Positions 1-33,012 of a stretch of 33,012 nucleotides of DNA are shown here, piece after piece. The translations under genes were made by a program, and so were the position numbers. The DNA comes from Bacteroidales bacterium (lineage in GTDB: Bacteria > Bacteroidota > Bacteroidia > Bacteroidales > Marinilabiliaceae). Location: positions 1 through 33,012 of the forward strand of contig JAFPZF010000096.1 of assembly GCA_017417385.1 (NCBI GenBank). Reading direction: 5' to 3'. The notes under the pieces are model-generated. The model was given only the letters and a program-made list of their open reading frames with translations. It was not told the origin of the DNA and searched no databases. Within the stretch, counting starts at the first letter, position 1; each line of letters starts with the position of its first letter.

Positions 1-282
1 AATTACAATTTGAAACTATAACAGGCCTTACAAACGTCTCATGAACATTATTCGGATGAAATAAGGCATATTTAGACCTATTACGGTTTCAATTTGAAAG
101 TCGATTCTTTAAGAAAACGAGTTTTCGGACAGTCTCCCCCTCTCCCTGCGAAGACCCCTTCCTCCTTTCCTTCCCTATGCCCGTAGATAGACTTGTATTA
201 GACCTGTCCTATCGCTCTCCCCGCTCTCTGCTCTCTTTCTTTTCTATTGCTTATTCCTCTTCTTCCGCGCTTTATGTCCTCT
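1..282. other. Non-coding leader before the hip operon
   Basis: No convincing gene lies here. The first 110 bases are AT-rich. Bases 130-285 are very pyrimidine-rich with almost no purine runs, like the other non-coding stretches in the left half of the window. Bases 192-206 carry CTTGTATTAGACCTG, a short sequence that recurs twice at 15914-16001, so this stretch shares a dispersed repeat with the far intergenic region. Confidence 0.6.
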
Positions 283-386
283 TTTATATCAGATACCATA
301 TAAAAGCCCACCAGAAACGTCTATTTATATCAGAAAGAATATAATCCGAGAGAAAAGTACTATTTTTACATCCGAAACGATATAAT
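283..386. promoter_or_regulatory. Three phased palindromic operators of the hip operon
   Basis: Three copies of a 22-bp near-palindrome start at 283, 324 and 365, exactly 41 bp apart. Each has a left half TTTATAT (TTTACAT in the third), an 8-bp spacer and a right half ATATAAA or ATATAAT. The spacer is similar in all three (CAGATACC, CAGAAAGA, CCGAAACG). A 41-bp step is about four turns of B-DNA, so bound dimers would line up on one face. The last copy ends 3 bp before the hipB start codon. HipB-type antitoxins are known to bind several palindromes in their own promoter and autorepress, so these are the likely HipB sites; that assignment is inferred. Confidence 0.75.
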
Positions 387-389
387 TCT

Positions 390-626
390 ATGGGACGTAC
401 TCAATTGTCGACTGTGGTAAAGTTGCTGCGTAAGCAATATGGCCTCACGCAGGAAGACCTTGCCATGAAGTCCGGCGTCGGACTCTGCTTTGTCCGAAAC
501 CTCGAGCAAGGTAAGCCTACTCTGAGAATGGATAAGGTTAACCAGCTCCTCGATCTCTTCAACTACGAACTTACTGCGACCAGAAAACAATGCGACAAGC
601 TGAAATCTACCGAAAAGGTATCCTAG
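390..626 (+). CDS. hipB: HipB-like antitoxin, helix-turn-helix DNA-binding protein
   Basis: This 78-residue protein is essentially one XRE/Cro-type helix-turn-helix domain (about residues 7-58), with the recognisable pattern YGLTQEDLAMKSGVG followed by LEQGKPTLRMDKV. It matches the small HipB/Y4mF-type antitoxins found upstream of HipA proteins in Bacteroidales. It should dimerise, bind the three operators just upstream and repress its own operon; whether it also neutralises the kinase is uncertain, because in tripartite systems that job falls to HipS. The ATG at 390 follows directly on the third operator. The end overlaps the next gene by 37 bp, which suggests translational coupling. Codon use is more balanced than in the strongly C/T-skewed genes that follow, consistent with acquisition by transfer. 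Confidence 0.88.
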   Translation: MGRTQLSTVVKLLRKQYGLTQEDLAMKSGVGLCFVRNLEQGKPTLRMDKVNQLLDLFNYELTATRKQCDKLKSTEKVS

Positions 627-922
627 CAGGCCTCCTGACCGAAGACGGCGGCGAATACCGCTTCCGCTATTGCGAGTCATATCTTGCACTGGAAGATGCA
701 CAGCCTGTGAGTCTGACTCTTCCATTGCAGACTGAGGCTTTCGTAAGCCCCGTACTTTTTCCGTTTTTTGACGGACTAATCCCCGAAGGCTGGTTGCTCG
801 ATGTGGCCCTTCGCAATACGGACATTAGCATCCTTGATCGTATGGCCCTGTTACTCTTATGTTGTAAGGAGTGTATAGGTTCTGTCAGTGTAGTCTTGAA
901 GCATGATAATGAAGGTGTGTAA
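590..922 (+). CDS. hipS: HipS-like protein: free HipA N-terminal subdomain
   Basis: The 110-residue product matches only the N-terminal subdomain of HipA: an opening beta-strand region (residues 1-20), then LTLPLQTEAF and the signature FFDGLIPEGWLLD (about 59-71), then DRMALLLLCCKECIGS near the end. It stops where the kinase core would begin. In the tripartite HipBST system of enteropathogenic E. coli the equivalent small protein, HipS, is the actual antitoxin that binds and inhibits the HipT kinase; the same role is inferred here. The TAA stop overlaps the next ATG by one base (TAATG), a typical coupling arrangement, so this is an intact split gene rather than a frameshift. Start chosen at ATG 590 because it keeps the beta-strand start AEIYRKGILAG. 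Confidence 0.85.
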   Translation: MRQAEIYRKGILAGLLTEDGGEYRFRYCESYLALEDAQPVSLTLPLQTEAFVSPVLFPFFDGLIPEGWLLDVALRNTDISILDRMALLLLCCKECIGSVSVVLKHDNEGV

Positions 923-1851
923 TGTGTAAATGCTTGTACTGTTATCAAGAATTGGAAGAAGGTCAGAAGGACTTCCATCCAAACTGTGTGAGAAAGTTCT
1001 TCGGAACTAATGATGTTCCTTTGTTGGAATATAGGCATCAAGACCTCGACAAATTAGCCGAGCAAGTAATCCGTGCGCAAACTTCGCTGACTGGCGTTCA
1101 ACCTAAATTGTCTCTTAACCTTGACAAACATGACAGCTGTACCCGTCTTACAATTGTCGGCCTTTGGGGTGACTTCATTTTCAAGCCTCAATCAGAGTCT
1201 TACAGACAGTTGCCCGAAAATGAGGACTTGACTATGCACCTTGCTGAGGCGGCTAAGATTAAAGTTGTACCTCATAGTCTTATTCGTTTGGCTGATGGAG
1301 AATTGGGGTACATTACTAGGCGTGTCGACCGTGCTAAGAACGGCGAGAAGATAGATATGGAGGATATGTGCCAATTGACTTTGCACCCTACTGAATACAA
1401 GTACAAGGGTTCGCATGAGCAGATTGCAAAAACTATTGTGCAGTATAGTAGCATACCAAAACTCGACCTGACGAACTATATGCAATTGCTGCTTTTCTGC
1501 TTTGTCACAGGCAACAATGACATGCACCTCAAGAACTTTTCTCTTTACCGTCCTTCAAAGGATTATCAGTTGACACCAGCTTACGACCTTCTTAATGTTG
1601 CAATCGCAAATCCTAAGGATACAGAGGAACTTGCCCTGACTCTTTCTGGTCGAAAGAAGAAGCTGCGTCTAATTGACTTTCTTAGCGCAGCAAAGACAAT
1701 GGGAATTGATGAAAACGTGGTGATGCGTCTCGTAGAAGGTCTTCGGAAGGCTCTTCCTAAATGGCAGACCCTCATCTACAGCTCTTTTCTTAGCGATGAC
1801 TTTAAGGAAGCCTACGAACAACTCATTGTCTCTCGCTTGGGGCGTTTATGA
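922..1851 (+). CDS. hipT: HipT-like serine/threonine kinase toxin (HipA C-terminal domain)
   Basis: This is the kinase core of a HipA-family toxin (309 residues). The N-terminus carries a C-x2-C...H-x2-C cluster (C4, C7, H19, C22) that may bind zinc. The Gly-rich loop TSLTGVQPK (residues 54-62) has S55 and T57 where E. coli HipT has the two autophosphorylated serines of its SIS motif. FIFKP near residue 88 supplies the ATP lysine. TGNNDMHLKN (196-205) is the catalytic loop with D200, and AYDLLN (220-225) holds the metal-binding D222. All catalytic residues are present, so it should be active. HipA inactivates glutamyl-tRNA synthetase and HipT tryptophanyl-tRNA synthetase; the target here is unknown. 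It is the last gene of the operon and faces the MFS gene tail to tail. Confidence 0.88.
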   Translation: MCKCLYCYQELEEGQKDFHPNCVRKFFGTNDVPLLEYRHQDLDKLAEQVIRAQTSLTGVQPKLSLNLDKHDSCTRLTIVGLWGDFIFKPQSESYRQLPENEDLTMHLAEAAKIKVVPHSLIRLADGELGYITRRVDRAKNGEKIDMEDMCQLTLHPTEYKYKGSHEQIAKTIVQYSSIPKLDLTNYMQLLLFCFVTGNNDMHLKNFSLYRPSKDYQLTPAYDLLNVAIANPKDTEELALTLSGRKKKLRLIDFLSAAKTMGIDENVVMRLVEGLRKALPKWQTLIYSSFLSDDFKEAYEQLIVSRLGRL

Positions 1852-1969
1852 TTTCTATGCCGGATAATGGAAGTTGGGCTTTGTCCCGATTGTAATTATT
1901 CCATTCTGTTGTTTGATGGTTGTTCTATCTCTTTTGCTTCCCCTCCCTTTTTCCCCGTTCTTCCTTTCC

Positions 1970-3151
1970 CTATCGTAGCCTCTTCGCCCGATAGTGTCCC
2001 CTGCAGACTATCCAGAAATACACGACCCCTACGGCATTGACTATCGCCCCGACCGAGAACGCCGTCCTGTATCCTATCAGCTCCGAGACTATCCCGCCTA
2101 CTACTATACCGAGCCCTATCCCCGTGTCCCACGCCGTCAGCTGCGTCGCTGTCGCCGTCCCGCGCCTGTTGTTCTCTGCGAGGTTTATGAACATTGTCTG
2201 CATCGCCGGGAACATGTGGCCGTTGCCGAGCCCGACGATAAGCCCCGATGCGTAAAAGGCGAATATGCTGTCCGATGCCGCAAATAGTGTGTACCCGAAT
2301 AGTGATAGGATCATGCCCCACTGTGCATTCTCTAGTGCCCTTCCCCGTCCGAGGCTCCGCCCCCCGACGAGTCTCGACAGCATCAGCCCGACCGACGCCA
2401 GCAGAAAGAACATCCCGGAGTCTCCCCGCCCCTCAAGATGCTGGACTGAATATATGGCTATGTATGTGCTTATTATGCCAAACGAGAATGATAGGCACGC
2501 CATGACTATCGCCTCTCGCCAAGCCTCCATGAGGAAGAATCTGTCTGTCGAGATGTGTCTGTCCGACATTGGCGCCCGCTCCCGTGGATGTATCGACGAG
2601 CAGAACATCAGCCCCACCCCGGCTATCGCCAGTGCCGATCCGAATAGCACCATGAACGAGTCTGTCAGGTTGTGGAGGTATAGCGCTATCGTTGGCGCCG
2701 TCGCCATAGCTAGATTGTTGCTAAGTCCATAATACCCAATACCTTCCGCCCTCCGCGAAGAGTTGAGCGAGTCTATCGCTGCCGTACTATTCGCAACTGT
2801 CACCGCCCCAAACGGGATGCCATGCACTGTCCTGACTATCGCAAATGCTACGATAGATCCCGCGACGATATACCCTCCGAACATCAGGAAGAAAAAGGCA
2901 TACACGAGCACCAGCACTTTCTTCCTGTCAAAACTATCTACTACGTACCCGGCTATCGGTCGCACCAGCAACGCCATGAGCGTATATCCCGATAGGACGA
3001 CACCCGTCTCATGCTTCCCCGCCCCAAACGTCTCGTTGAGGTAGATCGGCAGCAACGGCATCAAGAGGTAAAACGCGAAGAAGTTCATAAAGTTCGATAT
3101 GTTGAGCTTTATGAAGTCGCTTGTCCAGAGTCTCTCTTTCGATGCCGACAT
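1970..3151 (-). CDS. MFS transporter, 12-TM efflux type
   Basis: The 393-residue protein has about twelve hydrophobic segments and the MFS motif A in the loop between helices 2 and 3 (RPIAGYVVDSFDRKK, about residues 64-78). Length and layout fit the drug/metabolite exporter branch of the major facilitator superfamily, acting in the inner membrane by proton antiport. The substrate cannot be read from the sequence. The N-terminal residues are short and polar before helix 1, which supports the ATG at 3151. It lies downstream of the purD/DUF6427 pair but is separated from it by almost 390 bp of repeats, so it probably has its own promoter. Its 3' end converges on hipT with 118 bp between them. 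Confidence 0.88.
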   Translation of the reverse strand: MSASKERLWTSDFIKLNISNFMNFFAFYLLMPLLPIYLNETFGAGKHETGVVLSGYTLMALLVRPIAGYVVDSFDRKKVLVLVYAFFFLMFGGYIVAGSIVAFAIVRTVHGIPFGAVTVANSTAAIDSLNSSRRAEGIGYYGLSNNLAMATAPTIALYLHNLTDSFMVLFGSALAIAGVGLMFCSSIHPRERAPMSDRHISTDRFFLMEAWREAIVMACLSFSFGIISTYIAIYSVQHLEGRGDSGMFFLLASVGLMLSRLVGGRSLGRGRALENAQWGMILSLFGYTLFAASDSIFAFYASGLIVGLGNGHMFPAMQTMFINLAENNRRGTATATQLTAWDTGIGLGIVVGGIVSELIGYRTAFSVGAIVNAVGVVYFWIVCRGHYRAKRLR

Positions 3152-3185
3152 TTGTGGATTATGTGATGATATTAATGATGGTTTA

Positions 3186-3446
3186 GGAAAGTTCTAGAAA
3201 TTAGATTTTTCCAGGCTTGCGAGCTTTTTAATACCGGAGTGTACTGGAGGAAACCTTTCGATTAAGCGAGAGCAGAACGAGCTTGCTCGTTATCCCGAGC
3301 GTGAGAAAGGTCAGCGAAGCTACATGAGGATTTCAAAAGTGAGCGTAACATTCCGATTAAGCGAGTGCAATGGAGCTTGCTCCAATTACCGAGCGTGAGG
3401 AATGAAGGCAAAGCCAACGCAGAAAAAGCAATTTATAGAAGTTCCC
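3186..3446 (+). repeat. Modular hairpin repeat, copy A (two inserted modules)
   Basis: The element begins GGAAAGTTCTAGAAATTAG and ends ATTTATAGAAGTTCCC; the two ends are imperfect inverted repeats of about 26 bp. Inside lie two stem-loop modules. Module A1 (3254-3310) has outer arms CCTTTC/GAAAGG and inner arms AACGAGC/GCTCGTT. Module A2 (3349-3404) has outer arms CATTCC/GGAATG and inner arms TGGAGC/GCTCCA. The first of the three module positions used in copies B and D is empty here, and the sequence around 3211-3231 is partly degraded. There is no open reading frame and no clean target-site duplication. It behaves like a MITE-type non-autonomous element. Confidence 0.85.
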
Positions 3447-3469
3447 TAATGATGTCAAATGATGGTTTA

Positions 3470-3500
3470 GGGGAGTTGTAGATATTTATTGAAGATGCCC
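3470..3500 (+). repeat. Collapsed, degenerate end-to-end remnant of the modular repeat
   Basis: These 31 bases read like the left end of the modular repeat joined straight to its right end (GGGGAGTTGTAG then ATTTATTGAAG then CCC), with several substitutions. The preceding 15 bases (AATGATGGTTTAG) also precede copy A, giving a direct repeat of the flank around copy A. It looks like an old scar or a minimal derivative. Confidence 0.55.
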
Positions 3501-3507
3501 TTCTTTA

Positions 3508-3537
3508 GGAAAGTTCTAGCAATTTATAGAAGTTTCC
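3508..3537 (+). repeat. Collapsed 30-bp end-to-end copy of the modular repeat
   Basis: GGAAAGTTCTAG is joined directly to CAATTTATAGAAGTTTCC, so the whole interior is missing and only the two inverted ends remain, forming a near-palindrome. It directly abuts the stop codon of the DUF6427-like gene (3538-3540). As a 30-bp palindrome at the end of a transcription unit it could act as a transcript-end hairpin for that gene. Confidence 0.7.
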
Positions 3538-4518
3538 TTAGCTCCAGACGAGCCATACCTGTACTAGGAATATCACTGCCGTCAGCCCCTCCTGCCACGC
3601 CTTCGAGCGCATGTTGGCGAAGAACTGTGGCAACAGCAGTGCAGCTCCGATGGCAGCTATCTCCTGTGTCTCATACGAGAATGTCGGCAGCACCATCAGG
3701 AAGACGCCTACGATGATGAACCAGTAAGCTACTCGACACTGTCTGTACGTGACGATGGTCTGTCCCGCATTCCTCGGAAAGGTCTGCATGATGGCTCCAA
3801 ACGTGGTCAACGCAAGTATCGCGAGATACGTCCAGCTCCTCCACCCTGTGCTCCAGAATGGCGCCGTAGCCCATATTCGCTTGTGCCACTCGACGATGCA
3901 GTCCACTGGATGCCACCCCGCGACGAGTCCGCACGTGTATGTCAATAGCGTCACGTCCGCCATGCCGAGAAAGGCTGCCGTCAGCGTCCGCCCGTTACCG
4001 ACCCTGACGACGAACATCATGATGACGAGGAACGGTAGAAACCATACTGCCTTCGCCCATAGTAGCGCCCCGAGGGTCGCATAGACGAACGACCACGCTA
4101 TGCTCACCGACGACCGCTCCTTCCTGACTGCCGAGAACATTCTGTCGACCGACATTGCGAGTAGTACTGCCTCTATCATCGCCGGGTGAAAGCACACCGA
4201 TGGTCGCAATATGCCACAGAAGAGTAGAAAGAACATCGCCCCGAGAGCCGTCGTCTCATGATCGTTGAAATACCTGTTCGAGATGTTCGAGACTATCAGC
4301 GACGTAAGTAGCGGTATGGCTATCCCGAGGAACACCCACAGGTAGCCCCCCGCATCGACATGCCCGAGCAGCGCATTCCAGAGCGGCGTGTACTGGTCCG
4401 ACGTGTCTGCGAGTACGTAGAACGATGGCTCGACGATGAGTCTGAGTCTCAGTATGACGAATAGCGGGATGAGCGCAAGATAGTTCAGCGTCCCACTGCG
4501 AGCAAAAAGCGAATACAC
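3538..4518 (-). CDS. DUF6427-like multi-pass inner-membrane protein
   Basis: The 326-residue protein has eight or more hydrophobic segments separated by short charged loops, and no signal peptide or catalytic motif that I recognise. Length, membrane layout and position next to a purine gene resemble the Bacteroidetes family DUF6427, whose function is unknown; this family assignment is from memory of its general look. There is no ATG near the start: the first codon after the purD stop is GTG (4516-4518), in the same frame as purD with zero bases between, and I take this as the start because the first helix begins soon after. Such tight packing implies translation depends on purD. The stop codon lies against a 30-bp palindromic repeat. 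Confidence 0.7.
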   Translation of the reverse strand: MYSLFARSGTLNYLALIPLFVILRLRLIVEPSFYVLADTSDQYTPLWNALLGHVDAGGYLWVFLGIAIPLLTSLIVSNISNRYFNDHETTALGAMFFLLFCGILRPSVCFHPAMIEAVLLAMSVDRMFSAVRKERSSVSIAWSFVYATLGALLWAKAVWFLPFLVIMMFVVRVGNGRTLTAAFLGMADVTLLTYTCGLVAGWHPVDCIVEWHKRIWATAPFWSTGWRSWTYLAILALTTFGAIMQTFPRNAGQTIVTYRQCRVAYWFIIVGVFLMVLPTFSYETQEIAAIGAALLLPQFFANMRSKAWQEGLTAVIFLVQVWLVWS

Positions 4519-5805
4519 TTATTTCTTGTAATACTTGTCGAGATCCTTCCCAATGTCACGCCTGTAATAGGCCCCCTCGAAGTTGATGCCTTTTATGGCC
4601 TCATAGCTCTTGGCGAGTGCCGCATCCTTGCTCTCCGCAAGCGTCGAGACTGCCAGTACGCGCCCGCCAGACGTGACGACCTTTCCGTCTGCCTCTCTCT
4701 TGGTTCCTGCGTCGAAGACTATGCTCCCCTTGACGTTCTCTCTTCCTGTGATGACCTTGCCCTTCTCGTAGTGTCCCGGATATCCCCCAGATACCATCAT
4801 GACTGTGCAGCACGTCTTGTCGCTTAGCTTGATGTTGCACTCCGAGAGCCGTCCGGCTACTGTCGCCTGGAACAGCTCGACGAGGTCTGTCTCGATCCTC
4901 GGGAGTATGACCTCGGTCTCCGGGTCGCCTAGGCGTACGTTATACTCGATGACTTTCGGCTCTCCCCCGTCGTTCATGAGTCCGAAGAAGATGAAGCCTC
5001 TATAGTCTATCTCGTCATCCTGCAGTCCCTGGATGGTTGGCTTGATGACCTTCTCCTCGACCTTCCTCAGGAACTCCTTGTCTGCAAATGGCACTGGAGA
5101 GACTGCTCCCATGCCGCCCGTGTTGAGCCCTGTGTCACCCTCGCCGATGCGCTTGTAGTCCTTCGCCTCCGGCAGTATCTTGTAGTCCTTGCCGTCGGTC
5201 AGTACGAATGCGCTCATCTCGATGCCTGTCAGGTACTCTTCGATGACGACTCGCGCGCTTGCGTCGCCGAACATTCCGTCGAGCATCTTCTTGAGCTGCT
5301 CCTGCGCCTCCTTGAGGTTGTCTATGATCAAGACGCCCTTGCCCGCTGCCAGCCCGTCGGCCTTCAGGACGTACGGCGCCTTCAGCGACGCGAGGAAGTC
5401 AAGCCCCTCTTTGAGTGTATCTTTGGTGAAGCTCTTGTATGCGGCTGTCGGTATGTTGTGTCTCATCATGAATGCCTTCGCGAAGTCTTTGCTCCCCTCG
5501 AGCTGCGCACCCTTCCGACGTGGCCCTATGACGCTTATACCCATCTCTGTCAGCGAGTCGGCAAGTCCCTTGACGAGCGGCTCCTCCGGTCCGACGACGA
5601 CCATCGAGATGTCCTTCAGCCCGATAAATCGCCTGACGGCCTCGTGGTCGTTGGGGTTCCCATCGACATTCTCGCCATAATTGGCCGTCGAGCCGTTGCC
5701 TGGCATTATGTAGAGCTGATCAACGAGGTCGCTCTGCCTCATCTTCCATGCTAATGCACTCTCGCGTCCGCCAGAACCTATCAGAAGGATATTCTCTTTT
5801 GCCAT
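4519..5805 (-). CDS. purD: Phosphoribosylamine-glycine ligase (GAR synthetase)
   Basis: PurD joins 5-phosphoribosylamine to glycine using ATP, the second step of purine synthesis, in the cytoplasm. The 428-residue length is normal. The N-domain shows LLIGSGGRESALAWK (residues 6-20) and VVGPEEPLVKG; the ATP-grasp domain shows KGAQLEGSKDFAKAF, VIEEYLTGIEMS, NTGGMGAVSP and the metal-binding NVRLGDPETEVILP. A normal C-terminal domain follows. The ATG at 5805 gives the standard start MAKENILLIGSGG. The GH28 gene ends 42 bp upstream and the DUF6427-like gene starts immediately at the stop codon, so it is part of a co-directional run. Confidence 0.97.
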   Translation of the reverse strand: MAKENILLIGSGGRESALAWKMRQSDLVDQLYIMPGNGSTANYGENVDGNPNDHEAVRRFIGLKDISMVVVGPEEPLVKGLADSLTEMGISVIGPRRKGAQLEGSKDFAKAFMMRHNIPTAAYKSFTKDTLKEGLDFLASLKAPYVLKADGLAAGKGVLIIDNLKEAQEQLKKMLDGMFGDASARVVIEEYLTGIEMSAFVLTDGKDYKILPEAKDYKRIGEGDTGLNTGGMGAVSPVPFADKEFLRKVEEKVIKPTIQGLQDDEIDYRGFIFFGLMNDGGEPKVIEYNVRLGDPETEVILPRIETDLVELFQATVAGRLSECNIKLSDKTCCTVMMVSGGYPGHYEKGKVITGRENVKGSIVFDAGTKREADGKVVTSGGRVLAVSTLAESKDAALAKSYEAIKGINFEGAYYRRDIGKDLDKYYKK

Positions 5806-5847
5806 AGTATCTAGATATAAGCTTGTTTTTCTGTTTTGTTTCCGTGT

Positions 5848-7287
5848 CTATTTTCTGTCGAAGGTGACGAACTTGACTCTGTCAAGCGTTATCCGGCAGT
5901 TGCCGTCGTCAACCCTGTCTTTCTCTGTGTAGAAGAATGTGCAGTCCTCCATCTTGATGTCATACACTGCCTTGAAGTCTGGCATCCCCTCGCTCAGGAG
6001 TCCTACTCCAGCCTCCCGGCAGACGACATTCCTTATCGTTATGTCACTGAACTCTGGACTGTATGGCGCTGCCTTCACTGTCGCCCCATCCTTGCCCTCC
6101 GAGACGCTGTACTTCTTGTCGACATACGAGCAGCTGAAGGTGACGGCCTCGTCCTTGATGTCGTTCATGACGACGTCGGATATGTATATCTTCTCTGTCT
6201 TGCCTCCTCGCCCGACTGCACTCTTGAATCTTAGTCCCGTGTCTGTCCCGCTCATGGTTAGCCGCCTGACTACCATTCTCTTCATCCCTCCCGAACAGTC
6301 CGAGCCGAGGACGAATCCGCCATGCCCGTGATAGACGACGCAGTCCTCCACGAGCACGTCCTCCGTCGGACCATCTTTGACGCCAGACTCCCCGATGCCC
6401 GACTTCATGCAGATGGCGTCATCACCGACGTCAACGGTCGAGTTGCAGATGAGCGCCCTCCTGCAGTTGCTGAGGTCTATGCCGTCCCCGTTCTGCGCAT
6501 TCCACGGACAGCGTACTGTTATGCCGTCTATGATGATGTCTTCACAGGTGACTGGGTGGACATGGAATCGTGGCGAGTTCTGGAATGTGACGCCCCTGAG
6601 GAGTATGCGCTTGCAGTCTGTCGGTCGGAAGAGGTCGGCCCTTTTCGCCTCCTCTTTCTTGGCGTCGTCGGTGATGTTGTTGAAGTTCTTGAGGTTGTAC
6701 GGGAACCATAGCTTCCCTTCCTCAGCCTCTTCTCCACCCATCTTCTTGTACTCCTTCCATTCGGTGTCGCTGACTTTCGAGCGCTTGACGGGTCGCCAGT
6801 ATTTGCCGCTCCCGTCGATAGTTCCGTGCCCGGTGATTGCTATGTCTGTCTGCCCCTTGGCACTTATCGCCGGCAGGCACCTCTGGCTCTTCTTAGTCGT
6901 ATATAGGCTCTTGTCCGGCGAGAATACGAGGATGGCGTTGCGGTATAGATGCAGCTCGACGTGGCTCTTCAGCTCGATAGGTCCCGAGAGCCATACGCCT
7001 TCGGGAATTATGACTCGCCCACCACCCGATGCTGACACTTTGTCGATGGCTTTCTGAAGAGCTTCGTGGCACAGGCTGACTCCATCCCCTTTCGCGCCGA
7101 ACTCTGTCACGATGACATCTTTGCCTTTGATGCTCGGCTCCGCAGGCGCAGCGAGCTTCGTCTGGAGGTCTTTGTAACGCCCCTTGTAGTCTTGTGCCTT
7201 GGTGCCGGACGAGAATAGTAAGCCGACAATGACCAGTTTGGCAACTAACGAGATCGCCGCCGTTGCCAGGAGTTTTTTGCTCTTCAT
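5848..7287 (-). CDS. Glycoside hydrolase family 28 protein (polygalacturonase-like)
   Basis: GH28 enzymes hydrolyse galacturonan or rhamnogalacturonan links in pectin with a right-handed beta-helix. The 479-residue product has a basic start and a hydrophobic stretch (about 5-27) ending near TKAQD, fitting export to the periplasm or surface. A pectate-lyase-like start VTEFGAKGDG (60-69) is followed by the family catalytic motifs: NGDGID (266-271), DD at 289-290 in VGDDAICMKSG, GHGG (321-324) and RFKS (353-356). The three catalytic aspartates (D268, D289, D290) are present, so activity is expected; the exact substrate is not evident. It is unusual to see it packed between pyrH (10 bp upstream) and purD (42 bp downstream) rather than in a polysaccharide utilisation locus; no SusC/SusD pair is nearby. 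Confidence 0.92.
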   Translation of the reverse strand: MKSKKLLATAAISLVAKLVIVGLLFSSGTKAQDYKGRYKDLQTKLAAPAEPSIKGKDVIVTEFGAKGDGVSLCHEALQKAIDKVSASGGGRVIIPEGVWLSGPIELKSHVELHLYRNAILVFSPDKSLYTTKKSQRCLPAISAKGQTDIAITGHGTIDGSGKYWRPVKRSKVSDTEWKEYKKMGGEEAEEGKLWFPYNLKNFNNITDDAKKEEAKRADLFRPTDCKRILLRGVTFQNSPRFHVHPVTCEDIIIDGITVRCPWNAQNGDGIDLSNCRRALICNSTVDVGDDAICMKSGIGESGVKDGPTEDVLVEDCVVYHGHGGFVLGSDCSGGMKRMVVRRLTMSGTDTGLRFKSAVGRGGKTEKIYISDVVMNDIKDEAVTFSCSYVDKKYSVSEGKDGATVKAAPYSPEFSDITIRNVVCREAGVGLLSEGMPDFKAVYDIKMEDCTFFYTEKDRVDDGNCRITLDRVKFVTFDRK

Positions 7288-7297
7288 ATTGATGCTG

Positions 7298-8008
7298 TTA
7301 ATTGTGTACTTCTGTGCCGATGCCCTTCTCGCCGTTCAGTACCTTCATGAGGTTGCCCTTGACGTCCATGTTGAAGACCATGATCGGCATGTTGTTCTCC
7401 TTGCACATAGCCGTGGCTGTGAGGTCCATGACTTTCAGCCCCCTGTTATAGACTTCGTCATACGTGATGTCCTCAAATCTTGTCGCGGTCTTGTCCTTCT
7501 CCGGGTCGGCGGTGTAGATGCCGTCGACGCGTGTGCCCTTCATCATGACGTCCGCCTCGATCTCGATTGCTCGCAGTGACGAGCCTGTGTCGGTCGTGAA
7601 GTATGGATTGCCCGTCCCGGCTGCCATGATGACGACGTTCCCTGCCCCGAGGAGCTCGAGCGCCCTCGGCTTGCTGTATAGCTCTCCGATAGGCTCCATG
7701 CGTATCGCCGTCAGCACCTTAGCCCCGATGCCTTCCTTCTCTAGCGCCTGCGCGAGGGCTAGCGAGTTGATGACGGTCGCGAGCATCCCCATCTGGTCAC
7801 CCTTGTAGCGGTCGAAGCCTTTTGCAGCCCCCTGCAGTCCACGGAATATGTTGCCACCACCTATGACGATGCCGACCTGCACCCCGAGCCTGACGGCCTC
7901 CGCTATCTGTACTGCATAGTCTGTCAGTCTCTCGACGTCGATGCCATATCCTTGTTTGCCCATCAGGGACTCGCCGCTGAGCTTGAGGAGTATTCTCTTG
8001 TATCTCAT
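7298..8008 (-). CDS. pyrH: UMP kinase
   Basis: PyrH phosphorylates UMP to UDP with ATP; the bacterial enzyme is a hexamer of the amino-acid-kinase fold. The 236 residues are the normal length. Visible motifs are LKLSGESLMG (8-17, phosphate binding), GIVIGGGNIFRG (glycine loop), TVINSLALAQAL, and the C-terminal TGNPYFTTDTGSSLRA and KGTRVDGIYTADPEKD that bind UMP and ATP. ATG 8008 gives the usual MRYKRILLKLSGES start. It sits 28 bp after the deoxynucleoside kinase gene and 10 bp before the GH28 gene; two nucleotide kinases in a row suggest a shared nucleotide-supply role. Confidence 0.97.
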   Translation of the reverse strand: MRYKRILLKLSGESLMGKQGYGIDVERLTDYAVQIAEAVRLGVQVGIVIGGGNIFRGLQGAAKGFDRYKGDQMGMLATVINSLALAQALEKEGIGAKVLTAIRMEPIGELYSKPRALELLGAGNVVIMAAGTGNPYFTTDTGSSLRAIEIEADVMMKGTRVDGIYTADPEKDKTATRFEDITYDEVYNRGLKVMDLTATAMCKENNMPIMVFNMDVKGNLMKVLNGEKGIGTEVHN

Positions 8009-8036
8009 ATCTTTATCTGTCTTGTTTGGTTCGTTG

Positions 8037-8669
8037 TTATGGATTCTGTATCTTCTTGAGCGCCGACTCCGGTAGGTTGCTCTTGATGAGCGAGATGACT
8101 TTATGTCTCGCCTCTTCGTTGCGGACTATGTCGAGGTTGTCTACGTGTATCGTGACTTTGTTGTCGTGATACGTCTCTATCCACTCCTGATACCGATGGT
8201 TCAGCATCGTCACGTACTCGTAGCTGATCGACGACTCATAGACGAGCGAGCTCCTGCGTATGTTGTTGATCAGTGTGGCAGGCGACGCCTCGAGATATAT
8301 CAGTAGCGTCGGCGGCTTGACGAACGAGATCATGACGTCATACAGCTCCCTGTACGTGGCATAGTCGGTCGACGAGATCAGACCCATGAACCGCAGGTTT
8401 TCGACGAACACGTTGGCATCCTCATATAGCGTCCTGTCCTGCACTGTGATGCCCTCGTTCCACATCGCCCTCTGGACCGACTTGAAGCGCTTCGAGAGAA
8501 AGTATATCTGTAGGTTGAGCGCCCAGCGAGACATGTCGGAGTAGAAGTTCGCCAGGTATGGGTTGTCTTCTGCGTACTCGCTCGTCGTCTGCCAGCCAAA
8601 CTCCTCCTCGAGGAGCTTGGTCAGTTCCTTTTTTCCGCTGCCGATGTTGCCTGCCAAACCAACGTACAT
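8037..8669 (-). CDS. Deoxynucleoside kinase
   Basis: Members of this family phosphorylate deoxyadenosine, deoxyguanosine, deoxycytidine or thymidine in nucleoside salvage. The 210-residue protein has the P-loop AGNIGSGKK (6-14), the conserved LYEDANVF after the QDRT motif (the DRS/ERS-like motif that binds substrate), and a typical lid region with INNIRRSS. The residue after the P-loop lysine is another lysine and then Glu, where most relatives have Thr or Ser, so nucleotide binding may differ slightly. It lies 12 bp after the GH3-like gene and 28 bp before pyrH in one transcription unit. Which deoxynucleoside it prefers cannot be told. Confidence 0.9.
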   Translation of the reverse strand: MYVGLAGNIGSGKKELTKLLEEEFGWQTTSEYAEDNPYLANFYSDMSRWALNLQIYFLSKRFKSVQRAMWNEGITVQDRTLYEDANVFVENLRFMGLISSTDYATYRELYDVMISFVKPPTLLIYLEASPATLINNIRRSSLVYESSISYEYVTMLNHRYQEWIETYHDNKVTIHVDNLDIVRNEEARHKVISLIKSNLPESALKKIQNP

Positions 8670-8681
8670 TGTATGAGGAAT

Positions 8682-10223
8682 TTAAGTTGTCTCGATATAT
8701 AGCGTGCTCCCAGCCTCTGTGTTCATCTTCAGTAGGCTGTCGATGAGCGAACGGTCGTTCTTGAGCCTCGGGATCTTGTTCTGACCACCGAGCTTGCCGT
8801 TGGCCTTCATGAAGTCGAAGAACAGGCCCTGCCTTGCGACGGTCAGCCGCAGCGGGTCGAGAGTGATGTCCTTGTACCTCTTCGCCTGATAGTCCGAGTT
8901 GACTTTCTGGAGGTTCTCGTCGAGCAACTTCGCAAAGGCGTCGATGTCCTGTGGCATCTTCTCAAATTCGACGAGCCACTCGTGGCACCCGTGAGCATCC
9001 TGTTTCATATAGACCGGCGCCGCCGTGTACTCCCTGACTACTGCCCCTGTCGCCTCGCAAGCCTGATGCATAGCGCTCTCGGCATTGCCTATCATCAGCT
9101 CCTCACCGAAGGTGTTGATGTATAGCTTCGTCCTTCCCGAGATGAGTATGCGGTGAGGATTGGTCGAGATGAAGCGCACTGTGTCGCCTATCATGTACCT
9201 CCAGAGTCCGTTGTTCGCCGTGATGACTATCGCATAGTCGACGTCGGTCTTGACGTCCGCTATGGTGACTGCCCCCTCCGGATAGTCGTTGCCGACGTCC
9301 GATAGTGGGACGAACTCGTAGAAGATTCCATAGTCCATCATGAGCTGCATGCCCGGCTGCCCCTGCGTCTGCAGCGCAAAGAAGCCCTCGCTCGCATTAT
9401 ATGTCTCCAGGAGGTTCAGCCCGAGTGGACATATCCGCTCATACTGCTCCCTGTATGGCTCGAAGTTGATGCCCCCGTGGATGAACAGCTCGAGGTCCGG
9501 CCATACTTGCTGTATGTTCTGGACGCCCTTCTCCTTCATGATGTACTGAAGTAGGATCAGCAGCCAGCTCGGCACGCCCGCAAGCGACGTGACTTTCTGA
9601 TGCGCCGTGTACTGTGTTATCTGTGTCAGCTTCTCCTCCCACTTCTCGAGTAGCGCTATCTCCTTCGATGGCGTCTTGAAGAAGTTGCTCCACTTCGGCG
9701 CATTGTCTATCATGATGGCCGAGAGGTCTCCGGTCTGGCAGTGCTCCGCCAGGGTGCTGATCTTCTTGCTCCCTCCGAGCGTCAGGCACTTGCCCGAGAA
9801 GATCCGAGTGTCCGGATGCTCGTTGACATAGACGGCCAGGCAGTCCTGCGCACCTCTATACTGCGCGGTGTTGAGGCTGTCGGTCGTCACCGGGATGAAC
9901 TTGCTCTGTGCGTCGGTCGTCCCGCTGCTCTTCGCCATCCAGTGTATTGTCCCAGGCCACGTGATGTCCGGCTCCCCTCGCTTGATCTTGTCTATGTACG
10001 GGTAGAAATGCTCGTAGTCTCTGACGGGGACCCTGTTGCGAAAACTCTCATAGTCTCCGACGTCTGCAAATCCATGCGTAGCCCCGAAGAGCGTACGCCG
10101 CCCCGCAGCAAGTAGGCTGCGAAGTGTCAGCTGCTGCATCTGGCTGGCCTCCGTCTGCATCTTGTCTATGCTCCGTAGTCGGTCCGCCCAATATTGCCTT
10201 GCTATCCTAGTGAGTAGGCTCAT
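8682..10223 (-). CDS. GH3 auxin-responsive-promoter family protein (adenylate-forming)
   Basis: The 513-residue protein belongs to the GH3 family, acyl-adenylate enzymes that in plants conjugate amino acids to hormones and in Bacteroidetes are common but uncharacterised. Visible are the ATP-binding AKSSGTTDAQSKFIPV (about 93-108), the ETYNASEGFF region near the middle that corresponds to the Y-N-A-S-E adenylate motif, the MIGDTVRFIS loop, and the C-terminal lobe with the late lysine-rich segment ANGKLGGQNKIPRL. The length is normal for bacterial members. It leads the GH3 - dNK - pyrH - GH28 - purD run on the minus strand and has a good candidate promoter at 10290-10322. The substrate is unknown. 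Confidence 0.9.
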   Translation of the reverse strand: MSLLTRIARQYWADRLRSIDKMQTEASQMQQLTLRSLLAAGRRTLFGATHGFADVGDYESFRNRVPVRDYEHFYPYIDKIKRGEPDITWPGTIHWMAKSSGTTDAQSKFIPVTTDSLNTAQYRGAQDCLAVYVNEHPDTRIFSGKCLTLGGSKKISTLAEHCQTGDLSAIMIDNAPKWSNFFKTPSKEIALLEKWEEKLTQITQYTAHQKVTSLAGVPSWLLILLQYIMKEKGVQNIQQVWPDLELFIHGGINFEPYREQYERICPLGLNLLETYNASEGFFALQTQGQPGMQLMMDYGIFYEFVPLSDVGNDYPEGAVTIADVKTDVDYAIVITANNGLWRYMIGDTVRFISTNPHRILISGRTKLYINTFGEELMIGNAESAMHQACEATGAVVREYTAAPVYMKQDAHGCHEWLVEFEKMPQDIDAFAKLLDENLQKVNSDYQAKRYKDITLDPLRLTVARQGLFFDFMKANGKLGGQNKIPRLKNDRSLIDSLLKMNTEAGSTLYIETT

Positions 10224-10289
10224 TTAATCTGCTTATTCTCTCGGGTGTCTGTTGGAAGGTGTCGATCCCCCAAGTCCATTCTTTTAGTG

Positions 10290-10322
10290 CAAATGTAGTA
10301 AAAAATTAGGGCTTGGGAGCAA
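10290..10322 (-). promoter_or_regulatory. Candidate promoter of the GH3-dNK-pyrH run
   Basis: Read on the minus strand, TACATTTG (10297-10290) is a perfect match to the Bacteroidetes -7 element TAnnTTTG, and a TTG at 10322-10320 stands in for the -33 element with 22 bases between. Transcription would start near 10283, about 60 bases before the ATG at 10223. The match is short and could be chance. Confidence 0.45.
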
Positions 10323-10402
10323 TGTGTTTAGTTTTTTGAAACTGTCCTTCGAAATGCCCGCCCTGCCTCGGTCTCTTTTCTCTCCGACTCTCCTATGTAA
10401 AA

Positions 10403-10430
10403 TCGGGCAGCAGTACGTACTGCCACCCGA
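10403..10430 (-). terminator. Palindromic hairpin after the FadL-type porin gene
   Basis: The 28-bp inverted repeat has arms TCGGG/CCCGA and CAGTAC/GTACTG with a 3-base mismatched step between, and on the minus strand is followed by ATTTTAC. It lies about 60 bases beyond the porin stop codon (10492). The T-run is weak, so intrinsic termination is possible rather than certain. Confidence 0.4.
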
Positions 10431-10491
10431 CGGACCTAAACTGAAAAACTATGAAAAAAACTGGTTCTCTGAAGTAACTAATTGCTAATTC

Positions 10492-11868
10492 CTAAAAGTG
10501 ATAGTCTATCCCGACTCCGAAGACTTTATTAGTCCTCGAGAAGGTCTCTGTGCACGGCAGGCCTGTCCCCATGTAGTTGTCGCTGCTCCTCGTGTAGTCC
10601 GAATAGACGGTGAAGAAGTAGCTGGCATTGAGGCGCAGGTGGCTGCCGATGTTGACAGCACCGCCAAAGCCGAGCGAGTAGCTGTCGCAAGCAAACGAGG
10701 TGTTCTGCTGGAAGTCGTCGGTCAGCCCATAGTCTGTCCTCTGTCCGCCTGTGCTGACGGTGAACACTTTGTTGATGTCCCATTCGATGCCCGCGAGGTA
10801 CTCGATTGTCCCCCTGTCCAGCTTCTCCTGTCTGTCGCCCGGCATCGACGCGTGTGTGTCGTCGAAGTGGTGGAACTCTGCCATTGCGCGTAGGTTCGGG
10901 AGAAACTCATACCCGACGGCAAACGAGAATAGCGCCGGCAGGTCCTGCCTTGTCTTTGCCCCGTCTGCGTATGCCGCTAGCATAGACGCCGACCCTGTCT
11001 TCTGCATAGACGCTGCTGCCGTCTCCGGCCCGACGCTGAGCTTGTGCGTCTCGTTCTCGGTCTCTATCTTGGTGTTGAACTCATACCGTGCCGAGAGTGT
11101 CAGCTTCTCAAATCGGTAGTCGAGTGAGATCTGTGGCGTCCATCCTCCACCCTTCTGGTCACAATCGACCTGCATGTTGACGAGCTCCGCCTTGTTGGAT
11201 GTCATCGTCGCTACGACATGCCCTCTCACGAATCCGTCATATATGTTGTACCTTATGCCAAGTCCTGCCGAGAAGTTGTCTGTTATCTGATACGCACCGA
11301 CGGCCTGTATGCCATAGACGTACTGCTTGCCCTTCAGCTCCGTGTCGATGCTGTAGAGGCTCCCGGCGTTGAGTACGTTGATGCCCATCGCTGCAAGCTG
11401 CGGGTTCTGTGCAAGATTGGAGTTGAGTAGGGCCGTCACCGGCGCTGTGAACATTGGCAGCCCCTCGTCATACTTGACGTAGCCGCCACTGCCGACGATG
11501 CCGACCATGATGCCGGCTGCAAACTTGTCCTTGCGGTATGCTGCAAAGAGCCCCGGCACGAACGGCGCCGTCGCCTTGCCGGCAAACTTGCGCGTCTTGT
11601 CCGCGCTCTCTGTGAAGAGTGGGAATGTCGCCGTGATGTCCCTGTCCTGATGTGGGTTCTGATAGTTGAACGAGAGGGTGAATCCTTCCTCCGTGAATGC
11701 AAGTCCCGCCGGATTGCTGTAGATGGCGTCTATCTCGAATGTCGCTCCGCGTGCCATCATGCGGTCGAAGGCTATGTGATAGTTGGTGTTGGTCGTGAGT
11801 CCGCCCGCCAGGACGGATGTTGATAACGTGATGAGGGAGAGCGTTGCTAATAGTTGTCGTCTTTTCAT
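10492..11868 (-). CDS. OmpP1/FadL-family outer-membrane channel
   Basis: FadL-type proteins are 14-stranded barrels that carry hydrophobic molecules such as long-chain fatty acids across the outer membrane. The product has a signal peptide (MKRRQLLATLSLITL, cleaved near VLAGG), then the family's N-terminal hatch-type region with TNYHIAFDRMMARGA and the hallmark IYSNPAGLAF, then alternating beta-strand sequence to a C-terminal GVGIDYHF that ends in Phe, the usual barrel-insertion signal. I prefer the ATG at 11868 because it places Lys-Arg-Arg directly before the hydrophobic stretch; an upstream in-frame ATG at 11883 would add MLKLT. It is separated from the GH3 gene by about 270 bp and is probably its own transcript. 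Confidence 0.9.
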   Translation of the reverse strand: MKRRQLLATLSLITLSTSVLAGGLTTNTNYHIAFDRMMARGATFEIDAIYSNPAGLAFTEEGFTLSFNYQNPHQDRDITATFPLFTESADKTRKFAGKATAPFVPGLFAAYRKDKFAAGIMVGIVGSGGYVKYDEGLPMFTAPVTALLNSNLAQNPQLAAMGINVLNAGSLYSIDTELKGKQYVYGIQAVGAYQITDNFSAGLGIRYNIYDGFVRGHVVATMTSNKAELVNMQVDCDQKGGGWTPQISLDYRFEKLTLSARYEFNTKIETENETHKLSVGPETAAASMQKTGSASMLAAYADGAKTRQDLPALFSFAVGYEFLPNLRAMAEFHHFDDTHASMPGDRQEKLDRGTIEYLAGIEWDINKVFTVSTGGQRTDYGLTDDFQQNTSFACDSYSLGFGGAVNIGSHLRLNASYFFTVYSDYTRSSDNYMGTGLPCTETFSRTNKVFGVGIDYHF

Positions 11869-12071
11869 TGTTAGTTTTAGCATGTTTCGGGTTGCAAAAT
11901 TGGTACATTTAGTACATATACGTGTGGGTTGTTGTGTAGTAATGGTTGCTAATTTGTAAGATTATTGTCTTCCTCCCTCTTCCGCCCTATACTCGGGAAA
12001 TGTCTCTCTGTCATCGTCCCGACCGCTTCCTTGCCCCAATCCTCTCTCGACTAAATTATCACCTTTCCAAA
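11869..12071. other. Intergenic stretch between the divergent porin and 12324 genes
   Basis: This is the upstream side of the FadL-type porin gene (minus) and the far upstream side of the plus-strand genes. The first half is AT-rich and may hold the porin promoter, but I find no good TAnnTTTG element on the minus strand. The second half (about 11965-12060) is C/T-rich without a gene. It ends at repeat copy B. Confidence 0.5.
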
Positions 12072-12264
12072 GGGAAGTTCTAGAAATTAGATTTTTCACT
12101 TGTGCGATTAAGCGAGCGCAGAACGAGCTTGCTCGTTATGCCGAGCGTGAGCACATGAGACGTAGTCAAGGCGTACGAGGCTTTGAATACCGGAGTGTAC
12201 TGGAGTACATGAGGATTTCAAAGTCCGAAGTACAACGCAGAAAAAGCAATTTATCGAAGTTCCC
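12072..12264 (+). repeat. Modular hairpin repeat, copy B (one inserted module)
   Basis: The element runs from GGGAAGTTCTAGAAATTAG to ATTTATCGAAGTTCCC. Module B1 (12101-12155) fills the first insertion position, with outer arms TGTGC/GCACA and inner arms AACGAGC/GCTCGTT. After it comes the core hairpin found in all copies: CTTTGAA...TTCAAAG on the outside, CC...GG, and TGTAC-TGGA-GTACA at the tip (about 12180-12222). Module positions two and three are empty. It lies about 60 bp upstream of the gene at 12324. Confidence 0.85.
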
Positions 12265-12323
12265 TAAAGTCTTACTAAAGAGCCAAGCTATTCACTATGA
12301 AGGAAAAATCGTAATTTTGCGAT

Positions 12324-13094
12324 ATGAAAGCAAAAGAGTTCCTTGGTCGTCTGAACAGTTGGGTGACTGTCCACTGGCGACAGTGTTTGTTGATGCTGTG
12401 CGTGGTCATCGCGATGCAGCAGTGCGTGATTGGCAACCTGAGCAACCAGGTCGCAGAGTTGAAAGCCCTCGTCGAGGCCGGTAAACTGTCTGGCACAAGC
12501 GTGTCACCCCTCGACAGTCTCGCCTCCGCAAGGTCCGACAGCTCCTTGGCTCAGAATACCGCCCAGCCTTCTGGCCTCCTCTCCAGCGAGTCCGGCGAAA
12601 AGGTCGCCGAGCCCGGCTCTGGAAGTCTTAGCGAAGATGCCGCTCAGCCAGAGACGGCACAAGACGATGACGGCGTATCCTTCCTGGGCGTACTGATGGC
12701 AATAGCTGTCGTCGTCGCCATAATTCTCGGCTTTGTATATATGTACCGCAACGCCGTCTACCCGATTGGTCTCTGGGTCAGCGGCAGACTCCGCGCTGGC
12801 GTCGACGGTCGACTGACGATGCTCCTCAATGTCATCAACCGCTCCTCCAAGGATGTCGAGGTCAAGGAGGCTATCGTCAACTTCGCTATGCGTGGCGGCA
12901 CCCGTAGGTTCAAGATGAATATGTCCGACCTCCCTATGCTCCTCCAGGGGGGCACGTCCTACGTCTCCCAAATCAACCTCCTCCCGATCGTCGAGCGTAA
13001 CCCCGAACTCCGGCAGACTTATGCTATCTACGCGAGCATCCTCGTCGGCAACAAGCGTGTCGTCGGCCTCCCACGTCTCGTGAAGTTTAAGTAG
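12324..13094 (+). CDS. Unknown membrane-anchored protein with two TM segments
   Basis: I do not recognise this 256-residue protein. A first hydrophobic segment lies at 21-37, then a Ser/Ala/Glu-rich, low-complexity linker (about 55-115), then a strong transmembrane helix at 118-141, and a 110-residue C-terminal region with beta-like alternation (LLNVINRSSKDVEVK, AIYASILVGNK). The linker would be periplasmic if both helices span, leaving the C-terminal part in the cytoplasm, or the reverse; the sequence does not decide. The ATG at 12324 is preceded by TAATTTTG (12312-12319), a perfect -7 match only 4 bases away, which would make the mRNA nearly leaderless. Repeat copies B and C flank the gene. 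Its coding strand is C/T-rich like its neighbours. Confidence 0.75.
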   Translation: MKAKEFLGRLNSWVTVHWRQCLLMLCVVIAMQQCVIGNLSNQVAELKALVEAGKLSGTSVSPLDSLASARSDSSLAQNTAQPSGLLSSESGEKVAEPGSGSLSEDAAQPETAQDDDGVSFLGVLMAIAVVVAIILGFVYMYRNAVYPIGLWVSGRLRAGVDGRLTMLLNVINRSSKDVEVKEAIVNFAMRGGTRRFKMNMSDLPMLLQGGTSYVSQINLLPIVERNPELRQTYAIYASILVGNKRVVGLPRLVKFK

Positions 13095-13182
13095 TCTGAC
13101 CACCCCCTTCCCCCCACCCTATGGCGGTACTATCTTACTCTCCGCCATGATACTAGGAGTCAAGTTCTGAATATCACTATAA

Positions 13183-13301
13183 GGGCTTCTAGAAATTAGA
13201 TTTTTCAAGGCGCACGAGGCTTTGAATACCGGAGTGTACTGAAGTACATGAGGATTTCAAAGTTGAGTGCAACGCAGAAAAAGCAATTTATAGAAGTTCC
13301 C
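13183..13301 (+). repeat. Modular hairpin repeat, copy C (core only, no inserted module)
   Basis: This shortest full copy (119 bp) has both inverted ends (GGGCTTCTAGAAATTAG and ATTTATAGAAGTTCCC) and the core hairpin CTTTGAA...TTCAAAG with TGTAC/GTACA at the tip. All three module positions are empty, so it shows the precise junctions: between TTTTTC and AAGGCG, in the loop of the core hairpin, and between GTGCAAC and GCAGAAAAAGC. It ends 15 bp before the next gene. Confidence 0.85.
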
Positions 13302-13316
13302 GCACATCAATAATTT

Positions 13317-13967
13317 GTGGAAACTATCGGCAAAGCTTGGGCGCGCTATAGGCAGCGTAAGACGAAGAGAGGTATCGTCATCGATATCTCTTTCCTCGTC
13401 GTATTCCTCCTTATCGCTATCACCCCTATCCGCCGTGGCCTCCTGACCTACGTCCTCCGTACGACTATCTCAGACCCTCCCGCCTACGAGAAGGTGGTCT
13501 ACGTCTCTTCCTCCGACAGTATTAGCCTGAGGTCCGCCTCCGGTCAGGACACTACGATATCGCTCCCCCCTGCCCATCTCCTCCTCCTCAACCGTGGTAG
13601 CATCTGGAGCCCCCAGACAAGGGCGGAGATGAAAAGTCTCGAGTGCCTCCGCCGCGTAATGAACGACGATATGCTTATCTACTTCATTACTTCCGACGAC
13701 AAGGCTGACGTCGAGAGGTATTTCCGTCGCAAGGACTACCACCTCCCGACTCTCTATGTCGACGACCTACCCGAAGAGCAGGAGACTGGCAACGCTGTCA
13801 TCGACGAACTCATGATGAGTACCCCTGGAACGCTTATCATCGACAGGTCCGGCCGTGTCCGCGTCAAGAAGATGGGTGCCGCTAAGTGGGATAGCGACGA
13901 GTTTATCGAGAGGCTACGTTCTATCCTCGGCGAGGACAGTTTTCATTATGGGAGTTCTAGAAATTAG
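13317..13967 (+). CDS. Membrane-anchored TlpA-like thioredoxin fold lacking the CxxC cysteines
   Basis: The 216-residue protein has a basic start, one transmembrane helix (about 22-37) and a soluble domain that follows the TlpA/thioredoxin-like plan: a strand LLLLNRGSIWS, a helix RAEMKSLECLRRV, a strand MLIYFITSD, a helix, PTLYVDD, then STPGTLIIDRSGRV with the cis-proline position (P170) and a last helix DEFIERLRSIL. At the active site W97-S-P-Q-T101 replaces W-C-x-x-C, so both redox cysteines are gone and disulphide chemistry is not expected. Translation likely starts at GTG 13317, since no ATG precedes the TM helix. The last five residues and the stop codon are supplied by repeat copy D. 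The function is unknown; a binding or structural role is possible. Confidence 0.72.
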   Translation: METIGKAWARYRQRKTKRGIVIDISFLVVFLLIAITPIRRGLLTYVLRTTISDPPAYEKVVYVSSSDSISLRSASGQDTTISLPPAHLLLLNRGSIWSPQTRAEMKSLECLRRVMNDDMLIYFITSDDKADVERYFRRKDYHLPTLYVDDLPEEQETGNAVIDELMMSTPGTLIIDRSGRVRVKKMGAAKWDSDEFIERLRSILGEDSFHYGSSRN

Positions 13968-14280
13968 ATTTTTCACTTGTGCGATAAAGCGAGAGAAATG
14001 GAGCTTGCTCCTATTTCCGAGCGAGAGCACATGAGGCGAAGCCAAGGCGCACGAGGCTTTGAATACCGGAGTGTACTGTAGGAAACCTTTCGATTAAGCG
14101 AGAGCAGAACGAGCTTGCTCGTTATGCCGAGCGTGAGAAAGGTCAGCGAAGCTACATGAGGATTTCAAAGTCCGAAGTGCAACATTCCGATTAAGCGAGA
14201 GCAATGGAGCTTGCTCCTATTGCCGAGCGTGAGGAATGAAGGCAACGCCAACGCAGAAAAAGCAATTTATAGAAGTTCCC
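13950..14280 (+). repeat. Modular hairpin repeat, copy D (all three modules present)
   Basis: This is the fullest copy (331 bp). Module D1 (13978-14031) sits at position one with outer arms TGTGC/GCACA but inner arms GGAGC/GCTCC. Module D2 (14086-14142) sits in the loop of the core hairpin with outer arms CCTTTC/GAAAGG and inner arms AACGAGC/GCTCGTT. Module D3 (14183-14238) sits at position three with outer arms CATTCC/GGAATG and inner arms GGAGC/GCTCC. The left end provides the stop codon of the TlpA-like gene, and the right end runs to within 16 bp of the likely start of the DUF4153 gene. Confidence 0.88.
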
Positions 14281-14295
14281 ATTAACATATCGCTT

Positions 14296-15825
14296 ATGAT
14301 GAGAGCAACCGACTGGCGCTCCTACGCCGCATCAATGGTCTCGAGCCTGACCCTGACGATGAGACGCAATGTCGTCGAGTCTTTTATTGTCCTCCTGACA
14401 GCTGCCTCTTGTGCTGTCCTCCCCTACTTTGATATGAAGGGGAGTCTTGACGACTTCCTGGCGTCGGTTCTCTTCTTCTCTTCTATTTTCGGCCCCCTGG
14501 CGTTGCTGCTCAATGCGCTCTCGAGGTCCTATGCCTGGCTCAAGGTCGCCTACTGGCTCCTCATACCTATATATATATGTCTTGTCCTTCTTGGTGTCTT
14601 CGCCTTCGACGTCTATGGCATCTTTGGCGCCTGGCACCCGACTCTCGCTCTCGAATGTCTCGTCGCGAGATTCCTCCTGCCGATGCCTAAGAATGACAGG
14701 GCTCTGACACGCCGCGGCTTGGAGTGCGCTGTCGTCCTTACGACGAGTCTCTGCGTCGCCGTCTTTACGACTCTCATCATCTTAGCCCTCCTCGCGACGT
14801 TCAACTATATCTTCGACCAGGAAGTCCTTTACTACGTCTGTTACTTTCCGCCCCTATTCCTCGTCCCGATGTTGTTTATGTCGACTTTTATCGACGACCA
14901 GCCCGATTCTTCGGGCGATGCCGAGTCTGTGTCTATCGATAGCGAGGTCGCCAATGGCGTGATGAACTTCGTCGTCAGCATCGCCATCATTCTATACATT
15001 CTTATATTATATGTCTACGGCCTCCGCATTGCTTTTGCCCTCGAACTTCCCCGTGGCGGTGTCGTGATGCGCGTCTTCTGGTTCCTCCTCCTCGTCATCG
15101 TCTTTGGCAATATCTACCGCCTCATGACGGTGAGGGTCTTCGAGAAACTCTATTCTTGGCTCCACGTCCTCTGCGTCCCGCTGACCGCCCTCCTCTGGGT
15201 CGCCGCCTATCGCCGTGTGGCGGACTATGGTCTGACCGACTGGCGTGTCTATATGTTGCTCTGTTGTGTTCTCGTCACCGTGTGGGTCGTCGTATCCTTC
15301 TTCCGCCGTGGTCGCGCTCTGCTGACTACTATCCTGACAGGCATGGCTCTGTTCGCCGTCGTCGGTGTCCCCGGCGTCCTCTCTGCTGCCAGCCTCGTCA
15401 AGATATACAACGACAACTATTCTCCCGAGACCGTTCCCCCCGTCCCCGATCCGCGTTTCTATGCCGAGGCCCGACGCACTAATGTCCAGATCGACACGAG
15501 AGGCTTCGAAGTCTTCACCCTTATCGACTACTCCTACCTCGATAGGAATAGTCACAGACTCCATGTCGTCGACTACGACCACAACGACGCCCTCTCTCTC
15601 GACTCCGACTCCCTTATGCACACGATTGCCCTCCTCAATGGCTACCCCTCCTTCGTCGCCCTCTCTGACTCTCTCCGCCTCCGCGACGACACTCTCCCTC
15701 CTCTCCGCCTCGACCTCGACATCCCCCTCGGCGATTCCCTCGTCGTCATTATCACCTCCTTCACCCTCAATCAGGATGGCCTCCACGACGTCTCCTGCCG
15801 TGGACTCCTCTCCCACCCCGAATAG
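14296..15825 (+). CDS. DUF4153-domain multi-pass membrane protein
   Basis: About 509 residues with some ten to twelve hydrophobic segments over the first 380, then a polar C-terminal domain (after SLVKIYNDNYSP) with alternating hydrophobic residues, likely outside the membrane. The stretch RRVADYGLTDWRVYM in the second half of the membrane region is the part I recognise as typical of DUF4153 proteins of Bacteroidetes. Function is unknown. An in-frame ATG at 14236 lies inside repeat copy D and would add 20 residues encoded by repeat DNA; I prefer the ATG pair at 14296/14299 directly after the repeat. The coding strand is extremely C-rich (bases 15601-15660 have 27 C against 9 G), making many Ser/Asp/Leu codons of one type near the end. 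Confidence 0.82.
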   Translation: MMRATDWRSYAASMVSSLTLTMRRNVVESFIVLLTAASCAVLPYFDMKGSLDDFLASVLFFSSIFGPLALLLNALSRSYAWLKVAYWLLIPIYICLVLLGVFAFDVYGIFGAWHPTLALECLVARFLLPMPKNDRALTRRGLECAVVLTTSLCVAVFTTLIILALLATFNYIFDQEVLYYVCYFPPLFLVPMLFMSTFIDDQPDSSGDAESVSIDSEVANGVMNFVVSIAIILYILILYVYGLRIAFALELPRGGVVMRVFWFLLLVIVFGNIYRLMTVRVFEKLYSWLHVLCVPLTALLWVAAYRRVADYGLTDWRVYMLLCCVLVTVWVVVSFFRRGRALLTTILTGMALFAVVGVPGVLSAASLVKIYNDNYSPETVPPVPDPRFYAEARRTNVQIDTRGFEVFTLIDYSYLDRNSHRLHVVDYDHNDALSLDSDSLMHTIALLNGYPSFVALSDSLRLRDDTLPPLRLDLDIPLGDSLVVIITSFTLNQDGLHDVSCRGLLSHPE

Positions 15826-15909
15826 TCCGCCCCCTCCCTCTGCCCCTTCCGCCTTCTCCGACCTCTCCGACGATTCCGACCCATTCCTAATTCCTAATTG
15901 CTCTTTGGG

Positions 15910-16001
15910 TTAGCCTTGTATTAGACCTGATGCCTCCGACCCCTCTGCTCCATTCCTCATTCCTTATTGCTAATTGCACATTAGCCCTGTATTAGACCTG
16001 A
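15910..16001 (+). repeat. Two direct repeats with TGTATTAGACCTGA core
   Basis: TTAGCCTTGTATTAGACCTG (from 15910) and TTAGCCCTGTATTAGACCTG (from 15981) are 71 bp apart, each followed by a C-rich stretch and preceded by an ATTCCTxATTGCT-like sequence. The repeat unit therefore spans about 70 bp with a diverged remainder. A third core is at 192-206. Confidence 0.7.
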
Positions 16002-16112
16002 CCCCTTCGCCCGCTTCCTCATTCCTCATTCCCAATTCCTCATTGGCTCTCTGTGTTCTCCCCCGCGAGCGTCAGCTCGCCTCTGTGTTCTGAAAAACTC
16101 TGTGCCTCTGTT

Positions 16113-16135
16113 GAGCAGGATTTGCAATCCTGCTC
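16113..16135. repeat. Perfect 10-bp hairpin, possible REP-like palindrome or terminator
   Basis: GAGCAGGATT and AATCCTGCTC are perfect inverted repeats around the loop TGC. A second, imperfect hairpin with the same TGC loop (AAGCATC-TGC-GATGCGCTT, 16146-16164) follows closely. There is no T-run, so a dispersed palindromic element is as likely as a terminator for the DUF4153 gene 290 bp upstream. Confidence 0.6.
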
Positions 16136-16379
16136 CATGGAGTATAAGCATCTGCGATGCGCTTACTTTCCTTTGACTATTATCTTCCTCCGCCCCCTCC
16201 GCCTCATCCCTAACTGCTAATTGAAAATTTTGGCACCCCCATTGTCATAACGTGCATTTCGTCACACCTCGACTGCATTTTATCACAACCCTCCAACTCG
16301 AAAACTCCCTAAATTGCCCATAAAAACCAATATCTGAGCAAAAAAGACTCAAAATTTTATATTTTTTTCTTTTCTATGC

Positions 16380-16409
16380 CTTGCGAGAAAAAAAAATGTC
16401 TTAATATTG
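16380..16409 (+). promoter_or_regulatory. Candidate promoter of the coiled-coil lipoprotein operon
   Basis: CTTG at 16380-16383 and TAATATTG at 16402-16409 resemble the Bacteroidetes -33 TTTG and -7 TAnnTTTG elements, 18 bases apart, in an A-rich surrounding. The mRNA leader would be about 85 bases. Strong expression is suggested by the highly biased codons of the gene that follows. Confidence 0.4.
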
Positions 16410-16502
16410 CATCCGAAAGGATTGGGAACGGGCGGGGCCAGTCCAATCGTTTGTATTTAACTCGCCTATGAGAAAACTAAAAATCTAATCAAAGGAAAAA
16501 AG

Positions 16503-18716
16503 ATGAAGAAAAGTCTGATTTTCTTCCACGCAGCAGCAATCGCTTGCGCCGCTTGCATGACGAGCTGTGTGGACAACGAGGAGGGTGACGGACTCAAGTA
16601 CCTCCGTGAGGGCATCGGTGAATACTACAAGGGCAAGGCCAATGTAGAGAACGCTAACGCCGAGACAATAAGGGCTAAGCAGGCCGCTGTAGTCGCTGCA
16701 GCTCAGGCTGACGCTAAGGCTAAGGAGATTACCAACGCTTACACTGAGGCTCATAACAACATCCTTCTTATCGTCGAGGAGAGCAACAAGAACGTTACGC
16801 TCGCTAAGAACGATCGTGCTATCGAGAACGAGAAGGTTGGCGTTAAGACGGATACCGCTGGTGCCTACTACAAGATCCTCGCAGCTCTCCAGAAGCAGCA
16901 GGCTACGCAGATCGGCCAGGAGGAGGAACTCAAGAAGCTCCAGATTCTCTACGCTTCTGTTATCGCTGCTTACCAGGAGGAGGCTCGCTTCACAATGGCT
17001 AAGCTCGAGGTAACGAAGAAGGAGAACGATGAGACTGTTCTCGAGCAGGAGAACGCTCTCAACCTCAAGGTTATCAAGGCTGCCTACGAGTACGCTTACA
17101 ACTTGAATTCTGCTAACATCACGAAGACCGAGAAGGAGCTCCAGGCTACGCTCGACAACGAGGAGGCTGCTGCTAAGAACGAGAAGACCAAGGAGAACAG
17201 TGCTCTCACAGTCCTCGGCTACAAGAAGGATGTAGAGGCTCTCGTTAAGAAGTACAACGACACCATGGAGGAGTATGAGAAGGCTATAGCTGAGGCTGAG
17301 GCTAGCGCTAACTACTCTGAGGAGGCTAAGGAGTACGAGAAGCAGATCGCTAAGGCTACCTACGACAAGAAGATTTCTGACCTCGAGGCTGCTGCTAAGA
17401 AGGCTATCGCTGATGCTGTCGCTGCTGACAAGACTAACGAGACTGCAAACGCTGCTAACGACGCCAATGCTGCTGCTGACGATGCTACTTCTTTGGTTGT
17501 CGCAAAGCTCAACGAGACGCTCCAGACCTACATCAAGGCTATCGAGACAGCTCAGAAGGCTGTTACGTCCGCTGCATCTGATGTCGACGCTAAGCAGAAG
17601 GACATCGTTGCTAAGGAACTCGAGATCATCAAGAAGCAGATCGACCTCAACAGCGCTGTAACGTCTGACAGCACGACGCTCGTCGCTGCTATCTCTTCAG
17701 CTGAGAAGGACCTCAAGCAGGCTCAGGACAAGCTCGCTGACGCTGAGAAGGCTGAGAAGGAAGCTGAGGCCGACTTGACGAAGAAGCAGGCTGAGTACAA
17801 GGAGACTGTTACTCCGTACGAGGAGGCTGAGGCTCAGTTGAAGACTCTCAAGGAGGCTGTCGACGCTGCTCAGAAGACTTACGACACGGCTAACGACAAC
17901 AAGACGATCGCTACGTCTAACTTGGGTATCGCTAGCACAGCTCTCTCAACGGCTCAGACGACCTACTCGAAGTTCACGGCTGACTCTGTGACGGCTGCTG
18001 CTAATCTCAAGGCTAAGAATGAGGCTCTCAAGGCTGCTAACGAGGCTTTGAAGACAGCTCAGGATAACTGGAAGAGCAACAAGGAAGACGCTTCTGTTGC
18101 ACAGGCTCTCGCTACCGCTTCTTCTAATCAGGCTATCGCAGCTGCTGAGGCTGATCAGGCTAAGACAACGGCTGCTTACTACAGCAATGCTCTGTCTGTC
18201 AAGTATCTGACTGACATCAAGACGCAGAAGAAGCTCGTCGAGCAGTACACCTACCAGATCACCCAGTGCGACGCTAAGATGACCGAGGCTACGACGGCTA
18301 AGACAGCTGCTGAGTCTAAGAAGAACGCATTTGAGGGTGCTCAGTACAAGACCGCTAAGGCTAACTACGAGAAGGCTAAGACCGCTCAGACTGAGGCAGA
18401 GACAGCTCTCGCTAACGCTCAGAAGGCTACCGCTAAGGCTGAGGCTTCTGTAGCTGAGAGCCAGGCTGCTCTCGCTAAGGCTGAGGCTGATCTCAAGTCG
18501 TTCAACGCCAACAAGAGGAATCAGGAGAAGACCGACGCTGCTCAGGCTGCTCTCGTCAAGGCTCAGAACGAGCTCAATGAGAAGCTCGCTGAACTCGACT
18601 CTGCTCAGAAGACGCTCGAGGTTAAGCAGGCTGAACTCGCTGAGGCTGAGTCTAACTACAACAAGGTTAAGGAGATTGTAGACAAGGCTGCTGGTATTGA
18701 TACAACGGAGGCCTAA
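16503..18716 (+). CDS. Very long Ala/Lys/Glu-rich coiled-coil lipoprotein
   Basis: I do not recognise a named family. The 737-residue product has a lipoprotein signal (basic start, hydrophobic core, MTSC with Cys22), followed by VDNEEGDG, an acidic run like the export signal that sends Bacteroidetes lipoproteins to the cell surface. From about residue 45 to the end it is nearly uninterrupted heptad-like sequence made of Ala, Lys, Glu, Asp, Gln and Asn, with recurring KAEA-type and QAALAKA-type units, no cysteine after the anchor and few aromatic residues. Such a chain would form a fibre tens of nanometres long. Codon choice is extreme (GCT, AAG, GAG, CTC, AAC dominate), as in highly expressed genes. 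An outer-membrane barrel gene follows after 18 bases in the same operon. A surface fibre, spacer or envelope-tethering role is inferred only. Confidence 0.82.
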   Translation: MKKSLIFFHAAAIACAACMTSCVDNEEGDGLKYLREGIGEYYKGKANVENANAETIRAKQAAVVAAAQADAKAKEITNAYTEAHNNILLIVEESNKNVTLAKNDRAIENEKVGVKTDTAGAYYKILAALQKQQATQIGQEEELKKLQILYASVIAAYQEEARFTMAKLEVTKKENDETVLEQENALNLKVIKAAYEYAYNLNSANITKTEKELQATLDNEEAAAKNEKTKENSALTVLGYKKDVEALVKKYNDTMEEYEKAIAEAEASANYSEEAKEYEKQIAKATYDKKISDLEAAAKKAIADAVAADKTNETANAANDANAAADDATSLVVAKLNETLQTYIKAIETAQKAVTSAASDVDAKQKDIVAKELEIIKKQIDLNSAVTSDSTTLVAAISSAEKDLKQAQDKLADAEKAEKEAEADLTKKQAEYKETVTPYEEAEAQLKTLKEAVDAAQKTYDTANDNKTIATSNLGIASTALSTAQTTYSKFTADSVTAAANLKAKNEALKAANEALKTAQDNWKSNKEDASVAQALATASSNQAIAAAEADQAKTTAAYYSNALSVKYLTDIKTQKKLVEQYTYQITQCDAKMTEATTAKTAAESKKNAFEGAQYKTAKANYEKAKTAQTEAETALANAQKATAKAEASVAESQAALAKAEADLKSFNANKRNQEKTDAAQAALVKAQNELNEKLAELDSAQKTLEVKQAELAEAESNYNKVKEIVDKAAGIDTTEA

Positions 18717-18734
18717 TCCACGAAAGACGACAAG

Positions 18735-19652
18735 ATGATGAGACTAAGAAATATAGCTTGTGCAGCTGTCGTCGCCCTCGCTGGAAGTATCTCAATGACC
18801 GCGCAAGAGAGTGCTTCAAGCACTCTCGCGGCGGGCAACTATCAGGTGTCAGTCTTGTTCGGCAACAACACGATGTTCAATCAGAACTACAACGCGTACC
18901 TGCTGCCGAAGTTCGACTACACAGGAGCAAAATCAATCGGTCTGGGTGAGGCTGCTACGACGGGTACTACCCTCGAGAAGCGTGTTTCTGACGACCCAGG
19001 GGCATACCTGAATATTGGTGAGATCGGCTCTAACAGCGTCCTCAATATGATCGGTGTCCAGGGTCAGTACTTCCTCACCTCGGAGATTGATGTCAACGCA
19101 ATGTTCGCAATGAACATCGCGGGGACCCCAAAGAGAGATTATGAAGATGGTTACAAGTATGCTGGCGTCGCCGGCTCGGGTCTGTCCTCAGACTACGTCG
19201 TCAAGCCAACCTACAGGTACATCGAGGGTCGTCTGACTTCTAGCTGGATGGCTAACGTCGGTGGTAACTACCACTTCACTTTCTCTAACCCGAAGTTGAG
19301 TGCATACGGCGGTGTCCGCCTCGGCGCACAGATGGGCCGAGTTCAGACTGTCCGTCCTTACACTGGACTTGTTGGCGACGTCTCTGCTGGTGACGACGTA
19401 CACGAGGATTACGAGGTTGTCTATACTTCTGACACGAGACTCGGTCAGGTATGGGGAATTCAGGCGTCGATTGTCGGCGGCCTCGAGTATGAGTTCACGA
19501 CGGGATTCGTCTTCGGAATTGAGGTTGCTCCTGTTGCATATCAGTATAGTGTAATTGAGGTTGGTCCTCAGGGCTATGACAAGTTCTTTGCGTCGAATCA
19601 TAACGTGAAGATCTTTGCAACTCCAAACTTGAAGCTCGGCTTTAGGTTTTAG
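18735..19652 (+). CDS. Outer-membrane beta-barrel protein paired with the lipoprotein
   Basis: The 305-residue protein has a signal peptide (MMRLRNIACAAVVALAG, cleavage near MTAQ-ES) and then alternating beta-strand sequence with Gly/Tyr/aromatic girdle patterns: YQVSVLFGNNTMFNQ, GVQGQYFLTSEIDVNAMF, MANVGGNYHFTFS, LSAYGGVRLGAQMG, SIVGGLEYEFTTGFVFG. It ends in LKLGFRF, a C-terminal Phe insertion signal. The size fits an 8- to 12-stranded barrel of the OmpW/OprF-like or 'outer membrane beta-barrel' type; no family name is certain. It is 18 bases after the coiled-coil lipoprotein and shares its terminator, so the two probably form a surface complex or are co-expressed envelope proteins. Two ATGs (18735, 18738) are equally plausible. 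Confidence 0.8.
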   Translation: MMRLRNIACAAVVALAGSISMTAQESASSTLAAGNYQVSVLFGNNTMFNQNYNAYLLPKFDYTGAKSIGLGEAATTGTTLEKRVSDDPGAYLNIGEIGSNSVLNMIGVQGQYFLTSEIDVNAMFAMNIAGTPKRDYEDGYKYAGVAGSGLSSDYVVKPTYRYIEGRLTSSWMANVGGNYHFTFSNPKLSAYGGVRLGAQMGRVQTVRPYTGLVGDVSAGDDVHEDYEVVYTSDTRLGQVWGIQASIVGGLEYEFTTGFVFGIEVAPVAYQYSVIEVGPQGYDKFFASNHNVKIFATPNLKLGFRF

Positions 19653-19674
19653 GTAAGGTAATTTGATTAGATGG

Positions 19675-19719
19675 CATCGCCACGGCAGTCTCAAGTGCTG
19701 TCGTGGCGATGTTTGTTTT
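19675..19719 (+). terminator. Rho-independent terminator of the lipoprotein-barrel operon
   Basis: A 14-bp stem (CATCGCCACGGCAG, 19675-19688, against 19698-19711, one mismatch) closes a 9-base loop and is followed by TTTGTTTT. It lies 22 bases after the stop codon of the barrel gene. This is the strongest intrinsic terminator in the window. Confidence 0.9.
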
Positions 19720-19850
19720 AGGCAATTTTAATGAACTATTTCCTAATTAATCTAATGTGGCGTTCTAAGTGTCTTTAACTGCTTAATAGTTGCTGATGTG
19801 CCCCTATTTTGGAAATACTGGTGAGTGTAGGAAATGAGGTCAGAAAAGTA

Positions 19851-19858
19851 TAAATTTG
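19851..19858 (+). promoter_or_regulatory. Candidate -7 element of the ATPase-nuclease cassette
   Basis: TAAATTTG matches TAnnTTTG perfectly and would start transcription about 20 bases before the ATG at 19888. No TTG/TTTG is present at the usual -33 spacing, so recognition may need an activator or the match is chance. Being downstream of a strong terminator, the cassette needs its own promoter. Confidence 0.4.
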
Positions 19859-19887
19859 TGTCTACTACGAAGAAACAATAAGGAACA

Positions 19888-21264
19888 ATGATTCTACATA
19901 TAGAAAACCTTGGGGCAATAAAACAAGCACAGATAGACCTTACCAATAAATTTTTGCTGTTATGTGGGAAGAATAATACTGGTAAGACTTACGCCTCCTA
20001 CATACTTTACGCGTTCCTTTCCGATAAAGGAATCCCTTCGACTAGTTTGGGCTGTATCGATGAGGTTGTAACGCAAATAAAGCTTGAGGGCATTATTACT
20101 TTAAAGAGGGATTACATAGAGGAGTGGCTTCAAGACAATTGTAATCGCGTAAAAGGCGCCTTAGGTAGTATTTTTGGTGTGGCTGACGCTATTAAGTCTA
20201 AGTTGTTTAATGGGTTTGACTTACGTGCCGAATATACGGATTCTGACTTCGATAGGGCAATTGCTGCGACGGTGAGTGCGCGCTTCGCTTCCGATGACTA
20301 TTCGGTTGTCGTCAAGAAGGACGCTGGTAATGCGACTGCCAAAGTCGAGGTACAGTCGACGACCGGACAGAGCATGGAGCTTGATTATGGAAGGATACAG
20401 ACGTTAGTATATGCACTATTGCGTAAGCTGGCTTTGGGGGGAATGTCCGATGCCTGGATGCTGACGGTTGAACGCAATAGCATATATACTTTCAAGACTG
20501 AGCTGTCCCTCAGCAGGAATGAGTTGATAGATCACATACAGCAGTCTGAGGGCTCCGAGATAAATATCATCGATATGATCAACAAGTCCTCGAGGCGCTA
20601 TCCTATGGCTATACGCAGCAGTTTGCGTATAGCTAACGACTTGGAGAATGTACAGAAATATGTCGGAGATTATTCGTCTATAGCCGATTTGATAGAGAGA
20701 GACCTTCTGAATGGAGAGGTTAGCATGACCAAGAATGGAGATGTTGAATTTCACTCTGTCGGCATGGGAAAATCCCGTAGGCTTCCATTTCACATGTCTT
20801 CATCGATTGTCAAGACAATGGCGAGCCTTGTTGTCTATTTGCGACACGTAGCGCGTCGAGGGGATATGCTCATCATTGATGAGCCGGAAATGAACTTCCA
20901 TCCAGATGTTCAAGTTCTATTGGCACGGATATTTGTTCTTCTGACGGCGAAGGGGTTAAGAGTTGTTCTAAGTACACACAGTGACTATATCATAAGAGAG
21001 TTGAATAATCTTATAATGGCTGGAACGATAAGGAAGAGTGGAAATGAAGGTATAGCCAAAGAGATGGGCTACATGGATGATATGTTGCTTGATCATAATG
21101 ATATAGCTGTGATGCTCTTTGAGCAGACAGGGAATGGCAAGGTGAAAGTTCGTCAGCTTGTTGTAGATGATAAGGGGTTTGCAGTGGAATCTATAGATAG
21201 GACTATAGACAGGCAGAATGAAGATGCCGAAGCCTTATATGCGATGTTGATAGACAACGAGTAA
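19888..21264 (+). CDS. SMC/AAA15-type ATPase, likely defence-associated
   Basis: The 458-residue protein is an ABC/SMC-like ATPase of the OLD/RecF type. It opens with the typical LHIENLGAIKQAQIDL strand pair, Walker A GKNNTGKT (27-34), a long insert (about 60-300) in place of a coiled coil, a signature-like MSSSIVKTMASLVVYL (303-318), Walker B MLIIDEPEMNFHPD (327-340) and the H-loop LSTHSDYIIREL (361-372). There is no TOPRIM domain at the C-terminus, unlike OLD or GajA. Stand-alone ATPases of this kind usually work as sensors with a separate effector, as in PARIS or Septu. The effector here would be the PD-(D/E)XK-like gene 11 bases downstream. The pair is AT-richer than its surroundings and lies between an operon terminator and ahcY, consistent with acquisition by transfer. 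Confidence 0.85.
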   Translation: MILHIENLGAIKQAQIDLTNKFLLLCGKNNTGKTYASYILYAFLSDKGIPSTSLGCIDEVVTQIKLEGIITLKRDYIEEWLQDNCNRVKGALGSIFGVADAIKSKLFNGFDLRAEYTDSDFDRAIAATVSARFASDDYSVVVKKDAGNATAKVEVQSTTGQSMELDYGRIQTLVYALLRKLALGGMSDAWMLTVERNSIYTFKTELSLSRNELIDHIQQSEGSEINIIDMINKSSRRYPMAIRSSLRIANDLENVQKYVGDYSSIADLIERDLLNGEVSMTKNGDVEFHSVGMGKSRRLPFHMSSSIVKTMASLVVYLRHVARRGDMLIIDEPEMNFHPDVQVLLARIFVLLTAKGLRVVLSTHSDYIIRELNNLIMAGTIRKSGNEGIAKEMGYMDDMLLDHNDIAVMLFEQTGNGKVKVRQLVVDDKGFAVESIDRTIDRQNEDAEALYAMLIDNE

Positions 21265-21275
21265 ACTCTAAGGTC

Positions 21276-21845
21276 ATGAATGAGTATTTGCTGTATAAAC
21301 GAATAATATCTCCTGAATTTTGCTGTGGAGATCAAAAAAGGCTGGTTGAAAAGAAAAATTCGCAAAAGGTCAGAATAGAGTCAAATAGTGTACAAGACTA
21401 TGTCCTATATAGATTCGATAATGAAGAGCAAGAGTTTATGCCTTTTTTTAATAAAAATCATAAAGACAAAGGAGGACTGGATGGGCTTAGACAGTTTTGT
21501 GACTACATATTGCTTATGGAGAAGAATAATAAGTTGTATGTGTTTCTGATAGAACTTAAAAGTGGCAACCCTAAAGATGCTGGGAAGCAACTTGATGCTG
21601 CGGAGATTTTTATGGATTACATCCGAAGAACAGCGGAAAGAATAAAGCTCACGAATGGTTTCACTTCTTTTGATTCATCAAATATAAGGACGGCAAAGGT
21701 GCTGGTGTGTGGCACTAATGGAGCTAAGCCAAAAACTAAGAAGAGTAAGGATGAGTCTGTCGAGAAGGTAGAGGGACGTATAAACCTAAAGTTAAACTGT
21801 TTTCCAATAAGTCGTTTGTGTGAGGTCGCTGCAGAAATAGATTGA
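21276..21845 (+). CDS. Small PD-(D/E)XK-like protein, putative effector of the ATPase
   Basis: No named family is recognised for this 189-residue protein. Its centre carries the core of a PD-(D/E)XK nuclease fold: GGLDGLRQFCDYILL with D76, a strand LYVFLIELKSG with E93 and K95 (the ExK motif), and a helix beginning KQLDAAEIFMDYI with Q105, as in restriction-endonuclease-like enzymes. The N-terminal 60 residues contain paired cysteines (C16, C17) and many charged residues; the C-terminal part is basic (KPKTKKSKDES). It follows the ATPase gene by 11 bases and ends before a bidirectional terminator, so the two form a closed cassette. DNA or RNA cleavage activated by the ATPase is inferred. The catalytic set is complete except that the first acidic residue of the fold is not identified. 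Confidence 0.7.
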   Translation: MNEYLLYKRIISPEFCCGDQKRLVEKKNSQKVRIESNSVQDYVLYRFDNEEQEFMPFFNKNHKDKGGLDGLRQFCDYILLMEKNNKLYVFLIELKSGNPKDAGKQLDAAEIFMDYIRRTAERIKLTNGFTSFDSSNIRTAKVLVCGTNGAKPKTKKSKDESVEKVEGRINLKLNCFPISRLCEVAAEID

Positions 21846-21874
21846 CGGAATAATTAGTTCAAGAGGTCACAAAG

Positions 21875-21910
21875 AAAGGCAGCTGGAAGTCCGTGCTCCC
21901 AGCTGCCTTT
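21875..21910. terminator. Bidirectional terminator between the cassette and ahcY
   Basis: A perfect 12-bp stem (AAAGGCAGCTGG, 21875-21886, against 21899-21910) with a 12-base loop has an A-tract on the left and a T-tract on the right, so it can end both the plus-strand nuclease transcript and the minus-strand ahcY transcript. Confidence 0.88.
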
Positions 21911-21931
21911 TGCTATGTACTTCGCTGCCCT

Positions 21932-23353
21932 TTAGTAGCGGTAGAACTCCGGCTTGTACGGCCCCTCCTTCGTGACGCCGATGTAGGCGGCCTGCTTGTC
22001 GGTAAGTGTCGTCAGGTGGACGCCGAGCTTGCCGAGATGCAGCCTTGCTACCTCCTCGTCGAGATGCTTCGGCAGTCGATAGACGCCGACCTTGTACTCG
22101 TTCTTCCAGAGGTCTAGCTGCGCAAGCGTCTGGTTCGTGAACGAGTTGCTCATGACGAACGACGCATGGCCCGTCGCATTCCCGAGGTTGACGAGGCGAC
22201 CGCGGCTCAACAGTATGATGCAGTGCCCGTCTGGGAAGATGAACTTGTCCACCTGTGGCTTGATGTTGTGCTCCTTGATGCCCGGCCATTGCTCCAGCTG
22301 CGCGACCTGGATCTCGTTGTCGAAGTGCCCGATGTTGCAGACTATCGCCTGATCCTTCATCTTGCTCATGTGCTCCGCCGTGATGATGTCGCAGTTGCCT
22401 GTGCACGTGACGAAGATGTCGGCATACGAGACGACGTCATCGACGGTCTTGACCTCGTAGCCCTCCATCGCTGCCTGCAGCGCGCATATCGGGTCTATCT
22501 CAGTGACGATGACTCGCGCTCCGAAGCCCCTCATGCTCTGTGCACAGCCCTTGCCGACGTCGCCGTAGCCACAGACGCAGACGACCTTGCCGGCTATCAT
22601 GACGTCCGTGCCCCTCTTGATGCCGTCCGCAAGGCTCTCACGACAGCCATACAGGTTGTCGAACTTGCTCTTCGTCACCGAGTCGTTGACGTTGATGGCC
22701 GGGAACAGCAGCTCGCCCTTCTCCATCATCTGGTAGAGTCGGTGCACTCCCGTCGTCGTCTCCTCTGAGACGCCCTTGACGCCCTCGGCTATCTTCTTCC
22801 AGTCTACTCGCCCGCGGACGGTGCGGAGTAGCTCGACGAGCTCCCTGAAGTCCTCGCCCTCGCCAGAGTAGTCTGCCGAGTACAGCTCCGGCTTCGCCGT
22901 GAACTCGACGCCCTTGTGGATGAGCAGTGTCGCGTCTCCGCCGTCATCGACGATGAGGTTAGGCCCGAGGCCGTTGCCGAAGTCGAGCGCCTTCATCGTG
23001 CACCACCAGTACTCCGCAAGGCTCTCGCCCTTCCACGCAAAGGCTGGCACGCCAGCCTTCGCTATGGCTGCCGCCGCATGGTCCTGCGTCGAGAATATGT
23101 TGCAAGAGCACCAGCGTACGCTCGCTCCAAGCTCGACAAGCGTCTCTATCAGAACCGCCGTCTGTATCGTCATGTGGAGGCTACCGGTGATACGAGCACC
23201 CTTCAGTGGCTTCTGCCCCTTGTAGCGCTCGCGAAGTGCCATCAGGCCTGGCATCTCCAACTCGGAAATGCTGATCTCGTCACGTCCGAAGTCCGCAAGA
23301 TTGATGTCTGCGACCTTGTACGTGTAGTTATTCGGGTCTACGAATTCAACCAT
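21932..23353 (-). CDS. ahcY: S-adenosylhomocysteine hydrolase
   Basis: The enzyme splits S-adenosylhomocysteine into adenosine and homocysteine, removing the inhibitor left by methyltransferases; it is a cytoplasmic NAD-dependent tetramer. The 473 residues are full length. Visible are [17 protein letters not shown] (substrate domain), [15 protein letters not shown] (84-98), [17 protein letters not shown] (132-148), [11 protein letters not shown], the NAD loop GYGDVGKG (262-269), the NIGHFDNEI motif and the C-terminal K-x6-Y segment with YKPEFYRY. It is divergent from asd across a 221-bp gap with a candidate -7 element on each strand. Confidence 0.97.
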
Positions 23354-23437
23354 AGTAGTGTATTAAATGTTTGTCTGTGTGTCGGTGAAATACTTAAATC
23401 GCACTCTGCTGACCGTCCACACGTTGATTTCAAGCAA

Positions 23438-23445
23438 CAAAGGTA
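23438..23445 (-). promoter_or_regulatory. Candidate -7 element of ahcY
   Basis: On the minus strand the sequence reads TACCTTTG, a perfect TAnnTTTG match, about 85 bases before the ahcY start codon. No clear -33 TTTG is at the usual spacing. Confidence 0.4.
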
Positions 23446-23467
23446 CTCTAAAATCGTGTTTTCTGCT

Positions 23468-23475
23468 TACATTTG
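23468..23475 (+). promoter_or_regulatory. Candidate -7 element of asd
   Basis: TACATTTG matches TAnnTTTG perfectly and lies 22 bases from the ahcY element on the other strand, so the two promoters would be back to back. The asd leader would be about 93 bases and contain the hairpin at 23490-23535. Confidence 0.4.
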
Positions 23476-23489
23476 CACCACAAAATAAC

Positions 23490-23535
23490 AGTGGCTGAGG
23501 AGATTGTTGTTTGAAAAGGTCTCAAGACAGCCACT
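23490..23535 (+). promoter_or_regulatory. Hairpin in the asd mRNA leader
   Basis: AGTGGCTG (23490-23497) and CAGCCACT (23528-23535) form a perfect 8-bp stem, with a second helix GAGA/TCTC (23500-23503, 23520-23523) inside it. It has no T-run after it, so it is a structured leader rather than an obvious terminator. No known lysine riboswitch pattern is recognisable in this short leader. Confidence 0.5.
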
Positions 23536-23574
23536 CGAACTTTTGGAATCATAAAAGATAAATACAAAAAGAAG

Positions 23575-24588
23575 ATGAGAGTTGCTATTGTTGGCGTCAG
23601 CGGTGCGGTAGGACAAGAGTTTCTTCGCGTCCTCGAGCAGCGGAATTTCCCACTCGACGAGCTTGTGTTGTTTGGTTCAGAGCGTAGTGCAGGTAAGAAG
23701 TACACGTTCAGGGGCAAGGAGCTTACGGTCAAGGAGCTGAAGAAGAACGACGACTTCAAGGGCGTTGACATAGCCTTGACGAGCGCAGGCGCCGGTGTCT
23801 CCAAGGAGTTTGCTGAGACTATCACGAAGTACGGCGCTGTGATGATAGACAACTCGTCCGCCTTCAGAATGGACGAGGATGTGCCTCTAGTCGTCCCTGA
23901 GTGCAATGCAGAGGACGCCCTCAACAGGCCGAGGAACATCATCGCCAACCCGAACTGCACGACTATCATGATGGTAGTCGTCCTCAAGCCTATCGAGAAG
24001 CTCTCTCACATCAAGAGAATCCACATCTCGAGCTACCAGAGCGCAAGTGGCGCCGGTGCAGCAGCTATGGCTGAGCTCCAGCAGCAGTACAAGGAGATCG
24101 TCGAGACCGGCGACGTCAAGACTATCTCTAAGTTCCCTCACCAGCTCGCCTACAACGTCATCCCGCAGATCGACAAGATGACCGAGAACGACTACACGAA
24201 GGAGGAGATGAAGATGTTCAACGAGACGCGCAAGATCATGCACTCCGACGTCCGTACGTCTGCGACGTGCGTCCGCGTCTCTTCTCTGAGGAGCCATTCG
24301 GAGAGCGTCTGGATCGAGACTGAGAAGCCTCTGACGGTCGCCGAGGTCCGCGCTGCTCTCGAGAAGGCCGACGGCGTCACCCTCGTCGACGACCCGCAGA
24401 ACTATGTATACCCGATGCCGCTCGACTCTGCCGGCAAGGACGACGTCTACGTCGGCCGCGTCCGTCAAGATCTCGCTAACGACAACGGCATCACGCTCTG
24501 GCTCACTGGCGACCAGATCAGGAAGGGCGCTGCTCTCAACGCTGTCCAGATCGCCGAGTACCTTATCAAGGTCGGCAACGTCAAGTAG
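23575..24588 (+). CDS. asd: Aspartate-semialdehyde dehydrogenase
   Basis: Asd reduces aspartyl phosphate to aspartate semialdehyde with NADPH, the branch point to lysine/diaminopimelate, threonine and methionine. The 337 residues are full length. The NADP loop [15 protein letters not shown] (7-20), [22 protein letters not shown], the catalytic-site NPNCTT with Cys128, [14 protein letters not shown] and YNVIPQID are all present, with a normal His-containing [10 protein letters not shown] active-site segment. The gene stands alone, with a HEIGH-motif gene starting 5 bases after its stop. Confidence 0.97.
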
Positions 24589-24592
24589 TGAT

Positions 24593-25030
24593 GTGAAGAG
24601 ACATATTCTAAGACACACGAGGAGACATCGCCTTTGGGTGGTGTCTCTTTTTCTTTACGTCTGGCAGCTCCCGCAGAACGTCCTCGGACTGCTGACCTAC
24701 CTCTTCGTCAAGCTCCGTGGCGGCGAGGGCGGAAGGGTATTCGGGACGAACATATACGTCGCTCGTGCTCGATGGGGCGGCGGCTCCGTCTCCCTCGGGC
24801 GATACGTGATTCTCGGGAGCTATGCTGGCCGTCTGACGCTCCGCCACGAGATAGGCCACTGCTACCAGTCTGCTCTGCTCGGACCGCTCTACCTGATTGT
24901 TGTCGGCCTGCCCTCCGTGACGTGGGCTATGATGAAGAAATACGGCTTGTTCGCCCGGAGAAGCTATTACTGTTTCTTCACGGAGAGATGGGCAGACAGA
25001 ATAGCAGGTATCAATAGAAACGCAACATAG
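24593..25030 (+). CDS. Small membrane protein with a zinc-protease-like HEIGH motif
   Basis: About 145 residues if started at GTG 24593, just after asd; there is no ATG before the conserved part, so another alternative start codon is also possible. A hydrophobic segment (about 14-38) is followed by a beta-rich Gly stretch (GTNIYVARARWGGGSVSLG), then LTLRHEIGHCYQS with HEIGH at 85-89, a second hydrophobic segment LGPLYLIVVGLPS, and FFTERWADRIAG near the end, where E131 or D134 could be a third metal ligand. The HExxH plus downstream acid pattern fits a gluzincin-like membrane metallopeptidase; proteins of this look occur in other Bacteroidales without a known role. Activity is unproven. It is likely co-transcribed with asd. 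Confidence 0.7.
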   Translation: MKRHILRHTRRHRLWVVSLFLYVWQLPQNVLGLLTYLFVKLRGGEGGRVFGTNIYVARARWGGGSVSLGRYVILGSYAGRLTLRHEIGHCYQSALLGPLYLIVVGLPSVTWAMMKKYGLFARRSYYCFFTERWADRIAGINRNAT

Positions 25031-25156
25031 ACGAGGGATTTTCCGTAGAAATGGAATAACTTTGAGGAAGAATAAAGGCAAGGGCATGGAAACAGCCGGG
25101 GCAAAAGGGGTGGCAGAGCGAGTCGCTCCATTTGTACAACGGGAAAAGTGTAAGGC

Positions 25157-26608
25157 ATGAGCGTAATAGAGTTTAGGAGTCCACGGTCGAGATTTGACGA
25201 CTATAGGCTCGAGGGTGAGATGAATTTCACGCTCGGGGAGGGAGAGAATGTGGTCATGATAGGCCCTAACGGAGCTGGAAAGACGTTGATAGCGAGATAT
25301 ATAGCCGGCGGAATAGCAATAGGGGAGGGAAGCATCGAGAGACGACGTGCCGATGGAAGCGTGATGGCGCTGAACGACGTCATGACGCTCGAGTTCAAGG
25401 ATCTCTACAGGATAGGCGGTGCAGGTCAGGACGACTACTATCAGAAGCGTTGGCATGCGACGGAGACCGAGGGCAGCCCGCTCGTCCACCAGATACTGGG
25501 CCCCGACGTCATCAGGGCCAACAGGCAGCTGATAAAAGACATAGGCGTCGAGCCGATACTCCGAAAGCGTCTCATCAACCTGAGCAGCGGCGAGCAGCGT
25601 AAGCTCCTCATTGTCCGGAGCCTCTTGAAGCAGCCAGAGGTCTTGATAATCGACAACCCATACATAGGGCTCGACCCCGACTCGAGGGAGACTGTCAACG
25701 GCCTGCTCTCGGAGATAAGCCGCCAGAAGGGCATCAAGATGATTCTGATCGTCTCGCATCCTAAGGACCTCCCAGAGTGGATAGACACTGTCTTTGCTGT
25801 CAAGGGCAGGAGGCTGCTCTGCAAGACGACGCGCAGCGAGTTCCTCGCCAACAAGGAGCTCATAGCAGACCTCTTCCCCGAGATGACGATGGAGAGCGCA
25901 AGCACACGGGAGATGCCCGCACCGAAGGACGAGAGGGTGTACGACGTCTCTGTCAGGATGAACAACGTCTGCATCACATACGGACAGACGAAGATATTGC
26001 ACAAGCTGTCGTGGCAGATCAACAGGGGTGAGAAGTGGGCTCTGCTCGGTCAGAACGGCAGCGGTAAGTCGACGCTCCTGAGCCTCGTCTGTGCTGACAA
26101 CCCGCAGGCGTATGCCAACGACATAAGCCTCTTCGGCAAGGACAGGGGGACTGGCGAGACGATATGGCAGATCAAGAAGCGCATAGGCTACGTCTCCCCC
26201 GACATGCACGCATATTACAAGGCGGACATCACGTGTCTGGATGTCGTCTCGAGTGGCTTCTTCGACGCCGTCGGGCTCTACAACAAGCCCTCCGAGGAGC
26301 AGAGGGCGCTGGCGAGGAAGTGGATGGAGACGTTCCATTGCGAGGCGCTGGCAGACAAGATGTTCCTGAAGTCGAGTTATGGCGAGCAGAGGCTGGTGCT
26401 CCTGGTGAGGGCGTTCGTCAAGTCGCCGTCGCTCCTGATACTCGACGAGCCGCTGCATGGCCTCGATGCCGGGAAGAAGAAGCTGGCGAAACTGTTGATA
26501 GAGGACTATTGCCGGCAGGCGGACGTGACGCTCGTCTACGTCACTCACTATCATGACGAGATACCATCAGTCGTCGAGCACAGTATGAACCTGATAAAGA
26601 ATTCGTAG
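25157..26608 (+). CDS. Double ABC-type ATPase, ModF-like
   Basis: The 483-residue protein has two ABC ATPase domains in tandem and no membrane part, as in E. coli ModF (a molybdate-linked ABC protein). Domain one has Walker A GPNGAGKT (36-43), signature LSSGEQ (142-147) and Walker B VLIIDN (162-167), where the catalytic Glu is replaced by Asn167. Domain two has GQNGSGKST (298-306), SYGEQ (407-411) and LLILDE (426-431) with the usual catalytic Glu. The pair should act as an asymmetric ATPase with one competent site. No permease or binding protein is nearby, so a transport role is doubtful; a regulatory or soluble ABC-F-like role is possible. It starts the three-gene operon (2 bases, then a 4-base overlap). 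Confidence 0.85.
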   Translation: MSVIEFRSPRSRFDDYRLEGEMNFTLGEGENVVMIGPNGAGKTLIARYIAGGIAIGEGSIERRRADGSVMALNDVMTLEFKDLYRIGGAGQDDYYQKRWHATETEGSPLVHQILGPDVIRANRQLIKDIGVEPILRKRLINLSSGEQRKLLIVRSLLKQPEVLIIDNPYIGLDPDSRETVNGLLSEISRQKGIKMILIVSHPKDLPEWIDTVFAVKGRRLLCKTTRSEFLANKELIADLFPEMTMESASTREMPAPKDERVYDVSVRMNNVCITYGQTKILHKLSWQINRGEKWALLGQNGSGKSTLLSLVCADNPQAYANDISLFGKDRGTGETIWQIKKRIGYVSPDMHAYYKADITCLDVVSSGFFDAVGLYNKPSEEQRALARKWMETFHCEALADKMFLKSSYGEQRLVLLVRAFVKSPSLLILDEPLHGLDAGKKKLAKLLIEDYCRQADVTLVYVTHYHDEIPSVVEHSMNLIKNS

Positions 26609-26610
26609 GG

Positions 26611-27342
26611 ATGACATTGTTGACAATACTGAACATTGTGGTGATAAACGTCGCCATGTGGTTTGGTGTGAGCTATTTCTGGAGCTTCTGGACTCACAAG
26701 GTGTTTAAGCCGTGGGCGTGGCTCGAGCAGAAGAAGCGCAAGATGATAAACACGGACGTCGAGAAGACCGAGCGGACGTACAAGGACAGGGTGCGCTACT
26801 ACACATATTTCTTTGCGATGCAGCAGATTGAGGAGAAGGAGGTCCAGGGGGAGATTGTGATGATGGGCGTCGAGGACATAGACCTCGTCCGTCTCCTGAG
26901 GGAGCAGTATCCGCAGAGGGAGATGAGAGTCTGCGGTCCGATGGAGGCGAGCACATACACTATCAGGAGGGAGAACTGCCAGGGGGAGGTGACCGAGGAG
27001 GTCGTCCCGATAGACTATGCCGAGGAGGCGGAGGTCAGGAAGCTGATGCCGGAGACGGACGTGAAGAGCCACGTCTACAAGGGTGCGGTGACCGACGTCT
27101 TGAAAGACCTGAAGGCGCCGGTAGCGTTGTCGCTCATAGACACGGTAGACTACGAGGACGTGATGGCATGTATGAGGACGACATACCCGTTGATGCCAAA
27201 GGGCGGAATAATGATAGTACACAGCTACAACCATGACTGGGAGGGAATAAAGAGGGCAGTGGACGACTTCGGGAGGACGATAGCCGAGGGCTTCCTGCCC
27301 GTCGCAGACATGTATGGGAGCGTAGCGATGGTGAAGTCATGA
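26611..27342 (+). CDS. Membrane-anchored TylF-like methyltransferase-fold protein
   Basis: The 243-residue product has an N-terminal hydrophobic anchor (about 2-27), a basic linker, and a domain whose second half resembles macrocin O-methyltransferase (TylF) proteins: LSLIDTVDYEDVMACM, TYPLMPKGGIMIVHSYN, then WEGIKRAVDDFGRTI. The SAM-binding glycine loop expected at the start of the domain is only weakly represented (GEIVMMGVEDIDLVRLL), so substrate methylation is uncertain. The ATG follows the ABC gene's stop by 2 bases, and its own stop overlaps the next start by 4 bases, so the three proteins are probably made together. Confidence 0.65.
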   Translation: MTLLTILNIVVINVAMWFGVSYFWSFWTHKVFKPWAWLEQKKRKMINTDVEKTERTYKDRVRYYTYFFAMQQIEEKEVQGEIVMMGVEDIDLVRLLREQYPQREMRVCGPMEASTYTIRRENCQGEVTEEVVPIDYAEEAEVRKLMPETDVKSHVYKGAVTDVLKDLKAPVALSLIDTVDYEDVMACMRTTYPLMPKGGIMIVHSYNHDWEGIKRAVDDFGRTIAEGFLPVADMYGSVAMVKS

Positions 27343-28091
27343 AGACTTGTGTAGTCGGCGGGGAATGGCTGAAGAACTTCATAGAGGGAATAGCGAGCGA
27401 GCAGATTAGGGCGGGAAGCAGTATAGTCGACATAGTCGAAATCGGGGAACAGAAGTATTTTGATGCTGAGATAGGCAAGACCCTATTCTATCAGACACGA
27501 TCTGAGCAGAGTGGGGTGGAAAGCTACGTCAAGTGCTATGAGGAGATAGTGAGGGTACTCGGAGAGAACGGGATAGAGGCCGAGGGAAGCTACGCTGGAG
27601 AGGAGACGGGGAAGACAGAGCCGGGGAACAGAGTGCGAAGGGCTAAGAACTTCAGTATAAAAGCAGAGATAGGAGACGGAGTGAAGGTCCGGTTTGAGAA
27701 CATAGGGCGGTCAGTCTTCGTCAATGCCGCTATTGTCGATATGGTATATGGGAAGTTTGCTGCGGAGAAAGTCGTCGAGATAGGTAGGACGTTGCGGGAT
27801 GCGAGGGAGGAGATAGAGAAGGCCGTCGTCTGGCTGATGGTCAGGGAGAAGAAGCGGCGGATGAACGAGGCGGCAGTGCGCTCGATGGTAGAGGAGGCGA
27901 TAGACGGGCGCAGTGGTATAGAATACGAGATAGAATTTCAGAAGATACAGGCGAAGCTGACGTTTGCGCGAGGGCAGAGGGAGGCGAAGGTGACCATAAG
28001 GTATAGCCATATAGGCGAGGAGGGAAGGCGGCAGATAGAGGGGGCGATAGTGCTCGTGGACGGGGAAGGGGAGACCGTCACCGACCAATAA
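27339..28091 (+). CDS. Unknown protein, third gene of the ABC operon
   Basis: I do not recognise this 250-residue protein. It is soluble (no signal peptide or transmembrane helix), rich in Glu, Lys, Arg, Val and Ile, with a central beta-rich part (AKNFSIKAEIGDGVKVRFENIG) and a helix-rich part (about 140-190). A similar beta pattern returns near the end (IEYEIEFQKIQAKLTFARG). The coding strand is strongly purine-rich, with AGG, GAG and ATA codons. It overlaps the TylF-like gene by 4 bases (ATGA) and its last 14 bases overlap the convergent GNAT gene. Confidence 0.75.
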   Translation: MKTCVVGGEWLKNFIEGIASEQIRAGSSIVDIVEIGEQKYFDAEIGKTLFYQTRSEQSGVESYVKCYEEIVRVLGENGIEAEGSYAGEETGKTEPGNRVRRAKNFSIKAEIGDGVKVRFENIGRSVFVNAAIVDMVYGKFAAEKVVEIGRTLRDAREEIEKAVVWLMVREKKRRMNEAAVRSMVEEAIDGRSGIEYEIEFQKIQAKLTFARGQREAKVTIRYSHIGEEGRRQIEGAIVLVDGEGETVTDQ

Positions 28092-28824
28092 GTTTTAGAA
28101 ATCGTTTGTCGTTCATCTGCTCGTTGGTAAGGTACTTGCCATCGAGGAAGAGGGCGTAGTTTGTGATGGGCGTGGGGGCGTTCTGAGCGTCCTCGCGTGA
28201 CTGTATGTGGATAGCGTGGAAAGCCACGCCGTGCTCCTTGGCGAGAGCCTCGATGATAGGGACATACTTGGCGTTGAAGGGGCATTGACTCGTATAGTAG
28301 AGGACGTAGCCGTGCTCGGTGACGGAGGGGTGCTTGGCGCAATCCTTGAACTTAGGTGCTGTAGGCTTCGAGCTGAAAGGCAGGTGCCACAGCTGGATGC
28401 CGTTGTCGGCCTCGTCGGCGACGGAGAAGCCCTTGTGAGATAGGAATTTCGGGTCGGCGAGGAAGGGCCTTTTCTTGGCGGAGGAGAGGATGCAGACTCC
28501 ACATTTTCCTTGCCTCTTGCTATCGGTGATACACTCGTTGAGGAGGTCGGAGGAGTAGCCGTGCCCCTTGAGGGAGCCAGAGACCCATAGACAATCGATA
28601 TACATATAGGAGTCGGCGAGGATGGGAATCCAAGCGTTCTCGGCGGGGATATATTCTATGAAGCACTTGCCTCGCTCGACGCTCTTGAGGAAGACGAGTC
28701 CGTCGGCGAAGCGGTCGGCGAGCCAAGCCTTCTTGGAGGCGACCTGTACGTCGTTGTCGTTGGAGATGGCGCAGCAGATGTGCTCCTGTGCGATATTGTC
28801 GTTAGATATCTTGATATAGTCCAT
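28078..28824 (-). CDS. GNAT acetyltransferase with YoaP-type C-terminal domain
   Basis: The 248-residue protein joins an N-terminal GNAT-like domain (about 1-150; SYMYIDCLWVSGSLKGHGYSS with a strand-loop typical of acetyl-CoA binding) to a C-terminal thioredoxin-fold domain of the YoaP type (YVLYYTSQCPFNAKYVPIIE, then a later LFLDGKYLTNEQM). Only one cysteine (C in SQCPF) is at the redox position. YoaP proteins are found in several phyla without a firm role. The start at 28824 is followed by a usual strand-turn; a candidate -7 element (TATATTTG, minus, 28855-28848) lies just upstream. It converges on, and overlaps by 14 bases, the end of the unknown gene 27339-28091. Confidence 0.85.
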   Translation of the reverse strand: MDYIKISNDNIAQEHICCAISNDNDVQVASKKAWLADRFADGLVFLKSVERGKCFIEYIPAENAWIPILADSYMYIDCLWVSGSLKGHGYSSDLLNECITDSKRQGKCGVCILSSAKKRPFLADPKFLSHKGFSVADEADNGIQLWHLPFSSKPTAPKFKDCAKHPSVTEHGYVLYYTSQCPFNAKYVPIIEALAKEHGVAFHAIHIQSREDAQNAPTPITNYALFLDGKYLTNEQMNDKRFLKLIGR

Positions 28825-28847
28825 AGAGCAGATGTGTCAGTCGGATA

Positions 28848-28855
28848 CAAATATA
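28848..28855 (-). promoter_or_regulatory. Candidate -7 element of the YoaP-type gene
   Basis: The minus strand reads TATATTTG, a perfect TAnnTTTG match. Transcription would start about 15-20 bases before the ATG at 28824. No -33 TTTG is evident. Confidence 0.35.
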
Positions 28856-28915
28856 AGGTATTTTTGGGGGAGGTGGAATGAGAGATGGAGATAAAATGCC
28901 GATGGAGAAGGAGAG

Positions 28916-29425
28916 TCAGGGGAGCCAGACACGGCCAGAGTCGGGGCAGTGGTCGAGCCAGTAGGAGACGGGATGGCGCTTGATAGAGCGTGAGGCCCAG
29001 AACTCGGAGAGGGGGAGGAGGGTGAAGCGTCGGAGGGTGATACGTGGGTGCGGGAGAGAGAGATGGCGTGAGCGACGGACGATCATCTTGCCGGAAGGGA
29101 TGTCGACTGCGAAGAGCAGGTCTATGTCGACAGGGCGGGACTCGTAGGAGGAGGAGGTCTTAGCCAGGCGGCCGAGGTCCTTCTCGATCTGCTGAGTCGA
29201 GGAGAGCATCGTCTCGGGCGACCAGTCGGAGTCGACAGTCAGGACGACGTTGAGGAAGTCGGGGCCGGAGAAGCCCCAAGCCTCGCTTGCGTAGATACGA
29301 GACTCGTGGACGATGTCGATATGGCCGCTATCGGAGAGGGCGAGCCTGGCGGCGGCGAAAGCCTGGCGGACGTCGCCGAGGTTACCGCCGAGGAGGAGGG
29401 CGTAGCGGGTGTTGAAGATAGGCAT
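28916..29425 (-). CDS. folK: Hydroxymethyldihydropterin pyrophosphokinase
   Basis: FolK transfers pyrophosphate from ATP to 6-hydroxymethyl-7,8-dihydropterin in folate synthesis. The 169-residue protein has the N-terminal LLLGGNLGD (10-18), the pterin-site aromatic run SEAWGFSGPDFLN, the IEKDLGR helix, the ATP/Mg site SRPVDIDLLF (with both Asp residues) and LPHPRITLRRFTLLPL. The length is normal for a monofunctional enzyme. It is the last gene of a minus-strand run, 8 bases after the cytidylate-kinase-like gene. Confidence 0.95.
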   Translation of the reverse strand: MPIFNTRYALLLGGNLGDVRQAFAAARLALSDSGHIDIVHESRIYASEAWGFSGPDFLNVVLTVDSDWSPETMLSSTQQIEKDLGRLAKTSSSYESRPVDIDLLFAVDIPSGKMIVRRSRHLSLPHPRITLRRFTLLPLSEFWASRSIKRHPVSYWLDHCPDSGRVWLP

Positions 29426-29433
29426 AGGGTTGT

Positions 29434-30039
29434 TCAGAGTCTACCAGTCAGACGTGCGTAGTCGATAATGAAATCAGCGACAGCCTCCATAGAGAGACCG
29501 GTAGAGTCCACGCAGAGGTGGTAGCTCTCGGCGGCGCCCCAGCGTTTCTCGGTGTAGAAGTTGTAGAACTCGGCGCGGGCGGTCTCCATCTGATAGATCT
29601 TTTTCTCAGCCTCGGCAGCGGTGACGTTGTAGTAGTCGATAGTCCGCTTGATACGTTCGGAGATGTCGGCAGTCACGAAGACGTCGAGACGCGGGGAGAG
29701 GTCGCGGAGGATATAGTCGGCGCAGCGACCGACGAAGACGGCGCCATTGCCTTCGGTAGCGGCGCGTCGGATAGTGTCGCTCTGGAACTGGAAGAGGCTG
29801 GAGGCGGAGAGGCAGTTGTCTGCAGGGAGGAGGTGGTCGGCCATGAAGAAGCCCGTGAAGCGGCTCCAGAGGCTGCTACGTTCGTCGGAGCGCTCGAAGA
29901 ACTCGTCCTTGATACCACTTTCTCGAGCGGCGCGCTTGAGCAGTTCACGGTCGTAGAAAGCGAGGTTCAGTTTCTCGGCAATCAGACGGCCGATGATACG
30001 ACCGCCGCTGCCCACTTGTCTGCCAATAGTGAAAATCAT
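29434..30039 (-). CDS. Cytidylate-kinase-like protein
   Basis: The 201-residue protein belongs to the family annotated as cytidylate-kinase-like. It has a P-loop-type start TIGRQVGSGGRIIG (4-17) without the usual lysine, which is normal in this family, then the FYDRELLKRAARESG region, a GAVFVGRCADYILRD segment that resembles the nucleotide-monophosphate-binding part and the lid-like MLERIKRTIDYY (here SERIKRTIDYY). The substrate is not known. It sits between a MATE transporter and folK in one run. Confidence 0.88.
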   Translation of the reverse strand: MIFTIGRQVGSGGRIIGRLIAEKLNLAFYDRELLKRAARESGIKDEFFERSDERSSLWSRFTGFFMADHLLPADNCLSASSLFQFQSDTIRRAATEGNGAVFVGRCADYILRDLSPRLDVFVTADISERIKRTIDYYNVTAAEAEKKIYQMETARAEFYNFYTEKRWGAAESYHLCVDSTGLSMEAVADFIIDYARLTGRL

Positions 30040-30066
30040 AGCATAAAAGAGTTATAGAGACAGGAG

Positions 30067-31434
30067 TCAGGGAAGTTGTACGTTCTTCCTGTCACGAAGT
30101 TTCCTAATCTGAGAGATAACGAGGATGACGGCTGCGACGTCGGCTGCGGCGTCGGCAATCGGCATAGAGAACCAGACGCCATCGGCGCCGAAGAAAGGAG
30201 GGAGGCAGAGGAGAAGAGGGACGAGGAAGAGCAGTTGGCGGGAGAGGGAGAGAAAAGTGGCCTTCATAGCTTGACCGAGCGACATCATGAAGCCGATAGA
30301 GACGATATGGAAGCCGCCGAAGGCAGCCATCAGGAGGGAGATACGCATAGCGTGCTCGGCGATGTCGATAAGGAGCTCGTCAGAGGTGAACCAGAGGATA
30401 GTCTGGCGTGGGAAGACCTCGGCGACGATGAAGCAGACGGACATGACGACAGTCCCGGCGACAGCGGCGTACTTGAAGACACCGACGCAGCGCTCGACAT
30501 TGCCAGCGCCGTAGTTGTAGCCGGAGATAGGCTGCATACCCTGGTTGATGCCGTTAGTAATCATGACGAAGATAAAGGCGACGCGGTTGACGATGCCGTA
30601 GGCGGCGATATAGGAGTCGCCGCCGTAGTCGACGAGACCGCGGTTGATAAGCAGGACGACGAGGCAGGCGCAGACGTTGGTAAAGAAGGGTGCGCAGCCG
30701 ATGCTGATAATGCCACGGGCGATCTTAGTACGCCAGCGGAAGATGTCTCGGCGGAAGTGGATGACGGAGGAGGAGCGTGAGAGATGAGATATGACGACGA
30801 TGAAGCCGACGGACTGTGCGAGGAGAGTAGCGACGGCGGCGCCACGAATCCCGAAGCCGAGGCGGACAATCAGGATGTAGTCGAAGAGGACATTGATACA
30901 GACGGCGGAGAGAGTCGCCATCATAGCGCGGCGCGGGTAGCCCGAGGAGCGGACCGTATCGTTGAGACCGAAGTAGAGGTGAGTCAGGACGTTGCCATAG
31001 AGGAGGGGTGTCATATATTCGCGGCCGTAGGGGAGGATAGCGTCGGAGGCGCCGAAGAAGCGGAGGATAGGGTCGAGGAAGAGTAGGGCGACGACGGCGA
31101 AGAGAGTCCCGATGATGACGTTGAGGAGGACGACGTTGCCGAGGGTATGCTCGGCGACTTCGAGTTCACGCTGACCGAGCTTGATAGCGATGACGCTACC
31201 GGCGCCGATGCCGACCATAGTGCCGAAGGCTGCGGAGAGGTTCATGAGGGGGAAGCAGACCGTCAGACCGGCGAGGCCGAGGCTGCCGACGCCTTGCCCG
31301 ATGAAGATACTATCGGCGAGGTTGTAGAGAGAAGTAGCCGTCATCGCAATGATGGCTGGGAGGCAGAACTTGAGGAGGAGAGGTCCGAGGGGGGCAGTTC
31401 CGATTTCTCTTTGTTGTTCGTCCTTGTTGTTCAT
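30067..31434 (-). CDS. MATE-family multidrug efflux transporter
   Basis: The 455-residue protein has about twelve transmembrane helices in two similar halves. The first half has LYNLADSIFIGQGVG and the second has GINQGMQPISGYNYGAGN, both hallmark sites of the MATE family. It exports small cationic molecules by Na+ or H+ antiport in the inner membrane. The start codon overlaps the stop of the preceding small gene by one base (TGATG), so expression is coupled. The substrate is not evident. Confidence 0.95.
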   Translation of the reverse strand: MNNKDEQQREIGTAPLGPLLLKFCLPAIIAMTATSLYNLADSIFIGQGVGSLGLAGLTVCFPLMNLSAAFGTMVGIGAGSVIAIKLGQRELEVAEHTLGNVVLLNVIIGTLFAVVALLFLDPILRFFGASDAILPYGREYMTPLLYGNVLTHLYFGLNDTVRSSGYPRRAMMATLSAVCINVLFDYILIVRLGFGIRGAAVATLLAQSVGFIVVISHLSRSSSVIHFRRDIFRWRTKIARGIISIGCAPFFTNVCACLVVLLINRGLVDYGGDSYIAAYGIVNRVAFIFVMITNGINQGMQPISGYNYGAGNVERCVGVFKYAAVAGTVVMSVCFIVAEVFPRQTILWFTSDELLIDIAEHAMRISLLMAAFGGFHIVSIGFMMSLGQAMKATFLSLSRQLLFLVPLLLCLPPFFGADGVWFSMPIADAAADVAAVILVISQIRKLRDRKNVQLP

Positions 31435-31865
31435 CAGATAGAGTTGTTAGCGTTTTGCGAGTGACGTTTCTGTCGGTATTCGGAGACGAGCATAAGAGCT
31501 TCCTCGCGGATGATGTCTGGGAGGTTGATATGTCGCAGGTTGAGACTGCGGAGCCAGCCGGCGACCTCGTAGTCGCGGAGAGTCAGGAGGATGTCTCGTA
31601 GCTCGTCGACCTCGGCGGAGGAGTAGTCGTCGGGCGCCATGCCGGCGAAGCGATCTATTTCCTCGTCGGAGTAGTAGACGATGTCAGTTGTCGTCGAGAG
31701 AAGCGTCTCGGCCTCGCAGACCTCGTGAGCGCCGCAGCACTGAGCTGGAGGCGGGTCGGTGCGCTGGTGGCGAGGTTGTTGTTCAGGTTCGGGCTTGCCA
31801 CGCCGGATGATGAAGACGCCGGCGACGGTCAGGAGAAGGATGATAATAAGGAGGACGATAGTCAC
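31434..31865 (-). CDS. Small membrane-anchored protein with a CCGxHxVC motif
   Basis: The 143-residue protein has an N-terminal transmembrane helix (about 3-20), a Pro/Gln-rich linker, a short cysteine/histidine cluster AQCCGAHEVCE (C43, C44, H47, C50) that could bind a metal, and a helical C-terminal domain (IVYYSDEEIDRFAGM, then LRDILLTLRDYEVAGWLRSL, then LPDIIREEALMLV). Proteins of this build recur in Bacteroidales; the function is unknown. It overlaps the MATE gene start by one base, so it may be an accessory of the transporter or simply a neighbour. Confidence 0.78.
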   Translation of the reverse strand: MTIVLLIIILLLTVAGVFIIRRGKPEPEQQPRHQRTDPPPAQCCGAHEVCEAETLLSTTTDIVYYSDEEIDRFAGMAPDDYSSAEVDELRDILLTLRDYEVAGWLRSLNLRHINLPDIIREEALMLVSEYRQKRHSQNANNSI

Positions 31866-31892
31866 GATTGAGTAGAGTTAATGATGTGCAGT

Positions 31893-33012
31893 TTAGTCGA
31901 CGAGGTAGTTGTCGATGTTGCGGATTTTGGAAGAGAAGTTGACACCGAGGCAGACGATCTTCTTGCCGGAGGACTGGAAGGGTAGGGCGTAGTTGTTGTT
32001 CTTAATCTGCTGTAGTGCGAGCTCGGCAGTCTTGTCGAACTTGAACTCGAAGATGTAGACATACTTGTCCGTCTCGATAGTCATGTCGATACGACCCTGA
32101 GAGGTGTGATATTCCGCACGTGTGTAGAGACCGCACAAATTACATAATATATACAGAACGTTCTGGTAATGGTTTTCAAGTTCGCGGACGAGCAAGTATG
32201 GGGATTCCGCAAGGAAGCTCTTGAGACGGGTCATGAAGTCGTCGACTCTGCCGGAGCGGAGCTCCTTGACGAAGTTCATAATCTGGAAGCTAGAGTTGCC
32301 GACCTCCTTGGGGACGTAGGAGGGCATGAGGTAGTTGAAGAAGCCCTCTCGGACTTCCTCGTTAGGAAAGCCGAGGCTGTAGGAGCTGAACTCGGGGTCG
32401 AAGTTCTTGATAGTCAGGTATCCGCTCTGGAATAGGAGTGGTACAGGGTCGTCTGATTCGATGGCGGAAAGGATGCTGGCAGTAACCTCCTCGGTCGTCA
32501 TGCGCTCGAGGTTGTAGTTGTGACTCTGGAGCATAGTCACGAGGTAGGAAGGCGTGCCGGTGGAGAACCAGAAGCTGCCGAACTTCTGGTGGTATAGGCA
32601 ATTGAGAACACTGAAAGGATTGTAGACGCCGTCAGAGTCTTCCGAAAAATGGTAGCCGTCGTAGCGGTGCTTAATCACGGCGTAGGTGTCTTCGATAGAC
32701 TTGTTCACCTTTTCTGCGAGCGACTCGACGTAGGGTCGCAAGACAGTCGTCATCTCCTTGTTGTCGATGCCACAGATGTTGAAGAAGCGGCTGCTCATGG
32801 AGATGTCGTTCAAGTTGTTGAGGCTACTGAAGATGCTGAGGTGGCCGAACTTGGTGACACCGGTGAGGAGGGCGAAACGGATGCAGGCGTCCATGCTCTT
32901 AAGGACAGAGTAGAAGCCGCGGAGGATATTGCGAAATGTGTCTTGAAGCTCAGGCTTTTCTATTGCCTGGAGGAGAGGCTTCTCGTACTCGTCGACGAGG
33001 ATGACGACTTGG
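31893..33012 (-). CDS. AAA-ATPase-like/PD-(D/E)XK protein, 5' end cut by window edge
   Basis: The visible part is the C-terminal 372 residues of the Bacteroidetes AAA-ATPase-like family with a restriction-nuclease-like tail. Reading continues to the edge: VVILVDEYEKPLL just inside it is the Walker B region, so the Walker A part and the true start lie beyond 33012. The C-terminal region has GRIDMTI and IFEFKFDKTAELA, the D...ExK pattern of a PD-(D/E)XK nuclease. These proteins occur in many paralogous copies in Prevotella and Bacteroides genomes and are often linked to mobile or defence regions, with unknown role. Stop TAA at 31893-31895. Confidence 0.88.
   Translation of the reverse strand, partial: QVVILVDEYEKPLLQAIEKPELQDTFRNILRGFYSVLKSMDACIRFALLTGVTKFGHLSIFSSLNNLNDISMSSRFFNICGIDNKEMTTVLRPYVESLAEKVNKSIEDTYAVIKHRYDGYHFSEDSDGVYNPFSVLNCLYHQKFGSFWFSTGTPSYLVTMLQSHNYNLERMTTEEVTASILSAIESDDPVPLLFQSGYLTIKNFDPEFSSYSLGFPNEEVREGFFNYLMPSYVPKEVGNSSFQIMNFVKELRSGRVDDFMTRLKSFLAESPYLLVRELENHYQNVLYILCNLCGLYTRAEYHTSQGRIDMTIETDKYVYIFEFKFDKTAELALQQIKNNNYALPFQSSGKKIVCLGVNFSSKIRNIDNYLVD

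Follow-up and report, generated by a model that had tools for sequence, protein, structure and literature searches.

What process places hairpin modules of similar size at fixed positions within a short, gene-free repeat, so that neighboring copies carry different sets of them? This question is raised by a DNA stretch of 33,012 nt (hereafter the window) from a Bacteroidales bacterium (GCA_017417385.1, contig JAFPZF010000096.1, positions 1 to 33,012, forward strand), where a first-pass annotation had described four copies, A to D, of one repeat, here termed element E. Pattern matches and junctions in the window place all four copies as described, with the same module builds and in the same orientation, on the + strand. 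Copy C (13183..13301) has zero modules and forms a long predicted hairpin (−43 kcal/mol, z −6.8). Copy B (12072..12264) carries module M1 only (12097..12166), at site S1 in the 5′ junction, while copy A (3186..3446) lacks M1 and carries M2 (3250..3320) at site S2 in the apical loop and M3 (3346..3414) at site S3 in the 3′ junction. Copy D (13949..14280) carries all three at the same sites (M1, 13974..14042; M2, 14082..14152; M3, 14180..14248), and a + strand remnant at 3508..3537, in which a left end is fused straight to a right end, reads as the internal deletion product of an element. Several details required revision. The left edge of D is at 13949 rather than 13950, with the 4-bp target duplication ATTA (+ strand) at 13945..13948 and 14281..14284; the modules, given as 60–80 bp, measure 69–71 bp in the window; and B, C, and D do not lie cleanly between genes, as one open reading frame (ORF; 13317-13967) runs into D and ends there, and the listed start of another (14236-15825) falls inside D.

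All data on this genome derive from one assembly of 97 contigs, in which the family proves extensive. Allowing up to 3 mismatches, the terminal patterns match 115 left and 121 right ends genome-wide, with 0 and 1 matches for the reversed-pattern controls; in the window they match five and four times where 0.00 are expected, which rules out chance repeats. The 99 complete copies analyzed, when measured from one inner end mark to the other, fall into length clusters at 112, ~182, ~252, and ~323 bp. Copy length follows 64.8 × modules + 114.6 (r = 0.977, 99 complete copies), and the number of modules ranges from zero to seven in steps of ~65–70 bp. Most module junctions are fixed, with poor alignment for the most rearranged copies. 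The stepped variation at fixed junctions, rather than gradual length change, that was proposed from the window is thus a genome-wide property.

In its zero-module form of 119 bp, E is one long imperfect hairpin with paired ends and covarying base pairs: 19 of 43 pairs covary and 90 cells are changed on both sides, compared with 9.8 and 21.2 after shuffling (0/500). On the element strand, G.U outnumbers A.C by 91 to 8, or by 31 to 7 without the three columns richest in G.U, and even the terminal bases vary by compensatory change. The predicted fold of copy D keeps the outer stem intact and makes each module a separate branch. An exact 4-mer target duplication flanks 19 of the 99 copies versus 2.7 expected (0/400 permutations), and 14 versus 2.1 are non-palindromic. 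One base further outward, none of the 99 copies has a repeat; one base inward, the terminal C is repeated in 9 versus 1.2, so that the duplication could be 5 bp long. Two paralogue empty sites, both diverged, display no clear 4-bp duplication. Short, non-coding, present in many copies, and endowed with paired terminal inverted repeats and target duplications, E has the features of a miniature inverted-repeat element, in agreement with its initial description as MITE-like.

The modules are about 70 bp in size. Each has a main hairpin, whose inner part is shared between modules and whose outer stem is particular to the insertion site, and a 3-bp mini-hairpin after it. In the 61 of 69 modules that could be parsed (the other 8 being excluded from the count), 283 of 305 outer-stem cells are Watson–Crick, and the DNA fold of a single module within its host outperforms shuffles only slightly (z values of −0.9 and −1.6, or −3.1 when the flank is extended). 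The modules were also considered as reduced versions of the core or of ERIC; this was rejected, with M1 and M3 no more similar to these than shuffles are. Within E, the three unpaired sites S1, S2, and S3 are fixed, as had been claimed. The modules themselves contain two further fixed sites, and nesting is recursive: nested modules lie +22 or +44 to +48 nt away from the seed of their host module, and by this measure the nesting reaches a depth of three at C77:165396 and C9:8646. The notion of one repeat nested in another, namely hairpin modules placed at fixed sites of a larger MITE-like element, is well founded. All eight combinations of presence and absence at S1, S2, and S3 occur among the 81 scorable copies, the other 18 of the 99 having an unparsable core and being excluded from the core-tree test. 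On the core tree, the presence of S2 modules requires 24 changes versus 23.0 with shuffled labels and does not cluster, and S1 presence follows the tree (13 changes vs. 26.2 shuffled).

The proposed search for modules outside the element was rewarding. Two repeats unrelated to E, here called hosts X and Y, have hairpin loops that are either filled with modules or empty. In host X, loop 1 is filled in six copies and empty in three, and loop 2 is filled in four and empty in six; the loop of host Y is filled in six and empty in four (737 kb examined, same-direction insertions, patterns tailored to the observed examples). Among the 29 module-pattern matches located outside elements, 13 have no element mark of any kind within 420 nt. 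Because the same modules occupy the loops of two other repeats of which empty forms exist, the modules are a separate family of insertable hairpins. Host X bears some likeness to the Acido-Lenti-1 RNA (Rfam RF01687), in that two of its copies coincide with the best weak matches to that family (E-values 0.053 and 0.091), although their scores of 25.2 and 24.3 bits lie under the gathering score of 37; this likeness concerns host X alone, and neither E nor the modules.

Strand polarity is nearly absolute within the family. All 307 module marks within E run along the element and 0 are opposed, and GC skew on the element strand is negative for 97 of the 99 copies at 1.5 kb and for 98 at 4 and 8 kb, a bias that holds separately in co-oriented and anti-oriented ORFs. 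It is weaker for modules outside complete elements (87/101 seeds, 28/37 clusters). As a general trait of the superfamily, strand bias can be dismissed: negative skew is found at 11/19 loci of relative family f1, 12/26 of f19, 5/6 metagenome-assembled (MAG) loci, and 2/3 others, at 8/15 in genome G038 and 9/15 in G047, and on the G047 chromosome 23 of 52 neighbors share an orientation among the 53 matches listed.

Relatives of E occur in other genera and classes and keep its unpaired motifs. None of 14 congeners has a match to E, and empty syntenic sites sought in them were too diverged (64–73% in the matched parts); the exact module pattern is found in 0 of 70 other genomes of the family; plasmids have no match to copy C or to one module; viral contigs have 0 matches to the left end of E; and Rfam has no match to the window at E-values up to 1. 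Four matches of the module pattern in viral contigs were all judged on reading to be chance, as were two of eight matches in genome contigs (L188 and L189), which were excluded. One alignment (A1) leaves out L183 with its displaced insert, and another (A3) consists of 24 chosen sequences, 19 of which are relatives. At f19 elements, weak Rfam matches to sX9 lie on the opposite strand and under threshold.

By sequence comparison, the core hairpin of E is one member of a widespread group, alongside an enterobacterial intergenic repeat and perhaps ERIC. The enterobacterial repeat (loci L239, L240, and L242), possibly RSA, has the core hairpin ACCGGAGYGTAC..GTACRTGAGGAT in common with E, with Smith–Waterman p values of 6e-6 and 2e-7 against two E cores of this genome, and it is matched by an f19 relative with a blastn E-value of 1e-12. 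Model R1, built without enterobacterial sequences, scores L240 at 29.2 bits (E-value 5e-6) and L242 at 22.1 bits, matches L239 partially, and fails to match the L241 copy from Comamonas; when 14 sequences are compared with L240, p < 0.001 is reached by only 6. The enterobacterial repeat differs from E in having its own ends, a higher GC content, and no modules in the copies read. RU-2/YPAL was ruled out as the enterobacterial relative by the sequence printed in PMC2759123.

The connection to ERIC rests on fainter signals. In both E. coli loci, the R1 match spans ERIC from end to end (22.9 bits, E-value 4e-4 in 6 kb), and model R2 yields 27 bits for L244 (E-value 2e-4) and 22.5 bits for L243 (E-value 0.003). 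L206, the relative that matches best, has AGGAG-TTAC..GTAA-TGACTG in common with ERIC (p 7e-4). Compared directly, copy C and ERIC show no significant similarity (p 0.11 and 0.06), and of 14 sequences 2 reach p < 0.01 against E. coli ERIC and 6 against Salmonella ERIC. ERIC and E are alike in architecture and placement: both are long imperfect hairpins, that of ERIC having a 127-bp consensus, and both are intergenic, in many copies, and inserted near stop codons; hairpin inserts at specific internal sites are a trait of ERIC that E displays at its fixed sites. In one Salmonella ERIC a hairpin insert occupies the position equivalent to S3, and this long form is at least 80% covered in 170 of 312 matching plasmid records. 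ERIC inserts are said to be about 70 bp in size and to sit at fixed sites, and the ERIC target duplication is reportedly TA, unlike the 4 bp of E; we know of no nested or multi-host modules in ERIC. In the table of a 2007 review, the ends of ERIC carry TA (PMC2229807).

E and its modules have their closest precedents in the inserts of ERIC and in BOX elements. The streptococcal BOX is described as a boxA–boxB–boxC hairpin in which the number of boxB units varies and boxB folds largely alone (PMC3049150). It resembles E in being a hairpin element with a variable count of internal modules; by arrangement, boxB is in tandem at one place, whereas modules of E occupy three sites, are nested, and also occur in other repeats. 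The Porphyromonas BrickBuilt, a MITE with tandem repeats, is named in a review (PMC10969869). REP/RAYT and IS200/IS605 systems, with their hairpin recognition and strand polarity, would suit the mechanism suggested below; unlike REP/RAYT, the assembly bearing E has no Y1 transposase. The earlier remark that no described family of such a build was known needs qualification: the core hairpin has widespread kin, and recursive nesting and the several hosts look new.

How might such a system arise? We consider it probable that two layers of mobile non-coding hairpins are superimposed, E and separately inserting modules. In the first layer, E would insert as a unit into AT-rich sites, generating a 4-bp target duplication, and its left-to-right strand would fold into the long imperfect hairpin, in which pairing is conserved right up to the ends. 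In the second, modules would enter unpaired positions of already folded hairpins in one orientation, targeting loops and junctions of E, loops of the two other repeat families, and internal loops of the modules, with insertion recursive because each module brings new loops. Both layers may move as folded single strands, whether these are an RNA intermediate or DNA at the replication fork, through an enzyme that would recognize structure; besides being gained, modules may be lost or swapped, and they may be excisable. Several results count against this two-layer reading: the near one-to-one match of module type and site, together with the S1 pattern on the core tree, is what a few founding insertions would produce; strand bias is missing in relatives and weaker for modules outside complete elements; the two diverged paralogue empty sites lack a clear duplication; single modules fold only slightly better than shuffles; and no mobilizing enzyme came to light. 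The first-pass annotation had suggested seeking a transposase or RAYT gene associated with the element, and this came up empty, with 0 matches to Y1_Tnp (Y1/RAYT transposase) and 0 to DDE_Tnp_1 in the assembly, and mobilization by a member of either encoded there was set aside. The sole reverse transcriptase match (at C5:776, in an ORF truncated where the locus ends, with RVT_1 as its sole Pfam match), which we take to be a defense reverse transcriptase with a nitrilase-like tail, was also rejected, being unlinked to the elements and resembling a defense protein.

Other explanations draw on the same observations. The modules could be immobile, each type having entered an ancestral element once, with the mosaic produced by gene conversion among copies that spread with the element and by precise hairpin loss through replication slippage between short direct repeats. 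The correspondence of type and site, the S1 clustering, the CAAC repeats flanking S3 inserts, and end-to-end deletion remnants such as that in the window all fit; yet S2 presence is scattered like shuffled labels, types M3 and M5 each occupy more than one kind of site, and hosts X and Y hold modules in loops that also exist without them, so this account would need several founding insertions or more, spread over different hosts. We regard this account as doubtful. Unlikely as well is an ordinary MITE mobilized by a DDE transposase, its source insertion sequence missing from the assembly and the modules passive cargo. Insertion sequences are often missing from fragmented assemblies, and the 4-bp duplication and terminal inverted repeats are as this account expects, but compensatory change at the terminal bases is unlike a sequence-recognized inverted repeat, DDE_Tnp_1 (one DDE family) has no match, and modules in other hosts are left unexplained.

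It is quite improbable that the elements are conserved functional RNAs, such as 3′-end or mRNA-stability elements, with modules as tolerated RNA expansions. In line with this idea are the covariation and the G.U excess on one strand, the unpaired motifs kept by relatives, and the fact that, of the 60 copies whose downstream gene points at E, 31 have that gene's stop codon no more than 20 nt from the right end mark; Yersinia ERIC is moreover reported to influence mRNA stability (PMC2229807 and PMC10969869). The folded strand, however, is mostly antisense to adjacent genes (41 "<E<" versus 16 ">E>" among 94 copies, 5 of the 99 being excluded, including those with no ORF on one side), the absence of matches in all 14 congeners implies that the element is dispensable, and about 100 dispersed copies with target duplications indicate mobility. 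Collapsed repeats in the assembly are a highly improbable source of modules and mosaics: the contigs are fragmented and several begin or end inside elements (e.g., C6, C18, C31, and C32), but zero-, single-, and triple-module forms, exact junctions, compensatory variants, and empty sites are found inside contigs, with differing flanks. Two layers of mobile hairpins thus remain our preferred reading. Going further, we suggest tentatively that the modules could be new mobile elements in their own right, ~70-nt gene-free hairpins that would move as folded single strands at the fork, target the loops of any hairpin family, and thereby build self-similar trees.

How ERIC-like hairpin repeats spread is a question so far without an answer; the 2007 review describes transposase-driven movement of such elements as still lacking experimental support (PMC2229807). 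Here, about 100 copies lie in one genome, linked by a single conserved hairpin core to an intergenic repeat of enterobacteria, and nesting lets the order of insert entry be read. Nested inserts, empty and filled loops, and near-absolute strand polarity point to folded single strands as the substrate of the mechanism, which is thereby open to test by strain comparison. The nested hairpins constitute a readable record of how gene-free, tiny DNA elements may spread.

The four copies of element E, a MITE-like hairpin repeat, exist in the window with the build attributed to them by the first-pass annotation, namely shared inverted ends and a core hairpin with discrete modules inserted at three fixed positions (copy A, 3186-3446; B, 12072-12264; C, 13183-13301; D, 13949-14280), as both sequence reading and a terminal-pattern search confirm. 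They belong to a large family. A pattern search allowing up to 3 mismatches found 115 left and 121 right ends in the source assembly (3.6 Mb, 97 contigs), and stretches around listed matches (100 for each end) yielded the working set of 99 complete, non-overlapping copies. These carry from none to seven modules of about 70 bp (26, 24, 20, 14, 8, 4, 1, and 2 copies with zero through seven, respectively), and copy length follows module number n as 64.8n + 114.6 (r = 0.977, 99 copies). Relative to the zero-module consensus, module entry points are fixed in most copies, with some of the most rearranged copies aligning poorly when module positions were mapped. Contigs C6, C18, C31, and C32 of this assembly begin or finish within or directly next to copies, which would be expected of a repeat that interrupts assembly. 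In the window, 3469-3537 holds two short hairpins that read as internal deletion products, one of which (3508-3537) has the left end of E fused directly to the right end.

Zero-module cores align as one long hairpin of 43 pairs (28 cores, 23 from the source genome and 5 from two uncultured MAGs). In this alignment, both partners have changed in 19 of the pairs, compared to 9.8 in shuffles, and 96.3% of cells pair, as opposed to 34-49% with slid partners. The three module sites map onto this fold: S1 and S3 are the 5′ and 3′ junctions between the outer stem and the inner helix, and S2 is the apical loop. The predicted fold of copy D, which carries modules at all three, has -115 kcal/mol (z -5.0), retains the outer stem, and makes every module a branch of its own; its reverse strand is predicted at -100 kcal/mol (z -4.2). 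On the element strand G.U pairs outnumber A.C mismatches 91 to 8 (31 to 7 once three G.U-majority columns are excluded), which is an indication only, because the alignment rows are related.

The modules are themselves hairpins, and their outer-stem type goes with the site of entry: TGTGC/GCACA at S1, CCTTTC/GAAAGG at S2, ATTCC/GGAAT at S3, and ACTTTC/GAAAGT and CTTTTC/GAAAAG in the 5′ and 3′ arms, respectively, of other modules. Exceptions are two copies (C1:23934 and C51:17341) with an M5-type module at S2 and several with M3 or M5 modules in tandem after another module. Across 61 modules the outer stem pairs in 283 of 305 cells, and 21 of the remaining cells are T.T. By reading, the inner hairpins vary in sequence and keep their pairing; each is followed by a 3-bp mini-hairpin such as GGC-GAA-GCC, AGC-GAA-GCT, GGC-AAC-GCC, or GAC-GTA-GTC. 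Relative to the seed of the module that hosts them, nested modules sit at +22 or at +44 to +48 nt, and, judged by these offsets, nesting is three deep at C77:165396 and C9:8646. All 307 module marks inside E run along the direction of the element, and none runs opposite.

The first-pass annotation had read the modules as mobile or excisable units, and they do occur elsewhere: in the fetched stretches, 74 of 103 exact patterns lie inside complete elements and 29 outside, 13 of the latter without any element mark within 420 nt. The modules outside reside mainly in two other repeats (loci L141, L109, L130, L121, L120, L115, and L118). In host X, a repeat made of two successive hairpins (GCCCT-GAA-AGGGC followed by CAGGGC-AGC-GCCCTG), loop 1 is filled in 6 cases and empty in 3, and loop 2 is filled in 4 and empty in 6; host Y, a GCATTTGTAATGC hairpin repeat (GCATTTGTA/ATGCG), is filled in 6 and empty in 4, counts that are no census, since the patterns were fitted to seen examples and to same-direction insertions. 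The host X family weakly resembles Acido-Lenti-1 RNA, two of its copies overlapping sub-threshold matches. Modules enter loops in three repeat families, recursively, and in a single orientation within E. Among 81 parsable copies of E, all eight combinations of S1, S2, and S3 are present, S1+S2 only once. On a core tree built from about 107 columns, occupancy changes 13 times at S1, compared to 26.2 when shuffled, 24 times at S2 (23.0), and 23 times at S3 (27.3).

The element inserts as a whole, duplicating 4 bp of target. Of 99 copies, 19 lie between identical 4-bp direct repeats, with 2.7 expected (0 of 400 permutations reached this), and in 14 the repeat is non-palindromic (2.1 expected); in the non-palindromic set, inverted 4-bp flanks are not enriched (1 versus 2.05). 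The fifth outward base is common to both flanks in none of the 99 copies, and the inward fifth base, the terminal C, is common in 9 (1.2 expected); the terminal bases of E vary together in complementary fashion, the ends thereby remaining paired. Two copies, C13:14485 and C66:16063, lie in regions whose paralogues are without E, and comparison with these paralogues gave no clear 4-bp duplication at either. The C13 region is paralogous to window 31893-32473 (PDDEXK_9), part of a PDDEXK_9 protein gene at 31893-32894 whose C13 paralogue is interrupted by the copy. No Y1_Tnp or DDE_Tnp_1 transposase was found in the assembly. Contig C5 carries a large reverse transcriptase ORF (L311 140-2797, at C5:776) with RVT_1 as its only Pfam domain, presumably an anti-phage enzyme with a nitrilase-like tail.

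E has relatives in further genera and in other classes. The source genome, judged by its genes, is placed in Bacteroidota. Model R1, to which no enterobacterial sequence contributed, matched 30 of 71 genomes of the bacterial family and 39 of 395 sampled genomes of the phylum, the source included in both, and none of 14 congeners. A second model, R2, matched 150 of 150 scored candidates in relative genome G038 and 85 of 150 in G047. In family f1, inserts of other kinds occupy S1 and S3 of one copy (L194 1250-1460) and are missing from the adjoining copy, and an element in a lake MAG (L183 5826-5998) bears a small hairpin ending AGCGAAGCT within the outer 3′ arm, where no insertion was seen in the source genome. 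A blastn search with a copy of family f19 returned 18 records from the plasmid collection, of which Escherichia, Salmonella, and Klebsiella account for 15. Loci L216, L235, and L238 of f19 genomes show weak matches to Rfam sX9, a Xanthomonas sRNA, on the strand opposite the element (E 0.007-0.12); a repeat of this kind may be the origin of sX9.

On single copies, R1 scores 29.2 bits in Klebsiella, 22.1 in a Yersinia phage, and 17.3, partially, in E. coli, with no match in the Comamonas copy. The Klebsiella copy aligns with two source-genome cores at pairwise p of 6e-6 and 2e-7 and with 6 of 14 sequences at p < 0.001; L182, the closest to the source type, gives p 0.18. ERIC itself is matched by R1 end to end (22.9 bits); its pairwise p is 0.11 against copy C alone, and p falls below 0.01 in 2 of 14 sequences with E. 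coli ERIC and 6 of 14 with Salmonella ERIC. One Salmonella ERIC carries a hairpin insert at the position equivalent to S3, and this long form is widespread. Inserts of 70 bp in ERIC were reportedly described in 1997 by Sharp and by Cromie et al., and De Gregorio is said to have treated Yersinia ERIC in 2005. On these sequence comparisons, E and ERIC are likely, though not proved, to be kin. Among the literature matches listed, nothing concerned nested hairpin modules or ERIC-like repeats in Bacteroidota.

In its own genome, E is polar with respect to the strand. Measured on the element strand, GC skew is negative at 97 of 99 copies within 1.5 kb and at 98 of 99 within 4 and 8 kb; at third codon positions (1.5 kb) it is negative in 56 of 56 co-oriented and 76 of 87 anti-oriented ORFs. 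Of 35 neighboring pairs separated by less than 20 kb, 34 have both copies in one orientation; among all neighbors it is 43 of 50. Gene strand explains less than skew (41 '<E<' versus 16 '>E>' of 94). Modules outside complete elements favor the same strand (87 of 101 seeds, 28 of 37 clusters). In the parts of the assembly inspected, skew changes sign every 10-40 kb. In C9, C22, C66, and C85 the orientation of E switches along with it; in C41 and C62 the association is weak, and in C8 none is visible. Bacterial chromosomes seldom have domains of this size, which may reflect numerous inversions or misjoins. In the window, skew is negative before and positive after about 17 kb; HipA is encoded at 590-1851 as two ORFs (N-terminal Couple_hipA and HipA_C), the arrangement of tripartite Hip toxin-antitoxin loci. 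A strand bias relative to skew was not seen in the relatives of E. We infer that skew marks the direction of replication, and that a mobilizing enzyme would recognize E and its modules as folded single strands in a process coupled to replication.
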